From: Pseudobutyrivibrio sp. OR37
GTDB taxonomy: Bacteria > Bacillota > Clostridia > Lachnospirales > Lachnospiraceae
DNA: 64,000 nt
Direction of reading: 5' to 3'
Assembly: GCF_900113655.1 (NCBI RefSeq)
Contig: NZ_FOQF01000017.1
Coordinates: 1 to 64,000, forward strand
Part shown: one piece after another, positions 1-64,000 of the stretch
Position numbering within the stretch: the first letter of the stretch is position 1
Layout: the number at the start of each line of letters is the position of its first letter
Notes under the pieces: model-generated
What the model was told of the DNA's origin: nothing
Database searches by the model: none
Seen by the model: the letters and a program-made list of their open reading frames with translations, nothing else
Made by a program: the position numbers and the translations under genes

Positions 1-200
1 AAAAACAAAGAAAATATACATATAAAGCCAACTTTTCAGTTGCTGCTCACATGTGCAAAAAGTTTTACCGCGGTATTACATCTCCACCTGATTTAGAAAC
101 CATCATATCAAGAAATCTTGTACCCATTAGACCAGACCGACATCGTGAAAGATACCAGTCAGCAAGAATCTTTAGAGGTTTCTTATATAGAGTAGCATAA
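1..200 (+). pseudogene. C-terminal end of a probable IS4-type transposase (cut by window edge)
   Basis: An open frame runs in from the left edge and stops at 198-200. About 65 residues are visible. It is basic and contains FSVAAHMCKKF, then ISRNLVPIRPDRHRERYQ, and ends FRGFLYRVA. A PVRPxRxxxR...SFLYRIA ending is, from memory, typical of IS4/DDE-type transposases in Clostridia, so I call it a transposase tail. The catalytic part lies outside the window, so whether the gene is intact cannot be judged; it is typed pseudogene only because it is partial here. No homology search was possible. Confidence 0.5.
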
Positions 201-269
201 AAATGAAAAGTTAAAAATGTTATTTAGGCAGATATACAATCTGTCTTCTTTTAATGTCTAAAAAAGGAA

Positions 270-306
270 AAAACGAGATTGAAGCATATCACTTCAATCT
301 CGTTTT
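270..306. terminator. Bidirectional intrinsic terminator
   Basis: A 15-bp perfect stem (270-284 with 292-306) has a 7-nt loop. It is followed by TTTTCTTC on the plus strand and by a T-rich run on the minus strand. It sits between the convergent transposase tail and the EF-G paralog and can serve both. Confidence 0.85.
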
Positions 307-387
307 CTTCATCGTAGCCTCCACCGCAATGTTAACTTAATGACATTGAGCATAAGCCCCGTCAGTTTTATAGTTAGTGTTTAGATG

Positions 388-2484
388 TTATTCCTCATCT
401 ACATCCTTAATCTTATTAGCGCGTCTTTCAACCTCCTTAGCCTGAACGTCAGATGGAACCTGTTCGTATCTAGCCAGTTCATAAGAGAAGGTACCATAAC
501 CACCTGTCATTGAGCGAAGTGTTGTATCGTATCCATATAATTCAGCCATTGGAACCTCGGCCAAAACCTCTGTCTTTCCACCTGCATCTACAGGATTCAT
601 ACCAAGTACACGGCCACGTCTCTTGTTAAGGTCGCCCATTACATCACCAGTGTATGCATCAGGAACTAAAACCTTAAGTGTTTCGATAGGCTCAAGAAGG
701 ATTGGATTTGCCTTTAGAATACCATCCTTAAATGCGCCCTTTGCAGCAACCTTAAATGCCATTTCGGAAGAATCTACAGGATGATAGCTTCCATCATATA
801 GATTAGCGTGGATGCCTACAACCGGATAAGCTGCCAGTGGACCAGCCAAAACAGCTTCCTGCAAGCCCTTTTCAACAGCAGGGAAGTAATTCTTTGGAAC
901 GGCACCACCAACCACTGATTCTGTAAAGTTGTAATGCTCCTCCATATTTCCTGATGGCTCAAAGGTCATCTTTACATGTCCGTACTGACCATGACCACCT
1001 GTCTGCTTCTTATACTTATATTCCACATCAGCCTTACCACGGATAGTCTCCTTAAAGGCAATCTTTGGTTGGCTAAGCTCTATATCTACCTTATACTTCT
1101 CATTTAATTTCTGAACAAGCATATCAATGTGACGATCACCAATTCCATAAATCAGCGACTGACTGTTTTCCCCGTCATTTACTACCTTAAGAGTAAGGTC
1201 CTCAGCACAAAGCTTTGCTAAAGCCTGAGCAATCTTATCCTCATCACCCTTATTCTTTGCCTTATAGCGCTTGTAGGTATAAGGTGTCGAAAGTGGTGTT
1301 CTGATGTAAAGGATTGGATTTGCCTTAGTAGAAAGTGAATCTGTTGTAGCGACCTTTTGAAGCTTTGAAAGTGCGCCGATATCACCAGCATGAAGCTCAG
1401 GAACTTCCTCTGCCTTACTTCCTGTAAGTATATACAGCTTTCCAATCTTTTCTTCTGTCTCCTTATGCTTGTTGTAAAGTAAATCATCAGTCTTTAATAC
1501 ACCTGAATTTACTTTAATTAGAGAATACTTTCCTACGAAAGGATCTACGATTGTCTTAAATACATAAGCTGATTTTGGTTTAGAGAAATCATAATCAGCC
1601 TCATAAACCTCGTTGGTATTTGCGTTTATTCCAGAAACCTTTCTATCTTCTGGACTTGGAAGATATTTTACGATATCTACAAGCATTGTGTACTGACCAC
1701 GATTTAAGGTATTGCTACCCATCATTACAGGAACGATGTCCCCTGTACCAACATTTGCACGAAGTGCCTGACGAATCTCATCCTCTGAAAATTCCTCTCC
1801 GCCAAAGTATCTATCCATGAATTCCTCTGATGTTTCTGCAACAGATTCCATCAAAGCCTCACGATACTTCTCAAGATATTCTTTGTTATAATCTGGAACA
1901 TCACAGTGTTCTGGAGCGCCCTCACCCTTCCAACGCTTACCAATCTGCTGAATAACATTTACATAACCAACAAACTCTCCATTTTCTCTTATTGGAAGAT
2001 GGAAAGGAGCAATCTTCTTTCCGTAAAGACTTTGAAGTTCTTCAACGATTTCTCTATAGCTGGCATCATCTATATCCATGTCAGTTACAAAAACCATTCT
2101 TGGAAGATTGAATTTATCGCATAACTCCCAAGCTTTCTTTGTACCAACCTCAATTCCGCTTTTACCTGAAATAACAATAATAGCTGCGTCAGCTGCACTA
2201 ACAGCTTCCTCAACCTCTCCGACGAAATCAAAATAGCCTGGTGTATCTAGGAAATTAATCTTAGTGTCGCCCCAAACGATTGGTGCTAAAGATGTGTAGA
2301 TAGAAAATTTGTTTTTCTGTTCAAGCTTGTCATAGTCGCTGATAGTATTACCAGCCTCGATGGTACCAGGCTTCGAAATTTGACCTGCCAGGTAAGCCAT
2401 TGATTCTATGAGACTGGTTTTGCCCGCCCCGCTATGACCAAGTAACACAACATTTCTAATCTTGTCCGTAGTAAAAACCTTCAT
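388..2484 (-). CDS. Elongation factor G-like GTPase (divergent EF-G paralog)
   Basis: This is a 698-residue protein with full EF-G architecture. The G domain has P-loop GHSGAGKT (16-23) and DTPG (80-83). Domains II-V follow, with the domain IV signature GGHGQYGHV. Two GTPase motifs deviate. The NKxD base-recognition motif reads TDMD (134-137), and the switch I stretch reads EQKNKFSI where EF-G has ERGITI. It is therefore better read as an EF-G-like paralog than as the main translocase. The start at 2484 was chosen because GGGAGG lies about 8 nt upstream; an in-frame extension to 2556 lacks this. It is divergent from tyrA. Its cellular role (translation, ribosome recycling or stress) is not known from sequence. 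Confidence 0.85.
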   Translation of the reverse strand: MKVFTTDKIRNVVLLGHSGAGKTSLIESMAYLAGQISKPGTIEAGNTISDYDKLEQKNKFSIYTSLAPIVWGDTKINFLDTPGYFDFVGEVEEAVSAADAAIIVISGKSGIEVGTKKAWELCDKFNLPRMVFVTDMDIDDASYREIVEELQSLYGKKIAPFHLPIRENGEFVGYVNVIQQIGKRWKGEGAPEHCDVPDYNKEYLEKYREALMESVAETSEEFMDRYFGGEEFSEDEIRQALRANVGTGDIVPVMMGSNTLNRGQYTMLVDIVKYLPSPEDRKVSGINANTNEVYEADYDFSKPKSAYVFKTIVDPFVGKYSLIKVNSGVLKTDDLLYNKHKETEEKIGKLYILTGSKAEEVPELHAGDIGALSKLQKVATTDSLSTKANPILYIRTPLSTPYTYKRYKAKNKGDEDKIAQALAKLCAEDLTLKVVNDGENSQSLIYGIGDRHIDMLVQKLNEKYKVDIELSQPKIAFKETIRGKADVEYKYKKQTGGHGQYGHVKMTFEPSGNMEEHYNFTESVVGGAVPKNYFPAVEKGLQEAVLAGPLAAYPVVGIHANLYDGSYHPVDSSEMAFKVAAKGAFKDGILKANPILLEPIETLKVLVPDAYTGDVMGDLNKRRGRVLGMNPVDAGGKTEVLAEVPMAELYGYDTTLRSMTGGYGTFSYELARYEQVPSDVQAKEVERRANKIKDVDEE

Positions 2485-2630
2485 GTGTCGTACCTCCCAA
2501 TAAATTATTTGGTGCCTATACCCCGCCGCACCATGTTGTCTAGCTAGAATCCCCATTCTAGTCAGATTTCCCAGCTATATAATTTATAGCTTTCTGAAAC
2601 CTACTTATATTCTATCTAATATTCAGACTA

Positions 2631-2659
2631 TTTACAATGCATAAATATGATATTATTAA
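2631..2659 (+). promoter_or_regulatory. Probable sigma-A promoter of tyrA-aroA
   Basis: TTTACA (2631-2636) and TATTAA (2654-2659) are 17 nt apart in an AT-rich region about 50 nt before the tyrA start. The match is moderate. Confidence 0.4.
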
Positions 2660-2712
2660 ATAAAATAATCGCTTTAAAGTATTAAAGCAAAATACACAAA
2701 AGGGGCAATCTT

Positions 2713-3813
2713 ATGAAAACAAAAACAATCGGCTTTGTAGGTCTAGGATTAATCGGGGGAAGTATCGCAAAAGCGATATTAAAAATCTATCCTAATACCA
2801 GAATACTTGCCACTGCATCAAGAGAATCTACTATAGAGACAGCATTTGAAGAACGATTAATCGATAACAATGGACTTTTAAAGATTCATCAGTTTGGTCA
2901 GTGCGATATAATCTTTCTTTGCTCTCCTGTAAAGGTAAATTGCGAATATCTTGAAAAGCTAAAAGATGTGGTAAAGCCAGATTGTATTATCACTGATGTT
3001 GGAAGCGTTAAAGGAGATATTACTGCTGTTGCCAGACGTCTTGGTATGACTAATCAATTCATAGGCGGACATCCAATGACAGGCTCTGAATTAGCAGGTC
3101 TTGAATATTCTTCAGAATCGTTGCTTGAAAACGCTTACTATATTCTTACCGCAGACCCTGAAATGAATCCTGAAACATATAGTCAATTTTCAGATTACAT
3201 AAAGAGCCTTGGAGCTATTCCTATTCAGCTTTCACCTGAGGAACACGATGAAGCCACCGCCACTGTATCTCACTTACCACACGTGATAGCGGCTGCTCTA
3301 GTGAATCTGGTTAATGATAATGATGATAGTAGGAAGACCTGTAAGACAATTGCAGCAGGTGGGTTTAAAGATATAACCCGTATTGCATCAGGCTCACCTA
3401 CAATGTGGCAACACATTTTCTTAAGTAACAAGAAAGCTGTGCTTAAGCTTATATCAGATTTCAAAGACGAGCTGGCTTTGTTTGAAGATGCTATTGCTAA
3501 TGCCGATGCTGATGCCATCATAGATTTATGGACGAAAGCCAAAGATTATCGTGATTCTATCACTATTCCAGGAAACGGCTCATATAAATTTTTCGAGCTT
3601 TACTGTGATATTGATGATAAGCCTGGTACTCTTGTAGGAGTGCTACAGCTTTTGGCAAATGCTGAAATAAGTGTTAAAAATATAGATATTATTCATAATC
3701 GCGAGTTTGAACCTGGTGTGCTTCGTATAGAATTTTATAATCAGGATTCACTTGACAAGGCTCGCACAGTACTTACTCACAACAATTATTACACAAGACA
3801 GAGGACAAATTAA
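2713..3813 (+). CDS. tyrA: Prephenate dehydrogenase with C-terminal ACT domain
   Basis: TyrA converts prephenate to 4-hydroxyphenylpyruvate with NAD+ in tyrosine synthesis. The 366-residue protein starts with a Rossmann motif [10 protein letters not shown] (7-16). It has the prephenate dehydrogenase core with [11 protein letters not shown] around the conserved histidine. It ends in an ACT domain (about 297-366, starting [18 protein letters not shown]), which in this family senses tyrosine. The stop overlaps the aroA start by one base (TAATG), so the two are translationally coupled. AGGGG precedes the ATG. Putting tyrA with aroA joins the common chorismate pathway to its tyrosine branch. Confidence 0.95.
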
Positions 3814-5090
3814 TGGCTATTACCAAAGTAAAAAGTTTAAAAGGCGAAATTACAGTTCCAGGGGATAAATCTATCAGCCATCGTGGCGTTATGTTTGGTG
3901 CAATTTCCGAAGGCATAACAGAACTTACCGGATTTTTAGATGGAGCCGATTGCAGAAGTACAATTTCATGTTTTCGTGCAATGGGCATTGATATATCTCA
4001 GGAAAATGACCATGTAATAATTCATGGAAAAGGACTTCACGGTCTTAATGCTCCTACTAATATGCTAGATGTAGGTAATAGTGGAACTACAACAAGACTT
4101 ATATCAGGTATTTTGTCTGGTCAGCCTTTTGTAAGCGCACTAAATGGTGATGCATCCATCCAAAAAAGGCCAATGGGTCGAATCATAACACCTCTTTCTG
4201 AAATGGGAGCTTATATACGCTCTCTTAAGGATAATGGTTGCGCGCCTCTTGAAATGGGTGGAAAGCCTTTAAAAGCCATTCACTACAACTCTCCTGTTGC
4301 ATCAGCTCAGGTAAAGTCTTGTGTACTTTTAGCAGGTTTGTATGCTGATGGCGTTACATCTGTATCAGAACCTGTAATTTCACGTAATCATTCCGAGCTT
4401 ATGCTTTCTGGATTTGGTGCCAAAATCAAAACTGAGGGCCTTACTGCTTCTATTGAAGGCTTTCCTAAGCTTGTTGGACAGAAAATTGATGTTCCTGGGG
4501 ATATCTCATCTGCAGCATATTTTATTGTTGCTGGATTAATCTGTCCAAATGCAGATTTATTAATCAAGAACGTAAATACGAATCCAACCAGAGCCGGTAT
4601 CATAAAAGTTGCTCAAGCTATGGGTGGCAATATTGAATTATTAAATGAAAGAATTATAGGTGGTGAACCAGTAGCTGATATACATGTAACTACAAGCAAG
4701 CTTAATGGATGTGAAATTTCTGGTGAAATCATTCCAACTCTTATTGATGAGATACCTGTAATTGCTGTTATGGCAGCTTGTGCAGATGGAACTACTATTA
4801 TTAAAGATGCTGCAGAATTAAAAGTAAAAGAAAGTGACCGCATTGCTACGGTCACTGAAAACTTAAAAGCCATGGGCTGTGATATTACTCCAACTGATGA
4901 TGGTATGATAATAAATGGAGGTAAGCTTCACAGCACTATCGTAAATACGTATATGGATCATCGCATTGCTATGGCATTTGCAATAGCTGGCCTTGTAGCA
5001 GATGGTGAAACCACATTTGACAATGAAGGCTGTTGCTGTATTTCATACCCAAACTTTTTTAATGTATTACAGCAAATTGTAAATAAGTAA
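3813..5090 (+). CDS. aroA: 3-phosphoshikimate 1-carboxyvinyltransferase (EPSP synthase)
   Basis: AroA transfers enolpyruvate from PEP to shikimate-3-phosphate, the sixth shikimate pathway step. The 425 residues match the family length. Diagnostic motifs are PGDKSISHR near the N-terminus (substrate-binding Lys), [11 protein letters not shown] (the LxxGNSGT signature, about residues 90-100) and KESDRI (about 345). Motif spelling suggests a class II-like Gram-positive enzyme; that is an inference. It overlaps tyrA by one base and ends 10 bp from the convergent ZIP gene with no obvious terminator between. Confidence 0.96.
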
Positions 5091-5100
5091 CAATATTATG

Positions 5101-5886
5101 CTAGCCTAAAGCCACATCTAATACCATCATCAGAACAAAGCCTATTGAAAATGCAATTGTTCCAAGATTCGAATGCTTTCCCTCGGACATTTCTGGAATC
5201 AATTCTTCTACAACTACATACATCATGGCGCCAGCTGCAAACGAAAGAAAATAAGGCATTAAAGGGACTACAAAGCCTGCGGCAAGAATTGTAATAAATG
5301 CAGCTATTGGTTCTACAATTCCTGATAATACTCCCCACCAAAAGGTCTTAGCCTTTGGCATACCTTCTGACAAAAGTGGCATAGATACAATAGCCCCCTC
5401 AGGGAAATTTTGAATGGCAATACCGATAGCTAAAGCCAATGCTCCAGCAGCAGAAACCCCAGAATGTCCTGAGGCAACACCTGCAAATACAACACCTACA
5501 GCCATGCCCTCCGGAATATTATGAAGCGTAACTGCAAGTATTAATTTAGTAGTTCTTTTTAGTTTGCTTTCTGGCCCTTCTGTTTGCTTATCCATGTGCA
5601 TATGTGGGGTTACCATATCAAGAAACAGCAAAAATCCAGTTCCAATTAAAAAGCCCAACGCCGCCGGAAGAAATGAAAGTTTACCTAAATATTCACTACT
5701 TTCTAATGCTGGTGATAATAAGCTCCAAAAAGAAGCAGCCACCATAACACCAGCAGCAAATCCAGTTAATATCTTCTGAAGCCGTTCAGATATATTGTCT
5801 TTTAAAATAAAAACCATAGCAGCACCAAGGCTGGTGCCAATAAATGGAATTAAAATACCTAATATGATGTTAATATTTAAATGCAT
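5101..5886 (-). CDS. ZIP-family divalent metal transporter
   Basis: This integral membrane protein of about 261 residues probably imports zinc or another divalent cation. Eight hydrophobic segments are apparent. The metal-site motifs are HNIPEGMAVG (TM4) and QNFPEGAIVSMP (TM5), typical of the GufA/ZupT-like branch. A cytoplasmic loop contains HMHMDK, a short His/Met-rich metal ligand segment common in ZIP loops. The start at 5886 follows GGGAGGG by about 9 nt; the in-frame extension to 5925 has no ribosome site. The leader holds an inverted repeat that covers this ribosome site. Metal specificity cannot be read from sequence. Confidence 0.9.
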   Translation of the reverse strand: MHLNINIILGILIPFIGTSLGAAMVFILKDNISERLQKILTGFAAGVMVAASFWSLLSPALESSEYLGKLSFLPAALGFLIGTGFLLFLDMVTPHMHMDKQTEGPESKLKRTTKLILAVTLHNIPEGMAVGVVFAGVASGHSGVSAAGALALAIGIAIQNFPEGAIVSMPLLSEGMPKAKTFWWGVLSGIVEPIAAFITILAAGFVVPLMPYFLSFAAGAMMYVVVEELIPEMSEGKHSNLGTIAFSIGFVLMMVLDVALG

Positions 5887-5892
5887 AAATAA

Positions 5893-5942
5893 AGCCCTCC
5901 CTTGCCTACAATAATAATGTAACACAAGTGAGGGCTATTATA
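5893..5942 (-). promoter_or_regulatory. Leader/promoter region of the ZIP gene with inverted repeat over the ribosome site
   Basis: Arms at 5925-5936 and 5893-5904 pair 11 of 12 positions across a 20-nt gap. The start-proximal arm contains the GGGAGGG Shine-Dalgarno. A perfect TATAAT (minus strand, 5937-5942) abuts the distal arm, with a TTATCA 17 nt further upstream. The repeat could act as an RNA hairpin hiding the ribosome site or as an operator overlapping the promoter. If transcription starts about 7 nt after the -10, half of the distal arm is lost, which favours an operator or a terminator remnant. Confidence 0.4.
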
Positions 5943-5970
5943 TGTAAAAAAACTGTTAATGATAAATTTT

Positions 5971-7629
5971 CTATTGGAAGAATTCCATCTCTTTTTCAAG
6001 AGTATGAGCAACTTCATTTAAACTATTAGCTCGGTCTGTTAATGCCTCCATTGTACCAGCTAAATCTGCCATAGAAGCTCTTGTCTCCTCAGAGCTTGCA
6101 GCATTTTCTTCTGAAATAGAAGAAAGGGATGAAATAGTATCTGAAATAAGGTTGCTGGCTGCCTCAGTCTTATCCACATTAGCCACGATATCCTTTGTAA
6201 GTGCAATAGATTTATTGATATCTTCAATTAAACTGTCTACCTGTTCAATAGTCCTATGAATAGTGTGACGCTGCTTTGTCATTGTTTCCTGTACTTGACC
6301 AGCTTCTTCCATAGTCTTATTAGAATCTGAAGAAAGTCCCTTCATAGCTTCCTGGATATTTTGAGCTGCCTCTGCAGATTGATCTGCGAGCTGTCTAATT
6401 TCATCTGCAACAACTGCAAAGCCCTTGCCAGCTTCGCCGGCACGAGCAGCCTCTATACTTGCGTTTAATGACAACAGATTTGTCTGTGCGGCGATGGCAT
6501 CGATGATGGAAACGGCCTCGCTAATGGTGGTAACAGCTGTGTTGGTATTTCCAATTAATTCTACAATGCCGTCGATAGCATTAATACTTTCTCTAGTAGA
6601 CATTCTAAGTTCAGTAAGCTTATCCTGACTTGCCTTTGAATTTGTCTGCATGGAATCGGCAAGCTCCTGCATCTCCTCTGCATTAGCTGTAATCATTTCG
6701 ACAGCATCATTAATATGATTGACAGATTCTACAGCATCCTGAAGAGACTGTGCCTGATTTTCCGCTCCTGTTGCTACCTGACCAACTGCCACACTTACAT
6801 TTTCAGTTGTTTCCGTAATCGCCTGAACAGTATTCGATAAATAGCTAGCCGAAGCATCAACTTCATCAGAAGATACTCTGGCATTTCCTATAACAGACCT
6901 TATTCTAGCGCACATATCAAATAATGCACTTGACATCTCTCCTAATTCATCATTTCTATTTTTTACTTTATCAGATAGCACAATATTCAAATCTCCAGTT
7001 GCCATCTGTCTAACAGCTTTAACATTTTCGTCAATAGCCGTAATAATCTGAATTGCAAATACAACAGAAAGTGAAGTAAATAAAATAACTATTGCAAGAG
7101 CTAATGTAACAGTCCAAGCAACTCTCTTGCTTATGTAATGAGTAATCTCAATCTTCTTAAGACCAACAAAAGCCATGCCATATACTTCCCCATTATCATC
7201 CGTGAGAGGTAGATAAGCTACGTAATAAGGTTGTTCATTTATAATGACATTTTGAGCCTGATAGCTATTTTTACCTTTTAATACTGCCTCAATAACGCCA
7301 TCGCTAGCCTTGGTTCCTACAGCACCCTCAATACTAGAACGAACTCTGGTATCGCCAAGGAAAAATGTATAATCATAGCCTGTTTCATTGTGCATTTCCA
7401 TTTCAAGTGTAGAAGCCTCATCTACCTGCGTCCCATCATAAGTGTAGTCAAGAATCTGAGCGTACGAGGTACAGGTAGCCATTACACCCGTCTCCACCTC
7501 ATATTCCATACCTCTTCGTAAGTTGGTGCAACCAACAATAGTGGCTGCAGTTCCAACACAAGATAAGGAAACTACTACAAGTCCGATTAACATTACTCTC
7601 AAAGACGACCTTTTACTCTTCTCATCCAT
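5971..7629 (-). CDS. Methyl-accepting chemotaxis protein (single-Cache-like sensor)
   Basis: This is a 552-residue transmembrane chemoreceptor. TM1 is about 12-33. The extracellular domain of about 130 residues (34-170) contains YDYTFFLGD and PYYVAYLPL, the pattern of a single Cache domain. TM2 is about 172-194, followed by HAMP (about 195-250) and the cytoplasmic signalling coiled coil. The conserved hairpin tip reads [27 protein letters not shown] lies 7 nt before the start. It is monocistronic in appearance and opposite in gene order to any che operon, so it probably feeds a CheA/CheW array encoded elsewhere. The ligand is unknown; Cache domains generally bind small metabolites. Confidence 0.92.
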
Positions 7630-7772
7630 ATTCGACCTCCGTGTTCTCTCCCCTGGTCGATTGAACCGTATTACTACCCAATGCTAGCAAACCGACTAAT
7701 TGGATTATAATTAAAATATGAGTATATTCTGTGACTATTCTGTTAATTAAAGTAATTATCTGTATTTTAAGC

Positions 7773-7803
7773 AAAAAAGCACATCTCAAATCGAGATGTG
7801 CTT
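7773..7803 (-). terminator. Intrinsic terminator of the SEC-C gene
   Basis: An 11-bp perfect stem (7777-7787 with 7793-7803) is followed on the minus strand by six T residues. It begins 11 nt after the SEC-C stop codon. Confidence 0.85.
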
Positions 7804-7813
7804 AATAGTTAAA

Positions 7814-8323
7814 TTATTTTTTGTTCATGCAGCAGTGCTTATATTTCTTTCCAGAACCACATGGACATGGATCATTACGTCCAACCTTTTTCTCTGCACG
7901 AATGATTGTATGCATGTTCTTAGCTTCCTTTGTAAGGGCCTTTCTCTTGTCCTCATCAAAGATGTTTTCCCACTGTGGAAGACCATAGAGCCAATCAGCC
8001 TTTGCATCAATCATGTTCTTGTAAAGCTTTTCCTTATCAAACTTAAGAGAAACTACTGTATCCTCTTCCATAGTTTCGATTGGATTAGCCTCTACAAGTG
8101 ATTCATTGATTCCATCAAGGAAGCCTACCATAGGCAATACGTCTATTTTATACTTTTCAGCAAGCTCCTTAACTGTACCCTTTACTTCTGTGTCAGGATC
8201 GCTAAGTAACTGCTCGTAAATTCCTTTCTCTAAAAGAAAATAATTCTGCCAGAATCTCTGTAAATCAGCCTGTGACTGGTTCTGGTTGTAGGCAATCTTC
8301 TGCCAATTTTCTAACAAACTCAT
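7814..8323 (-). CDS. SEC-C zinc-motif protein
   Basis: This is a small acidic cytoplasmic protein of 169 residues. Its C-terminus is a SEC-C motif, [19 protein letters not shown], whose three Cys and His/Cys ligands bind zinc, as at the SecA C-terminus. The first 140 residues are helical, and I do not recognise a named domain beyond similarity in style to stand-alone SEC-C proteins of Clostridia. The start at 8323 has GGAGAGG about 7 nt upstream; a longer TTG-initiated frame to 8386 would run into the upstream terminator area. Its role is unknown, but SEC-C motifs usually mediate protein or ribosome contact. Confidence 0.75.
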
Positions 8324-8391
8324 AATAATTCCTCTCCAACTTTTACTCAAATTATGTGGCAAGCCACGTATGAAATTATAACACAATGAAA

Positions 8392-8417
8392 TATAAAAGG
8401 CTAGCCGAAGCTAGCCT
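8392..8417 (-). terminator. Intrinsic terminator of the NlpC/P60 gene
   Basis: An 8-bp stem (8398-8405 with 8410-8417) is closed by a TTCG tetraloop on the minus strand and followed by TTTATATTT. It lies 14 nt past the stop of the hydrolase gene. Confidence 0.8.
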
Positions 8418-8430
8418 CTAAAAGCAATAA

Positions 8431-9498
8431 TTAATCGTAAAGAACTCTAACACATTTAATAGGTGTTCTATACATGTAATTAGAAATCTTTATACCATCA
8501 CGCTTATTAGAAGCATGAACAATTTGACCACCGCCAATGTAGATAGCTACGTGGTTAATACTTCCACCCTTACCATAGAAAATAAGATCTCCTGGTTTAA
8601 GCTCTGATGTAGATACCTTAGTTCCTTCATTAGCCTGTGCACGTGAAGAATGTGAAAGATATACGCCATACTTAGCCATGATTTGCATAGTAAATCCAGA
8701 GCAATCAACACCATTTGTAAGAGATGTACCGCCCCAAACGTATCTATTACCTACAAACTGAAGTGCATAATCACAAAGAGCTGAGCGAACGTCAGAAACT
8801 CCTTCGCCATATCTGGCTTCAGTAAGAGTCATAGCTGTTCTAAGAGAAAGATCAACATCTACATATTCTGCAGAAACATAACCTTCATCACCATCAACGT
8901 CTACCTTAATCCAATCCTGATTCTGAGTATTATCAAGGATGGCAATTTCTTCGCCTTCTGCAAGCATATAGATAATCTCTGATTCAGTGTTGCCCGCTGC
9001 ACGAACACGAAGACCACCTGTTTTAGAAGTGGCAACATATTCAGCAAGCTCTACTGCCTTATCCCATGCTTCCTGGCCTGTAAGAAGATATTCTGTAAGA
9101 ACATAGCCTTCTACCTCACCAGACTTAATGTAGCTCCATTCACCCTCCTCGCGGATGATTTCACAACCTGCATTTGCAGGGAACTTACCTACAAGCTTGC
9201 CATCAGTAGCTGCGCTTTCGCGGATGTTAAGATTACCCTCAGAAACATTACAAATACCAAGATTGTTGTAACCGTAAATATCACCAAGTGATTTAGCGGT
9301 AGCAATTGCATCTGAATCTGTAACTGAAATAGCATCTAAAGAAGCAATATTAACTGTACCTGCTGCGATAGCACCAGCTGTAAGTGAAGCTTTAGCATCT
9401 GATGCAGACTGTATATTTTTATTTGAATCTAAGCAAAAGTCAAAAATAAGTGCTGACGCACAAACTAATGAGAAAGCTGAAACAATACGCTTTTTCAT
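8431..9498 (-). CDS. Secreted NlpC/P60 endopeptidase with two SH3-like domains
   Basis: This 355-residue exported peptidoglycan hydrolase is expected to cut stem-peptide bonds such as D-Glu-mDAP. A signal peptide or N-terminal anchor covers about 1-30. Two bacterial SH3 modules follow (about 85-140, with LNIRESAATDGKLVG, and about 155-215, with GGLRVRAAGNTESE); these usually bind the wall. The NlpC/P60 domain (235-355) shows Cys266 in NGVDCSGF, His316 in INHVAIY and His328 as catalytic residues. The ATG follows GGAGG by 5 nt. A near-perfect promoter precedes the gene and a terminator follows, so it is a single-gene unit, probably strongly expressed. Confidence 0.92.
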   Translation of the reverse strand: MKKRIVSAFSLVCASALIFDFCLDSNKNIQSASDAKASLTAGAIAAGTVNIASLDAISVTDSDAIATAKSLGDIYGYNNLGICNVSEGNLNIRESAATDGKLVGKFPANAGCEIIREEGEWSYIKSGEVEGYVLTEYLLTGQEAWDKAVELAEYVATSKTGGLRVRAAGNTESEIIYMLAEGEEIAILDNTQNQDWIKVDVDGDEGYVSAEYVDVDLSLRTAMTLTEARYGEGVSDVRSALCDYALQFVGNRYVWGGTSLTNGVDCSGFTMQIMAKYGVYLSHSSRAQANEGTKVSTSELKPGDLIFYGKGGSINHVAIYIGGGQIVHASNKRDGIKISNYMYRTPIKCVRVLYD

Positions 9499-9536
9499 GT
9501 AACCTCCAATATCCTACATTTTTAAACAACAGTGCC

Positions 9537-9565
9537 ATTATAGCAATCCTATAGTTTTATGTCAA
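9537..9565 (-). promoter_or_regulatory. Consensus sigma-A promoter of the NlpC/P60 gene
   Basis: On the minus strand TTGACA (9560-9565) and TATAAT (9537-9542) are exactly 17 nt apart, both perfect. The predicted start near 9530 gives a leader of about 30 nt. Confidence 0.85.
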
Positions 9566-9590
9566 GAATTTGTAATAATTACGTAATATA

Positions 9591-10508
9591 TCATTTATTA
9601 AAGTAATTCTTGGCAACTATTTTGTCCTTTGCCATCTGCTCTTTAAGCTCCTCAACAGAGCCAAATTTCATTTCTGGCCTAAGGAAGGAATGGAAGGTAA
9701 CCCTTACATATCTTCCATATAAATCGCCGTTATAATCCAAGATATGAGTTTCTATTCCTACTATATTTTTATCTGAAACAGAAGGCTTTGTTCCAACATT
9801 TGTAACACCGTGGTAGATTCTTCCGTCGAAATCTATAGTAGTTACATATACACCAAACTTAGGCACAAGCTTTGCAGCCGATGGCATAATGTTAATTGTA
9901 GGTATACCAATTTTAGTTCCAAGATGCGCACCGTGAACTACTTCTCCCCATACGAAGTATTCATACCCTAGCATCTCATTTACAATATCGATATGTCCCT
10001 CTTTTAATTCTTCCCTAATATAAGTACTGCTGATATCTCTATCATTGATTTGAATTTTGGCAATCTCATTATATTCAAAGCCAAGCTCAGCGGATAATTC
10101 CTTTAGAAGCTGTGTATTACCTGCCCCATATTTGCCAAAGGTAAAATCTGAGCCTGATACCATATATTTCATATTAAGATTGTCGCAAAGGAATTTGATG
10201 AAATCCTTGGCTTCTGTATTCATAAGCCTTTCATCAAATGGGCATTCGATTAAGAAATCCAATCCACCCTGCTCAAGCATGTACACACGCTCTTTATTGG
10301 TGATAAGGCTTGGACTATTGTCATCGTTTATCACCTGTCTAGGAGAATTGGTAAAGGTAATCATGCAAGACGCAAGTCCTGCTGATTTCTTAGATATGAT
10401 ATCCGTAGCAAGCAGATGGTGGCCACGATGGACCCCATCAAACTTACCAACTGTAATAGCTGTATCACAGTTTAATTTAGTGTCAAAAAGTGAATGTAAA
10501 TACTCCAT
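9591..10508 (-). CDS. ribF: Bifunctional riboflavin kinase / FAD synthetase
   Basis: RibF phosphorylates riboflavin to FMN and adenylates FMN to FAD. The 305 residues match the family. The N-terminal nucleotidyltransferase has VGKFDGVHRGH (about 21-31) and DRDISSTYIREEL (the ISSTxIR signature, about 155). The C-terminal flavokinase has GTKIGIPTINI (the GxPTxN motif, about 200). It is the last gene of the rimP-to-ribF operon and begins 2 nt after the truB stop; its ribosome site lies inside the end of truB and is weak, so it probably depends on coupling. truB-ribF order is widespread in bacteria. Confidence 0.95.
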   Translation of the reverse strand: MEYLHSLFDTKLNCDTAITVGKFDGVHRGHHLLATDIISKKSAGLASCMITFTNSPRQVINDDNSPSLITNKERVYMLEQGGLDFLIECPFDERLMNTEAKDFIKFLCDNLNMKYMVSGSDFTFGKYGAGNTQLLKELSAELGFEYNEIAKIQINDRDISSTYIREELKEGHIDIVNEMLGYEYFVWGEVVHGAHLGTKIGIPTINIMPSAAKLVPKFGVYVTTIDFDGRIYHGVTNVGTKPSVSDKNIVGIETHILDYNGDLYGRYVRVTFHSFLRPEMKFGSVEELKEQMAKDKIVAKNYFNK

Positions 10509-10510
10509 AA

Positions 10511-11416
10511 TTATTCCAAAAACATTTTCTCCAATGTAAATATATCTTCATTATAGGAATATACACCGATAAATCTGTTATCTGGTAGATATATCCTATA
10601 TCGCTTGCCTTCCTCAAAGCCACTGATGGATTCCGCAAAAACCTCAGTAGAAGGAATAGGCACTCCGTTGACAGCATGCTTTATCGCTTCTTCAGATGGA
10701 ATAACAAAAACTGTTTCCATTCCCTCAAAGGCCTGATCTATAGGAAGCATAATACCGTCAAGATTTCCTGCCTTGACGATGCGTTCGATTTCATCGAGAG
10801 TTCTAGCATCAGCTATATCAAACATGCTGACTCTTGTACGAATCAAGGATTTCATCGCACATCCACATCCAAGCACCTCTCCTACATCATGGCAAAGTGA
10901 ACGGATATAAGTACCCTTACTGCAATGAATTCTGATGCTAACCTCTGGCAGGCTAATATTCAAAATATCAATGCTAAAGATTGTAACAGGTCTAGGCTTA
11001 CGCTCAACCTCTTTCCCCTCTCTTGCTAGCTCATAAAGCTTTTTGCCATTAACCTTAAGAGCAGAATACATTGGTGGTACCTGCATGATATCTCCAACGA
11101 AGGAATTGATTGCAGCTACGATTTCCTCCTCAGAAGATGTTACAGATTTGCGAGAAAGAACTCTTCCGCTTAAATCGTAAGTGTCTGTCTCAACACCAAG
11201 CATCATTACACATTCATACACCTTATCCTTATCTGTAAGCATATCGCAAAGCTTGGTAGCCTTACCAACACAGACAGGAAGTACACCAGTTGCATCTGGG
11301 TCAAGTGTTCCTGTGTGTCCAATCTTTTTTATTTTTAATATGCCACGAAGCCTGGCAACCACATCAAATGAAGTATACCCGGCTTCTTTATAGACATTAA
11401 TTATGCCACTATTCAT
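10511..11416 (-). CDS. truB: tRNA pseudouridine(55) synthase
   Basis: TruB makes pseudouridine 55 in the T-loop of tRNAs. The protein has 301 residues. The N-terminal motif GIINVYKEAGYTSFD is followed by the catalytic Asp in HTGTLDPDATGVLPV, then GTYIRSLCHDVGE in the core and a C-terminal extension. The ATG at 11416 overlaps the nrnA stop by one base (TAATG), so it is preferred over a TTG two codons upstream. A weak AGGA in the end of nrnA is the only ribosome site, consistent with coupling. Confidence 0.95.
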   Translation of the reverse strand: MNSGIINVYKEAGYTSFDVVARLRGILKIKKIGHTGTLDPDATGVLPVCVGKATKLCDMLTDKDKVYECVMMLGVETDTYDLSGRVLSRKSVTSSEEEIVAAINSFVGDIMQVPPMYSALKVNGKKLYELAREGKEVERKPRPVTIFSIDILNISLPEVSIRIHCSKGTYIRSLCHDVGEVLGCGCAMKSLIRTRVSMFDIADARTLDEIERIVKAGNLDGIMLPIDQAFEGMETVFVIPSEEAIKHAVNGVPIPSTEVFAESISGFEEGKRYRIYLPDNRFIGVYSYNEDIFTLEKMFLE

Positions 11417-12393
11417 TAGCAAATTCCTAACTCTTCAAATTGTTTTTCAACCATGGCCACAATTTCATCAATTACTTTCCATGGTTCCTGTGTATTTACA
11501 GAAAAGCCTGCAGCCTTTTTATGACCACCACCACCGTAAACACCAGTGATAACTGTTAAATCAACATCTCCAGATGCTCTTGTGCTGCCTTTAAATTCTC
11601 CATTTTCAAGCTCATAAAGGAAAATAGCAACTTCTACTCCCGTAGTATCTCTAAGCTGCTGAACAATGCCTTCTAGGTGTTTGCTCTGAGCACCATATTC
11701 AGCCATATCTTCTGCAGTAATAACAGCAGCAATAATCTTACCATCATGGAAGGTTTTACAGCCTAATAGCGCCTTTCCAAGCATTCTATTTTGCACCATG
11801 GTTTTGGCAAAATATGTATCTGTGCAAATCTTTGGATAATCTATACCCTTTGTCATTAAAAATCCTGCAGCATCCATTGTAGATTCTGTTGTGCAGGAAT
11901 ACTGAAATACACCAGTATCATGGATAATTCCAGTATAAAGGCATTCAGCAATATCCTTTGTGATTTTATCCTTACCAAATTGATTAAACACAAGCTCACA
12001 AGTAGAACTGTCATCTGGGATAATGTAAGAAAATTCGGCAAAGCCACCATTTGTAAAATGATGATCGATGCAAATGGTATGATTTGCCCTTTCAAAGAAT
12101 GGGAAGACATCTCCTAGTCTTCCACCATCACTGCAATCAAGTGCAATGAATAAATCAAATTTTTTATCTGCTGATACTGTATGAATATCTTCTATCTTAT
12201 CAGCATTCTTAAAGAATTTAAAAATATTAGGGATAGGATCAAGATAGACATGAACCTCTATCTGAGGATAGTAGGTAGCTATATAGTTGTACATAGCCAT
12301 ACACGAACCAACGCAGTCTCCGTCTGGACGAATGTGTCCGCTGATTCCTACTACTTTTGAATTTGATAAAAGTTCATTAAAGTTGTCTATCAT
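11416..12393 (-). CDS. nrnA: DHH-family oligoribonuclease / pAp phosphatase (NrnA type)
   Basis: NrnA-type enzymes degrade very short RNA oligomers and dephosphorylate 3'-phosphoadenosine 5'-phosphate using manganese. The 325 residues contain GHIRPDGDCVGS (about 20-31), ALDCSDGGRLG (about 86-96), the signature DHH in CIDHHFTNGG and a DHHA1 domain ending GGGHKKAAGF (about 296-305). Its place between rbfA and truB matches the operon order of many Firmicutes. A palindromic extragenic repeat separates it from rbfA, so the two are less tightly joined than the other genes of the operon. Confidence 0.92.
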   Translation of the reverse strand: MIDNFNELLSNSKVVGISGHIRPDGDCVGSCMAMYNYIATYYPQIEVHVYLDPIPNIFKFFKNADKIEDIHTVSADKKFDLFIALDCSDGGRLGDVFPFFERANHTICIDHHFTNGGFAEFSYIIPDDSSTCELVFNQFGKDKITKDIAECLYTGIIHDTGVFQYSCTTESTMDAAGFLMTKGIDYPKICTDTYFAKTMVQNRMLGKALLGCKTFHDGKIIAAVITAEDMAEYGAQSKHLEGIVQQLRDTTGVEVAIFLYELENGEFKGSTRASGDVDLTVITGVYGGGGHKKAAGFSVNTQEPWKVIDEIVAMVEKQFEELGIC

Positions 12394-12410
12394 AATTTTT
12401 CTCCTGTTTT

Positions 12411-12464
12411 TCCCCTCATCAGTCAGCTAAAGCTGACAGCTTCCCCCCTGGGGGAAGCCATAAG
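12411..12464. repeat. REP-like palindromic intergenic element (copy B1)
   Basis: The element begins with CCCCTCATCAGTCAGC and forms two adjacent hairpins: 12422-12437 (GTCAGC/GCTGAC) and 12439-12458 (GCTTCCCCC/GGGGGAAGC). The C-run/G-run hairpin preceded by CCTCATC is the pattern of a repeat that I recall as common between genes in Lachnospiraceae and Ruminococcaceae. A second copy lies at 21942-22033. Confidence 0.7.
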
Positions 12465-12466
12465 GA

Positions 12467-12841
12467 TTAGTCTTCTTCTCTAGCGTGAAGAGGTGCATTG
12501 ACCTCATCAATTAATTTGCTCATTTTTGCAGCGTAAGCAATTGACTGGTCGCTTACAAATGTAATCTCAGGTGTGTTTCTAAGATTGATTCTGTGAGCAA
12601 GCTCACGGCGGATGAAGCCAGCAGAGCTCTTAAGACCTTCGATAGTCTTTGCTACTGCCTCATCATCACCGAGAACTGAAATATATGCCTTGCAAGTCTT
12701 AAGATCTGGTGCAACCTCTACAGATACAACTGATGTAACTGGAGAGATGCGAGGATCCTTAACCTCAAGACGAATAATATTTGAAAGCTCACGCATAACT
12801 TCTTCATTAATACGTGTGTTTTTTACTGAATTTTTTCTCAT
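12467..12841 (-). CDS. rbfA: Ribosome-binding factor A
   Basis: RbfA is a small KH-fold protein needed for late 30S maturation and 16S rRNA 5'-end processing. The 124-residue length is typical. Recognisable segments are RINEEVMRELSNIIRLEVKDPRIS and the central SVEVAPDLKTCKAYISVLG. The start overlaps the infB stop by one base, the usual infB-rbfA coupling. Confidence 0.95.
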   Translation of the reverse strand: MRKNSVKNTRINEEVMRELSNIIRLEVKDPRISPVTSVVSVEVAPDLKTCKAYISVLGDDEAVAKTIEGLKSSAGFIRRELAHRINLRNTPEITFVSDQSIAYAAKMSKLIDEVNAPLHAREED

Positions 12842-15507
12842 TATCTAGGTACCTCAACCATAATGTAAGCTTCAATAATATCCATTTCCTGAACATCATT
12901 AAAGTCTTCAATAACAAGACCACATTCAAAGTTTGATTTAACTTCCTTAACATCATCCTTGAATCTCTTGAGAGAACCAAGCTTACCTTCGTGAATGAGT
13001 TCGCCTTCACGAGTAACACGAACCATACAATCTCTCTGGAAGTAACCGTCTGTTACGTAAGAACCAGCGATGTTACCAACACCAGAAGCCTTGAATATCT
13101 GACGAACCTCTGCATGACCAATAACCTTCTCTTCGAATACAGGATCAAGCATACCCTTCATAGCAGATTCTACATCATTGATTGCATCGTAGATAACCTT
13201 ATAGAGACGAAGGTCAACGCCTTCTCTATCTGCTGTCATCTTAGCCTGTGGATCAACACGAACATTGAAGCCAATGATGATAGCGTTTGATGCAGATGCA
13301 AGTACTACATCGGATTCATTGATTGTACCAACACCACCGTGGATTGTCTTAACAACAACCTCTTCGTTAGAAAGCTTCTCAAGTGACTGCTTAACAGCCT
13401 CAACAGAACCCTGAACGTCGGCCTTAACAATAATATCAAGTTCTTTAAGATTTCCTGACTCAATCTCGCTGAAGAGTGCGTCAAGAGACATCTTAGATTT
13501 AGTCTGTTCAACAAGACGATTCTTGTGCTCTGCAACGAATGTATCTGCAAATGCATGAGCTTCCTTTTCTGAATCAAATGCCATGAATACTTCACCAGCA
13601 TTTGGAACCTCTGAAAGGCCAAGAATCTCAACTGGTACAGAAGGACCAGCAGTCTTAACACGTGCTCCTGTATCATCGATCATAGCACGAACCTTGCCGT
13701 GGCAGCTTCCGCAGGCAACAGGATCACCAACGTGAAGTGTACCCTTCTGAACAAGGATAGTAGCTACAGCACCACGTCCCTTATCAAGCTGTGCCTCGAT
13801 AACAAGACCACGAGCCTTACGCTTAGGGTTAGCCTTAAGCTCAAGAACCTCAGCTGTAAGAAGAATCATTTCAAGAAGGTTGTCGATACCTTCCTTAGTA
13901 TGTGCTGAAACTGGACAGAATACAGTGCTTCCACCCCAATCCTCTGGGATAAGCTGGTACTCAGAAAGCTCCTGCTTAACTCTGTCGATGTTAGCGTTTG
14001 GCTTATCAATCTTGTTGATTGCAACAATGATTTCAATGCCAGCAGCTTTAGCATGATTAATAGCTTCTATTGTCTGTGGCATAACACCATCATCAGCAGC
14101 AACTACAAGGATAGCGATATCTGTTGAGTTAGCACCACGCATACGCATAGCAGTAAATGCCTCGTGACCTGGTGTATCAAGGAATGTGATATCCTGTCCG
14201 TTAATTGAAACTGTATAAGCACCGATGTGCTGTGTGATACCACCAGCCTCACGGTCTGTAACCTTTGTATCACGGATAGCATCAAGAAGTGATGTTTTAC
14301 CGTGGTCAACGTGACCCATTACGCAGACAACAGGTGGACGTGATGGGAAGTTTGATGTATCCTCTTCCTCTTCCTTAAGAAGCTCAGCTATAACATCTAC
14401 CTTTTCCTCTTCCTCACAGATGCAGTTGAACTCAAGTGCGATTTCAGAAGCTTCTTCAAAATCAACCTCCTGGTTAACTGTAACCATCTTGCCCTTAAGG
14501 AATAATGTCTTAACAACAGCTGATGACTGAACCTTCATCTTGTCAGCAAGATCCTTGATAGTGATTCTTTCTGGGATAGTGATTGTAAGAACCTCGTCCA
14601 TGTTACGCTCTGGAGCCTTAGGAGCATTGTTCTTTTTCTTCTTGCCACCGTTCTTCTCAAGGTTGATGAAGTTTTCCTGCTTCTTACCACCTAAGTTGTT
14701 GTTATCACGGTTGTTCTTCTTTTTCTTGTCGTCACGACGTCCGCCCTTAGCATTGTTTGATGGTGCTACATCAGCTGCAGGAGCTGCCTGCTGTGATGGA
14801 CGGTTGTTGTTACGCTGTGAAGGTCTATCGCCCTTATTGTTTCTGTTGTCTCTATCGTTACGATTGTTATCACGATTGTCTGGACGATTTCCTCTATTGT
14901 TATTTCTATCGTTTCTGTCGTTTCTCTCTGAACGTTCGCCACGCTCTGGTCTGTCATTTCTAGCTGGGCGCTCGTTTCTTTCAGGACGATCATTTCTCTT
15001 ATCCTGCTTTGGTGCTCTGTTTTCTTCACCATCTACTGGCTTCTTCTTTGAAACGAATTCTGTATCAGTAGACTGAGCAGATGCACGCTGTGATGGACGA
15101 AGTCCATCAGAGAAAGTACGAGGTCTGATTGGGCCTCTTGGAGCCTGCTGTTGCTGCTGTGGCTTTCTCTCACGATTCTGCTGATTCTCAGAACGCTCTC
15201 CTCTGTTAGATGATTCACCGTTTCTTCTGTTACGTCTGTCATCGTTTCCTCTTGTAACAACGAAAACGTTCTTCTTCTTTTTGATTGGATTGCCATCCTT
15301 ATCAACTGGACGAGCCTTCTTAGGATCTGCTTTATCTGCCTTTGCTGCAGAAGGCTTAGCAAAATGCTTGCGGACCTTTTCTGCCATATCATCCTCGACG
15401 CCTGACTGCGCCTTTGCCTCTATTCCGTTTGAGCCAAGAAAAGTAATAACGTCCTTACTCTCTTTTCCAAGCTCTTTAGCTAATTCATGTACTTTAATTT
15501 TTGCCAT
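12841..15507 (-). CDS. infB: Translation initiation factor IF-2
   Basis: IF-2 is the GTPase that places initiator tRNA on the 30S subunit. It has 888 residues. An N-terminal IF2_N module ([19 protein letters not shown]) is followed by a long, very charged linker (about 70-300) made of Arg/Asn/Asp-rich repeats. A second IF2_N module sits near 305-360. The G domain has GHVDHGKTS (G1), DTPGHEAF (G3) and NKID (G4), followed by domains II-IV. AAGGAGG lies 7 nt before the ATG. The linker is unusually rich in Asn and Arg; linker composition varies widely in this family. Confidence 0.97.
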
Positions 15508-15528
15508 CTAATATCCTCCTTGTAAAGC

Positions 15529-15828
15529 CTAACGTATCTTATCTTGAATGCTTAAGGATAGATTTTCATCGCACACTACAATTGATGCCCGATATTCTTT
15601 TCCAATTGCATGACCTAAAGATTCTTTAGTACCGTATTCTATGTAAGTTACTTCATAGAAACTGCATGAATTAGAGAATGATTTTTTTGTATTATCAGAT
15701 GCATCAGTTGCTACAATGCAAAGCATTCCGCTACCATCTTTGATTGCCTGTTCACATGCGAATTCACCGCTCACAAGCTTACCAGCCTTCATAGCGATGC
15801 TTATCATATTAAGTGCTTTATCTGTCAT
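15529..15828 (-). CDS. ylxQ: L7Ae/L30e-like RNA-binding protein (YlxQ)
   Basis: This 99-residue protein of the L7Ae/L30e/S12e fold is expected to bind kink-turn-like RNA. The N-terminal ALNMISIAMKAGKLVSGEFACEQAIKDGSGMLCIVATDASDNTKK matches YlxQ in layout. It sits between ylxR and infB, the classic place. The start at 15828 (MTDKAL) overlaps the end of ylxR by 11 nt; a longer in-frame start further upstream is unlikely. Its physiological role is poorly defined. Confidence 0.88.
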   Translation of the reverse strand: MTDKALNMISIAMKAGKLVSGEFACEQAIKDGSGMLCIVATDASDNTKKSFSNSCSFYEVTYIEYGTKESLGHAIGKEYRASIVVCDENLSLSIQDKIR

Positions 15829-16084
15829 TCTCCAACTCCATATATAAATTATCAATAACCTCTGTAGGAACTGCCTGTCTAAAGGAACGATTAAAGCTCT
15901 TTTTCTTTAAAGCTATATCCAGACATGCCTTGTTCTTACAAACATAGGCGCCTCTGCCCTGTGCCTTATAAGTTTTATCAAGACAAACCATTTCATTGAT
16001 TTTAACAAGTCTAAAAAGCTTATCTTTTTCAAACATATTGTTGCAGGCAACACATTTTCTAAGAGGTAATTGCTTAGTAACCAT
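15818..16084 (-). CDS. ylxR: YlxR-family RNA-binding protein (DUF448)
   Basis: This is an 88-residue basic protein. It has RKCVACNNMF near the N-terminus and GRGAYVCKNKACLDIALKKKSFNRSFR, the GRGAYVC signature of YlxR. The family has an RNA-binding fold, and reports link it to RNase P regulation and gene control in Firmicutes. It overlaps nusA by one base and ylxQ by 11 nt, so these short genes are tightly coupled. Confidence 0.92.
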   Translation of the reverse strand: MVTKQLPLRKCVACNNMFEKDKLFRLVKINEMVCLDKTYKAQGRGAYVCKNKACLDIALKKKSFNRSFRQAVPTEVIDNLYMELENDR

Positions 16085-17289
16085 TACTCTTCCTCAGATG
16101 ACTCTTCAACATCTGCAGACTCATCATATTCTTCATCAGAATATTCTTCCTCTGTGTATTCGCCATCCTCTTCGTAATATTCTTCCTCATCATAGTACTC
16201 ATCATCATCGTCGTACTCTTCTTCATAATCAAGGAAGTCACCGGCTTCTTTAGCCTGTGTCTCACTCTTGATATCGATCTTGAAGCCTGTAAGACGAGCA
16301 GCAAGACGAGCGTTCTGTCCTTCCTTACCAATTGCAAGTGAAAGCTGATAATCAGGAACAACAACACGAGCGCTCTTTTCATCTGCATCAGCAACAACTG
16401 CAACAACCTTTGCTGGTGAAAGTGCATTTTCAATAAGGTAAGCTGGGTTCTCATCCCACTCAACGATATCGATTTTCTCGCCGCGAAGCTCATTAACGAT
16501 TGCATTAACACGAGTACCGTTCTGACCTACGCATGCACCTACTGGATCTACATCCTCATCGTTTGACCAAACAGCAATCTTTGTACGACTACCAGCCTCA
16601 CGAGAGATTGACTTGATTTCAACGATACCATCACGAACCTCTGAAACTTCCTCTTCGAAAAGCTTCTTAACAAGCTCTGGATGTGTACGAGAAACAAGGA
16701 TACGTGGTCCCTTGTTAGATGTCTTAACCTCTACGATGTAAACCTTGATACGGTCCTGTGGCTTGTAGTATTCGCCCTTAACCTGCTCAGACTCTGAAAG
16801 GAAGCCTTCAAGCTTACCAAGGTTAACATGGATATTGTTTCCTGAGAAACGTGTAACAACACCAGTAACAACCTTGTGCTGAAGCTCATAGTACTCCTCG
16901 TAAAGTACCTTTCGCTCTTCTTCACGAATCTTCTGTGTGATTGTATTTTTTGCTGCTGTAGCTGCGATACGACCAAAGTCCTTAGACTTAACTTCTACGC
17001 GAACTACATCGCCTACCTGGTGCTTACCATTGATGTTCTGTGCCTCAGAAAGTGAAATCTCCTCAACTGGATCTAACACTTCGTCAACTACTGTCTTAGA
17101 AAGGTAAACATGATACTCACCTGTTGCCTTGTCGATTTCAACAGATGCGTTTTCTGCCTTTCCATAATTGTTCTTACATGCAATAAGAAGTGAATTCTCG
17201 ATTGTCTCGATTAACACGTCCATGCTGATATTTTTCTCTTTTGCAAGATCTGTAAGAGCATCCCAAAAATCATTTGTATTAGCTGCCAT
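16084..17289 (-). CDS. nusA: Transcription termination/antitermination factor NusA
   Basis: NusA binds RNA polymerase and nascent RNA and modulates pausing, intrinsic termination and antitermination. The 401 residues have the N-terminal polymerase-binding domain (1-125), an S1 domain (about 135-200), and tandem KH domains (about 200-345) with DPVGACVGQNGTRVNAI and SLAIGKEGQNARLAARL. The C-terminus (about 355-401) is a very acidic Glu/Asp/Tyr/Ser tail. Low-GC Gram-positive NusA proteins normally lack the E. coli acidic repeats but may carry such tails. It is the second gene of its operon, 15 nt after rimP. Confidence 0.96.
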   Translation of the reverse strand: MAANTNDFWDALTDLAKEKNISMDVLIETIENSLLIACKNNYGKAENASVEIDKATGEYHVYLSKTVVDEVLDPVEEISLSEAQNINGKHQVGDVVRVEVKSKDFGRIAATAAKNTITQKIREEERKVLYEEYYELQHKVVTGVVTRFSGNNIHVNLGKLEGFLSESEQVKGEYYKPQDRIKVYIVEVKTSNKGPRILVSRTHPELVKKLFEEEVSEVRDGIVEIKSISREAGSRTKIAVWSNDEDVDPVGACVGQNGTRVNAIVNELRGEKIDIVEWDENPAYLIENALSPAKVVAVVADADEKSARVVVPDYQLSLAIGKEGQNARLAARLTGFKIDIKSETQAKEAGDFLDYEEEYDDDDEYYDEEEYYEEDGEYTEEEYSDEEYDESADVEESSEEE

Positions 17290-17304
17290 ATTTCCTCCTA
17301 AATA

Positions 17305-17775
17305 TTAAAAGTCTATTGTTAATCTAACCTGAGCAACATCTGCTCTTGAAAAAACTTCTGTTCCATCTTCGAATTCGATGGTAATTGTATCCTTATCAAA
17401 AGCCTTAAGTGTTCCTGTGAATTCCTTAGCTCCATTAACTGGCTTGTAAGTTTTGATATCCACATCCTGACCTAGTGCCTTTTCAAAATGCTTATCTTTC
17501 TTTAATACTCTGCCAAGACCTGGTGAGCTAACTTCAAAAATGTATCCATCATCTCCACCAATCTGTGGCTCTGCGTCAAGCAAATCGTTCATGCGACGAC
17601 TTACAGCTACGCAATCATCGATTGTGATACCACCTTCCTTGTCGATGTAGGCTCTTAGATAATAATCTGCGCCTTCTTTAACGTATTCTACGTCGTAAAG
17701 CTCAAAGCCCATCTCATCAAGAATAGGAGTTATCAATTCTTCCGTACGTTTTTCGTAATCGGTGTGTTTTGACAT
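17305..17775 (-). CDS. rimP: Ribosome maturation factor RimP
   Basis: RimP assists early 30S assembly. The 156-residue length is right. Motifs are LGFELYDVEYVKEGADYYLRAYID, GGITIDDCVAVSRRMNDLLD and the FEVSSPGLGRVLKKDKHFEKALG core. It is the first gene of the nine-gene operon ending in ribF, with GGAGG before the ATG. Its leader carries a hairpin that could terminate transcription. Confidence 0.96.
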   Translation of the reverse strand: MSKHTDYEKRTEELITPILDEMGFELYDVEYVKEGADYYLRAYIDKEGGITIDDCVAVSRRMNDLLDAEPQIGGDDGYIFEVSSPGLGRVLKKDKHFEKALGQDVDIKTYKPVNGAKEFTGTLKAFDKDTITIEFEDGTEVFSRADVAQVRLTIDF

Positions 17776-17813
17776 AAATGTCCTCCTTATTCAGTTGTAA
17801 ATGTTAAAAAGCA

Positions 17814-17858
17814 TAAACAAAGAGAGAGCAAATATTGCTCTCTCTTAAGTCGCTCTCT
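17814..17858 (-). promoter_or_regulatory. Terminator-like hairpin in the nusA-operon leader (possible attenuator)
   Basis: A perfect 10-bp stem (17836-17845 with 17821-17830, 5-nt loop) is followed on the minus strand by TTTGTTT. It lies downstream of the predicted operon promoter and upstream of rimP. The segment AGAGAGC occurs twice on the minus strand: inside the stem's first arm and again just upstream (17852-17858). The upstream copy could pair with the second arm and prevent the hairpin. In B. subtilis, NusA is reported to limit its own synthesis by NusA-dependent termination in this leader. Confidence 0.55.
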
Positions 17859-17873
17859 TCAATAACACTGATA

Positions 17874-17901
17874 ATTATAACAGAATTATTTGAATTTTCA
17901 A
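17874..17901 (-). promoter_or_regulatory. Sigma-A promoter of the rimP-nusA-infB operon
   Basis: On the minus strand TTGAAA (17896-17901) and a perfect TATAAT (17874-17879) are 16 nt apart. Transcription would start near 17867, giving a leader of about 92 nt that includes the hairpin at 17821-17845. Confidence 0.75.
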
Positions 17902-17919
17902 GGCTTTTTAGCATTTTAA

Positions 17920-19098
17920 TTAGTGATGGAACAAGCGGAGTCCTGTAAATGACATTACCATTCCATACTTATTACATGTCTCGATAACATTGTCATCACG
18001 TACTGAGCCGCCTGGCTGTGCTACATATTTTACACCAGACTTGTGGGCACGTTCGATATTATCACCGAATGGGAAGAATGCATCACTTCCAAGTGAAACA
18101 TCTGTCATTCTATCAAGCCATGCACGCTTTTCAGCCTTTGTAAATTCTGAAGGACGAGTTTTGAATGTCTTCTGCCATACATCATCACCAATTACATCCT
18201 CAAACTCCTCGCCGATATAAAGATCGATTGCATTGTCTCTATCTGCTCTCTTGATACCATCAACAAAATCAAGGTTGAGAACCTTTGGAGACTGGCGGAG
18301 CCACCAGTTATCTGCCTTCTGACCAGCAAGACGAGTACAGTGAATACGTGACTGCTGTCCTGCACCGATACCGATTGCCTGTCCGTCCTTTACATAACAA
18401 ACTGAATTTGACTGTGTATACTTAAGAGTAATCATAGCAATTGCAAGGTCAATCTTAGCCTGTTCTGTAAGCTCTTTATTATCTGTAACAATGTTTGCAA
18501 AGAAATCATCATCAATTACAAGCTCATTTCTGCCCTGCTCGAAGGTGATACCGAATACTTCCTTGCGTTCTAATTTCTTTGGAACATAATTTGGATCAAT
18601 CTTGATTACAGCATAGTTTCCATTTTTCTTAGCCTTAAGAATTTCAAGTGCCTCTGGTTCATATCCTGGAGCAATAACACCATCTGATACCTCGCGCTTG
18701 ATAAGCTTTGCTGTTGCAACATCGCATACATCAGAAAGCGAAATGAAATCACCAAATGAAGACATTCTATCTGCACCTCTTGCTCTAGCATAGGCATTAG
18801 CAAGTGGAGTGAATTCCATATCTAAATCATCGCACCAATAAATCTTACGCTCAACTTCTGAAAGAGGAAGTCCCACAGCAGCACCTGCTGGTGAAACGTG
18901 TTTGAATGAAGTTGCAGCTGCAAGGCCTGTAGCCTTCTTAAGCTCTGAAACAAGCTGCCAGCCATTAAATGCATCCAAGAAATTGATGTAACCTGGCTTT
19001 CCGCTTAAAACTTCAATTGGAAGGTCGCCTTCTTCCATATAAATCCTTGAAGGCTTCTGATTAGGGTTGCATCCATACTTTAATTCCAATTCTTTCAT
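17920..19098 (-). CDS. purH: AICAR formyltransferase (stand-alone PurH transformylase domain)
   Basis: This enzyme formylates AICAR to FAICAR, the ninth step of purine synthesis. It has 392 residues, against over 500 for bifunctional PurH: the IMP cyclohydrolase half is missing. Visible family motifs are KYGCNPNQKPS at the N-terminus, TSFKHVSPAGAAVG (about 62-75), and SDAFFPFGDNIERA followed by KYVAQPGGSVRDD near the C-terminus. The missing cyclohydrolase step is supplied by the adjacent upstream PurO-type gene. The 131-bp gap between them carries a structured repeat. Stand-alone transformylases of this type occur in Clostridia. Confidence 0.9.
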   Translation of the reverse strand: MKELELKYGCNPNQKPSRIYMEEGDLPIEVLSGKPGYINFLDAFNGWQLVSELKKATGLAAATSFKHVSPAGAAVGLPLSEVERKIYWCDDLDMEFTPLANAYARARGADRMSSFGDFISLSDVCDVATAKLIKREVSDGVIAPGYEPEALEILKAKKNGNYAVIKIDPNYVPKKLERKEVFGITFEQGRNELVIDDDFFANIVTDNKELTEQAKIDLAIAMITLKYTQSNSVCYVKDGQAIGIGAGQQSRIHCTRLAGQKADNWWLRQSPKVLNLDFVDGIKRADRDNAIDLYIGEEFEDVIGDDVWQKTFKTRPSEFTKAEKRAWLDRMTDVSLGSDAFFPFGDNIERAHKSGVKYVAQPGGSVRDDNVIETCNKYGMVMSFTGLRLFHH

Positions 19099-19118
19099 CT
19101 TTTCTCTCCTTTAAATCC

Positions 19119-19202
19119 GCAAGTTACGCTCTCAAGCCTAAGATATTGCCTTCGGTCACTGATGTTTCCTTCGGCAACACTTAAAGCTTGATAGCTACTT
19201 GC
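19119..19202. repeat. Structured hairpin repeat, family A copy 1
   Basis: An 84-nt imperfect palindrome. The outer stem is GCAAGT/ACTTGC. TAC on the left faces a single T on the right, followed by GCT/AGC, a small 2-nt internal loop, and CAAGC/GCTTG. An inner helix is capped by a loop containing GGTCACTGATGTTTCCTTC. The same order of elements recurs in three other copies with different stem sequences. It lies between the IMP cyclohydrolase and AICAR formyltransferase genes. Confidence 0.7.
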
Positions 19203-19230
19203 TCATCTAATAATCCAATTAAACTATTCC

Positions 19231-19950
19231 TTACGCCCTTACGTTTTTATTTATGATTCGGGTGTCGACAGTGCCGGTTGCGATGTCGATGTAACGTACG
19301 AAAAGTGAAACCTTATTATCCATATTAAGGTTTGACCAAATCATATCGGTAAACTCATCGATGTTGCCTGAAATTTCAATTGGTGTTGGCTCTCCTTCGT
19401 ATGATGGAAGTGGATTGCCATCGTTCATATAGGTGTGAATAAATCTGCCGGTACCTGGCTTTGGATTGGAATAATCAAATGTGTATCTATTACATGAATC
19501 GCTGTCGCCCATGTTGGACTTAAGAATTGACATTAAATAAGAAAACTCGCCGTTTTCGATGTGAAGTAGACCTGAAATACGAGGTGTAAAATTAGGACCG
19601 TCTGGCTCAAATTCGCGTCTGCGAAGTGTCTGCTCGAAAGTCTCTCCCTTTTGCATGTACTCATAAATAGTATCAGTCTGATCACCGTTTGTAACGATTG
19701 TGTCATTTCCTAGCACTCTGACAGGTGCATAAATGATAAGTGATGGGTCTGTAAGCTTTGATGGGTCGAATGCCTCTGTACGAATGCCCTTTCCGTCCTC
19801 TACAAAAACTCTGTTTCTTGAATTCTCAGAACGCCCCATAATAAAATAAGCAGAGACAGCCTTGGTTCCGTCTTCTGAACGGCCAATGACAATGCCTCTG
19901 CCTGGATACGTGGTCTCTGATAATTCTCTAGCTAAAGATTTTACTACCAT
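19231..19950 (-). CDS. purO: IMP cyclohydrolase, PurO type
   Basis: PurO closes FAICAR to IMP, the last purine step. It is structurally unrelated to the PurH cyclohydrolase domain and best known from archaea. The 239 residues show the family's features: TTYPGRGIVIGRSEDG near the N-terminus, AYFIMGRSENSRNRVF, and PNFTPRISGLLH in the middle. The start at 19950 has GGAGGA 7 nt upstream; a longer frame to 19980 would place the ribosome site inside the gene. The neighbouring AICAR formyltransferase lacks a cyclohydrolase half, which supports the assignment. I am confident of the family and less so of the gene name. Confidence 0.85.
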   Translation of the reverse strand: MVVKSLARELSETTYPGRGIVIGRSEDGTKAVSAYFIMGRSENSRNRVFVEDGKGIRTEAFDPSKLTDPSLIIYAPVRVLGNDTIVTNGDQTDTIYEYMQKGETFEQTLRRREFEPDGPNFTPRISGLLHIENGEFSYLMSILKSNMGDSDSCNRYTFDYSNPKPGTGRFIHTYMNDGNPLPSYEGEPTPIEISGNIDEFTDMIWSNLNMDNKVSLFVRYIDIATGTVDTRIINKNVRA

Positions 19951-19982
19951 GGGTTCCTCCTTTAATACATTTTCCGCCACAA

Positions 19983-20011
19983 ATTATAACTGAACCCACA
20001 GTCTGTGTCTA
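19983..20011 (-). promoter_or_regulatory. Probable promoter of purO-purH
   Basis: On the minus strand TAGACA (20006-20011) and TATAAT (19983-19988) are 17 nt apart, about 35 nt before the purO start. Confidence 0.6.
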
Positions 20012-20047
20012 CCCTAAAATACATCAAATAATTAAGTTATTTGGCTC

Positions 20048-20131
20048 GCTGGTTACGGTCACAAGTATAATATTTCCTCAGTCGACTAAGAATGTCTTCC
20101 TTAGGAAATATTATCCTTGTTACCTACCAGC
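20048..20131. repeat. Structured hairpin repeat, family A copy 2
   Basis: An 84-nt imperfect palindrome. The outer stem is GCTGGT/ACCAGC, then TAC opposite T, GGT/ACC, a 2-nt internal loop, CAAG/CTTG, and an inner AT-rich stem (TAATATTTCCT with its complement). The loop CAGTCGACTAAGAATGTCTT follows. It precedes purO on the minus strand and is followed at once by copy 3. Confidence 0.75.
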
Positions 20132-20153
20132 TATTTTCAACTTTTTTTAGCTC

Positions 20154-20234
20154 GCTTGTTACGCTAACAATAAAAAGTATTACTCCGTCGCGAGATTGCT
20201 CCTTGAGTAATACTTTTCATTGTTAGCTACAAGC
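20154..20234. repeat. Structured hairpin repeat, family A copy 3
   Basis: An 81-nt palindrome. The outer stem is GCTTGT/ACAAGC, then TAC opposite T, GCTAACAAT/ATTGTTAGC, an A opposite C, and an inner stem AAAAGTATTACTC/GAGTAATACTTTT. The loop is CGTCGCGAGATTGCTCCTT. Copy 2 and copy 3 are tandem (106-bp pitch) and share their flanks: CTCGCT on the left and AGCTATTT on the right. It lies 35 bp beyond the stop of the FliD-like gene and may also end its transcript. Confidence 0.75.
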
Positions 20235-20269
20235 TATTTATACTTTCTTTTATGAATCCCATATTAGGG

Positions 20270-21046
20270 CTACGTTTGGGTGTTGAATTTACTTAACATG
20301 TCGTCGGCGGATAAGGAATAGTCGCCGGTGTTGGTGTAGGATTTACGGCCTGTGATGCTTGCCAATTCATTTCCTGCATAGGAATTAGCCATTGAGGATT
20401 TTGTGGCTACCTGGTAAGCATAGCTTCCGGTTCCGTTGAATAAATCCTTTACGTAGGTCATATTTGCCTTATTCTTAAGGAAATCTTCATCTACCTGTAA
20501 ATGGTTATCCTTATCAATCGTAATTCCAGCCTTGCCAAGTGTTTGAGCAGATTTAGCAGAGGTTGTAACCATTGCTGCAACCTGTGTTAAAACGCCTGTA
20601 TTATCGGACTTTTGACCGCTATCAACTAATGAATTATACTTATCCGCAAAATCCTTTACAGCCTTGTAAATTGCTTCCTTGTCGTAATCCTTGGTGGTCT
20701 TGCCCTCTTCATCAGTGGTTTCCACTTCTTCCCAAATAGAATTTTTGCCCTTTGCTAACAGCTTATCCGTAGCCTTACTCAAAGCGCTGGTGTCATTTCG
20801 GATTTCGCTAAGATTTGTATCTACTTTTTTAGACTTCTTACCTGTATCTGATTTCAAATTGCCTTCATCATCATATTTTGAATAATATGCTTTCACAAGC
20901 TTTCCGTATGAACCTGATTTAATTTGGGTTAAGTTTGTAAGAGAACCTTCAAGTCCTCCAAACATGGAATTCACGCCTGATGAATTATTTCCACCAAACA
21001 ATGAATAGATAGAATTATTGCCAAAAGAATTAATAGTTAAAGACAT
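20270..21046 (-). CDS. Hypothetical protein with FliD-like C-terminal segment
   Basis: This is a 258-residue protein without signal peptide or membrane segment. The N-terminus (SLTINSFGNNSIYSLFGG) is rich in Ser, Asn and Gly. The middle is charged and helical. The C-terminal third (DNHLQVDEDFLKNKANMTYVKDLFNGTGSYAYQVATKS) resembles the stretch before the end of flagellar cap proteins (FliD). From memory, proteins of this kind are conserved in motile Lachnospiraceae, but the function is not established. The start at 21046 is set by GGAG 8 nt upstream. No flagellar genes are adjacent. It may be a flagellum-related secreted or scaffold protein; this is inference. Confidence 0.6.
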   Translation of the reverse strand: MSLTINSFGNNSIYSLFGGNNSSGVNSMFGGLEGSLTNLTQIKSGSYGKLVKAYYSKYDDEGNLKSDTGKKSKKVDTNLSEIRNDTSALSKATDKLLAKGKNSIWEEVETTDEEGKTTKDYDKEAIYKAVKDFADKYNSLVDSGQKSDNTGVLTQVAAMVTTSAKSAQTLGKAGITIDKDNHLQVDEDFLKNKANMTYVKDLFNGTGSYAYQVATKSSMANSYAGNELASITGRKSYTNTGDYSLSADDMLSKFNTQT

Positions 21047-21159
21047 AAACATCACTCCTTTGATTATAAAACCTGAACATCCTTGTTCATTATGTCATTA
21101 CATACTTATACTTATAGATATAATACTAAATTCTTTTGTTTATTCTGTGAACAGGGATT

Positions 21160-21918
21160 TTATAATCTTACTGGTATTCCCTGCCTTTTCAAATATTCCT
21201 TTAAATCCTTTATTTCAAGCTCTTTATAGTGGAACAAGGACGCGGCTAAGGCTGCATCGGCGCCGCCGATTGTAAGAGCATCTTTAAAATGCTCCATAGT
21301 ACCAGCTCCACCAGATGCTATAACAGGTATTGATACAGCACTAGAAATAGCACGAGTAAGCTCTATATCAAAGCCAGCCTTGGTGCCATCGCAATCCATG
21401 GATGTAAGAAGTATTTCTCCAGCTCCAAGCTTTTCTGCCTGAAGGGCCCACTCCACAGCATCGATTCCACAATCTAATCGACCGCCATGTTTATAGATAT
21501 TGAAGCCTCCATCAGAACGCTTTTTTGCATCAATAGCTACCACTACACACTGACTTCCAAATTTATCTGCTGCGTCTGCTATTAATCTTGGATTGTCGAT
21601 TGCGGCTGAGTTAACAGATATTTTATCTGCACCTTCTCTAAGCAAGGCCTTAAAATCATCTACTGTACGGATACCACCTCCTACAGTGAATGGGATAAAT
21701 ACCTGTTCTGCTACACGCCTCACCATATCTACAACAGTGTTTCTACCATCAGATGATGCTGTGATATCCAAAAATACCACCTCATCTGCACCAGCTTTAT
21801 CGTAGGCTGCGGCTATTTCTACTGGGTCACCTGCGTCTTTTAAATCTACGAAATTAACACCTTTTACTACTCTGCCATCTTTTACGTCCAGGCAGGGAAT
21901 TATGCGTTTTGTGAACAT
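21160..21918 (-). CDS. hisF: Imidazole glycerol phosphate synthase cyclase subunit
   Basis: HisF is the (beta/alpha)8 cyclase that joins ammonia to PRFAR, giving imidazole glycerol phosphate and AICAR. The 252 residues have [19 protein letters not shown] with catalytic Asp11, [12 protein letters not shown], and VVAIDAKK with the second catalytic Asp near 130. Its partner hisH lies just upstream. The released AICAR feeds the neighbouring purH/purO pair. GGAGAATAAT precedes the ATG. The hisH-hisF gap carries a palindromic repeat. Confidence 0.97.
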
Positions 21919-21941
21919 ATTATTCTCCTATAGTATTGAGT

Positions 21942-22033
21942 ACCCTCATCCGGCTCTTCGAGCCACCTTGTCTCGCCTCCCGGCTCGGTCGTTGCTAAAC
22001 AGGCTCCACTGGAGCCTAGCAACCCCAGAGGGG
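21942..22033. repeat. REP-like palindromic intergenic element (copy B2, extended)
   Basis: This copy shares the CCCTCATC start and the CCCC...GGGGGAAGGC end with the element at 12411-12464. It has a hairpin GGCTC-TTC-GAGCC (21952-21964) and an extra nested hairpin in the middle (GTTGCTA...TAGCAAC around GGCTCCACTGGAGCC). The extra piece looks like an insertion into the basic element. It lies inside the hisH-hisF gap. Confidence 0.65.
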
Positions 22034-22038
22034 GAAGG

Positions 22039-22644
22039 CTATTGGGTAGCAAAGTTTTTAAGAATTTTTAATCCTACATTAGAGGATTTTTCTGGATGGA
22101 ACTGACAGGCAAATATGTTACCCTTTTCTACAGAGGCATGGATGTGACAGCCATATTCTGTGGTGGCGGTAACAATGGATGAATCTTTAGCCTGTAGATA
22201 ATATGAATGTACAAAATAAACAAAAGCCCCCTCATCTATTCCATTAAATAAGTGGCCTTCATTAGGAAAATCTAAAGAGTTCCAACCAATATGAGGAACC
22301 TTGATTCCTTCACTGTCAGGAATCCTCTTTACAATTCCGTCAAGAACATGTAAGCCCTCTACACCAGGTGATTCCTCGGATGATTCAAACAAAAGCTGTA
22401 AGCCTAAACATATTCCAAGAAACGGCTTGCCTGTGACAACAAATTCATGAATTGCCTTATCAAGCTCATATTTCTTAAGATTTTCCATGGCGGCAGCAAA
22501 AGAGCCGACTCCTGGTAATACCAAACGGTCGGCTTTTTTAATAACACTAAAATCCCTGGTGAGGACAGTTTCCTCACCAAGGATTTTGAATGCTTTTTCT
22601 ACACTTTTAATATTTCCTGCATCGTAATCAAGTATCGCTATCAT
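22039..22644 (-). CDS. hisH: Imidazole glycerol phosphate synthase glutaminase subunit
   Basis: HisH is the class I glutamine amidotransferase that supplies ammonia to HisF. The 201 residues have ILDYDAGNIKSV at the N-terminus, LPGVGSF, the nucleophile elbow GICLGLQLLFE (Cys near 79) and the catalytic His/Glu in CQFHPEKSS. The start overlaps the stop of the upstream acidic membrane protein by 4 nt (ATGA), so it depends on that gene's transcript, an odd arrangement for a histidine gene. Confidence 0.96.
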   Translation of the reverse strand: MIAILDYDAGNIKSVEKAFKILGEETVLTRDFSVIKKADRLVLPGVGSFAAAMENLKKYELDKAIHEFVVTGKPFLGICLGLQLLFESSEESPGVEGLHVLDGIVKRIPDSEGIKVPHIGWNSLDFPNEGHLFNGIDEGAFVYFVHSYYLQAKDSSIVTATTEYGCHIHASVEKGNIFACQFHPEKSSNVGLKILKNFATQ

Positions 22645-24539
22645 AAATCCGGTAACCCTAAGCCTCTCAGCACCTTTCTAAGTTCTATAGTATAGTAATG
22701 TCGGTTAGGTTGCTTATAAATGGCCAAAGCGTCCTCTTCAGAAAGTTTAAACTGATCATTTAATTCTTGAACAATCTGAGTATGATATGCGTCATATTGA
22801 TCTGCAATTCCGTATTCCGCGGCCTCGTCTTTGTACTTTTCATATCGGCCTACACCGATAATTAAAGCATCTAGTGCGTATGGATACTGCTCATATGCAA
22901 TGAATGCCTCGTACTGTTGCTGACAAGTCTGCAAATCAGCTAAGGTTCTAGCTTGATTCCTTAATAGTTCAACCTTTTCATCACTCTTGAAATCAAAACC
23001 GTTAAGCTTTTCGTAAGCTGCAATATAATCACCAGCTTCAAACAGCTCGTTGGCCTGTTCCATGTGACGTTTCAGTCCCGTAAAGGTCATGCCCACCATT
23101 ACTACACCAATTATTGATATAGATAATAACAGAAATGTAGCAATAATGGAAATAGGAATTTTAGGAGAATTATCTGGTTCTTTTGGTTTTTTCTCCTTTT
23201 TAGGCTTTGGAGGTTTTGGTGGCTTATCTTTTTTAGCTGCCTCCTTCTCCTTTTTAGCCGCTTCTTTTTCCTTCTTGGCTGCTTCCTTTGCGGCCTTCTT
23301 TTCTTCCTTTAGACGTTTTTTCTTTTCCTTTGGATCCTCTGGAACCACAGGATTTCCATCTTCGTCATAGGTAACCTCGGCAGCCTTTCTTGCTGCTTCC
23401 TCCGCCTCTGCTATTTCATCCTCATCAGGCGGTCCAAAAAGAATTAATAAAAGCTTTTGCACTATAGGATTTGGCTTTTTTTCGCCTTTTTCCTTTTTCT
23501 TCTTTTCCTTCTTTTCTTTTTTGCCCTTCTTCTTCTTGCCTCCATCATCAGCCTCTTCAGCTTCTGATTCCCCTTCGGTGCCTTCCGCACTATCGTCTAT
23601 ATCGGCGCCCTCGGCAGCCCCTTCTTCATCACCGTTTAAAAGAGATTGAATATCTAATAAATCTTCATCTCCTTCTAACAGATTATCTAAATCCAAATCT
23701 CCGTCTCCGGAAAGGTCTGGCTCTTCCCCTTCTCCAAATTCTGCCTCGTCCAAAGCGTCCATTTCATCAGGCATAAATTCCTTCAAGGATTCATCAAGAG
23801 GCTCCTCTTCGGTATCCTCCACCATGTCGTCCAGTGAGAAGCCTAAATCATCATCCTCTTCAGACGACTCCCCAGCATCCTCTTTGGCTTCAGCAGTCTC
23901 CTCTAAAGAAGCTTCTACTTCATCCTCATCGCTTTCTTCCATAAATGCAGACAAATCAATATCGTCATCGTCAGGAAGCTCTAAAGGAGCATCGTCATCT
24001 TCTAATACTGGTCCCTCACTACTTTCCTGGGAAACTGACTCTTCTATTTCTTCTACAGGCTCCTCCACCTCTTCATGTATCTCATCATCCAAAGAAATAG
24101 GCATTTCCTCAGCAGCTTCCTGCGTTTTTTGCACGTCCTGCTTTACAATAGGCTTATTATTCAAAAGAGCATCAACAATTCCATCGGATTCAGGCACCTC
24201 ACCTGTCTCCTGGAAATGACGCTCATCATCATCAATTTCCTGTTCAAAATTACTTATAAATAAATCGACATCATCAGACTCCAGCTCTTCCTCAAATTTG
24301 CGCAAAAAATCCTCCTCAGATAGAACCTGTCTGAGGTAAGGATGTGAGCTTTTCGTCTGAATTTCATCTACATTGATTCCAGTAGCTTCGAAAAAATCCT
24401 CGTTGTAGGCTACAGCTTTTCTGCTTTCTGTGGCCTCCTGTTGTTTTTTCTCAGCTTTTTCTTGAACCTGTATAGCATCAGTCTTAGCCTTATTTATTGA
24501 ATTAAGTAGTCCATCTAAGTAGTCCTCCGACTGAGACAT
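22641..24539 (-). CDS. Large acidic protein with one membrane segment, unknown function
   Basis: I do not recognise a family. The 632 residues divide into a short N-terminal helix (SQSEDYLDGLLNSINKAKTDAIQ), a very acidic low-complexity stretch (about 90-340), Lys-rich runs (about 345-365), and a Lys/Glu/Ala repeat region (about 405-455, AAKKEKE units). A single hydrophobic segment lies at about 463-488 (ISIIATFLLLSISIIGVVMVG). The C-terminal domain of about 145 residues is helical and TPR-like (LFEAGDYIAAYEKLNGF). The layout suggests a cytoplasmic disordered arm, one membrane span and an outer helical domain. A GGGAGG site precedes the ATG. It overlaps hisH by 4 nt and follows cheV after a terminator. 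Confidence 0.6.
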   Translation of the reverse strand: MSQSEDYLDGLLNSINKAKTDAIQVQEKAEKKQQEATESRKAVAYNEDFFEATGINVDEIQTKSSHPYLRQVLSEEDFLRKFEEELESDDVDLFISNFEQEIDDDERHFQETGEVPESDGIVDALLNNKPIVKQDVQKTQEAAEEMPISLDDEIHEEVEEPVEEIEESVSQESSEGPVLEDDDAPLELPDDDDIDLSAFMEESDEDEVEASLEETAEAKEDAGESSEEDDDLGFSLDDMVEDTEEEPLDESLKEFMPDEMDALDEAEFGEGEEPDLSGDGDLDLDNLLEGDEDLLDIQSLLNGDEEGAAEGADIDDSAEGTEGESEAEEADDGGKKKKGKKEKKEKKKKEKGEKKPNPIVQKLLLILFGPPDEDEIAEAEEAARKAAEVTYDEDGNPVVPEDPKEKKKRLKEEKKAAKEAAKKEKEAAKKEKEAAKKDKPPKPPKPKKEKKPKEPDNSPKIPISIIATFLLLSISIIGVVMVGMTFTGLKRHMEQANELFEAGDYIAAYEKLNGFDFKSDEKVELLRNQARTLADLQTCQQQYEAFIAYEQYPYALDALIIGVGRYEKYKDEAAEYGIADQYDAYHTQIVQELNDQFKLSEEDALAIYKQPNRHYYTIELRKVLRGLGLPDL

Positions 24540-24559
24540 TCATTTTTCCTCCCTATACT

Positions 24560-24586
24560 AAAAAAGGGGCATGCCTTGCATACCCC
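24560..24586 (-). terminator. Intrinsic terminator of cheV
   Basis: A 9-bp stem (24578-24586 with 24566-24574, one G-T pair on the minus strand) is followed by TTTTTT. It lies 10 nt past the cheV stop and just before the ribosome site of the next gene, so that gene may rely on read-through or an unseen promoter. Confidence 0.75.
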
Positions 24587-24596
24587 TAATATTTAA

Positions 24597-25523
24597 TTAT
24601 GAATTAGCCTTTCGAGCACCCTCATATTTAGCCACCAAATCATCAACAACGGCTATAAGTTTTCCAATCTCTGGTTTTGTAAGCTGTGCATCAGCTCCTA
24701 AGCTCTCGCCCTTACGTCTAATTTCATCATTAATCAGAGATGAGAAAATGATAAGCGGAATATTCTTCATTGTTTCATTCTCTTTAACAAGCTTACATAA
24801 TCTGTGGCCATCCATAAGAGGCATCTCAATATCAGTAATGATAAGATGAACGTCATTAAGCACTGTTCCCTTTTTATGTAATTCAACCAGCTTGTCCCAG
24901 CCCTCTTGGCCGTTCATATTGACAATAAGATTTGTATAACCTGCCTTCTTTAAGCACTCAACAATAAGCTTTGAAAGAAGTGGTGAATCCTCACAAAGAA
25001 GGATTGGTGATTTGCTTCTATCTCTAGACTCATAATCATCCATTTCTGATACCTTAAGACCAGTCTCAGGATTGATATCTGTAACGATTTTCTCGAAGTC
25101 AAGGATAACAACAAGTCTATCTTCCAGTTTGATTACACCGGTAGATACGCCGGATTCATCTGAACTAATGGTAGCATCTGGTTTAATAATATCTTCCCAA
25201 GATACACGATGAATTCCAAGAACCTCATCAACATGGAAAGCTGTATTCAAACTGTTGAAGTTTGTAATAATAAAAAGACCATCATTAGGAGCTTCATCAG
25301 TGATATTCAAACACTTGCGTAGAGAAATAACGGAAATCATAATATCTCTTGGCATAAAGATTCCTTCGATACAAGGATGAGCGTTTGGCAATGGTGTAAC
25401 TGGTTGATACAACAAAATCTCCCTGATCTTGGCAACGTTAATTCCATAGAAATTTTTGCCAACCTTGAACTCAAGTACCTCAAGTTCGTTAGTGCCCGAT
25501 TCCAATAAAATATTAGTATCCAT
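24597..25523 (-). CDS. cheV: Chemotaxis coupling/adaptation protein CheV
   Basis: CheV couples chemoreceptors to CheA and aids adaptation through its own receiver domain. The 308 residues combine a CheW domain (about 14-155, with KNFYGINVAKIREIL) and a REC domain (about 172-300). The receiver has acidic CEDS at 177-180 and phosphoacceptor Asp231 in LIITDIEMPLMDGH. GAGGAG precedes the ATG. Two chemoreceptors occur in the same window, so a chemotaxis system is present, with CheA and the rest elsewhere. Confidence 0.93.
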   Translation of the reverse strand: MDTNILLESGTNELEVLEFKVGKNFYGINVAKIREILLYQPVTPLPNAHPCIEGIFMPRDIMISVISLRKCLNITDEAPNDGLFIITNFNSLNTAFHVDEVLGIHRVSWEDIIKPDATISSDESGVSTGVIKLEDRLVVILDFEKIVTDINPETGLKVSEMDDYESRDRSKSPILLCEDSPLLSKLIVECLKKAGYTNLIVNMNGQEGWDKLVELHKKGTVLNDVHLIITDIEMPLMDGHRLCKLVKENETMKNIPLIIFSSLINDEIRRKGESLGADAQLTKPEIGKLIAVVDDLVAKYEGARKANS

Positions 25524-25555
25524 GCAAATCTCCTCTCACTTAAATCAATAATGAT

Positions 25556-26314
25556 TTATATGGTTGTCCCTCTAGTGGTGCCTTCACTTGTAACGAATAG
25601 CTCCAAGGAAGTTATATTTTCTACTGACGAATCGCTGTATAAAAATACTAAAACAAATGATTTTGTATCACCAGCTGCCAGTAAACCATCAAAATTTGCC
25701 AAGTCATTTCCCAATGGAGTGAATAGATTATTGGTTTTCTCACCGCCGTTAAGGGATAGGCTATAACTTCTATCTGAATACTTTGAAAAATCTACAGATG
25801 AATTAGAAGTATTTTCTGCTGAAATAGATAAAACTATATACTTCTTTCCAGAAACTTTTTCAAGCAAAAAACTCTTTGTTTTGTATTCTGGTGAAACATC
25901 AAATTCTGAACATGTGAATTCTACACCAGGAATATCTACTGCACTTGTAAATGAATAGCCTCCTTCATCCAAGCTACTATCTTCTGCGCCTTCTTCTGCT
26001 TCCTCACCTTCTATTGGCTCGCCAGTCTCAGGATCAAGCTTAACCTCTTGTTCTGTGTCCTCTACAGGCTCTTCAGTAGCCTCCTCCTCTGGAACACCTG
26101 GAGTATAATCCTCCTCCAGCTCCCCAGTACGAACTCTGGCATTTGCTATGCCGATTGTCTGATTTTGATTAAATTTAGAAACTGTTTTTGAAGCATAAGC
26201 AGCAATAATAGCCTCTTCCTCTTCGGTCATAGCATATAATGGCTCACCACAACCTGTGAAAATTAAAGCTATACACACTATCGAAATAAAAAAGTAAAAT
26301 CTTTTAAATTTCAT
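25556..26314 (-). CDS. Predicted lipoprotein, unknown function
   Basis: This is a 252-residue exported protein. The N-terminus MKFKRFYFFISIVCIALIF ends in the lipobox FTGC, so it should be a lipid-anchored surface protein with Cys at about 22. A Glu/Pro-rich spacer (about 67-110) is followed by a C-terminal beta-rich domain of about 140 residues with regular VLSISAENTSNSSVDFSKY and SFVLVFLYSDSS strands. That pattern resembles DUF4352/DUF5067-type immunoglobulin-like lipoproteins; the family assignment is tentative. GGAG precedes the start. It lies between cheV and a histidine kinase on the same strand. Confidence 0.65.
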   Translation of the reverse strand: MKFKRFYFFISIVCIALIFTGCGEPLYAMTEEEEAIIAAYASKTVSKFNQNQTIGIANARVRTGELEEDYTPGVPEEEATEEPVEDTEQEVKLDPETGEPIEGEEAEEGAEDSSLDEGGYSFTSAVDIPGVEFTCSEFDVSPEYKTKSFLLEKVSGKKYIVLSISAENTSNSSVDFSKYSDRSYSLSLNGGEKTNNLFTPLGNDLANFDGLLAAGDTKSFVLVFLYSDSSVENITSLELFVTSEGTTRGTTI

Positions 26315-26398
26315 ACTTACTCCTAGAAGAATAAACTAATCATTAATGGTATATTAGCATTAATATGTGTATACTTCAATGTGAAAAATCAGAAAATT

Positions 26399-27910
26399 CT
26401 ATGAATTTTTGTTGATTTTTGTGTCTTTTGCTAAAGTTAACTCGCACCAAAATTCAACTCCGTCTGGCATATTTTCCACTCCAAACTTCTCATGTAAAAG
26501 CTCCATTGTAGCCTTAACAACCGACAAACCTATACCGCTGCCGCCATATTCACGACTTCTAGCTTTATCGGCCTTATAGAATTTTTCCCAAATGCGCTTT
26601 ATATCCTTCTTGGAGATATTATTACCTGAATTGAATACACTAATTCGAACTTTTCCTTTTTTTACAAAATCATACCTAACATTAATTATGTTCTCGTTCA
26701 TAACATAATGGATAGCATTACTAATAAAATTGGTAATAACCTGCTCTACCAAAAATTCATCAGCATGAACATAGCACTCAGTCTTGTTAATAAAGGAGTA
26801 TTTTATATTTTGCGCCTCAAAATTAATTCTGTTGCTATCTACAATGCTATCTATCATTTCTGTCACATCGAAATCAACCAAATCCATATTCATCTGGCCA
26901 GCTTCAAGCTGATTTAAAATAAGCATTTCACGTACAAGTCGATTCATTTTATTGGCTTCATCGATGATAATATCCAGATATATCTGCCTACTGTTTTCAT
27001 CATCCATGATGCCCTCTTGTAAGCCCTCTGCATAACCTTGAATAAGAGCAATAGGTGTTTTAAGCTCATGAGAAACATTTGAAACAAATTCCTTTCTCAT
27101 GTTCTCCGTCTCTTCCTTCACCTCCAAATCATGCTTCAAGCTATCGTTAGCAGCCTTAAGTTGGGTAATTGCACGCTTTAAGGTGGTGGACATTTCGTTG
27201 ATATGCTCACCTAAATCATCTATTTCATTGTAAATACGTTGTGGAACATATTTTGCTTCAAAATCAAAATTAGAAATACGCTTTGTAATATCAATAAGAT
27301 TAATAAGTGGACTTGTAAATCTAGCCATCACAATATGACCTATGATAGCTGTAAATACAATAGCAACCATAGCCATGTGAAAGAAAAACTTATTTGTAAT
27401 GCCTGTCACATGATTCATAGAAGATTCAGTAGCGCTCACAAACAAAATATTTCCATCTGGCAAAACGCCTAGCATAACAAGATACTCTTCTTTTAAATCA
27501 GGAAATTGCTGTGTGAATATGGCGTAAGAATCTGTCCTCTTAATCACATCTACTGATTCATGATTTGAAAACATTGCATAGTTAAGCTGATTTAATAAAA
27601 TAGTAGAATCCGTATTGGATGAGACAAGTGGCTCCCCGTCAGCACCTGTAATAATGCAGGCAACTGAATACATTTCAAATAATGCTGCCGTCTCAGAAAG
27701 ATTTTCTTCCCCGTACAACTGGCCATTATCAATCCTTTCAGAAAGGATTTCATAAATAGCCTTCATATCTTTTCTTTTTTCATAAATATAATAATCGCCT
27801 AAAAAGCAGGATGACAGTACGCTAACCAGTACCAATGATACAAAAATGGTTGCAACTATCAATCCTACAATTTGGCGATTAATTTTTCTAGACTTTTGCG
27901 TCGACTTCAA
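26399..27910 (-). CDS. Sensor histidine kinase
   Basis: This is a 503-residue membrane kinase: TM1 about 13-36, an extracellular sensor of about 135 residues, TM2 about 174-196 and HAMP (about 197-250). HisKA follows with His281 in SNVSHELKTPIAL, then a HATPase domain with the N-box, GNNISKKDIKRIWEKFYK and YGGSGIGLSVVKATMELL. The start is a TTG inside the end of the response-regulator gene (23-nt overlap, with GGGGT upstream); no better ATG lies before TM1. The two form a cognate pair. The signal is unknown; the architecture is of the common OmpR-partner type. Confidence 0.92.
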   Translation of the reverse strand: MKSTQKSRKINRQIVGLIVATIFVSLVLVSVLSSCFLGDYYIYEKRKDMKAIYEILSERIDNGQLYGEENLSETAALFEMYSVACIITGADGEPLVSSNTDSTILLNQLNYAMFSNHESVDVIKRTDSYAIFTQQFPDLKEEYLVMLGVLPDGNILFVSATESSMNHVTGITNKFFFHMAMVAIVFTAIIGHIVMARFTSPLINLIDITKRISNFDFEAKYVPQRIYNEIDDLGEHINEMSTTLKRAITQLKAANDSLKHDLEVKEETENMRKEFVSNVSHELKTPIALIQGYAEGLQEGIMDDENSRQIYLDIIIDEANKMNRLVREMLILNQLEAGQMNMDLVDFDVTEMIDSIVDSNRINFEAQNIKYSFINKTECYVHADEFLVEQVITNFISNAIHYVMNENIINVRYDFVKKGKVRISVFNSGNNISKKDIKRIWEKFYKADKARSREYGGSGIGLSVVKATMELLHEKFGVENMPDGVEFWCELTLAKDTKINKNS

Positions 27911-28577
27911 ATTTATACCCCATGCCCCAAATAGTTTTGATGTAATTTCCTTTATCGTCTAACTTACTACGAAGCTTTTTAACGTGAGTATCAATTGTTC
28001 TCGCGTCTCCAAAATAATCATAATCCCATACATGATTAAGGATTTTTTCTCTTGAAAGTGCAATTCCTTCATTGTTAATGAAGTAATAAAGAAGTTCGAA
28101 TTCCTTGACAGAAAGCTCTACAGGATTTCCATCGTTTGTTGCCACATGAGCATCAACATCTAACTGGATGCCACCTGCTTCAACAACCTTCTTACCTATA
28201 GAATCATCTGTACTTCTACGAAGAACGGCATTAACTCTAGCCATAAGAATTTTTGGTGAAAATGGTTTATTAATGTATTCATCTGCACCAAGCTCAAAAC
28301 CATTTAGCACATCATTTTCTTCACCCTTAGCTGTAAGCATTAGAACTGGGATGGAAGAAGTTTCGCGGATTTCTTTCAGTACTGCAAAGCCATCTACTTT
28401 AGGCATCATGACATCTAAAATGATAAGAGCGATTTCGCTATCCATATAGAACATATCAAGAGCCTGCTCCCCGTTCTCTGCTTCGATTACTTCGTAATCT
28501 TCCCTTACTAAATAATCTTTGATTAACTTCCTCATTCGGCTTTCATCATCAGCCACAAGATTTTTGTTTTTTGACAT
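27888..28577 (-). CDS. OmpR-family response regulator
   Basis: This is a 229-residue DNA-binding regulator. The receiver domain has acidic pocket ADDE (9-12), phosphoacceptor Asp55 in LIILDVMMPKVDGF and Lys in MLTAKG. The C-terminal winged helix has VKEFELLYYFINNEG and TIDTHVKKLRSKL. The start at 28577 follows a GGGG-rich site. A longer frame upstream would overlap the preceding membrane protein gene. The phosphodonor is the overlapping histidine kinase. Target genes are not evident. Confidence 0.93.
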   Translation of the reverse strand: MSKNKNLVADDESRMRKLIKDYLVREDYEVIEAENGEQALDMFYMDSEIALIILDVMMPKVDGFAVLKEIRETSSIPVLMLTAKGEENDVLNGFELGADEYINKPFSPKILMARVNAVLRRSTDDSIGKKVVEAGGIQLDVDAHVATNDGNPVELSVKEFELLYYFINNEGIALSREKILNHVWDYDYFGDARTIDTHVKKLRSKLDDKGNYIKTIWGMGYKFEVDAKV

Positions 28578-28599
28578 AACACAACCCCATCCTTGAAAA

Positions 28600-29250
28600 T
28601 TATTGTCGTTGTAGTTCCTTCTCCGTGAGAGCCTTCTCTCTCTCATTAAGATCCTGCTCTCGTTGAGAAAGTTCCTGTTCCCACGATGAATACTCGTCTA
28701 AGATTTTATCTTCATAGTCAAGTATCGTTGGACTGTTAATCGTAGAGTTTACGAAAAACATTCCTATTACACATAACAATAAAGTTATGCAAAGGACTAA
28801 TAAAATCCTATTAATGAGCTTCAGCCTTTTGATGATCGCCTGGTCTGAAGAACTCACAATAGATTTATCGGCTTTTTCTTTCTTCGCTTTAGGCTTTTTA
28901 TCTGGTTTTTCTTTAGGAGTGACCTCTTCCGTTGAAGTTTTTTCCTCCTTAGGAACCTGCGTTGGCTTTGAAGGCTCAGACTGTTCGATAGTATAAACTT
29001 CTGGCACTTCCTCTTCCGTAAAAACCCCTGAACCAACAAGATTTTGCCTAAGTTGAGATAAGAAACTCATACCTATCTCAGTGGAAAAAAGCCTTTGCTT
29101 CAAGAGCTTTTTGTAAACAGTAAGTACACCATTTTCATCTAAGTCTTTGATTTGTGCCAGGATATACTCTACTTGCTTAAGCTCTTTGGCGGCTTTTTTT
29201 GCTTTATTCTCATCGTCGAAAATGTACCCACCAATATTGTACTTAGCCAT
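28600..29250 (-). CDS. Small single-pass membrane protein, unknown function
   Basis: This 216-residue protein is not a known family to me. The N-terminal half (1-80) is helical and soluble. Residues 85-130 are a Lys/Glu/Pro-rich, probably unfolded linker. One membrane helix lies at about 147-170 (ILLVLCITLLLCVIGMFFV). The C-terminal part is a charged coiled coil with repeated REQDLNEREKALTEKELQ. It starts after AAAAGGA. It ends 22 nt before the response regulator and on the same strand, so it may be co-transcribed with the two-component system and could be an accessory sensor. Confidence 0.6.
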   Translation of the reverse strand: MAKYNIGGYIFDDENKAKKAAKELKQVEYILAQIKDLDENGVLTVYKKLLKQRLFSTEIGMSFLSQLRQNLVGSGVFTEEEVPEVYTIEQSEPSKPTQVPKEEKTSTEEVTPKEKPDKKPKAKKEKADKSIVSSSDQAIIKRLKLINRILLVLCITLLLCVIGMFFVNSTINSPTILDYEDKILDEYSSWEQELSQREQDLNEREKALTEKELQRQ

Positions 29251-29322
29251 GTTAATCCTTTTTTACAATTCTTATATAGTTATTTTAGCAATTTACATTA
29301 TAAAAATCTATCTTTATATTAA

Positions 29323-30558
29323 TTAATTTTGTTTTATTTTTACAAGTCCATAAATTGATAAGGCAACACCACCTAAAGTTACTATTGTTCCAAACCATAA
29401 TGAAAATGTAACGCCACACAATCTAATTAAAATTCCACCGATAATACTTGATAAAAGATTGCTTAAAGTCATCGCTACTGTAACAAAAGCCTGGCCCTTT
29501 ACTGCATCCTTCTTTGACATGATTTCGTCCACAAAGTGAACTGATGCTGGAATAAAAATAGCAAAAGCCAGCGCCTGAAAAATCATACTGAAATACAACA
29601 TTCCAACAGAGGTTGCAACTGTAGTAGCGAATATCTTTACAAGATAAAACACGGCTGAAATTGAAAGTAGTTTTTTCGAGCCAAACCAATCTTTAAGCTT
29701 AGTAAAGAAAATCATAGCTGGTAGCTCTACAATAGCCTGAAGCGCTAAAAGTCCACCAGTATCTGCCTCATCTCCACCTACATTTACAGTGATTTGGAAA
29801 AGGAAATTATTGATAAGCACATGACCAAAATAAAATCCCATAACACCGACCAAGAACAAGAAGAATATTCTATATTTTTCAATGAAATTCTTAATAGAAT
29901 TTATATCAAAAGAATCTGAGGTGGTTGTAGTGGTCTCAAATGGATCATACTCTTTTTTAGGATCCTTGCCTGTATTTTTAAGCTCAAAATAAATCCAGAT
30001 AACATTAGCTACAAATAAAACAGTAACAATAAGACCTAGAACTGTTGCTGCCTTTTCTGAAGCCACCTTCATAAGATTACCTGCAATCAAACTCATTATA
30101 AAAAAGAAAAATGAACCACTAGCACGGGCAACTCCATAATTCATGTGAATATCATATTTTTCAATATGAAAATTCAATGCATTCAAAAATGGTTGCATAA
30201 TTGTAGCAATCATTGCTGCTATTAAGAAGGTAAAACCTGTGGCAAAGCCCTTTTCATCTGTACCAACACCAAATAACAAATCAATTACAAGTAATACACC
30301 TAAAACAGCTAAAACATCAATCACATTAAAGCGAGTGCTTTTATCTGTCTCAACTGAAATTAGCTGTTGCAATACACTTGCCAAAAGATAGGCAATGGCA
30401 AACAACGCTCCTATTCCCACTGTGCTATAGCCCCTGTTTGACAGATACGCAGAGCCTAAGCTGATGGTGCAACACACAATCATCCAGTACAATCCCTGAA
30501 TGGTGATGTAGGATAGATTTAATCTTAATTCTAGTGACTCTTTAATCTTGTAAATCAT
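29323..30558 (-). CDS. MFS permease (LacY/nucleoside-symporter-like)
   Basis: This 411-residue protein has about 12 hydrophobic segments, split by a cytoplasmic loop near 200-225 (KNTGKDPKKEYDPFE). It starts with LNLSYITIQGLYWMIVCCTISLGSAYLSNRG, the style of the MFS_1_like/LacY-type branch that carries sugars, nucleosides or phenylpropionate. Substrate cannot be told from sequence. GGAG precedes the ATG. It is divergent from the EEP-type phosphoesterase with a 104-bp AT-rich shared promoter region. Confidence 0.8.
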   Translation of the reverse strand: MIYKIKESLELRLNLSYITIQGLYWMIVCCTISLGSAYLSNRGYSTVGIGALFAIAYLLASVLQQLISVETDKSTRFNVIDVLAVLGVLLVIDLLFGVGTDEKGFATGFTFLIAAMIATIMQPFLNALNFHIEKYDIHMNYGVARASGSFFFFIMSLIAGNLMKVASEKAATVLGLIVTVLFVANVIWIYFELKNTGKDPKKEYDPFETTTTTSDSFDINSIKNFIEKYRIFFLFLVGVMGFYFGHVLINNFLFQITVNVGGDEADTGGLLALQAIVELPAMIFFTKLKDWFGSKKLLSISAVFYLVKIFATTVATSVGMLYFSMIFQALAFAIFIPASVHFVDEIMSKKDAVKGQAFVTVAMTLSNLLSSIIGGILIRLCGVTFSLWFGTIVTLGGVALSIYGLVKIKQN

Positions 30559-30662
30559 AACATCTCCTTGAATTTTTCTTTAATATATTATGAAAAAACA
30601 TAATTCTACATATTTTTATGATATATTAATCATACCTTTAATAAATAAGAAAGGAAACAAAT

Positions 30663-31745
30663 ATGTTAAAAAAAATCATTAAATCAATATTAATTGTAAT
30701 CTTGGCAATTATTATTTTCTTAGCCGCATACGTGGCTTATGTTCTTTTATCTTATCATCGTATTGAAGATAATTTGAAGCTTGATGTAAATGGCGATGCA
30801 GCTGAAGCTACCCTTAAAACTGAGGAGCTTTATCGAATCACATCTGCCAACTTAGGCTTTGGTGCTTATTCCGATGATTACTCCTTCTTTATGGATGGCG
30901 GAACTGAATCCTGGGCTTATTCAAAGGAAGCTGTACATGAAAACATCGCTGGTTCCATGGATAGCATTCTTAGCCTTTCTCCAAACCTGATGCTCTTCCA
31001 GGAGGTAGACCTCGATTCCACCCGAAGCTATCATGTAGATGAGGAAGCTCTAATTGTTGATGCCCTAAAGGAGGCTGGCACTGGTGATGTAAATTATACT
31101 TTTGCAATCAATTATGACAGCCCATTTTTACTTTATCCATTTACTCAGCCTCATGGTAAATCAAAGGCTGGATTACTTACAGTTTCACCAGCAACTATCA
31201 CTGATTCTTATCGTAAATCTCTTCCAATTGAGGAAGGACTTTCAAAGCTTATCGACCTTGATAGATGCTATTGCAAAAACTACATCGAACTTGAAAACGG
31301 CAAGCAGCTAGTGCTTTATAATGTACATCTTTCTGCATATACTACAGACCCATCTACAGCAACAAACCAGGTGGTTATTTTAAATGAAGATATGCTGGAG
31401 GAATACAACAAGGGCAATTACATTATCGCCGGTGGCGATATGAATAAGGATGTATTAGGTGATTCATCAGCCTATTTCGGAACTACAAGTACCGAAAACT
31501 GGGCTCAGCCAATCCCTGATGGATTATTAGACGATGTATTCACACTTGTTGGTCCAATTGATGAATCAAATCCTGTTCCATCCTGCCGTAATGCCGATTC
31601 ACCATATACAAAGGATTCCTTTGTACTTACAATTGATGGCTTTATCGTATCTTCGAATGTAGAGGTGCTTAAGGCAAATGTTTTAGACACAGGCTTTAAA
31701 TATTCAGATCATAATCCAGTTTACATGGATTTCATTCTTAAATAA
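30663..31745 (+). CDS. Membrane-anchored endonuclease/exonuclease/phosphatase-family protein
   Basis: This is a 360-residue protein with an N-terminal membrane anchor (about 5-27) and an extracellular EEP domain. The catalytic set of the DNase I-like fold is visible: LFQEVDL (metal-binding Glu), YNVHLSAY, GGDMNKD (the GDxN motif) and YSDHNPVYMDF (the SDH motif). Such proteins cut phosphodiesters of DNA, phospholipids or nucleotides; the substrate here is unknown. AAAGGA precedes the ATG. The stop codon abuts the stop of the convergent gene with no base between. Confidence 0.85.
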   Translation: MLKKIIKSILIVILAIIIFLAAYVAYVLLSYHRIEDNLKLDVNGDAAEATLKTEELYRITSANLGFGAYSDDYSFFMDGGTESWAYSKEAVHENIAGSMDSILSLSPNLMLFQEVDLDSTRSYHVDEEALIVDALKEAGTGDVNYTFAINYDSPFLLYPFTQPHGKSKAGLLTVSPATITDSYRKSLPIEEGLSKLIDLDRCYCKNYIELENGKQLVLYNVHLSAYTTDPSTATNQVVILNEDMLEEYNKGNYIIAGGDMNKDVLGDSSAYFGTTSTENWAQPIPDGLLDDVFTLVGPIDESNPVPSCRNADSPYTKDSFVLTIDGFIVSSNVEVLKANVLDTGFKYSDHNPVYMDFILK

Positions 31746-32951
31746 TTATGCGTCTAATTTGTTGCTTGAGCTTGTTCCACAAAGCTTATCAACAGACTTG
31801 ATGATTTCCTGAATTTCAGGTAGATAGTGCTCATGGCTTATCATGAGCCTATCTATTTCATCACGTTCTTCCTGGACGATTCTGCGATGATCTTCTAATC
31901 TCTCCCTTATCTTTTTACGACGAGTAACAAGTCTATGCCTGCAATCAGCCATCTCCTGTCTATCTATAAGTGCGTTAATCTGGTTTATCCAAATCTTGTC
32001 GTCTGCAAGTCCAAGGCTTGCTAATATTGAAGCAAGCTTGTTACTGTAGAACTCTAAATCCTCATTGTTTTCTAAGTACCTGATTTGATCACGAACCTTG
32101 TCCTGATACTGCTCCCAAACATATTGAAGCTCGGCTGCATTATTTACATAGTATTTATCCTTAGAATACTCAACGCTGTTTGTTACATTCACATATTTCA
32201 TGCGTTCTACGTTTAGCATACTTATGGATTGATTTAAATGGATTATTGCGAATTTCTTTTCCCTGGCTATTTTGTTTTGTCTTAGGAAAACTATAAAACC
32301 GCTTACAGCGCAGATAAATAAAACCGCAAAAACCCAAATAGAAATATCTACATCTGTAGCAGTATTCATGGTTACCAAAAGGATGATAAGAGTCATAAAG
32401 GAAACCATGATTGCCACAGCCATCCTTCTAAAAAGCTTCACCTGATATTGAAGCTCCTCCCGCTCTATCTCCCATCTGCTTTTTTCCCCTTCCAAATAAG
32501 ACAGATTTCTTTTCAATTTAGCCTGATATATTTCATCAGATGTGAAACGATTGATGATTTCTGGCATATTATCCTCTTCTTCAGAAATCACTTCAAATTG
32601 TTCATCAGATATATTTCGCTGGATAGCTCTTGCATTTACAAGATTCTCCTCCAGCTCAACTATTTTAGATGCAGTGGAACGCAAATCCTTCGCCTTATCC
32701 TTTGGAAGATTTTCGATTGTCTTAATATCATTAAGATATCTGGTAACAATACGATACTCCAGCTTTTGACGTTCCATTGCCTTTGTGCTAGCTATGATTT
32801 GCTCGCAGGAATCAAGAATATAACGTTCCAGCTTTTTAGGATCATCTACACTGCCCAAACCTTCGATTTGGGTGTAAACCCTGTTAAAAGCGTCGTCAAT
32901 TCTTGCTGCTCTTTCTTCTTTTTTCTTTTTGTTGTTAAAAAAGAATCCCAT
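31746..32951 (-). CDS. Coiled-coil membrane protein of the DUF5716/DUF5717 locus
   Basis: This is a 401-residue protein that I do not recognise. Residues 1-175 are highly charged helices. Two membrane helices (about 177-196 and 203-223) form a short hairpin (TATDVDIS outside), and residues 225-401 are again charged helices typical of coiled coil. Both termini are therefore likely cytoplasmic. It is the last gene of a four-gene minus-strand set with a TPR-like protein, an actin/Hsp70-like ATPase and the 1178-residue protein. GGGGAGAAG precedes the ATG. It could anchor the soluble partners to the membrane; this is inference. Confidence 0.6.
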   Translation of the reverse strand: MGFFFNNKKKKEERAARIDDAFNRVYTQIEGLGSVDDPKKLERYILDSCEQIIASTKAMERQKLEYRIVTRYLNDIKTIENLPKDKAKDLRSTASKIVELEENLVNARAIQRNISDEQFEVISEEEDNMPEIINRFTSDEIYQAKLKRNLSYLEGEKSRWEIEREELQYQVKLFRRMAVAIMVSFMTLIILLVTMNTATDVDISIWVFAVLFICAVSGFIVFLRQNKIAREKKFAIIHLNQSISMLNVERMKYVNVTNSVEYSKDKYYVNNAAELQYVWEQYQDKVRDQIRYLENNEDLEFYSNKLASILASLGLADDKIWINQINALIDRQEMADCRHRLVTRRKKIRERLEDHRRIVQEERDEIDRLMISHEHYLPEIQEIIKSVDKLCGTSSSNKLDA

Positions 32952-32971
32952 ATACTTCTCCCCAAATACAA

Positions 32972-33802
32972 TTAAATTCTACATAATTTTATGTATTCAT
33001 TTTTCCAGTTTTGAATAACATTATTAATGGTTTCTGATGTCTCTTCAGTGTTGTTTCCGTTTAGCATGTCATTTATCGTATTATCAAAACCAATAATATC
33101 TTCCTTTGAAGTAGCCCTGCTAACTACCTGCAGAACTTCCTCAACATCGGTTCTCGGAACCTGATATTTTAAAACGTAATCATCAAATGCTGCCTTATCC
33201 TTGGCACATCTGGCAGAATATAATAGTTGATATAGTGTCTGCTTTTTCAGATTACGTTTGTAGCCTTCATCAAAGCATCTGATGGCCTCCTCGAAGAAAA
33301 ACAGCTTTGCAAAAGCGCAGCCAAGATTGTGATAAACATCCCCTTCTACAACACGTGGCATGGTTCTTGCAATATCCTCTGAAAGCAATATTTCATATTC
33401 ATAAATAGCATCTACAAGCTTTCCCGATGCCATCAATCTATCTGCTCTAAGCTTTCTGCGTTCAGCTTCGGATTTATTTTCGAAGGTAGCTATGATGGTC
33501 AAGGCATCCTTAATCTCTTTATTAGAAGCATAGCCATTTGCACTAAGTATATGACCTACGAAAATATGTAAAGGTGAATTGTTCTGAACCATGGTGTGTA
33601 ATTCCTTTGCCAAATTTGGCATTTTAAGCTCACGACCAATCCAGTTACATAGTTCTGTATTCATCAGCTTACTAGAAAGCAAATAAACATTATTTATTAT
33701 GTAATAGCTAAGCTCCTCTAAGGAATAAACATTCAAGGATACTTCCTCAATATAGTAAGGAGAAGCTGCTATGGAATTTTTGCAATAAATTAAAGTACTC
33801 AT
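32972..33802 (-). CDS. TPR-like helical protein of the DUF5716/DUF5717 locus
   Basis: This is a 276-residue cytoplasmic protein. The middle part (about 125-215) reads like tetratricopeptide repeats (LVDAIYEYEILLSEDIAR..., VYHNLGCAFAKLFFFEEAIRCFDEGYKRN). The N-terminal part is helical with no recognised domain. The start overlaps the ATPase stop by one base, so the two are translationally coupled and probably made in fixed ratio. The next gene follows after 20 nt. A role as adaptor of the ATPase is inferred from coupling and the repeat type. Confidence 0.65.
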   Translation of the reverse strand: MSTLIYCKNSIAASPYYIEEVSLNVYSLEELSYYIINNVYLLSSKLMNTELCNWIGRELKMPNLAKELHTMVQNNSPLHIFVGHILSANGYASNKEIKDALTIIATFENKSEAERRKLRADRLMASGKLVDAIYEYEILLSEDIARTMPRVVEGDVYHNLGCAFAKLFFFEEAIRCFDEGYKRNLKKQTLYQLLYSARCAKDKAAFDDYVLKYQVPRTDVEEVLQVVSRATSKEDIIGFDNTINDMLNGNNTEETSETINNVIQNWKNEYIKLCRI

Positions 33803-35043
33803 TACTCTCCCTTCAAGGAAATAGTATGTGTCCAGCTCTTGCCTGATGCAGGAGTGATTTCACCAAATCCTAAATCCGTAATTACGATAGAAATCGCCAC
33901 ATCTGAAACAGGTCTTGCCTCTATACGAAGCCTTGTAGTACGATTTTCACGCTTTGGCAAATCGGATAATTCCAGTAAATCCGTGTGAACCTCTCTTGAC
34001 TCGGGGCGCTGAAGATAAAACTCTATTTCAGGCTCTCCATCAAGAATCACTTCACATTCACCCTTGGCATCATACCAGCTTTGACCTGCATCAATCAGTG
34101 TGAAAAATTTCATTACATTGTTTTCTAATATTTTTATAGAAAGATTTAGCTTTAAATCATTATCGCCAATGAAGATAAATGGCCAGTCACGTTTACCGTC
34201 CTTTACATAGCCTGCGTAGCATGCACCCTTTGAATAAAGATTCTTTCCAAGAAAAACCTTACGGCCCTTACATAATCTGGAAAGACTAACCTTCATCCAG
34301 TCTCCGTCAAATCCATCTCCAACTAGATATACTGAAGAAAACAATTTGCTGCCAAATGTATCTGCAATGATTTCGTCAAACATTTCATCCTTGTTTTCAT
34401 TGATATCACCATGATTAACTACATCCAAAGTGATAAGCTGAGGGCGGGTGGTTTGATTTCTGTTCATTACTACAGAAACCATATTTGAGCCGCTGTAATC
34501 AAATAGAGCCACACTATACAGAAACAGCTCTGGCTTGCCAGAAAGAGCGTAATAATAAAAGCACTCATTTCTGTCTATAAGCATAATTCTTTTAGAATCA
34601 ATCTTAAGCATTGAAGCCACATAATTCATCAGCTCCATAACCTCAAGATTTACCTGCTCAACACAAATAATCAGCTTCTCTATTTCTCCCATGGCAGCCA
34701 TTGGACCTGGAATGGAAAAAAGCTTGTTAAAGTAGATTACAAGAAGATCCTTGGCCTGGTAAGTTTCAGAATCTAAAAATACCTGCTGGCCTCTAAGTGC
34801 AAGGTTAAATAAATCCTCCACCATAACAGCTTCCTTGACTCTGCTTTTAAGGATTGCTTCCTCACCAAAGAACCATTGGCCCATTCCATTACGCTTGGCA
34901 AGCACTGTAGGAATTGAATAGTTTTCCTCTCCCAAAACTGTGCTCACAGTAGTAGGCTCATCCATATTCGATTTGTAAATGCTAAGTACTGTGTTTCTGG
35001 AATTAATATCTATTCCAACATAAGCACCCTGGGAATTACTCAT
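33802..35043 (-). CDS. Actin/Hsp70-fold ATPase-like protein (DUF5716-type)
   Basis: This is a 413-residue protein. The N-terminus YVGIDINSRNTVLSIYK resembles the phosphate-1 loop of Hsp70/actin ATPases, followed by SIPTVLAKRNGMGQWFFGEEA as in Hsp70 (the IPSxV...GxxA pattern). ALFDYSGSNMVSVVM could be phosphate 2 and SSVYLVGDGFDGDW the adenosine motif. The glycine-rich loops are degenerate, so ATP hydrolysis is uncertain. The C-terminal 80 residues are beta-rich, in the place of an Hsp70 substrate domain. I believe this is Pfam DUF5716, from memory. It follows the 1178-residue gene by 13 nt and overlaps the TPR-like gene. Confidence 0.65.
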   Translation of the reverse strand: MSNSQGAYVGIDINSRNTVLSIYKSNMDEPTTVSTVLGEENYSIPTVLAKRNGMGQWFFGEEAILKSRVKEAVMVEDLFNLALRGQQVFLDSETYQAKDLLVIYFNKLFSIPGPMAAMGEIEKLIICVEQVNLEVMELMNYVASMLKIDSKRIMLIDRNECFYYYALSGKPELFLYSVALFDYSGSNMVSVVMNRNQTTRPQLITLDVVNHGDINENKDEMFDEIIADTFGSKLFSSVYLVGDGFDGDWMKVSLSRLCKGRKVFLGKNLYSKGACYAGYVKDGKRDWPFIFIGDNDLKLNLSIKILENNVMKFFTLIDAGQSWYDAKGECEVILDGEPEIEFYLQRPESREVHTDLLELSDLPKRENRTTRLRIEARPVSDVAISIVITDLGFGEITPASGKSWTHTISLKGE

Positions 35044-35056
35044 AACTTATCCTGCC

Positions 35057-38000
35057 TTATATAATAGTAAATAAATCTTTTGTAACAGCGTCCAAGCCCT
35101 GATACTGCTTTAAAGCAGCTGCAAGCTCTGTATTCTCGCCATACATATTGAATCTGCTGATATTATTCATAATGGCAAAACGACCATTTTTAACATCTGG
35201 CTCATCACTCATAACGATTGTCTCGCTCTTAAGTGGCTCATCAGAAATATCATCGCAATAAATTTCATAACGAAGTTCATCGCCGTAGAATAAAATAAAC
35301 TGTTTTACATACAAGCCATCGTACATTTCAATCATATCATCCTCTTTAGGAGTACTTCCGTTGATTGAATAGGTGATTACGACAGATTTATGTTTATCGG
35401 TATTAATCTCTATAAAATGCTTGTCATAGAGATGATATTTAATCTTAAGCTTTTCATTGCACTTTACGAAAAATCCAAAATATTGATTCTTAAGGATGGC
35501 GTCACCTAAAAGCATATCCAGCATATTAAGCTCTTCCTCCTCAAGCTCCTTTTGCTCACAAAGGAATTTAAGCAAGGCAATTCTCATGCTTTCATTTACA
35601 CTAAGTCCCTTCTTGAAGCGATTGAAAATGAAAGCGAAAATCTCCTCTGGTACAACTGTACCTTGTGATAAATAGCTGTGAGCCTGATAAGTAAGGAAGG
35701 CTTCCACAATCATTTTATTATTTCTTCTTGAGACATAGGCCTCGAATACCTTCATAATATCTGGACAAAGGAAATCTCTATAGAGAACCTGTGTAAGAAT
35801 TCGCTCGGAAAATTCCACCACATCCTCGCCTTTTTCAAAGCCATTATCGTATATACGAAGCATCGTGTCTGTAGGTCCTACGTAGAATCTGATAAGGTAG
35901 TGAATCACCTCACCATGTATAATGCCTTTATTAATCAAATATGCACTAAGCAAAATCAAGAAATCATCAGACTGATCTGGCTTTTCGTTTATCAAATACC
36001 TGCAAAGCTTTGAAATAACCTCAGGCTTAACCTTTGTGCCATTGGTGTGCTTTAGCATGTAGTAGGCTTCCTCATATTTGCTTCGCGACACGAATACGTC
36101 AATAATATCGGCAATTACTTCTGCACTAAGCGCCTTTAAATCAGCCTCTTCCATAAAGTAACGTTCAACATAAGCCTCTTCCTCATTGAATCTGAAAAGC
36201 TCAATAATTTTTGGATACAAATGGCCAATATAATCATTTGAAATCTGTTTAGACTCTAGTAAAAGCTTTACAGCATCCACAGTAGATTTGTTAGGAGCGC
36301 TAAAATCAAAGCCCTTCTCAAAATCCATCAATACATAAGCCATGTTTAAAGGAGTAAGACCCTTAAGATTATCAAGATAACCTGTAGCATCAATAACATC
36401 CTCTACAAGGTAAGATTCGTCATCTACAAAAAGATTTCCCTCGTTGTCCTCAAGGAATATCACGCCCTTGCTGCCAACATAATTAAGATATGCCTTGTGG
36501 TCCGAAACATTTGCAATGCTTGGAGCCTTGAACTCTTCCTGATACAAGAAAACTCGTCTAACCTTTGGATCTATTACAGCAATCTTTTTCTTAAAAGCCA
36601 AATCTGAAACCAAACGAGCAACCTCAGAATCGAAGATTCCAAGCTCCATCAAACGCTGATAGCAGACAGCAAGATTTTCATCCAATCTGCCTAGCTTAAG
36701 CTGCTCTAAAGCGAAGGTTTCAATGGCCTCCTCATAGTGCTCGTAAGTTTTGTTATCATCCTCCCTGTGCAGGATGATATTAGCGTAAAGCAAAGCCTTT
36801 TTGTCGTAGGATAAATCGTTGTTGTATTTGAAAAACATGGTAATCAACTGCGGAAATTTATCTACAGAATAATTAGGCATAGCATCCATGTAGGCTTCAA
36901 AAATACCTGATACATGAAGATTGGCTTCAATGGCCAGCTTGAACCACTTTAAAAACTTTGGTTCAACATAATTAGCCTTCAAAATATAGGTGACGATTGC
37001 CAATAATAGCTGCAAATCAGGATAGATTTCATAACAGCTATCGATTATTGGAAGCATTTTTGGATTAAAGCTTCGCTCGTTTTCAAGGATATGAATCATC
37101 TGGATTGCAATATCCTTAGAAATGGCCTTCTTTTTTCTGGCCCAATTTAAAATTTTGATGGTGAATTCATCAAGCCCTGAGATAAGATAAGGGTCTTGAA
37201 CGTAAATATAATAGGCCTCGATGTATAAAAGTGGAGAATCAATCCCACTATTAACCCATCCTGCAATATCTCTAAGCTTTGCGGTTGCATTCCTGATATA
37301 TTCCTTTCTGAGGAATAGCAAGAACCAGAAAATCCTTACATCATCCGGATGCTCTCTAAAGATTGATTCGATATTATCGGTCAATCTATCTACGTATTCT
37401 TCCTCTCTTTCAATAAGAGTGCAGATATATAGCAAGAATGCCCATTCAGCGCTGGATTTATCTTCTATCTCACGCTTTAAATCCTGGATAATCCAAAGAG
37501 CTTCCTGCTTTTGATTATTAGTCACATATAAAAATGCTTTTGTAAGAAGCAAGAAATTATCATTTCCTTCAGACTCATCTATAAGCTTTTCTACAATAGC
37601 GCGTGTCTCCTGACACCAAACTTGAGTGGTTATACGTCTAAGTCTGAACTCCTCGTAAAATCGGCATGCCTTTAGGATTTCGATATTTTTATCGTGCTCC
37701 TTGGAATCAAGGGTTACCCCCTCTTTAAGAGATGAGGCGATAATAGTAATCTCCTTGTGAACATCTCTGTAATCAAAAGTGATTTTGGCAAGGTTTAATC
37801 CGGCATGCATTTTATCCTTGTGGATGTAATAGTTCATGTTGAATATAGAACCAAGGAAGAAATCAGCTGTTATATGTTCCTTTTCGATAGAAACAAAATC
37901 AGCATCACAGCTAACCTCAACATCTATAAAGCCCCAGGTGGAGCGAACTATTTCGATTTCACCACGAATGTTTTCTTTAACCTCGAAATATTTATCAACT

Positions 38001-38593
38001 CTTTCTTCAACCTCGAAGGTCATTTTAGGCTTTAAGCCACATGATACCAAAAACTCATCTACATTGCAGGCAGCAATAGGTGCAGCCTTGAAGCCGCGGT
38101 ACAAAAGCCTGGTTCTCTTGTCTAGAGTACGAATAAAATCTGAAAATCTATCTGAATAAAAGATAGAAACAGCTTCTGTAAAGTGATTCTGTGCAAGCTC
38201 CAAATAATCATTAAGGCTGTTAATAGGGCCTAATGAAGATGTAAGTGGCTTTTGAATATAAGTAATGGTAAATGGGATACGCTTTTCGATTCCTACTGCG
38301 ACAATAATGAAATTACCTGTTAGCTTCTCCCCCACCTTAAAGTTGTAATCATCAACTTTATAGGTAATGTGCACATTAGCCCTGTCAAACAGTGGCTCAT
38401 CAATCTGAATGTATGGATTATCACAGTAAATAACACCGCGAATCTTTACATCATTAGAGCTCTTGAAATATATATCACCCTTGAAGGTATCAGAAACAAA
38501 GCAGGTTACATCAATCTGCTCATGTTCGAATTCTATATTTGGTTTAACATCATCGAATTTATCTTCGGATATACGATAGATCCTTTTTCTCAA
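35057..38593 (-). CDS. Giant helical-repeat protein (DUF5717-type)
   Basis: This protein has about 1178 residues without signal peptide or membrane helix. The N-terminal 300 residues are beta-rich with two Ig-like stretches (NFKVGEKLTGNFIIVAVGIEKR; IRGEIEIVRSTWGFIDVEVSC). Residues about 320-1010 are alpha-helical repeats of TPR/HEAT style (EEAYYMLKHTNGTKV, AFLLYICTLIEREEEYV). The C-terminal 150 residues are beta again (VVITYSINGSTPKEDDMIEMY). I believe it is DUF5717, from memory. Start choice: the first ATG (38653) lies 5 nt after a -10 box and has no ribosome site. A TTG at 38593 (RKRIYRISEDKF) has GAGGGA about 7 nt upstream and is preferred. It heads the four-gene operon. Confidence 0.65.
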   Translation of the reverse strand: MRKRIYRISEDKFDDVKPNIEFEHEQIDVTCFVSDTFKGDIYFKSSNDVKIRGVIYCDNPYIQIDEPLFDRANVHITYKVDDYNFKVGEKLTGNFIIVAVGIEKRIPFTITYIQKPLTSSLGPINSLNDYLELAQNHFTEAVSIFYSDRFSDFIRTLDKRTRLLYRGFKAAPIAACNVDEFLVSCGLKPKMTFEVEERVDKYFEVKENIRGEIEIVRSTWGFIDVEVSCDADFVSIEKEHITADFFLGSIFNMNYYIHKDKMHAGLNLAKITFDYRDVHKEITIIASSLKEGVTLDSKEHDKNIEILKACRFYEEFRLRRITTQVWCQETRAIVEKLIDESEGNDNFLLLTKAFLYVTNNQKQEALWIIQDLKREIEDKSSAEWAFLLYICTLIEREEEYVDRLTDNIESIFREHPDDVRIFWFLLFLRKEYIRNATAKLRDIAGWVNSGIDSPLLYIEAYYIYVQDPYLISGLDEFTIKILNWARKKKAISKDIAIQMIHILENERSFNPKMLPIIDSCYEIYPDLQLLLAIVTYILKANYVEPKFLKWFKLAIEANLHVSGIFEAYMDAMPNYSVDKFPQLITMFFKYNNDLSYDKKALLYANIILHREDDNKTYEHYEEAIETFALEQLKLGRLDENLAVCYQRLMELGIFDSEVARLVSDLAFKKKIAVIDPKVRRVFLYQEEFKAPSIANVSDHKAYLNYVGSKGVIFLEDNEGNLFVDDESYLVEDVIDATGYLDNLKGLTPLNMAYVLMDFEKGFDFSAPNKSTVDAVKLLLESKQISNDYIGHLYPKIIELFRFNEEEAYVERYFMEEADLKALSAEVIADIIDVFVSRSKYEEAYYMLKHTNGTKVKPEVISKLCRYLINEKPDQSDDFLILLSAYLINKGIIHGEVIHYLIRFYVGPTDTMLRIYDNGFEKGEDVVEFSERILTQVLYRDFLCPDIMKVFEAYVSRRNNKMIVEAFLTYQAHSYLSQGTVVPEEIFAFIFNRFKKGLSVNESMRIALLKFLCEQKELEEEELNMLDMLLGDAILKNQYFGFFVKCNEKLKIKYHLYDKHFIEINTDKHKSVVITYSINGSTPKEDDMIEMYDGLYVKQFILFYGDELRYEIYCDDISDEPLKSETIVMSDEPDVKNGRFAIMNNISRFNMYGENTELAAALKQYQGLDAVTKDLFTII

Positions 38594-38658
38594 AACATTT
38601 CCCTCGTTTACTCCAGGATTGCGGGCATTGCCCACTACTCCTAGCATATTCATATCAA

Positions 38659-38686
38659 ATTATAGCACAACATGTAGTGTTTTCAA
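38659..38686 (-). promoter_or_regulatory. Sigma-A promoter of the DUF5717 operon
   Basis: On the minus strand TTGAAA (38681-38686) and TATAAT (38659-38664) are 16 nt apart. Transcription should start close to 38652, leaving no room for a ribosome site before the ATG at 38653 but a leader of about 60 nt before the TTG at 38593. Confidence 0.7.
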
Positions 38687-38757
38687 ACGAATAAGCATCA
38701 AAAAAGATGGATATTTATTCCCAGTGATGCTACTATGATATAAGCGAGGTGATTACA

Positions 38758-39846
38758 ATGATTAAACATAAAGACCATTTTCACGGAAGTGATTTAGAGA
38801 AAATCGAAAAGATTTATGGAATAAAAAAAGAGGACATTATTAGCTTCTCTGCTAATGTTAATCCACTTGGGATTTCTTCAAAGCTGAGGGATGGCATCAA
38901 GGATCATATTGATTGCATCACCACATACCCAGATAGAGAATACTCTGCGCTTCGTCAATGCATCGCTATTTACTGTGGTTGCGAATCCGAAAACGTAATC
39001 GTTGGAAACGGTTCAACAGAGCTCATTTCTCTATTCGTAAAAATCGAAAATCCTAAAAAGGCCCTTATCCTTGGACCTACTTATTCAGAATACGAAAGAG
39101 AAATTTCATTGGTTGGTGGCAAAACAATCTACTACCCACTCAAGGAAGAAAACTCATTTTTACTTGATACCAATGATTTTGTTAGCAAATTATCAGAAGA
39201 CATTGATATGGTTATCATTTGCAATCCAAACAATCCTACAGGAACAGCCATCAATACATCAGATATGCGTAAGATTCTTGATGCCTGCATGGCCTTCCAT
39301 ATATTCGTTATGGTAGATGAAACCTATGTAGAATTTGCCGAGGATGTTTCAAAGATTTCTGCTGTAGGTCTTACAAGAACCTACAACAATATTGCCATTT
39401 TACGTGGCACCTCAAAATTCTTTGCTGCCCCTGGCCTTCGCTTAGGCTATGCCATCTGTTCCAACGAGGATTTGATTTCAGAAATCAACAAGCGTAAGGA
39501 CCCATGGACTATCAACTCCATTGCTGTAGTTGCCGGCACATTAATGTTTACAGATGAGGAATACATTAATAAAACCAGAAAGCTTATTTCATCAGAGCGT
39601 GACCGCCTGTATAAAATATTTGAAGAAAGCTCTCGCTTTAAACCATATAAGCCAGAAGGCAACTTTATGCTGCTGAAGATATTAGAGGATGGCTTAACCA
39701 GTGGCGAACTATTTGACCGATGCATCAAAAAAGGACTCATGATTCGCGATTGTTCTACCTTCCCTTATCTTGGCGAAAACTACATCCGATTCTGCTTCAT
39801 GAATCCATCCGATAACGACAAACTTGTTGAGACATTATTGCAATAA
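38758..39846 (+). CDS. PLP-dependent aminotransferase, CobD/HisC-like
   Basis: This is a 362-residue fold-type I PLP enzyme. The N-terminus HGSDLEKIEKIYGIKKEDIISFSANVNPLG is the CobD (threonine-phosphate decarboxylase) style opening. Lys220 in RGTSKFFAAPGLRLGYAI is the expected PLP lysine, and CNPNNPTGT and VDETYVEF are the conserved core motifs. CobD makes aminopropanol phosphate for cobalamin; HisC is histidinol-phosphate aminotransferase. No cobalamin genes are nearby, and hisF/hisH are 17 kb away, so substrate is open. The ATG at 38758 follows GAGG by 8 nt. It is convergent with the GH25 gene and ends in a shared hairpin. Confidence 0.85.
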   Translation: MIKHKDHFHGSDLEKIEKIYGIKKEDIISFSANVNPLGISSKLRDGIKDHIDCITTYPDREYSALRQCIAIYCGCESENVIVGNGSTELISLFVKIENPKKALILGPTYSEYEREISLVGGKTIYYPLKEENSFLLDTNDFVSKLSEDIDMVIICNPNNPTGTAINTSDMRKILDACMAFHIFVMVDETYVEFAEDVSKISAVGLTRTYNNIAILRGTSKFFAAPGLRLGYAICSNEDLISEINKRKDPWTINSIAVVAGTLMFTDEEYINKTRKLISSERDRLYKIFEESSRFKPYKPEGNFMLLKILEDGLTSGELFDRCIKKGLMIRDCSTFPYLGENYIRFCFMNPSDNDKLVETLLQ

Positions 39847-39949
39847 AAAACGCCCCATTACGGTAACAATCATAATAATTCTACGCTCAGCATAGAAAGC
39901 TTTGCTTAAGAATTATTATAGATTGTTACCTATGGGGTGTTTTTTATTG
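39841..39949. repeat. Structured hairpin repeat, family A copy 4, acting as bidirectional terminator
   Basis: A 109-nt palindrome fills the whole gap between two convergent genes and supplies both stop codons. The outer arms (39841-39858 with 39932-39949) pair over 18 bp and contain A6/T6 runs, so each strand ends in a U-tract. Inside come TAC opposite a single T, GGTAACAATC/GATTGTTACC, and a TAATAATTCT/AGAATTATTA inner stem. The loop contains CGCTCAGCATAGAAAGCTTTG. The TAC/T internal loop and GGTAACAA arm match copies 2 and 3. Confidence 0.75.
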
Positions 39950-40942
39950 TAGCCAAATATCTAAATCAACGTTTCCGTTAATTCCTTCAACACGACCTGT
40001 TTCAGAGTACTGCCAAATTTCGTATTCGTATGGCCAGTAGAATTCTTTGTTATAGCCAGCAAACCATTTTGGATATTCGGTGAGCTGTGTTAAATCAAGA
40101 AGCATTGCTCCCATTTCTGTATTGTGATAAAACATTGGCTGATATCCAGCATTTTTAACAGCTTCTAAGAATGTCTTGGTAAGATCAGTACGCTCCTGCA
40201 CAGAAAGAGCATTGGTTCTAGCGCTTTGGTCTGCCACCTTTTCAACATCAAATACGATAGGAAGCTGAAGTGAATATCCGTTAAGTAAGCCTATAACTGT
40301 AGAGGCTTCTTCAAGTACCTCGGCCTGATTGATAGCCTGGGAGAAAACATATACTCCAACATCAATTCCAGCAGCTTGGGCACCTTCAATGTTTTGAATG
40401 CATTTTTCATCGATTACAAGCTTTCCTGTACCGTAGCCTCTGTAAACAGCTCTTACGAATGCAAATTCTACACCTTCTGCCTTAACTGCCTGCCAGTCAA
40501 TATCTCCCTGATGTGAGCTTACATCTATTCCAAAACGCGATGCCTGCTCTCCATCCTTTGTGTATACATAGCGTCCATTTTCATCCTCTGAAAGATTGTC
40601 TATATTAAAATTATTTTTAGTCAAATCCTCATTAATTTCCACGAAATTATATTTAGAATTAGCTGCAACAATTATGTATTCAGGATATAAAGATTTCAGC
40701 ACAGAAATAACCGTATTTCCGTTTTCTAAAGATTCCTTTATAGAATCCAAAACGCCTTTGCGGCCCTCTGCCTTTGCCTCACTCATAAGCTCCTTAACCT
40801 CCTCGGTAGAGTAGGTTTCCTTATTATCCTGAAGCTTGATTCTGCTGTGTGTATCAGCAACTATATAAATAATTCCAACTGCAATCAATGTGAAAATGAT
40901 TGAAAGTATGGAAATTAAAAAATATCTAAATGCTCTTTTCAT
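39944..40942 (-). CDS. Membrane-anchored GH25 lysozyme-like muramidase
   Basis: This 332-residue protein has an N-terminal membrane anchor (about 6-27) followed by a charged spacer. The glycosyl hydrolase family 25 domain (about 135-332) should cleave MurNAc-GlcNAc bonds of peptidoglycan. Motifs are FGIDVSSHQGDIDW (first catalytic Asp), GVEFAFVRAVYRG, LPIVFDVEKV (second acidic pair) and EIWQYSETGRVEGINGNVDLDIW at the end. It starts 4 nt after the GNAT stop with no clear ribosome site, suggesting coupling to that gene. Its stop codon lies in the hairpin at 39841-39949. Confidence 0.9.
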   Translation of the reverse strand: MKRAFRYFLISILSIIFTLIAVGIIYIVADTHSRIKLQDNKETYSTEEVKELMSEAKAEGRKGVLDSIKESLENGNTVISVLKSLYPEYIIVAANSKYNFVEINEDLTKNNFNIDNLSEDENGRYVYTKDGEQASRFGIDVSSHQGDIDWQAVKAEGVEFAFVRAVYRGYGTGKLVIDEKCIQNIEGAQAAGIDVGVYVFSQAINQAEVLEEASTVIGLLNGYSLQLPIVFDVEKVADQSARTNALSVQERTDLTKTFLEAVKNAGYQPMFYHNTEMGAMLLDLTQLTEYPKWFAGYNKEFYWPYEYEIWQYSETGRVEGINGNVDLDIWLQ

Positions 40943-40946
40943 AATA

Positions 40947-41468
40947 TTATTCAGGCATATCAGATAGAGAACCTATCTGCTTTCTATACCACACTATTCC
41001 TTTCCAATTACCAAATTTGTAACCAATATCCGTAAAATGACCAACCTCTTCAAAGCCAAGGGCCTTGTGAAAAGCGATACTTGCCTCATTGTCATCTGTA
41101 ATAACGCCGTACATGAATTTATAGCCCATAGTCTTAAGCCTTGCTTCAAGCTCTGTATACAAAAGCTTTCCTATACCAGATTTCTTAGGAACCTCTGGGG
41201 CTAAATAAATAGTAGTTTCAACGGCATATTTGTATGCATCATGATGACGTAATCTGCCACCATAAGCCATTCCTACAACCTTATCTTCTTCGTCTACTGC
41301 AACGATATATGGATAATCCTGCTTCGTATTTACGATACTATCGGCATAACCCTGCACAGTAGGATTAATCTCCGAAAAAGTAACGTAAGTGTTGGCAACA
41401 TAGTAACCATAAATATCGTGTATAGCCTTAGCATCGGAGGTCACAGCCTCTCTAATCTTGTAAATCAT
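40947..41468 (-). CDS. GNAT acetyltransferase, phosphinothricin-acetyltransferase-like
   Basis: This 173-residue N-acetyltransferase has IREAVTSDAKAIHDIYGYYVANTYVTFSE at the N-terminus, VVGMAYGGRLRHHDAYKYAVETTIYL, and the acetyl-CoA loop KKSGIGKLLYTELEA, then NEASIAFHKALGFEEVG. These fit the Pat/Bar/YncA group that acetylates phosphinothricin-like or methionine analogues. GGAGG precedes the ATG. It is the promoter-proximal partner of the GH25 gene. Confidence 0.88.
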   Translation of the reverse strand: MIYKIREAVTSDAKAIHDIYGYYVANTYVTFSEINPTVQGYADSIVNTKQDYPYIVAVDEEDKVVGMAYGGRLRHHDAYKYAVETTIYLAPEVPKKSGIGKLLYTELEARLKTMGYKFMYGVITDDNEASIAFHKALGFEEVGHFTDIGYKFGNWKGIVWYRKQIGSLSDMPE

Positions 41469-41595
41469 TTTATCCTCCTAGCGTAAAATCTACATAAAAA
41501 GATGATAACAAAGCAGTGTTTATTATTCAATAATTTCCTTTACAAAAAACTATAATACCTTTATAACATAAATTAAAAAATAAAGGATGTAAAAG

Positions 41596-42246
41596 ATGAA
41601 ATACGACACAATTCTATTTGATTTAGACGGTACCCTGCTTTACACACTAGAAGACTTAACAGATTCTATCAACTATATGTTAGAAAAATATGGGTTTGAG
41701 ACTCATTCAATAGATGACGTAAGAAGGTTTGTTGGAAATGGTTTAAGAATGCTTGTAGTTCGTGCCCTTCCTATGGGTGAAAACTACGAACACTTTGAAG
41801 AATTCTTTCAGGAGTTCGTTGAATACTACAACACCCACAATCTTATCAAAACAAAGCCTTATGATGGCATAATGGAAACCACAAACGAGCTTGCGCGAAT
41901 AGGTGTAAAAATGGCCATCGTAACTAATAAAGGGCAAACAGCCAGCGAGTCCTTACTAGAGGATTTCTTTAAGCCTAATATTAATATTGTAATTGGAGAT
42001 GACGGTAAGCATCCTAGAAAGCCTGATCCTGCTCCTATCGAGATGGCACTATCTGCTCTAGGTGTTACAGATAAATCCAAGGTCCTTTATGTAGGTGATT
42101 CTGAAGTAGATGCTGCTGTAGGCGAAAACTCTGGTCTGGATTATGTGCTTTGCACTTACGGCTTCCGCGATATGGATGTGCTTTCAAAATTCAATCCTGT
42201 AGCCTACATTGATGACATTCGCAAATTATTAAATATTGTATATTAA
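41596..42246 (+). CDS. HAD-superfamily phosphatase, phosphoglycolate-phosphatase-like
   Basis: This is a 216-residue HAD subclass IA hydrolase. Motif I is FDLDGTLLYTLEDL (nucleophile and acid Asp), motif II is AIVTNKG, motif III is the Lys in HPRKPDPAP, and motif IV is VLYVGDSEVDAAVGENSG. The cap is all helical (about 15-85). This is the Gph/PGPase pattern, but HAD enzymes are promiscuous and the substrate is uncertain. AAAGGATG precedes the ATG. It is convergent with the D,D-carboxypeptidase gene. Confidence 0.87.
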   Translation: MKYDTILFDLDGTLLYTLEDLTDSINYMLEKYGFETHSIDDVRRFVGNGLRMLVVRALPMGENYEHFEEFFQEFVEYYNTHNLIKTKPYDGIMETTNELARIGVKMAIVTNKGQTASESLLEDFFKPNINIVIGDDGKHPRKPDPAPIEMALSALGVTDKSKVLYVGDSEVDAAVGENSGLDYVLCTYGFRDMDVLSKFNPVAYIDDIRKLLNIVY

Positions 42247-42326
42247 AATATATCTAGCACCTAACAAGCTATAATAATTCTTAAGAAAAGAATTTATTAT
42301 GCTTGTTAGGGTGACTAGATATTTTT
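42247..42326. terminator. Long bidirectional terminator hairpin
   Basis: A hairpin of about 80 nt lies between two convergent genes. CTAG and ACCTAACAAGC on the left pair with GCTTGTTAGGGT and CTAG on the right, with small asymmetric loops, an inner AT-rich stem and an AAGA-type loop. T-rich runs follow on both strands. It lacks the TAC/T loop of family A, though its TAACAAGC arm recalls it. Confidence 0.7.
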
Positions 42327-43449
42327 ATTTTGCATAGGTCTTATATATTGATACGTGATCATTAATGCAACGCCATGAAGATGTGGAATTAGTGGTGCAG
42401 CAAATGTATTCTGTTCCAGAAGCAGAAATCATAGAGCTTACAGCACAGTTTCCAGATTCATTAACAAATCCAGTTTTGGCGCCCTCGATTTCACCGCCAA
42501 TATCCTTATCTTCTATTCTACGTAAAAACCAGTTTGAAATAGTAATTCCTTCTGGATTCACATTGGTTGCAGTAGAATTATAAACCTTTGTGCTTAAAAC
42601 CTCTTTGCACAAATCATTATCCAAAGCAGCCATCATAATAATCGCAATATCATAAGGTGAACTGTAATGATTCTCGTTATGAAAACCAACAGGATTGGTA
42701 AAATGCGAATCTGTAAGCCCAAGTGAAGCTGCTTCTTCATTCATCATACCAACAAAGCTATCTATATCACCTGCCACATACATAGCAAGCTGAGCCGCAG
42801 CGTCACCACCAGAAGGAAGAATTGTTCCGTAGAATAAATCCTTAACAGTAACCTCCTCGTCCTCAACAAATCCAGAGGTAGAGCCTCCGCCTGCATAGGA
42901 ATAATCAATAGCTTCATGAGACATTGTAACTACTTCATTTAACTGCTCTTCCTTCAAATGATTAGCAGCTGTAAGCACAGTTAAAACCTTTGTCATGGAT
43001 GCTGGAACGATTTTATCGTGGGCATTTCTGGTTGCTACAATCTCTTTAGTCTTATTGTTAATGAGTACTGCATTTGAACTAACCACATCACCTTCAATAG
43101 CTACAGTAGAATCCAGCTCTTTGGCAGAATAAGCAGTAGCCTTTGGAGCAGCAACTTCTTCTACCTCTACAGCCTCCTTGGGTGGATTATCTGCCTTTGC
43201 TGCCACCTTAAGTCCAGTTTCTTGCTCTTGCTGTTGCCTTTGAGCCTTATTTTCTTTAGTTTCTTCAGCGGCAACAGATAGTGATTCCTTGTCGCTCTTA
43301 AAATGTGTGATTATTAAACCAGTCGATACGATAATCGCTAAAGATATGATTGCTATTTCACTATAAACCTGTATTTTACGAATGAGTCTTTTGCGCCTTC
43401 TATAAGCTTTGCGCTCCTCATCAGACATATTTCTAACATTTCTTGCCAT
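42325..43449 (-). CDS. D-alanyl-D-alanine carboxypeptidase (PBP5-like)
   Basis: This is a 374-residue low-molecular-weight penicillin-binding protein. The N-terminal membrane helix (about 28-50) places the domain outside. A Gln/Glu-rich spacer (about 60-100) is followed by the S11 peptidase domain: SxxK as Ser151-Met-Thr-Lys154, the second motif as LPSGGDAAAQ (SGG where SxN is usual) and the KTG motif in GAKTGFVNESGN. It trims the terminal D-Ala of stem peptides and is a beta-lactam target. No C-terminal anchor is present, in keeping with the N-terminal one. GGAGAG precedes the ATG. Confidence 0.88.
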   Translation of the reverse strand: MARNVRNMSDEERKAYRRRKRLIRKIQVYSEIAIISLAIIVSTGLIITHFKSDKESLSVAAEETKENKAQRQQQEQETGLKVAAKADNPPKEAVEVEEVAAPKATAYSAKELDSTVAIEGDVVSSNAVLINNKTKEIVATRNAHDKIVPASMTKVLTVLTAANHLKEEQLNEVVTMSHEAIDYSYAGGGSTSGFVEDEEVTVKDLFYGTILPSGGDAAAQLAMYVAGDIDSFVGMMNEEAASLGLTDSHFTNPVGFHNENHYSSPYDIAIIMMAALDNDLCKEVLSTKVYNSTATNVNPEGITISNWFLRRIEDKDIGGEIEGAKTGFVNESGNCAVSSMISASGTEYICCTTNSTSSWRCINDHVSIYKTYAK

Positions 43450-43546
43450 AATATTATTCTCTCCACTCCCCTATAAAAAACTTAGAATTATTTTAGCATT
43501 TCATATCTGTCCATACAATTAGGAACAGAATTTCTGTTAAATATAA

Positions 43547-43579
43547 CGAAAGGGCGATAGAATTATCTATCGCCCTTCG
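43547..43579 (-). terminator. Probable terminator of the dCache chemoreceptor gene
   Basis: CGAAGGGCGATAG (43567-43579 read on minus) pairs with 43547-43560 with one bulge and a 6-nt loop. The following TTATATTT is only a weak T-tract. It starts 6 nt past the stop codon of the receptor gene. Confidence 0.6.
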
Positions 43580-43584
43580 CTTAT

Positions 43585-45648
43585 TTAAATATCTTCATCC
43601 TCTATGCCGCCTTTAATTCTGCTGGCTGCATCGATTGTAAATCGAAGAAGGTTGTCGTTAATTGTATCAACAGCATTTGATACTGAAGTGGCCGCCTGCG
43701 CAACCTTTTCACTTGAATTTGCAACATCTCTGGAAGCCTCTGTAACCTTTTCAACGTTAGATGCAATTTCCTGGGTTGACGCTGACTGCTCTTCTGAAAC
43801 TGATGCCATATTTGTAGCAACATCATTAACCTGTCTCATCTGTTCAGCCATATCATTTAATGTAGTGGATGCAGAACCAAGCTCCGTTGTAATCTCAAGG
43901 AAAGTATCTGCAGCGGAATTAATTGAGGCTGCACTACTATTTATCAATTCTGTATTCGCCTCAGATTTATTAGAAAGGTCTTTTACTCTATCAGACATCT
44001 CTTTAATAATATCAGCAATTTGGTTTGTAGCATCTGCCGAATTATTTGCAAGTGCTCCAATCTCTGTAGCAACAACTGCAAAGCCTTTTCCTGCTTCACC
44101 AGCTCTTGCAGCTTCAATACTGGCATTTAATGAAAGAAGATTTGTTTGAGAAGAAATTGAGTTAATCAAATCAACAATCTGAGTAATCTTCTGAGCAGCA
44201 TCATCTACACTTGCAACAGCATCTGCCATATCGCTCATTGAAGCAACAATATTATCCATTCCTTCAGCAACAGACTTCATATCCTGCTGACCAACATCTG
44301 CTTTCTTTACCAAATCCTTCATTGTGTTTTCTATCTCTTCTTCTTCAGTGGTAACATCAGCTATAGTCTGAGCAAGTGTAGTTGCATTTTCTGCAACCTC
44401 TGTTACTGCATCAGCCATATTGTCAATGTTCTCTCGAATCTGATTCATGGAAGCAGATTGATTATTTGCAGCAGCCTCCAAATCCTCAGCTGTATCCTTA
44501 GATGTCTGGGCATCTCCTAATAGATTCTGCGAAACTGTTTTAATTTCTATCAGGCTATCTCGCATTCCACTTACGAAATCGCCCATAGCATTGTTCATAA
44601 AGGCAATTTCATCATTACCGTTGGAAGAAATATCAATAGTAAAGTCACCATTAGCAATCTTTTCAATATTTTCCGTCAACAGAGTAACTGGCTTCTTTAT
44701 CATTGTTGATAAAATACGAATCATCACAATAACAACTACTAAAACTGCTGCTACTGTAAATACACCCAAAGCAAGTAAGATTTTATATAATGTTGCCAGT
44801 ACTTCTGTAACCTTTGCGTAAGTAATAACCTGCCAGTCAGTACCATTTACTGTTGATGATACCATATAATAACGGGTTCCTGCTGTATGAACTGTCTTTA
44901 CAACTCCATCTTCTTCCTTAAGAAAATCTACTGTTCCTGCCAAGAATTTATCATCAGGATTATCAGCGATAGATGTACCACAAAGTTCTCCGTTCTTATA
45001 TGTAAGAATGAGCCCCTGTGATGTTATCATCATAGCACCACCAGATTTGTATAGCTTTACATCGCCAAGAGTGTTTTGAATGTCTCCCATAAATAAATCT
45101 GCTGCGAAGCATCCTTCTCTACCATCCTTTAGATGTACATGACGGATTACTGTAGCGCAAAGCTCTCCTGTTACTGTATCAAAGTATGGAACGTCGTAAT
45201 AATAGAACCAGGTATTATCGTATCCCATTGCTTGTATATACCATGGTTTTTCCGTAATTCCATCAAATTTCAGTGTTGGATCAGAAGGATAAAAAAATGA
45301 ACCATCATTCAATGCAAGATATGCACCTGTTGGAATCATATCGTATCTACCTACTGTCTGAGTTAGATATTGCATAATTTCAGCATCATCATTGAAATTT
45401 AAGTTTTCTACCGAATCAGCAATACCGTTCAAATAATAGAAGGTCGAATTTAATTGTTTATTTACTGCACCTGCATCAGCAGTAACTTCATTCTTTAATG
45501 AAGAATTAATCAAATCGATAATCATGCTGTAGCCAAAACCAGTAGCAATTCCCTCTGCCAAAAGTGTACTCACCACCAAGAGTAATGCAAAAAACAAGGT
45601 TAGCTTTTTACTAATTGCTTTTGGTTTCTTTTTCTTATCCTCGCCCAT
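43585..45648 (-). CDS. Methyl-accepting chemotaxis protein (dCache-type sensor)
   Basis: This is a 687-residue chemoreceptor. TM1 is about 15-38. A large outer domain of about 250 residues contains [37 protein letters not shown] and [16 protein letters not shown], the double-Cache pattern that often binds amino acids. TM2 is about 290-313, followed by HAMP and the signalling coiled coil with tip [19 protein letters not shown]. The start at 45648 follows GGAGGG by 7 nt; an 8-codon upstream extension is less likely. It lies just downstream of ssrA on the same strand but beyond its terminator. Confidence 0.92.
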
Positions 45649-45722
45649 TGTAAGCCCTCCAATCTTCACCACCTTACTCTATGAATAAGATAACTATACA
45701 ACTATTTAATGAAAAAACAGTG

Positions 45723-45756
45723 AAAAAAAACTCCCAAGTTTATAAACTTGAGAGTT
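45723..45756 (-). terminator. Intrinsic terminator of ssrA
   Basis: A 14-bp stem (45743-45756 with 45729-45742, one G-T pair on the minus strand) is followed by a run of T. It begins 6 nt past the mature tmRNA 3' end. Confidence 0.85.
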
Positions 45757-45762
45757 TTATAA

Positions 45763-46101
45763 TGGACTAGACGGGAGTCGAACCCGTGTCCAAAAGCCAA
45801 TTCCCGGCCCTTCTACGAGTGTAGTTTGTAATTTGACATTCCCGCCACATGGCTCTTACAAACAAGATACATGCTTTAGTAGCTTCATGATACGCCCGTT
45901 ACCTCAAAGCTTTGGCAACGTCGTTTCCTACAGAGTCGAAGTCTGGGTCTTAAAGTGTAGGTGCTCTAAGTCAGACTGCAGCAACTAGGCTGCGTATGCT
46001 AAATTATCTTCAGCGTTTAATTTTAAGTTTGGCCATTTAACCCATTACCGTGGGACTCGCTTCTTCCGCTGCATGACCCCTGTCGAAACCATTACTAGCC
46101 C
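45763..46101 (-). ncRNA. ssrA: tmRNA (ssrA)
   Basis: tmRNA rescues stalled ribosomes and tags the unfinished protein. On the minus strand the 5' end GGGCTAG (46095-46101) pairs with the 3' CTAGTCC (45764-45770), forming the tRNA-like acceptor. The T-arm reads GGGTTCGACTCCC next to the 3' end. GGTTTCGACAGGGG near the 5' end is the classic tmRNA start. The tag frame at 45985-46014 reads AEDNLAYAA then TAG. The 3' CCA is not encoded (the acceptor is followed by TTATAAAA). It is 339 nt long, close to the usual 350. smpB and rnr are neighbours. Confidence 0.95.
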
Positions 46102-46125
46102 TTATGCGTCTTTACAGCATATTTT

Positions 46126-46153
46126 ATTATATAGGTTTTAGCGCAAAAATCAA
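46126..46153 (-). promoter_or_regulatory. Sigma-A promoter of ssrA
   Basis: On the minus strand TTGATT (46148-46153) and TATAAT (46126-46131) are 16 nt apart, about 25 nt before the mature 5' end. The short leader would be removed by RNase P. Confidence 0.65.
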
Positions 46154-46163
46154 TAAACTTCTA

Positions 46164-46706
46164 TTATAAATTGCGATAAACCTTTGCAAGTGGAAGTCCA
46201 ACTACATTGTTGTAATCTCCACTGATTTCCTTTACAAGTACAGCGCCCTTTCCCTGAATGCCATAAGCACCAGCTTTATCCATAGGCTCGCCTGTTGCAA
46301 TGTATCTTTTGATTAGCTCATCTGAATTTTCATACATAGTAACTGCAGTACACTCAAAGAAGGTATTAACCTTTCCATCCTCACTAATAATAGTAACACC
46401 TGTGTACACATGATGAGTCTGACCTGAAAGCTCTTTAAGCATTCTGAAGGCATCAGCCTCATCCTTTGGCTTTCCAAGAATCTGGCCGTTATAGGCTACA
46501 ACTGTGTCAGCTGCAATTATCTTTCTACCTGGATTTTCCTTTGCAATGGCATTAGCCTTAAGCTGGCTTAAATCCATTACAACCTCCTCTGGCTTTGTCT
46601 TATCAGTTACCTCTTCAACATCTGCAGATTTAACCTCGAAATCTACATCTGCCTGTGTAAGTAATTCTTTTCTACGTGGTGAATTAGATGCAAGTATAAT
46701 CTTCAT
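46164..46706 (-). CDS. maf: Maf-family nucleotide pyrophosphatase
   Basis: Maf proteins hydrolyse non-canonical or modified nucleoside triphosphates (dTTP/UTP class) to monophosphates. The 180 residues have the signature ASNSPRRKELL (5-15), KIIAADTVVAYNGQILGKP and GAYGIQGKGAVLVKEISGDYNNVVGLPL. The start overlaps the smpB stop by one base. The smpB-maf-ssrA proximity keeps it in the ribosome-rescue block. Confidence 0.93.
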   Translation of the reverse strand: MKIILASNSPRRKELLTQADVDFEVKSADVEEVTDKTKPEEVVMDLSQLKANAIAKENPGRKIIAADTVVAYNGQILGKPKDEADAFRMLKELSGQTHHVYTGVTIISEDGKVNTFFECTAVTMYENSDELIKRYIATGEPMDKAGAYGIQGKGAVLVKEISGDYNNVVGLPLAKVYRNL

Positions 46707-47173
46707 TATCTTAAATTCCTTACCTTAAAGTCTCTTTCTGCCTCGCGCTTCATATCCTTCTTTTGAATATCAGCACGCTTATCATAAAGCTTTTTACCTT
46801 TTGCAAGAGCAATCTTTACCTTTACAAGACCATTGTTCAGATAAACCTCCAATGGAACTATGGTATAACCGCTTTCCTTAATCTTGCTAAGCAGACGATT
46901 AATCTCTGACTTATGTAAAAGAAGCTTTCTTGGGCGAAGTGGATCACGGTTGAAGATATTTCCCTTCTCATAAGGATTTACGTGCATCTGATAGATAAAC
47001 ATTTCTCCATTATCTATACGCACAAAGGCCTCCTTGATGGAGCACTGGCCCATTCTCATGGACTTCACTTCTGTACCATGCAGCTCAATACCTGCTTCGT
47101 ATTCTTCTTCCATGAAATATTCGTGGTAAGCCTTCTTATTATTGGCAATTAACTTTCTACCTTCTTTATTCAT
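46706..47173 (-). CDS. smpB: SsrA-binding protein SmpB
   Basis: SmpB binds tmRNA and delivers it to stalled ribosomes, taking the place of the codon-anticodon stem. The 155-residue length is typical. Motifs are LIANNKKAYHEYFMEEEYEAGIELHGTEVKSMR at the N-terminus, the RKLLLHKSEINRLL core and the basic tail DIQKKDMKREAERDFK. The gene lies in the rnr-smpB-maf-ssrA series, with AGGAG before the ATG. Confidence 0.97.
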   Translation of the reverse strand: MNKEGRKLIANNKKAYHEYFMEEEYEAGIELHGTEVKSMRMGQCSIKEAFVRIDNGEMFIYQMHVNPYEKGNIFNRDPLRPRKLLLHKSEINRLLSKIKESGYTIVPLEVYLNNGLVKVKIALAKGKKLYDKRADIQKKDMKREAERDFKVRNLR

Positions 47174-47207
47174 GTTTCTATTCTCCTAGGTTTTGGCTCA
47201 ATCTTTT

Positions 47208-49463
47208 CTAAAAACGTTGGAACTCCTCTAATATGAAATCTATGGTTCGGGCGTTTTCGTCTACGGAATCCAGGATTACGGTTACAGGCTGGCCTAGCTT
47301 GAAGGTACGTCCTGTGCGTTCTCCTACAAGTGTGAGATTCTCTTCGATGAAATCGTAGTGATCATCGTAAAGAGTGGACACATGTACAAGGCCTTCTACA
47401 GTGTTTTCAAGCTCTACATACATTCCCCATCCTGTAACAGAGGAAATATTGCCCTCAAACTGCTGTCCGATGAATTCCTTCATGTATTGTACCATCTTCA
47501 GCTTGTCTACCTCTCGCTCACATTCCTCTGCACGGCGCTCAAGCTTGCTGGTTTCAAGAGCCACCTGAGGAAGAATTGATTCGTAGTGAGAAATCTTACG
47601 TTCATTCATTCTACCACGAAGATGATCCTTTATAATACGGTGAATCTGTAAATCAGGATATCTTCTGATTGGTGATGTAAAGTGACAGTAGTACTGCGCT
47701 GCAAGCCCAAAGTGTCCTTTGCATTCTGTATCATATCTAGCCTGTTGCATGCTGCGAAGTGTCATTTTAGTAATGACTGCTTCATCCTCATGTCCAGCTA
47801 ATGACTCAAGCATCTTTTGAATTTCCTTAGGATGAATGCTGTCCTTATTGCCCTTAAGGCTGTAGCCACAGGCTCCAAGGAATCTTGCAAGTGTCTGCAT
47901 CTTTTCTGGGTCTGGTGCTCCATGCACACGGTATACAAATGGTGATTCCATCAGTGAAAAATGCTCAGCAACTGTTTCATTAGCTGCAAGCATAAAATCC
48001 TCTATAAGCTTATGGGCATCATTTCTTTCGTATGGTGCCAGGCCTACTACCTTACCATTTTCATCGATAATAATATGTGTCTCTGGAAAATCAAAATCAA
48101 TAGAGCCTCTCTTCTTTCGCTTAGCTCTAAGAATCTGAGATAGCTTGTACATATTATCTACCATATCAGCTATATCAGCATACTGATTTCTAACAGCTTC
48201 ATCACCTGTCATCATTGCGTACACTGCAGTATATGTCATGCGATGTTTGCTGTGAATAACAGATTCACATATCTCATGGTCTACAAGCTCACCCTTAGGA
48301 TTAAAAGTCATAATGCAAGATAGCGCGAGCCTGTCCTCTCCCTCATTAAGTGAACACATTCCATTAGATAATGTGTGAGGAAGCATTGGAATTACTCTAT
48401 CTGCAAGATATACCGATGTGCCACGCTTTAAAGCCTCCACATCAAGAGCTGAGGATTCCTGCACATAATTAGTTACGTCTGCAATATGTACACCAAGAAT
48501 GAAGTTGTCCCCATCCATCTGAAGGGAAACGCCATCATCAATATCCTTTGTATCCTCTCCATCAATAGTAATAACAGTAAGTTCTCTTAAATCAGACCTT
48601 CCTGCCATATCAGCCTCTGATACCGGCTTTGCCACGGTTGTAGCCTGCTTAAGTACCTTTGATGGAAATTCCGGTTCAATCCCAAAGCCTCTAACTATAG
48701 ATAAGATATCTACACCAGGATCGTTCTTATGACCAAGTATCTCTGTAATAACGCCCTCTGGCTTATGATTATCATCACCGTAATCTTCAATATGGCATAC
48801 TACCTTATGTCCTGTGACAGCTCCCATATCCTTACCTGCAGGAATAAATATATCCCTGTCAAGCTTATTGCTATCAGCCACCACAAAGCCAAAGCCTGCA
48901 CTTTTCTCGTAGGTTCCAACCACATCTGAAAAGCCATGGGCAATTATCCTTATAACCCTTGCCTCCTGACGCTTACCAGGGGCACCAAAGGTAAGAACTG
49001 CCGCAACAGTATCATCCTGCATAGCAAAGCCTGTATTGTCTCTGCTAACAAAATAATCTTCCTCGCTACCCTCTACTTCTATAAAGCCGTAGCCATCCTT
49101 ATGTGAAATGAACCTACCAATAATATCAGGTTCAATATTTTCATTTTTTGGTCTGTTTGCATTTTTAGCAACCTGATTAAGGGATTGCTTCCCTCTGGCT
49201 ACTTCTGCCTTTGATGGCTTTTTTGTTTTATGGTCCTTAAGCTTGACGAACTTTGGTCTGTTTTCAGGAATTTGATACTTACCACGCTTGGTGATTTCAA
49301 CCATACCATCATCCACCAATTCCTGTAAAACCTCTGCAAATTCCCTGCGCTTATCTTTTTCCACATCAAGAAGAATCTCAAGTTCCTTCTTCTTCATTGG
49401 AATATACGCTGGACTTTTAAAAACATCCATCAAAAAATGTTTCTGTTTATCGAATTCTTTCAT
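47208..49463 (-). CDS. rnr: Ribonuclease R
   Basis: RNase R is a processive 3'-5' exoribonuclease that degrades structured and non-stop mRNA and works with tmRNA. The 751 residues contain an N-terminal helix-turn-helix (about 1-70), cold-shock domains (about 100-230), the RNB catalytic domain with ITIDGEDTKDIDDGVSL (active-site Asp residues, about 288-304) and a C-terminal S1 domain (about 655-740). GGAGG precedes the ATG. It sits between secG and smpB, as in many Firmicutes. Confidence 0.96.
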   Translation of the reverse strand: MKEFDKQKHFLMDVFKSPAYIPMKKKELEILLDVEKDKRREFAEVLQELVDDGMVEITKRGKYQIPENRPKFVKLKDHKTKKPSKAEVARGKQSLNQVAKNANRPKNENIEPDIIGRFISHKDGYGFIEVEGSEEDYFVSRDNTGFAMQDDTVAAVLTFGAPGKRQEARVIRIIAHGFSDVVGTYEKSAGFGFVVADSNKLDRDIFIPAGKDMGAVTGHKVVCHIEDYGDDNHKPEGVITEILGHKNDPGVDILSIVRGFGIEPEFPSKVLKQATTVAKPVSEADMAGRSDLRELTVITIDGEDTKDIDDGVSLQMDGDNFILGVHIADVTNYVQESSALDVEALKRGTSVYLADRVIPMLPHTLSNGMCSLNEGEDRLALSCIMTFNPKGELVDHEICESVIHSKHRMTYTAVYAMMTGDEAVRNQYADIADMVDNMYKLSQILRAKRKKRGSIDFDFPETHIIIDENGKVVGLAPYERNDAHKLIEDFMLAANETVAEHFSLMESPFVYRVHGAPDPEKMQTLARFLGACGYSLKGNKDSIHPKEIQKMLESLAGHEDEAVITKMTLRSMQQARYDTECKGHFGLAAQYYCHFTSPIRRYPDLQIHRIIKDHLRGRMNERKISHYESILPQVALETSKLERRAEECEREVDKLKMVQYMKEFIGQQFEGNISSVTGWGMYVELENTVEGLVHVSTLYDDHYDFIEENLTLVGERTGRTFKLGQPVTVILDSVDENARTIDFILEEFQRF

Positions 49464-49473
49464 ATGCCTCCTA

Positions 49474-49501
49474 TAAAAAAATTGCCACCCCTAAGGGTGG
49501 C
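49474..49501 (-). terminator. Terminator between secG and rnr
   Basis: GCCACCC-TTA-GGGGTGGC-type stem (49484-49501) is followed on the minus strand by AATTTTTT. It starts 17 nt past the secG stop and abuts the rnr ribosome site, so rnr expression needs read-through or its own signal. Confidence 0.75.
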
Positions 49502-49517
49502 CTAAATCAATTCATTC

Positions 49518-49760
49518 TTAAAAACTTCCAATATTAAGTACTGCTGAAAGTACAAAGAAAAGAATAACACATACTGTTGTAAGCTTTACAAGTAAGCCCT
49601 CGCGAGAGCGACCCTTGTTACGGCCCCAGTATGAATCAAACTGCTGACCTGATAAAGAACCAAGTCCGTTCTGCTTTCCTTCCTGGAAAAGAATAATTAC
49701 TGTGAGTGCCACACATATAGCGATTAATAAAAAAATAAGAACTATCTTTAATGCCTGCAT
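49518..49760 (-). CDS. secG: Preprotein translocase subunit SecG
   Basis: SecG is the small non-essential subunit of the SecYEG export channel. The 80 residues have two membrane helices (about 2-22 and 57-77) joined by a loop with the family motif FQEGKQNGLGSLSGQQFDSYWGRNKGRS. GGGAGG precedes the ATG. It begins the secG-rnr-smpB-maf-ssrA block. Confidence 0.93.
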   Translation of the reverse strand: MQALKIVLIFLLIAICVALTVIILFQEGKQNGLGSLSGQQFDSYWGRNKGRSREGLLVKLTTVCVILFFVLSAVLNIGSF

Positions 49761-49819
49761 AATTGCCTCCCATTATAGGCTAAATTTTGTATAACCGTCA
49801 CGTATTCCGCAACAGTTGA

Positions 49820-49848
49820 AGTATATCATAGCAATACTATCTTTTCAA
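49820..49848 (-). promoter_or_regulatory. Sigma-A promoter of secG
   Basis: On the minus strand TTGAAA (49843-49848) and TATACT (49820-49825) are 17 nt apart, about 60 nt before the secG start. Confidence 0.65.
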
Positions 49849-49925
49849 GTGAATTTGGAAACATTTGCTTTATTTCTACCACAAATTCTTCTATACTATA
49901 GATTAAATACAAAGAGGAGAATATT

Positions 49926-50783
49926 ATGCTAAGTAGATATTTTGTGTACTTTATAATATATAGTTTTCTTGGGTGGATTTATGAGACCTGCTACTGCACT
50001 ATTCATGAAAAAGAATGGGAAAATCGTGGTTTTTTGTATGGTCCCTGTATTCCTTTATATGGGGTTGGAGCCACACTTGCTCAGATTATATTTATTGATT
50101 CCCCCTTTCGCATTCTACAAAATGCATCATATGTAACCATCTTTTTGGTGTGTTCTATAGGTTCCATATTTTTGGAGTATTTTACCTCCTATGTTTTAGA
50201 GAAAAAGTTCAACGCAAGATGGTGGGATTACTCGGATTTACCTTTAAATATTAACGGTCGTGTCTGTCTTCCATTTACCCTGTGTTTTGGAGTTGCAGGT
50301 ATCATTGTTACACAGCTTATTATACCACCTATTATTAACATGCTAGGACATATCCCACAAACCTTCATAGAGCTTTTAGCGTTAATATTTATGTTTCTAT
50401 TTGGAATGGATATGGCTCTTACAGTTTCTGCTCTTACTACCTTCGCCAAGGAATTTGAGAGAATTAATGAACAAATCAACAACCAGATGGCCGAGCGAAT
50501 AGAGACCTGGCAGGCAAACCGCGTTGAAGCCAAACTCGCCAAAATTGAGAAAGCCACCGGCCGAAAGGAAGCTGCCTTTGTAAAACGAGAGCTGACAGCT
50601 GAAAAGATTGCAGAAATAAAAGAACAGATTTCTACCGAAGCAGTTAAGCAATGGATACTCAATGCAACCGAGACTCAGCGTGGCCAGTTTAGACACATTG
50701 CAAAGTTCACCCACCCTGTGGCTTCTACAAAAGCTCTGCTTGATAAGGGATCAGAGTTCTTGCGAAATAAAAAAAGTAGCTAA
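49926..50783 (+). CDS. CmpB-type putative ABC transporter permease (PF06541-like)
   Basis: This is a 285-residue membrane protein with about five hydrophobic helices in the first 170 residues. The opening FVYFIIYSFLGWIYETCYCTIHEKEWENRGFLYGPCIPLYGVGA is the hallmark of PF06541 (ABC_trans_CmpB), named for a proposed permease role that is weakly supported. The C-terminal third (about 175-285) is a charged cytoplasmic helical region with many Lys, Glu and Ala. AGAGGAG precedes the ATG. The gene stands alone, divergent from secG, and runs into an IS3 remnant. Confidence 0.82.
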   Translation: MLSRYFVYFIIYSFLGWIYETCYCTIHEKEWENRGFLYGPCIPLYGVGATLAQIIFIDSPFRILQNASYVTIFLVCSIGSIFLEYFTSYVLEKKFNARWWDYSDLPLNINGRVCLPFTLCFGVAGIIVTQLIIPPIINMLGHIPQTFIELLALIFMFLFGMDMALTVSALTTFAKEFERINEQINNQMAERIETWQANRVEAKLAKIEKATGRKEAAFVKRELTAEKIAEIKEQISTEAVKQWILNATETQRGQFRHIAKFTHPVASTKALLDKGSEFLRNKKSS

Positions 50784-50805
50784 CAAAATAAAATTTTCTT
50801 CGGTT

Positions 50806-50971
50806 AAAGGACTTATTTTTCATTCCGATCAAGGCTGGCATATAGATTACTACAATAACAAAAGAATTCAGGCAAAAACAAAATGGATGCCACCTGTACA
50901 ACAATACAGGATAGCATCCATGTGTTCAGCCTAGTTCATAAATATGTGTCCAGGATTCTGGGTACATATCA
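50806..50971 (+). pseudogene. Internally deleted IS3-family OrfB transposase remnant
   Basis: Residues GLIFHSDQGW, the hallmark of the DDE Asp in IS3-type OrfB (HSDQG), are followed directly by DYYNNKRIQAKTKWMPPVQQYRIASMCSA and a stop at 50932-50934. In intact OrfB the HSDQG and YYNxxRI segments are about 70 residues apart, with the catalytic Glu between them; here that part is gone. TGTGTCCAGGATTCTGGGTACA after the stop (from 50945) looks like the IS right end. No N-terminal part or left end is visible. The frame is intact across the deletion. It lies between two convergent genes. Confidence 0.75.
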
Positions 50972-51001
50972 ACTTGGTAACTGGTCTGTCTAGTTTTGTT
51001 A

Positions 51002-51850
51002 TTAGTGCTGAAGTCCACTAGCCCATTTAGTTACAACACAGCCGTCATCTGTTCCAGATAAAATATCAAACCCGACACCTGAGCCTGATAAATCAGGAGC
51101 ATAGAAGATGTGTGTATCACCACTTACAGTATCGATTCGATAACCTAAACGTGGACACTGAACGCAAACAAAGCTCTGTTCAGTAACATCATCGCCAACA
51201 AGACTTGTGTCGGCTGTAAATGTAGCGCCGTTAGCAACAAGATAATTATAAACGTCAGATGCTGTATTAAGTCCTCGTGACTGCATCCAAGAACAAATAT
51301 ACTGAGCATTAATGCCATTTGCTATAAATGCGTTTGTATACCACGCGCCATTGGTGTTAAGTATTGCATTCTCGCCATAATTAGTATAACCATAAGCTTT
51401 CATTTCGTTCAATTCAAATTCAGTAATATCTGAATCATAAATCAGTTCTGCACCTGAATGGTCAGCATATTGATTAAAACCACCCACGCCGTTAGATAGT
51501 AAATAAAAACCACAACAACGACCAGTGCCTATGGTTTCAACATAACCATCTGAATGAGTGAATGTTCCATCAGTCTGCCAATACATAGGTGATACTGTTA
51601 CAGCTGGATTTGCAGCAAAACCTAAAGTTATTAATTCCTGTGAATTATAAGACTTTCCACCAATAACTAAGCCGTTAGACTTAATACCTGTTGCTACAAA
51701 ATCATTTACTACAGTGTTGCTACTATAAGTTGTAGCTACAGCCTTCTTTGAAGACTTCTTACCCTTTGCTTCAGATGTGATTGATGTACCTGTCACAACA
51801 ATTGCACATACAAGAGTAAGTGTTAATACTTTTGATAAAAACTTTTTCAT
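51002..51850 (-). CDS. Secreted protein of unknown function
   Basis: This is a 282-residue exported protein with signal peptide MKKFLSKVLTLTLVCAIVVTGTSITSEA (cut near 28), followed by a Lys/Ser stretch. The mature part is acidic with Gly, Tyr and Asn. It contains GTGRCCGFYLLSNGVGGFNQYADHSG and an ending FYAPDLSGSGVGFDILSGTDDGCVVTKWASG. Five Cys occur in the mature part. I do not recognise a domain; cysteine-protease-like or wall-binding folds are possible but unsupported. A promoter lies at 51911-51940, and an array of inverted repeats lies further upstream. The ribosome site (AGGTAGGTAAC) is unusually far from the ATG. Confidence 0.6.
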   Translation of the reverse strand: MKKFLSKVLTLTLVCAIVVTGTSITSEAKGKKSSKKAVATTYSSNTVVNDFVATGIKSNGLVIGGKSYNSQELITLGFAANPAVTVSPMYWQTDGTFTHSDGYVETIGTGRCCGFYLLSNGVGGFNQYADHSGAELIYDSDITEFELNEMKAYGYTNYGENAILNTNGAWYTNAFIANGINAQYICSWMQSRGLNTASDVYNYLVANGATFTADTSLVGDDVTEQSFVCVQCPRLGYRIDTVSGDTHIFYAPDLSGSGVGFDILSGTDDGCVVTKWASGLQH

Positions 51851-51910
51851 AAAATTGTTACCTACCTTTCATTCCTCGCCAGAGATGTCTAACTATCATT
51901 TAATATCGTT

Positions 51911-51940
51911 ATTGTATTCCCACCGCTCGCAAATTGTCAA
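51911..51940 (-). promoter_or_regulatory. Sigma-A promoter of the secreted-protein gene
   Basis: On the minus strand a perfect TTGACA (51935-51940) and TACAAT (51911-51916) are 18 nt apart, with an expected start near 51904 and a leader of about 54 nt. Confidence 0.65.
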
Positions 51941-51989
51941 TATAATTATAACTATTCATATTAAATTCACTAATCAACAATCATTTCCA

Positions 51990-52206
51990 TTATCGCAAAC
52001 CAACAAAGTTATAGGCTTTACCGCAGGTCTTGTGATAATTAAAGCAACATAAAACCTCATTTCTTGTGAAATGTCTTTGATTTTTATCACAACACATCTT
52101 CCAATCCTTAATCTTTCGTCAACTTGCGATAGAATCACCTTCAAAGTACCCAAATTTCTATCACAAAAAATCCCGCACCCCGCATAACTCTGTTTTCTTG
52201 CGATAA
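51990..52206. repeat. Array of three equal-geometry inverted repeats (TTATCRCAA-N31-TTGYGATAA)
   Basis: Six copies of YTATCRCAA alternate in orientation: 51990-51998 (+), 52030-52038 (-), 52084-52092 (+), 52124-52132 (-), 52158-52166 (+), 52198-52206 (-). Each plus/minus pair is separated by exactly 31 nt, and the 31-nt cores are unrelated. Gaps between pairs are 45 and 25 nt. One half of each pair carries TCG and the other TCA. A small palindrome (CATTTC-TTGT-GAAATG) lies between pairs one and two. This non-coding stretch of about 360 nt between the yajC terminator and the secreted-protein promoter holds no gene that I can support. Confidence 0.7.
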
Positions 52207-52210
52207 ATGA

Positions 52211-52238
52211 AAAAAAAAGGACTGGCATTAGCCAGTCC
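52211..52238 (-). terminator. Intrinsic terminator of yajC
   Basis: GGACTGGC/GCCAGTCC (52219-52238, 4-nt loop) is followed by eight T on the minus strand, 15 nt past the yajC stop. Confidence 0.88.
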
Positions 52239-52252
52239 CGATAGTTCATTAT

Positions 52253-52597
52253 TTATTTAGCTTTTTCTTCTGTAGCCTTAACAGCATCCTCAGGCTTTTC
52301 GATCTGAGAAATTGCAGCCTTCTGCATTGGAATACGGCAGTTCTTGTTGCTACCAAATTCTACGATAACAGTTGTGTCATCAGGAATAGCGATAACTACG
52401 CCATAGAAACCACTTGTAGTAAGTACTGTATCACCAATTGCAAGTGCAGACATCATAGCTGTCTTTTCCTTCTGCTCCTTCTGCTGTGGACGAATCATGA
52501 AGAAATACATGAATACGAAAAGTACTACTACCCAAATAATTAAGCTGATTGAACTATTCATACCAGTTGCAGCTAATAACATTCCATTGTTTAACAT
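52253..52597 (-). CDS. yajC: Preprotein translocase accessory protein YajC
   Basis: YajC associates with SecDF-YidC at the export channel. The 114 residues have one membrane helix (about 16-36, ISLIIWVVVLFVFMYFFMI), then the family motif RPQQKEQKE, and a small cytoplasmic domain with LAIGDTVLTTSGFYGVVIAI. AGGAGG precedes the ATG. The tgt-yajC order is widely conserved; here a 107-bp gap with an AT-rich palindrome separates them. Confidence 0.95.
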   Translation of the reverse strand: MLNNGMLLAATGMNSSISLIIWVVVLFVFMYFFMIRPQQKEQKEKTAMMSALAIGDTVLTTSGFYGVVIAIPDDTTVIVEFGSNKNCRIPMQKAAISQIEKPEDAVKATEEKAK

Positions 52598-52704
52598 TAA
52601 ATTATCCTCCTACTCGTACGGCTCACGCCAAATCACTATAAAACATTTTACAAAAATTAGTTGATATACGCAACCAAAAAGCGATATTTAATAATATTTT
52701 AATA

Positions 52705-53841
52705 TTATTCTTCTCCTGCTTCCATTGAGGCAAGCTTGTTTTTCTTGTAGGTAGCAAACATGCCAGCATCAAGTGCGTCTCTAATCTCTTCCATCATTGT
52801 ATTGTAGAAATATAGATTGTGAAGAACACAAAGTCTCATTCCAAGCATTTCTTTAGCTTTAAGGAGATGACGGATATATGCTCTAGAATATGTGCGACAT
52901 GCAGGGCATCCACATCCCTCCTCGATTGGGCGCATATCCTTTTCGAACTTCTGATTAAAAAGATTGAGCTTACCATGGTTTGTATATACATGACCGTGAC
53001 GGCCGTTTCGGCTTGGGTAAACGCAATCAAAGAAATCGATTCCTCGCTCAACAGACTCCAAAATATTTGCTGGAGTACCTACACCCATAAGATATGTAGG
53101 CTTGTTCTGTGGAAGATATGGCACTACATGATCAAGAACATCATACATCTGCTCATGACTCTCACCAACTGCAAGACCACCTACTGCATAGCCTGGCAAA
53201 TCAAGCTCTGAAATAATCTTGGCATGTTCGATTCGGATATCATTATAAACAGCGCCCTGATTAATACCGAATAAAAGCTGTTCCTTGTTGATGGTATCAT
53301 CCAAAGAATTAAGGCGAGCCATTTCTGCCTTACATCTATTAAGCCATCTTGTAGTACGAGCCACGGAATCCTCTACGTATTTGCGTTCTGCAAGAGCTGG
53401 TGGACATTCATCAAATGCCATGGCGATAGTAGAACCAAGATTTGACTGAATCTGCATAGATTCCTCTGGACCCATGAAAATCTTACGACCATCTATGTGA
53501 GAATTAAATGTAACTCCCTCTTCCTTGATTTTTCTAATGCCAGCAAGAGAAAATACCTGGAATCCGCCTGAATCTGTAAGGATTGGCTTGTCCCATGCCA
53601 TAAATTTATGCAAGCCACCAAGCTCCTTTATAAGCTTATCACCAGTTCTAACATGAAGATGATAAGTGTTTGAAAGCTCAACCTGTGTCTTGATTTGTCT
53701 TAAATCATCTGTGGATACAGCGCCCTTGATAGCAGCTACTGTACCAACATTCATGAATACAGGCGTTTCGATTACACCGTGAACAGTATGGAAGCGACCT
53801 CGTTTGGCCTTTCCCTCTGTCTTTAATAATTCGTACTTCAA
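52705..53841 (-). CDS. tgt: tRNA-guanine transglycosylase
   Basis: Tgt exchanges guanine 34 for a queuosine precursor in GUN-anticodon tRNAs. The 378 residues have LTDSGGFQVFSL (about 90-101; substrate-binding Asp), the nucleophile Asp region GIDFFDCVYPSRNGRHG, and a zinc site CGCPACRTYSRAYIRHLL (about 309-326). The start is a TTG (KYELLKTEGK) overlapping the aroC stop (TTGA), with GGAG 11 nt upstream; no ATG alternative is present. Translational coupling to aroC is likely. Confidence 0.96.
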   Translation of the reverse strand: MKYELLKTEGKAKRGRFHTVHGVIETPVFMNVGTVAAIKGAVSTDDLRQIKTQVELSNTYHLHVRTGDKLIKELGGLHKFMAWDKPILTDSGGFQVFSLAGIRKIKEEGVTFNSHIDGRKIFMGPEESMQIQSNLGSTIAMAFDECPPALAERKYVEDSVARTTRWLNRCKAEMARLNSLDDTINKEQLLFGINQGAVYNDIRIEHAKIISELDLPGYAVGGLAVGESHEQMYDVLDHVVPYLPQNKPTYLMGVGTPANILESVERGIDFFDCVYPSRNGRHGHVYTNHGKLNLFNQKFEKDMRPIEEGCGCPACRTYSRAYIRHLLKAKEMLGMRLCVLHNLYFYNTMMEEIRDALDAGMFATYKKNKLASMEAGEE

Positions 53842-54932
53842 TTCTTATAAAACTCCTTAATATAATCTAATCTATCTGTCATGTGAGAGAACAATGCGTC
53901 ACAAATAGTAAGTGCGCACATCGCCTCCACAACAACTACCGCTCTAGGCACGATTACAGGATCATGTCTTCCATGTATTTCTATTTTTGTATTTTCATGC
54001 TTTTCATTAACTGTAGCTTGTTTCTGAGAAATAGATGGAGTAGGCTTGATAGCACATCTAACAATGATATCATCCCCATCTGATATGCCACCAAGTATAC
54101 CACCGCTATGATTGGTGAGCTTAGCTACCTTGTTGCCATCCATGATAAATTTATCATTGTTAATACTGCCTACAGTCTTTGATACTGCAAAGCCATCTCC
54201 AATCTCAACACCCTTAACAGCGCCAATTGATACTAGCGCCTTTGCAAGACATGCATCTAATTTATCGAAAACAGGATCACCAACTCCCGCTGGAACACCT
54301 GTGATTAAACATTCTATTACTCCGCCAGCGCTATCATTGTTTAGCATGCAGGCTTCAAGATATTCCTCAGCCTTTTTGGCAGCTGTAGGGTCTGGCATAC
54401 ATAATGGATTGTTGTCTCTTTCAGAAAGGTCAAAATCATAAATCTTAACATCTCCAATAGACTTTGTATAAGCGCAAACAGTAATTCCAAGCTCAGATAA
54501 AAGCTTGGCACAAATAGCACCTGCAGCAACTCGACCTATGGTTTCTCTTCCAGAGGAACGGCCGCCACCTCTGTAGTCGCGAATGCCATATTTTTCGATA
54601 AAACCATAATCAGCATGGCCAGGTCTAAAGGTAGTGGCAATATTTCCATAATCCTTTGAATGTTGATCTGTATTTTCTACCATAACTGATATAGGTGTTC
54701 CTGTAGTGACACCCTCAAAAACACCAGATAAAATGGAAACCTTGTCTGCTTCAGCACGAGCTGTGGTGAATTTTGACTGACCAGGCTTTCTTCGATCAAG
54801 ATATATCTGAATATCATGTTCATCTAATTTCATGCCTGCTGGTATTCCATCAATCACAGCACCAATAGCCTTACCGTGAGACTCGCCCCATGTAGTAACC
54901 GTAATTCTACTTCCGAAAGTTGAACCTGCCAT
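53838..54932 (-). CDS. aroC: Chorismate synthase
   Basis: AroC makes chorismate from EPSP, needing reduced flavin. The 364 residues have GSRITVTTWGESHG (the first signature), RPGHADYGFIEKYGIRDYRGGGRSSGRET, and ALTICDALFSHMTDRL near the end. GGGAGG sits 5-6 nt before the second of two adjacent ATG codons, so the start is placed at 54932 instead of 54935. It is the seventh shikimate pathway step and complements aroA at 3.8 kb. Confidence 0.96.
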   Translation of the reverse strand: MAGSTFGSRITVTTWGESHGKAIGAVIDGIPAGMKLDEHDIQIYLDRRKPGQSKFTTARAEADKVSILSGVFEGVTTGTPISVMVENTDQHSKDYGNIATTFRPGHADYGFIEKYGIRDYRGGGRSSGRETIGRVAAGAICAKLLSELGITVCAYTKSIGDVKIYDFDLSERDNNPLCMPDPTAAKKAEEYLEACMLNNDSAGGVIECLITGVPAGVGDPVFDKLDACLAKALVSIGAVKGVEIGDGFAVSKTVGSINNDKFIMDGNKVAKLTNHSGGILGGISDGDDIIVRCAIKPTPSISQKQATVNEKHENTKIEIHGRHDPVIVPRAVVVVEAMCALTICDALFSHMTDRLDYIKEFYKN

Positions 54933-54953
54933 CATTACCTCCCTACGTCCTAT

Positions 54954-54983
54954 AAAAAAAGGGCTGACCTGTCGTCAGCCCTT
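54954..54983 (-). terminator. Intrinsic terminator of the lactonase gene
   Basis: AAGGGCTGAC/GTCAGCCCTT (54959-54983, 5-nt loop) is followed by seven T on the minus strand, 9 nt past the stop. Confidence 0.9.
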
Positions 54984-54991
54984 ACAACAAG

Positions 54992-56047
54992 CTATTTAAT
55001 CTTCACAACAACAATGCTATTAGGCTTAGCAATTCTGATTGGTGCATTCTGCATTAATGAATGACCTGCCTTTTTGTCGATAGTAAAGCTACGAATTTCA
55101 TTAGTATCATGATTCAATGAAAGGTAGTATTTATCACCTGGCAATACAGCAAAGCTCTTTGGATAATCACCGCTAATAAAGCTGTGTGAGAAATATTTAA
55201 TCTTTCCTGATCTAGGGTCTCTTTCGTACATACAAATAGCATTAAGTCCATCAACGCTAGCATAGAGGAATTTATCATCATCACCAAATTTGATATTTGT
55301 TCCTGTACTGATTTCCTCGTCAACACCAACAAGTAAAGATACAGTCTGGATACATTCGAAATCTGGATGATCCTCGATAATATGATAATCGTAAACTAAA
55401 ATCTCATTAGACATTTCAGTGATAACGTAAGCATACTTACCATCCTGAGAGAACTTCATCTTAAGTGGAGCTGAGCCCATTGTACATCTAACGATATCAA
55501 CAAGTCTAAGCTTACCTAATTCATAGTCTACCTCGTAGATTTTAATCTGATGTAAACCATTCTCTACTACGCAAAGGAATCTTTCATCCTTTGTAAGCTC
55601 TACGCAAGTACAGTGTGGGTAAAGTGGTCTATCAGCAACTGATTTACCGATACCCTGATGGAAAATACCATCTGCTATTCCTCCGATGGAACCATCTTCA
55701 TTTAACTTCATCATAGTTACACGACCATCGTGATAGCCTGCAACGAATAAGTATCTATTCTGTGAATCAACGCAAAGGTTACAACCTCTCATGCCGCCGA
55801 CCCATTCCTGATTCATCTTTTCCAAATCACCATTTTCAAGAATCTTGAAGGCTGCTACACCTTCATCGGCGATTGAATAAAGGAATTTGTTATCATGTGA
55901 ATTAATAATGTCTGATGGGTTATTAATAGGCGCTACGCTCTGTTCTGTCATTACTCCTGTGTTAGGGTCAACGTCGTAAACATAAATACCAACGCTAGTC
56001 TCGTGTGTGTAAGTGCCTACATAAGCTACATATTTACTATCTGCCAT
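54992..56047 (-). CDS. Lactonase-family beta-propeller protein (6-phosphogluconolactonase-like)
   Basis: This is a 351-residue cytoplasmic protein made of propeller blades. It has YVAYVGTYTHETSVGIYVYDVD at the N-terminus, PHCTCVELTKDERFLCVVENGLHQIKIYEVD, and GTNIKFGDDDKFLYASVDGLNAICMYERD. These fit the lactonase family PF10282 (Pgl of E. coli type, carboxy-muconate cyclase relatives). The true substrate is uncertain. GAGGAG precedes the ATG. It is followed by a strong terminator that separates it from aroC. Confidence 0.85.
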   Translation of the reverse strand: MADSKYVAYVGTYTHETSVGIYVYDVDPNTGVMTEQSVAPINNPSDIINSHDNKFLYSIADEGVAAFKILENGDLEKMNQEWVGGMRGCNLCVDSQNRYLFVAGYHDGRVTMMKLNEDGSIGGIADGIFHQGIGKSVADRPLYPHCTCVELTKDERFLCVVENGLHQIKIYEVDYELGKLRLVDIVRCTMGSAPLKMKFSQDGKYAYVITEMSNEILVYDYHIIEDHPDFECIQTVSLLVGVDEEISTGTNIKFGDDDKFLYASVDGLNAICMYERDPRSGKIKYFSHSFISGDYPKSFAVLPGDKYYLSLNHDTNEIRSFTIDKKAGHSLMQNAPIRIAKPNSIVVVKIK

Positions 56048-56071
56048 TTGTATTCTCCTCGTAACTAAATC

Positions 56072-57298
56072 TTAAGCTTCTTTTCTTCTTAGAATATCAA
56101 ATTCATCAGGTGTAACACTTAATTTAATAAATAGCTTTTGCTTTGGATGTGGACAAGAATCCATATCCTCTCCCTCTTCATTTTTAATTCCAAGAACTTC
56201 TACCTCTATATTATCTCCGTTTGGCTTCATAATTTCAATAGTTTCACCTACTGAAAATTTATTACGCTGCTCAATTTCGAAGAAATCATCGGCATCTTTT
56301 GCTCCAGCTATTCCTAAATAGGTATAACCAATATTATAAGTATTATTATCATAAATCTGAGATTCCTCAGATGGCTTACCATAGAAAAATCCTGTTGTAA
56401 ACTGACGATATGTGCAAGCAGCAATCTGCTCCTTATACCAGTCTAAGTTAGCAAGATATTTGTCCTCGGATTCCATACAATCATCAATAGCCTTGCGATA
56501 GGTGCGGGCAACAGTGGCAACGTAAAGTGCTGTCTTCATACGTCCCTCAATCTTAAAGCTGTCGATTCCTGATGAAAGTAAATCAGGGATATGCTCTATC
56601 ATGCAAAGGTCCTTTGAGTTAAAGATGTATGTACCGCGCTCATTTTCATAAACTGGAAGATATTCTCCAGGACGCTGCTCCTCAACAACAGCATACTTCC
56701 ATCTGCAAGGATGAGTACATGCACCCTGATTAGCATCTCTTCCTGTAAAATAGTTTGATAACAGGCATCTACCAGAATAAGAAATGCACATAGCACCATG
56801 AATGAATGTTTCGATTTCAAGGTCATCTGGAATGTTTGCTCTGATTTCCTTAATCTCTGCAAGAGAAAGCTCTCTGGCAGAAACAACACGCTTTGCACCA
56901 AGGTCATACCAGAACTTGTATGTACCAAAGTTAGTGTTATTTGCCTGAGTACTGATATGTCTTTCAATATCAGGGCATATTTCTTTTGCAAGCATGAAGA
57001 TTGCAGGGTCTGCAATGATAAGAGCATCTGGCTTAATTTCCTTAAGCTCTTCGAAATACTCCCTAACGCCCTCTAAATCTCCATTATGAGCAAGGATATT
57101 TGCTGTAACATATACCTTGACGCCATGCTCATGGGCAAATCTAATACCCTCGATCATGTCTTCCTTAGAGAAATTCTTTGCCTTAGCTCTAAGGCCATAA
57201 ACCTCTCCACCAATATAAACTGCATCTGCTCCATAAATAACTGCAACCTTTAAAACTTCCAGGCTGCTGGCTGGAACTAGTAATTCTGTTTCTCTCAT
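56072..57298 (-). CDS. U32-family protein, probable tRNA uridine-34 hydroxylation protein
   Basis: This 408-residue protein is of the peptidase U32 family. It has ELLVPASSLEVLKVAVIYGADAVYIGG at the N-terminus and the U32 signature FIHGAMCISYSGRCLLSNYFTGRDANQGACTHPCRW (about 163-198, with the Cys residues used for an iron-sulfur site). Despite the name, E. coli YegQ (TrhP) and B. subtilis YrrN/YrrO act in prephenate-dependent hydroxylation of U34 in tRNA. Its 4-nt overlap with a YrrM/TrmR-like methyltransferase supports that role over a protease. Only one U32 gene is seen here; B. subtilis has two. Confidence 0.82.
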   Translation of the reverse strand: MRETELLVPASSLEVLKVAVIYGADAVYIGGEVYGLRAKAKNFSKEDMIEGIRFAHEHGVKVYVTANILAHNGDLEGVREYFEELKEIKPDALIIADPAIFMLAKEICPDIERHISTQANNTNFGTYKFWYDLGAKRVVSARELSLAEIKEIRANIPDDLEIETFIHGAMCISYSGRCLLSNYFTGRDANQGACTHPCRWKYAVVEEQRPGEYLPVYENERGTYIFNSKDLCMIEHIPDLLSSGIDSFKIEGRMKTALYVATVARTYRKAIDDCMESEDKYLANLDWYKEQIAACTYRQFTTGFFYGKPSEESQIYDNNTYNIGYTYLGIAGAKDADDFFEIEQRNKFSVGETIEIMKPNGDNIEVEVLGIKNEEGEDMDSCPHPKQKLFIKLSVTPDEFDILRRKEA

Positions 57299-57942
57299 TT
57301 CTTTCCTTTCACACTAATACTAACTCCATCCCCCAATGGTAAAATCGTAGTAGTATAGCCTTCATCATGGGTTAGCTGGTAGAGATAATCACGCATCCTC
57401 TTATGGATGGTTCGATTACGTCTTGTAATTGCATATCTGGATTCGATGATATCGCCATCCTGTAATACATTATCTGTAACGATAACTCCGCCATCAGCTG
57501 TAAGACGCTTAATCTCTGGCCAAAAATTAATATATTGGCCTTTCGCTGCATCCATGAATACAAAATCGTAAGGCCCTTCTAAGGTAGGAAGAATCTCCAT
57601 CGCATCGCCCTCGAGCAAGGTGATTTGATTCTCTAAACCCATATTTTTAATATTTTCATTTGCAATAGGAATTCTTGGGGCGTAATTTTCAATCGTAGTG
57701 ATTGGAACATCCTCTCCCGCACAGGTTGCCATGAGGCAAGCGGAAAATCCTACCGCAGCTCCTACCTCCAAAATCCTCTTAGGCTGATTCATTTTAATCA
57801 AGGTCATAAGAAGATTAATGGTCTCGTCTCTAATGATTGGAACGTAATTTGCTCTAGCTTCCTTTCGGATGGCTGAAAGCCCCTCATTCAATTCAGGATA
57901 GAGACTGTTTAGGTAGGTAGTATATCTTTCATCAACTATCAT
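57295..57942 (-). CDS. trmR: SAM-dependent O-methyltransferase, TrmR-like
   Basis: This is a 215-residue class I methyltransferase. ILEVGAAVGFSACLMAT (about 76-92) is the SAM loop, TTIENYAPRIPIA is motif II, and FVFMDAAKGQY (about 128-138) is the metal-dependent O-methyltransferase motif. Homologs in the same position (YrrM, now TrmR) convert 5-hydroxyuridine 34 to 5-methoxyuridine. The start follows the RNase J stop by one base, and the stop overlaps the U32 gene, so both tRNA steps are made together. Confidence 0.85.
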   Translation of the reverse strand: MIVDERYTTYLNSLYPELNEGLSAIRKEARANYVPIIRDETINLLMTLIKMNQPKRILEVGAAVGFSACLMATCAGEDVPITTIENYAPRIPIANENIKNMGLENQITLLEGDAMEILPTLEGPYDFVFMDAAKGQYINFWPEIKRLTADGGVIVTDNVLQDGDIIESRYAITRRNRTIHKRMRDYLYQLTHDEGYTTTILPLGDGVSISVKGKK

Positions 57943-57943
57943 T

Positions 57944-59620
57944 TTATACTTCCATAATGATTGGAATAATCATAGGACGACGCTGTGTTTCATGCCATAC
58001 GAAATCAGAAAGATTATCTCTGATATCACCCTTAATTTTGTTCCAATCAGTAATATTTTTTTCTTGCAAAACATCCATTGTGTCAGACAATACTGCTCTT
58101 GCGCTTTCCATTAAATCCTCAGAATCTCTAACATATACGAAACCACGAGAAACAATATCTGGACCTGCAAGCACTGTGCCTGATGCACTATCAAGTGTAA
58201 GCACAACGATGATAATACCATCTTCAGCAAGCTTCTGTCTGTCACGAAGAACGATATTACCTACATCACCGACACCAATACCATCAACCATGATAGCGCC
58301 TGTGTGAACATGACCTGCTATCTTAGAGTAATTATCTCCAAGCTCAAGGACATCACCTGAACGGATAATTTTAATGTGGTCATGATCCCAGCCTAAGCTT
58401 TCTGCAATTCTTGCCTGAGCCATCAAATGCTTGTACTCACCATGAACAGGAATTGAAAATTGAGGACGTACCAATGAATAGATAAGCTTGATTTCTTCGG
58501 CGCAAGCATGTCCTGAAACATGAACATCCTGCATAACGATTTCAGCTCCACGCATAGTTAAATCGTTGATAACATTTGAAACCGCCTTCTCATTACCAGG
58601 GATTGGATGAGAAGAAAATACAATCATATCACCTGGCTTAATCTGAACCTTTTTGTGAGTTCCGTTAGCCATACGAGAAAGGGCTGCCATTGATTCACCC
58701 TGTGAACCAGTTGTAACAAGAACGACCTTTTCATCTGGATAAGACTTAAGTGATTCGATATCGATAAGTGTATTGTCAGGGATATGTAAATATCCAAGCT
58801 TTGACGCTGTTTCGATGGTATTGACCATTGAACGGCCTTCTACACATACCTTACGTCCATATTTATCTGCTGAGTTAATAATCTGCTGAACTCTATCAAC
58901 ATTTGAAGCGAAGGTTGCGATAATGATACGGCTTCTATCGTTGTCTGCGAAGATTGAATCGATAGTCTTACCAACAGTCTTTTCTGAGGCTGTAAAGCCT
59001 GGGCGCTCTGCGTTTGTAGAATCGCACATAAGAGCAAGTACACCCTTTTTACCAATTTCACCTAAGCGCTGTAAATCGATTGGATCACCATAAACTGGTG
59101 TATAATCAACCTTAAAATCGCCTGTATGCACAACTATTCCAGCTGGCGAATAAATAGCAAGAGCTGCAGCATCCTGAATACTGTGATTTGTACGGATAAA
59201 CTCAACTCTGAAATCGCCGGCATTAATATGTGTGCCATATTTAACAACTTTACGCTTAACCTTTGTAAGCATCTTGTGTTCTTCAAGCTTATGTTCAATC
59301 AAGCCATTTGTAAGCTTTGTAGAATAAATAGGACAAACATTAAGATCCTTAAACACATAAGGGATAGCACCGATATGATCCTCGTGACCATGAGTGATAA
59401 AGAATCCCTTTAATTTATCCTGATTATCTTTAAGATATGTTATATCTGGAATAACCAGATCCACGCCCAACATATCATCCTCAGGGAAGGAAAGTCCGCA
59501 ATCCACCACGATAATACTGTCTTTGTACTCAAAAGCAGTAATATTCATGCCGATTTGCTCAAGACCACCTAGTGGAATAATCTTTAGCCTTTCAGCTTTA
59601 TTTTCAGTTTTCTTTTTCAA
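57944..59620 (-). CDS. rnj: Ribonuclease J
   Basis: This is a 558-residue metallo-beta-lactamase RNase with endonuclease and 5'-3' exonuclease activity in RNA decay. It has the zinc motif HGHEDHIGAIPYV (HxHxDH, about 75-87), VHTGDFKVDYTP, the beta-CASP region with ALMCDSTNAERPG and VSGHACAEEI, and a C-terminal domain. Translation starts with TTG (KKKTENKAERLK), with AGGAGG 8 nt upstream; no in-frame ATG fits. It lies between DUF1292 and trmR. Confidence 0.94.
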   Translation of the reverse strand: MKKKTENKAERLKIIPLGGLEQIGMNITAFEYKDSIIVVDCGLSFPEDDMLGVDLVIPDITYLKDNQDKLKGFFITHGHEDHIGAIPYVFKDLNVCPIYSTKLTNGLIEHKLEEHKMLTKVKRKVVKYGTHINAGDFRVEFIRTNHSIQDAAALAIYSPAGIVVHTGDFKVDYTPVYGDPIDLQRLGEIGKKGVLALMCDSTNAERPGFTASEKTVGKTIDSIFADNDRSRIIIATFASNVDRVQQIINSADKYGRKVCVEGRSMVNTIETASKLGYLHIPDNTLIDIESLKSYPDEKVVLVTTGSQGESMAALSRMANGTHKKVQIKPGDMIVFSSHPIPGNEKAVSNVINDLTMRGAEIVMQDVHVSGHACAEEIKLIYSLVRPQFSIPVHGEYKHLMAQARIAESLGWDHDHIKIIRSGDVLELGDNYSKIAGHVHTGAIMVDGIGVGDVGNIVLRDRQKLAEDGIIIVVLTLDSASGTVLAGPDIVSRGFVYVRDSEDLMESARAVLSDTMDVLQEKNITDWNKIKGDIRDNLSDFVWHETQRRPMIIPIIMEV

Positions 59621-59642
59621 AAAATAACCTCCTAATTAATAA

Positions 59643-59906
59643 TTAAAAATCCAAGTCGGCATCCTCACCAACTAACTCATCAAATATTTTTGCTACAGCC
59701 TCAAATTCAACGTCATCCTCTACAAACTCGTAGACAACCTCGTTATCATCTGTTGAGACTTCCTTGAGAATAGATGCTTCAGCATCCTCCTCTTCATTAT
59801 CATTATCGCATACCAATAAATATTTGTTGCCAGAAAGCATAGTCTCTTCTACAACAAATAGCTTAATATCATTTCCATCTTCGCCTGGTAATATAATTGG
59901 TTCCAT
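59643..59906 (-). CDS. DUF1292-family small acidic protein (YrzB-like)
   Basis: This 87-residue acidic protein has EPIILPGEDGNDIKLFVVEETMLSGNKYLLVCDNDNEEEDAEASILKE, the DUF1292 pattern. It starts one base after the ruvX stop; a longer in-frame start within ruvX is less likely. The ireB-ruvX-DUF1292 trio is conserved in Firmicutes (yrzL-yrrK-yrzB in B. subtilis). Function is unknown. Confidence 0.88.
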   Translation of the reverse strand: MEPIILPGEDGNDIKLFVVEETMLSGNKYLLVCDNDNEEEDAEASILKEVSTDDNEVVYEFVEDDVEFEAVAKIFDELVGEDADLDF

Positions 59907-59907
59907 A

Positions 59908-60333
59908 TTAACTCCTATTATCCAAATAATCCTGTAATATAATTGCAGCAGCAATTTGATCGATATATTTCTTTCGATCCTTTTTAGCTACGCCAGATTC
60001 CTCTAAAATCTCATCTGCATAAACTGTAGTAAGTCTTTCGTCAACAAGAGTAATTGGGACATCTACGCGTTTTTCTAATAATTCTTTAAATTTAAGGGTA
60101 TCTTCGCATCTAAAACCCTCGCTATCATCCATATTGCGTGGATAGCCTAGGACAATTAATTCAACCTGATATTCTTCGCATATATCTTTGATGCGTACAA
60201 GCGTATGACGCAAAGCGCTAGCTCGCTCCCTTGTAATAGTCTCAAGTTCTTGTGCAGTCAAAAGTAAAGGGTCACTAATTGCGACCCCTACTGTCTTTGT
60301 TCCGTAATCTAAACCGAGTATTCTGCCACTCAT
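59908..60333 (-). CDS. ruvX: RuvX/YqgF, putative pre-16S rRNA nuclease
   Basis: This 141-residue RNase H-fold protein is thought to process the 5' end of 16S rRNA (also named for a Holliday junction role). It has RILGLDYGTKTVGVAISDP at the N-terminus (catalytic Asp), VLGYPRNMDDSEG, and LVDERLTTVYADEIL then KYIDQIAAAIILQDYL. The start overlaps the ireB stop by one base. Confidence 0.95.
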   Translation of the reverse strand: MSGRILGLDYGTKTVGVAISDPLLLTAQELETITRERASALRHTLVRIKDICEEYQVELIVLGYPRNMDDSEGFRCEDTLKFKELLEKRVDVPITLVDERLTTVYADEILEESGVAKKDRKKYIDQIAAAIILQDYLDNRS

Positions 60334-60599
60334 TACTTACTCCAACTTTCGTTTACGATGTATTCCTTGAGCAGCTCTTCCACTAATTCATCACGTTCTA
60401 CCTTCATAATAAGGCTTCTTGCATTATTATGACTGGTGATATATGTAGGATCTCCGGACATTATATAACCTACAATCTGATTTACAGGATTATAGCCCTT
60501 TTCTGATAAAGCGCTATATACCTGCTCAATCACATCCTTCACTCCAACAGGATTTTCCTTTTGAACTTTAAAATATTGAGTGTTACTTAAATCTGCCAT
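60333..60599 (-). CDS. ireB: IreB-family regulatory phosphoprotein (DUF965)
   Basis: This is an 88-residue protein. The family pattern is [55 protein letters not shown]. In Enterococcus, IreB is a substrate of the PASTA kinase IreK and lowers cephalosporin tolerance; phosphoryl sites are N-terminal Thr residues, and Thr7 is present here. It is coupled to ruvX. Confidence 0.93.
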
Positions 60600-60666
60600 T
60601 TCTAACCTCGTCTTTACTCAAAAAATTTCCACACTACAAACTATTACTTTAATATTAATATAGAAA

Positions 60667-61992
60667 TTAGCAAATTTCAACAAGCAAGTGCTCATAATCT
60701 GGTGTAATTTCTGTGGCCTTCACCCTAAGAATTGTGTTTGATAAATCCTCATCAGTGGACTCAATCATGCATTTAATATATTCCTTTGAGAAACCGACAT
60801 AATATTCTTTACCTTCGATAATCTGCTTTTCTTCAAAAAGAACCTCTAATTCTTTTCCAATGTAAGAAGTTCTGTATTCCTTTGTCTTTTCTAGTCCAAG
60901 AGAAATAAGCTTTGCACTACGCTGCTTTTTCACTGCATTTGTAATCTGTCCAGACATTTTTGCTGCCTTTGTTCCCGCACGCTTTGAATATGCAAAAACA
61001 TGTAATTCGGAAAACTTTATTTCTTCAACATAGTCAAGAGTTGTTTCATATTCTTCTTCTGTCTCACCAGGGAAGCCAACAATAATATCCGTTGTGATTG
61101 CTGGATTATCAAAATATTTTCTAAGAATATTTACACCATTTGTATATTCCTCGATAGAATATTTTCTATTCATTCTCACAAGGACGCTATCACAGCCTGA
61201 CTGAAGTGACAAATGGAAATGAGGACATATCTTAGATAAAGCAGAAACTCTTTTTGCAAAATCCTCTGTCACAATCTGTGGTTCAAGAGAACCCATTCTA
61301 ATACGCTCGACACCATCTATCTTTTGAACAGCCTCTAATAAATCAGCAAGGCCAAACTCTGTGCCTGTACCAAAGGAGCTTAAGTGAATGCCTGTGATAA
61401 CCACCTCTTTATAGCCCGCCTTTGCAAGACCAGTTACCTCTTCAACAACATCATCGATTGATCTGCTTCTGATACGACCTCTTGCGAAAGGAATAATGCA
61501 ATAAGAGCAGAACTGATTACAACCATCCTGTACCTTAACGAAGGCTCTTGTATGCTCGGAATCCTTTTCGATATGCATATTCTCGTAAGCTACATTTCCA
61601 TCATTAATATCCATGTAGTTAAGAATTGGTCCACTCTTTTTATCTAAATTCTCAAAATATTCATGGACCTTATCAACTAAATCGTTCTTTTTGTTGTTAC
61701 CAAGAATTATATCTGCTCCAAGCTCATCGGCTATATCCTTGCCAAAATTCTGTACGTAACAGCCAGCAGCAACTACGCAGGCATCAGGATTAAGCTTTTT
61801 GCATTTATGAATCATTTGTCTTGATTTTCTATCAGCAATATTCGTCACTGAGCAGGTGTTTATTACATAAACATCAGCCTGCTCATCAAAGTCCACTATC
61901 TCAAAGCCATCCCTTTTAAGAAGCTCTTCCATGGCCTCTGTTTCATATGCATTAACCTTGCAACCAAGGTTGTGTAAAGCTGCTTTTTTCAT
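60667..61992 (-). CDS. mtaB: tRNA t6A37 methylthiotransferase MtaB
   Basis: MtaB adds a methylthio group to t6A37 of tRNA. The 441 residues have the N-terminal MTTase iron-sulfur domain (GCKVNAYETEAM, NTCSVTNIADRKSRQ), the radical SAM cluster motif CNQFCSYCIIPFARGR (about 159-174) and a C-terminal TRAM-like region (about 370-441). The NLGCKVN spelling is typical of MtaB, not MiaB. It is the upstream gene of the ireB-ruvX-rnj-trmR set but separated from it by 67 bp. Confidence 0.93.
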   Translation of the reverse strand: MKKAALHNLGCKVNAYETEAMEELLKRDGFEIVDFDEQADVYVINTCSVTNIADRKSRQMIHKCKKLNPDACVVAAGCYVQNFGKDIADELGADIILGNNKKNDLVDKVHEYFENLDKKSGPILNYMDINDGNVAYENMHIEKDSEHTRAFVKVQDGCNQFCSYCIIPFARGRIRSRSIDDVVEEVTGLAKAGYKEVVITGIHLSSFGTGTEFGLADLLEAVQKIDGVERIRMGSLEPQIVTEDFAKRVSALSKICPHFHLSLQSGCDSVLVRMNRKYSIEEYTNGVNILRKYFDNPAITTDIIVGFPGETEEEYETTLDYVEEIKFSELHVFAYSKRAGTKAAKMSGQITNAVKKQRSAKLISLGLEKTKEYRTSYIGKELEVLFEEKQIIEGKEYYVGFSKEYIKCMIESTDEDLSNTILRVKATEITPDYEHLLVEIC

Positions 61993-62047
61993 CGTTAAAA
62001 AACCTTCCTTTTATGTATTTAAAAAACTCGAAAAGTCCAAGAGTTTG

Positions 62048-62105
62048 TTGACTTTTGCATGCCTTTGATTTAGTATATTTTTGTATATAAAATCTTTGGA
62101 GGAGG
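62048..62105 (+). promoter_or_regulatory. Sigma-A promoter and strong ribosome site of the HPr-like gene
   Basis: TTGACT (62048-62053) and TAGTAT (62071-62076) are 17 nt apart. The ribosome site GGAGGAGG (62098-62105) is strong and 7 nt before the ATG. Confidence 0.65.
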
Positions 62106-62112
62106 CAGCAGA

Positions 62113-62343
62113 ATGAAAACAGTTCAAATTTCTCTTAACTCAATTGACAAGGTAAAGTCATTTGTTAATACAATCAGTCAGTTTGACTATGATTTTGATC
62201 TTGTTAGCGGACGTTATGTTATCGATGCTAAGTCTATCATGGGTATTTTCTCCCTTGATTTATCAAAGCCTATCGACCTTACAGTTCACGCTGAAGGAGA
62301 CGCTGAGGACGTAATGTCTACATTAAAGGATTATATCGTTTAA
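62113..62343 (+). CDS. HPr-like protein lacking the active-site histidine (Crh-like)
   Basis: This is a 76-residue HPr-fold protein. KSIMGIFSLDL (40-50) matches the regulatory-serine segment KSIMGVMSLGI of HPr, with Ser41 at the Ser46 position. The active-site segment GIHARPAT of HPr corresponds to NSIDKVKSF (9-17): the phosphorylatable His15 is replaced by Asp12 and the Arg is missing. It should not pass phosphate in the PTS but could still be phosphorylated on Ser by HPr kinase, as Crh is. Strong expression signals surround it and it is a single-gene unit. A canonical HPr is presumably elsewhere. Confidence 0.85.
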   Translation: MKTVQISLNSIDKVKSFVNTISQFDYDFDLVSGRYVIDAKSIMGIFSLDLSKPIDLTVHAEGDAEDVMSTLKDYIV

Positions 62344-62368
62344 TCCTTTTTATAAGTAGTAAATTATT

Positions 62369-62402
62369 ATGAGCTTTGCTTTAATAGCAAAGCTCATATT
62401 TT
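62369..62402. terminator. Bidirectional terminator between the HPr-like gene and thiI
   Basis: ATGAGCTTTGCT/AGCAAAGCTCAT (62369-62380 with 62386-62397) has a 5-nt loop. It is followed by ATTTTTTAT on the plus strand and is flanked by a TA-rich run on the minus strand. Confidence 0.85.
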
Positions 62403-63584
62403 TTATCGTACTTTTATAATTTCAACACTATCTATTGCGGCCTGCATAAGTTCGTCAATCTTCTCATCTAAAAGATGCTCATGCTTTTCAATAGCCTCAA
62501 GCTTAGGCTTGGTAACAGGATGCTTTGCTACGAAAATAGTACAGCAATCCTCGTATGGTAAAATTGATGTCTCGTAAGTATCAATCTTCTCAGAAATATC
62601 AACAATATCCTGCTTGTCAAATGCAATAAGTGGACGATATACAGGAAGTGAACAAACTGCATTTGTACAGTTAAGCGACTGCATTGTCTGGCTGGCAACC
62701 TGTCCAATAGACTCTCCTGTTACAAGTCCGATACAATCATTTTGTTTAGCAAAATACTCAGCCAAACGCATCATGTAACGACGCATGATAATTGTAAGCT
62801 CTTCATGTGCACACTGCTGATAAATATAAAGCTGAATATCTGTAAAGTTTACAATATGTAAATCGATTGGGCCTGAATACTTAGCCACAAGCTTTGCAAG
62901 GTCAACAACCTTTTGTTTTGCCTGCTCTGATGTATAAGGTGGTGCATGGAAATATGTAGCTGAAAGTGTAACACCACGCTTTGAAATCATATATCCTGCA
63001 ACTGGCGAATCAATACCACCTGAGAGAAGAAGCATTGCCTTACCAGCAGTACCAACAGGCATACCGTGTGGGCCTGGGATTTCTGTAGAATAAATAGCCA
63101 TGTTTTCTCTTACTTCAACGTATATAATTCTATCTGGATTATGAACATCTACACTCATCTCTGGGAATGCATCAAGAAGTCTTGCTCCTATTTCTGCAGC
63201 CACCTCCATAGATGTCATAGGATACTGCTTATTAGCACGACGTCCCATTACCTTAAAGGTAAAGTTCTTATCCTCGAATTCCTCATCAACATATTTGATA
63301 ACAGCCTCTGCAAGCTTATCAAAGCCTTCATCTGGAACTACTACTGTAGGACAGATTGCGCTGATACCAAATACATGCTGTAAAGCATCTACAGCTTCGT
63401 CATAATCATAATCGCCATCAACAGAAACGAGAATTCTTCCGCTCTGCTTCTTGACAACAAAATGTCCCTCTACACTATCAAGGGCTCTTTTAATCTGGCG
63501 AACAAGGGCGTCCTCGAACACATAACGGTTCTTACCCTTAACACCGATTTCTGAATACTTAATCAAAAATGCTTGATATGTCAT
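62403..63584 (-). CDS. thiI: tRNA 4-thiouridine synthase ThiI
   Basis: ThiI transfers sulfur to U8 of tRNA and in some bacteria to ThiS for thiamine. The 393 residues have a ferredoxin-like and THUMP region (1-165) and the PP-loop ATPase LLLSGGIDSPVAGYM (about 185-199). The E. coli rhodanese domain is absent, as is usual in Gram-positives. GGAAGG precedes the ATG. It follows a cysteine desulfurase by 11 nt, the expected sulfur donor. Confidence 0.96.
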   Translation of the reverse strand: MTYQAFLIKYSEIGVKGKNRYVFEDALVRQIKRALDSVEGHFVVKKQSGRILVSVDGDYDYDEAVDALQHVFGISAICPTVVVPDEGFDKLAEAVIKYVDEEFEDKNFTFKVMGRRANKQYPMTSMEVAAEIGARLLDAFPEMSVDVHNPDRIIYVEVRENMAIYSTEIPGPHGMPVGTAGKAMLLLSGGIDSPVAGYMISKRGVTLSATYFHAPPYTSEQAKQKVVDLAKLVAKYSGPIDLHIVNFTDIQLYIYQQCAHEELTIIMRRYMMRLAEYFAKQNDCIGLVTGESIGQVASQTMQSLNCTNAVCSLPVYRPLIAFDKQDIVDISEKIDTYETSILPYEDCCTIFVAKHPVTKPKLEAIEKHEHLLDEKIDELMQAAIDSVEIIKVR

Positions 63585-63595
63585 ATTACCTTCCT

Positions 63596-64000
63596 TTATA
63601 AAACCATCTTTGGTACTAAATCTTTTAAAGCTTCCACTGCAGCATCCACCTCTTCAAAGGTATTCTCTGGACAGAAGCTAAATCTTATTGTACGTTCTAA
63701 CAAATCCTTCTCAAGACCAATAGACTTGAGTGTCTCACTGATTGCAGGCTTGTTTGAAGAACATGCTGAACCAGCTGAAACTAAAATTCCATAATTGTCC
63801 TGAAGAGCATTTAGCATAACCTGTGCTCTTGTACGGTTTCCTTTTATGGAAACGCTGATAATCTGAGGTGCACTATCTTCTGCTGTGTGTCCATTAACCT
63901 GAACACCCTCGATACTGCTAATGCCCTCTATTAATCTAGCTTTCATAGCATACATGTGCTCACGATTGCTGTCAAGATTATCGTAAGCCTCTTTAGCTGC
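63596..64000 (-). CDS. Cysteine desulfurase, C-terminal part (cut by window edge)
   Basis: The visible 134 codons are the C-terminal part of a NifS/IscS-type PLP enzyme that removes sulfur from cysteine as a persulfide. The active-site loop SAGSACSSNKPAISETLKSIG contains the persulfide Cys, and LERTIRFSFCPENTFEEVDAAVEALK is the family ending. The frame is open to the edge. It is co-directional with thiI, forming a desulfurase-thiI pair that serves tRNA thiolation. Confidence 0.92.
   Translation of the reverse strand, partial: AAKEAYDNLDSNREHMYAMKARLIEGISSIEGVQVNGHTAEDSAPQIISVSIKGNRTRAQVMLNALQDNYGILVSAGSACSSNKPAISETLKSIGLEKDLLERTIRFSFCPENTFEEVDAAVEALKDLVPKMVL

Follow-up and report, generated by a model that had tools for sequence, protein, structure and literature searches.

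A genus-wide family of palindromes with a fixed asymmetric bulge, probably mobile and REP-like, between the genes of Pseudobutyrivibrio

GTAG repeats of the REP/REPIN kind were reported in Proteobacteria, Cyanobacteria, Chloroflexi and PVC phyla by a 2013 survey (PMC3733652), the main text of which contains none of the words 'Clostridi', 'Butyrivibrio' or 'Lachnospir' (PMC3733652). A family of hairpins in Pseudobutyrivibrio is like these repeats: its members are short intergenic palindromes, present in many copies, that carry GTAG at one end, have mismatches in the stem and lie between or downstream of genes. It differs from them in having a core of ~72-80 nt rather than 20-40 nt, a TAC/T bulge that is fixed, freely changing arms and no linked Y1 transposase. 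The family resembles REP elements in its working and falls outside them in size and in transposase. Other described repeats, namely bcr1, Efa-1, Sta-1, RUP, BOX and ERIC, are ~60-170 nt long and occur in tens to hundreds of copies (PMC2267715); they share with the present family its size, intergenic position, copy number and predicted stem-loops, but compared by description they are defined by sequence models, whereas the elements here are defined by pairing and a few fixed bases. ISPpu9 sits in palindromic repeats (PMC8450116), and insertion sequences of that type are complete elements with transposase genes, whereas the insert here is the hairpin only. Template switching at quasipalindromes has been described as a source of instantaneous compensatory changes (PMC8794818) and as a process that homogenises arms and inverts the spacer (PMC8604942). 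The Watson-Crick double changes and loop inversion that it predicts are both seen here; it is a mutation process, however, and alone it cannot explain the copy number or the preserved asymmetric bulge.

The window, i.e., the whole 64,000-nucleotide stretch of Pseudobutyrivibrio sp. OR37 DNA that was analysed, had been described in an initial annotation as containing four hairpins of one design, and all four were found at the coordinates claimed (19119-19202, 20048-20131, 20154-20234 and 39841-39949), with folding energies 5 to 11 s.d. below those of dinucleotide shuffles on either strand. The joint pattern TTACGSTNNCAA...TTGNNASCTA matched 4 times in the window versus 0 times in 100 shuffles, and a stricter pattern matched 20 times in the whole genome while the reversed control pattern gave 0 matches. 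A covariance model was made from an alignment of 21 copies, the consensus fold of which has 25 pairs, 19 of them with a both-sided change in at least one sequence. The annotation had suggested that such a model be used to look for further copies in this genome; at E<=1 it returned 84 rows, comprising 59 distinct places and 25 antisense duplicates. None of the three outcomes that the annotation had named as speaking against its proposal (no further copies, no significant covariation, unrelated terminators matching by chance) occurred, as the copies are many, the covariation is strong and the family is one. The hairpins are real and belong to one family of short palindromes, probably mobile, that occupies intergenic positions and likely terminators.

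The model placed five copies within the window, where seven neighbouring genes, all of those given names in this study, could also be labelled. Copy 1 (19117..19204, transcribed strand minus, E 1.1e-13) is flanked by the start of an AICARFT/IMPCHase-like gene (19098, minus) and the end of an IMP cyclohydrolase-like gene (19231, minus); its outer helix pairs 19119-19124 with 19197-19202, its TAC (19125-19127) stands opposite T 19196, and GCT pairs with AGC (19128-19130 / 19193-19195). Copy 2 (20046..20133, transcribed strand minus, E 3.0e-15) lies upstream of the IMP cyclohydrolase-like gene (start 19980, minus), and adjoining it is copy 3 (20152..20236, transcribed strand minus, E 2.3e-14), which follows a FliD-like gene (end 20270, minus). 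Copy 4 (39851..39939, no strand assigned, E 4.8e-14) forms the inner part of a two-way terminator-like hairpin, A-rich on the left and T-rich on the right, enclosed by convergent genes ending at 39846 and 39944. A fifth copy, absent from the initial annotation, is short and weak (42251..42321, no strand assigned, E 1.7e-7); the terminator-like hairpin that contains it is flanked by convergent genes with ends at 42246 and 42325, and in relatives G008 and G023 the hairpin at this site is plain, its outer stem being the same. Two late purine synthesis genes, AICARFT/IMPCHase-like and IMP cyclohydrolase-like, are thus adjacent in the window, with an element upstream of each (19117-19204 and 20046-20133).

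Read on the strand used by the annotation, the outer helix is variable and usually ends GT/AC (pattern NNNNGT...ACNNNN). Inward of it come TAC opposite a single T, usually a G..C pair, two variable pairs and frequently a one-by-one mismatch, then CAA/TTG, which is invariant or nearly so, and then a longer variable helix; the apical loop holds a small covarying helix (GAC/GTC, GGC/GCC, AGC/GCT and others) and a loop of ~5-7 nt. The fixed parts of the core are the TAC/T bulge, CAA/TTG and GTAG at one end, and the arms vary. The GTTAC...CTAC stretch measured 72-80 nt in 20 exact pattern matches, and model places, in which the 6 nt of outer stem on each side are counted, measured 83-93 nt save for one of 71 nt, so that the unit is a hairpin core of ~72-80 nt (GTAG ... 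GTAAC on the transcribed strand) or ~84-92 nt with its outer stem. CTAC (GTAG on the other strand) stood where expected, at the end of the core and inside the outer stem, in 46 of the 59 copies of this genome and 64 of 71 copies from named records. Flanking arms extend many copies (CTAGTC..TCGC on the left, GCTATTTATA or CTCATCTAAA on the right), and over 130 copies no flank column exceeded 60% for one base. The fixed bulge of the annotation was upheld, with TAC in 70 and T in all 71 of the aligned copies from named records, a constancy partly built in because the search model was trained on TTAC-bearing copies. Its GST/ASC triplet is not fixed, the weaker copies having other, mostly paired triplets, and its apical-loop GTCRC is present in copies 1 and 3 while copy 2 reads GTCGA.

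Matches to the model were found in 24 of 25 Pseudobutyrivibrio genomes (from 1 to at least 108 rows each, antisense rows included) and in 0 of 16 genomes of other genera. In an order-wide sample, to which stricter filters were applied and in which 15 candidates per genome were scored, 8 of 295 genomes matched, all of them Pseudobutyrivibrio (1 of 129 genera), and 287 gave no match, 267 of them as counted in the summary tally. A loose pattern fitted at least 114 stretches in genome contigs; among the stretches listed, all 57 loci of Pseudobutyrivibrio or Butyrivibrio fibrisolvens 16/4 had a model match at E<=0.001. Spread outside the genus was considered and rejected, as 1 of the 57 stretches from other organisms had a match, a weak one (E 0.017) that we took to be chance. 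In viral sequences 110 stretches fitted the loose pattern; these are pattern fits only, carrying no model score, and were not used. As far as searched, then, sequence comparison indicates a family confined to Pseudobutyrivibrio. The comparison with Rfam that the annotation had suggested gave no family matching the elements: release 15 detected only tmRNA in the window, and for ten element loci at E<=1 there were five rows, of which only two tRNAs passed the gathering threshold, while a microRNA match below threshold overlapped copy 3. In the part of the literature surveyed, we found no description of a palindromic repeat in Pseudobutyrivibrio or the wider group.

Repeats of other kinds were also noticed. 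A second dispersed repeat of ~100 nt, G/C-rich and with dozens of 84-96% matches in genomes of the genus, occupies 21942-22043 of the window, between genes that, from their translations, we take to be hisF-like and hisH-like; a repeat resembling it fills the element slot at C24:70978 in G041 and G044. Locus L358 carries at 4819-4866 a ~48-nt repeat of similar type with many 87-100% matches in relatives. To the right of the element at C33:111110, in L359, is a further repeat (GGCGAGCGCGAGGAAGAGGGCC..., query ~511-644) with dozens of matches in five relatives, and four loci (L417, L418, L387 and L457) contain long palindromic inserts of ~300-660 nt that share AAAGCAGGTTTTG ... AAAACCTGCTTT and occupy terminator or spacer sites in G018, G014, G021 and G006.

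Neighbour orientation was taken from a simple gene caller for 130 copies (59 from this genome and 71 from named records). Relative to the strand read by the initial annotation, both neighbours ran opposite in 84 cases and along in 15 (p 8e-13, computed on copies that are not independent), while 22 pairs were convergent, 2 divergent and 7 could not be assigned; the annotation had therefore read the strand opposite to most transcription. The spacers of the window, obtained with the same kind of caller, comprised 44 tandem, 6 convergent and 6 divergent. Copies often lie 10-35 nt upstream of a start codon: 48 of the 71 named copies have a left neighbour whose start faces the element, and 26 of these 48 starts are 10-32 nt from the model place. 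The 10 convergent copies of this genome average 6.4 A on the left and 5.7 T on the right per 10 nt, tails like those of two-way terminators, and by inspection many of these 10, and not most of the tandem copies, have a GC-rich hairpin followed by a T run. The copies in tandem spacers make up 41 of the 59 in this genome, and their left A content is low (2.17 of 10).

Covariation was measured in two alignments, one of named records, in which 71 of 90 matches were kept (E cut 1.7e-8, with antisense rows and three weak places removed), and one of 58 places in this genome plus one antisense row, in which the weakest place (C19:73129) was absent and from which the antisense row was removed for wobble counts. 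For the 71 named copies (68 distinct), standard pairs filled 93.5% of cells versus 70.0% when shuffled, both-sided changes occurred in 22 of 25 pairs, and the covariation score was 0.572 as opposed to 0.145 for shuffles (0 of 500 reaching it) and 0.054-0.089 with one side slid, which bears out the covarying stems that the annotation had seen; the own-genome set scored 0.627 versus 0.149. Shuffle tests of this kind overstate significance for related sequences, and the margin here is large. The annotation's further step, from compensating changes to selection on structure, does not hold in the form given: 2873 of 3125 pair cells (all helices, both copy sets) are Watson-Crick and few are G-U. Under RNA selection alone wobble intermediates are expected to be frequent, yet wobble accounted for <2% of pair cells on either strand. 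With all helices counted there were 44 G-T cells on the annotation's strand and 56 A-C cells, which are G-U on the other strand (p 0.27). Without helix 3, which supplies 3 of the 25 pairs, is 69-73% paired and aligns poorly, 2640 of 2758 cells were Watson-Crick and wobble was 49 on the transcribed strand versus 17 (p 1e-4), a bias that we do not rely on because it is not significant once helix 3 is included. As a control, four tRNAs had 5 G-U in 84 pairs, too few to lean on.

The same scarcity of intermediates was seen at a single site upstream of the purine gene (AICARFT/IMPCHase-like), where pairwise comparison of 14 copies from different genomes (13 distinct, with the nested copy L377 and helix 3 excluded and the pairs not independent) gave 475 differences that were both-sided and Watson-Crick, 73 that were one-sided and 39 that were both-sided without being Watson-Crick in both. 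Because wobble and one-sided states are scarce and both-sided changes plentiful, copying of arms at the DNA level is the likelier main cause. The Watson-Crick pattern fits DNA-level homogenisation of the arms at least as well as it fits RNA selection, and, judged from these comparisons, the arms probably keep matching mainly by such copying and not by selection on an RNA fold. The bulge has not been homogenised away in nearly all of the copies found by a search model that favours bulged copies, so something probably needs it.

Orthologous sites are polymorphic for presence and absence of the element, as is expected of MITEs. At C24:70978, relative G023 lacks the element between flanks that are 99.5% and 96.4% identical. 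The slot holds a copy that is clearly different in G018 and G006, and a repeat of another family in G041 and G044; every one of these occupants is bounded by the same ribosome-binding-site-like CTCCT on one side and by the upstream stop region on the other. At C24:73488 the element is present in G008 and absent from G023, G041, G018 and G044. The purine-gene site was resolved in 28 of 29 genomes (all save G001), with 15 filled, each having a model match, 12 empty, which keep 7-26 nt between anchors, and 1 apparent remnant (G017). Such filled and empty sites allow both gain and loss. Four copies (L130, L137 and, in this genome, C52:32696 and C23:11692) are nested inside others with the host's proximal arms intact. 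Among pairs of copies in this genome, C33:111110 and C77:3524 are 95.0% identical over 80 nt with identity stopping at the core, and for C42:34273 and C75:14640 the identity is 96.4% across 84 nt and stops within the outer stem; in both pairs the palindromic flanks differ, each copy having its own. The two copies of the closest pair, C24:73488 and C24:76906, lie 3.4 kb apart and are 97.8% identical, a likeness that covers the entire place and a further 4 nt to the left; in other pairs, which are below 90%, it reaches further. Movement of sequence best explains the nesting and the close pairs with core-limited identity.

Losses and rearrangements were also seen. Precise loss leaving the scar GTTAC|CTAC was found in G041 (copy 2 site), G023 (C75:14640) and G008 (C75:44194); in G041 the core of copy 2 was lost between GTTAC repeats and copy 3 is absent too, and in G008 the order of copies 2 and 3 is swapped. 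Inversion in place was found at 39851 (G008, G023, G006 and G041) and at C75:44194 (G006). At C77:3524, G008 and G023 share a collapsed core and differ in their outer stems, which means that outer stems can change without the core moving. The scars and inversions are the behaviour of unstable palindromes. Inspection of junctions showed no clean target-site duplication, and none could be fixed. Insertion of a core into a plain terminator loop was not accepted as proven: the only case in which the stem is the same (42251) may be an element that has collapsed, and the plain terminator-like hairpins found in G041 and G018 at C75:44194 differ in stem.

Of the three options offered by the initial annotation (an RNA element, a mobile palindrome with a dedicated mobiliser or a protein-binding cruciform), the mobile palindrome is best supported, and its dedicated mobiliser was not found in searches for Y1_Tnp and for lone half-elements. 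Y1 (RAYT) transposases are the known mobilisers of REP elements. A search for Y1_Tnp gave no match in this genome; the domain is present in 10 of 29 genomes of the genus and absent from 19, without visible relation to element copy number, and the Y1_Tnp-free genomes G005, G001, G012, G008, G018 and G013 have 45 to 93 model matches (antisense rows included). At 23 Y1_Tnp loci, including 5 outside the genus, no element lay within ~1.5 kb (less at contig ends). Linkage to Y1/RAYT was rejected on these two grounds, the lack of Y1_Tnp here and of elements at the Y1_Tnp loci tested. A search for lone half-elements across 883,833 bases of loci, some of which overlap, yielded 13 rows, all left halves. 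Inspected by eye as nucleotide sequence, these included copies that were nested or collapsed, contig ends and what looked like a coding match, and none was recognised as an end of a gene-carrying partner.

The reading that we consider probable is that of a REP-like, non-autonomous family of mobile palindromes belonging to Pseudobutyrivibrio. The fixed parts, i.e., the three-to-one bulge, CAA/TTG and the GTAG end, would probably be read as single-stranded DNA by a putative transposase-like enzyme, and one arm of the hairpin would be recopied from its partner during replication, by which the variable arms would stay complementary, as the few wobble and one-sided states suggest. Copies would survive where harm is small, that is, in transcribed same-direction spacers just upstream of a ribosome-binding site and inside terminator-like hairpins, and there they may mildly affect mRNA ends or decay. 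Counting against the mobile reading are the lack of any enzyme found by the Y1_Tnp searches, the want of a clean target-site duplication, the closest pair of copies, in which identity runs past the core, the one-way orientation, which could mean selection at the RNA level, and the several sites at which loss is as likely as gain. More tentatively, and with a good deal of doubt, the hairpin might favour, as insertion sites, the tips of other hairpins (terminators and copies of itself) and positions next to ribosome-binding sites, a candidate bulge-reading enzyme acting on folded single-stranded DNA and the self-recopying arms being free to drift.

Against this mobile, REP-like reading stand several rivals. 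The elements could be cis-acting RNAs, intercistronic hairpins placed before the ribosome-binding site for processing, stability or translation, with a fold that is under selection and is recognised by a protein or RNase specific to the genus. The 84-to-15 orientation in tandem gene pairs, the many copies whose left end is 10-35 nt away from a start codon, the fixed asymmetric loop, the purine-gene slot filled in 15 of 28 resolved genomes and a wobble bias to the transcribed strand (49 to 17 without helix 3, 56 to 44 with all) are what such an RNA would show; wobble below 2% on either strand, the emptiness of the same locus in many relatives, copies that are inverted, collapsed, nested or inside terminator-like hairpins, and the filling of the same slot by other repeats are not. 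As the wobble bias loses significance when all helices are counted, we rate the RNA account lower and regard it as unlikely. Ordinary intrinsic terminators or chance look-alike hairpins would suit the A-rich left and T-rich right tails of the convergent copies in this genome (n=10), but pattern and covariance-model counts far above control, the fixed bulge and the low left A content of the 41 of 59 copies in tandem spacers leave this account with very little probability, and terminators as a full explanation are refuted, since the family exists apart from them.

Two further rivals were considered. The outer R box consensus of integron attC sites is RYYYAAC/GTTRRRY. The hairpin as a cruciform to which a chromosomal or recombination protein binds, such as a tyrosine recombinase that recognises hairpins with unpaired bases in the manner of attC, would accord with structure conserved more than sequence, with fixed unpaired bases and with the inversions and precise losses, yet the outer helix here is GT...AC rather than AAC...GTT, and no cassette array was noticed in passing around the copies, so that we hold this identity to be decidedly improbable. 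A true GTAG REP, whose Y1 (RAYT-type) transposase acted in trans and has since been lost from this genome, is likewise improbable. The hairpin does carry GTAG at the end of its core in the copies counted above (46 of 59 in this genome, 64 of 71 from named records), and REPtrons can be lost by deletion (PMC3733652), but the core is ~72-80 nt, not 20-40 nt, 19 of 29 genomes of the genus have no Y1_Tnp although some are rich in copies, and 0 of 23 Y1_Tnp loci carry an element.

If the preference for hairpin tips were true, the mover would be a new structure-reading enzyme. The family also offers an example from bacteria of strong covariation, a signal usually accepted as proving RNA structure, for which arm copying at the DNA level is plausibly most of the explanation. 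For the rumen and gut bacteria to which Pseudobutyrivibrio belongs, the REP-like reading would add an abundant, genus-wide mobile palindrome.
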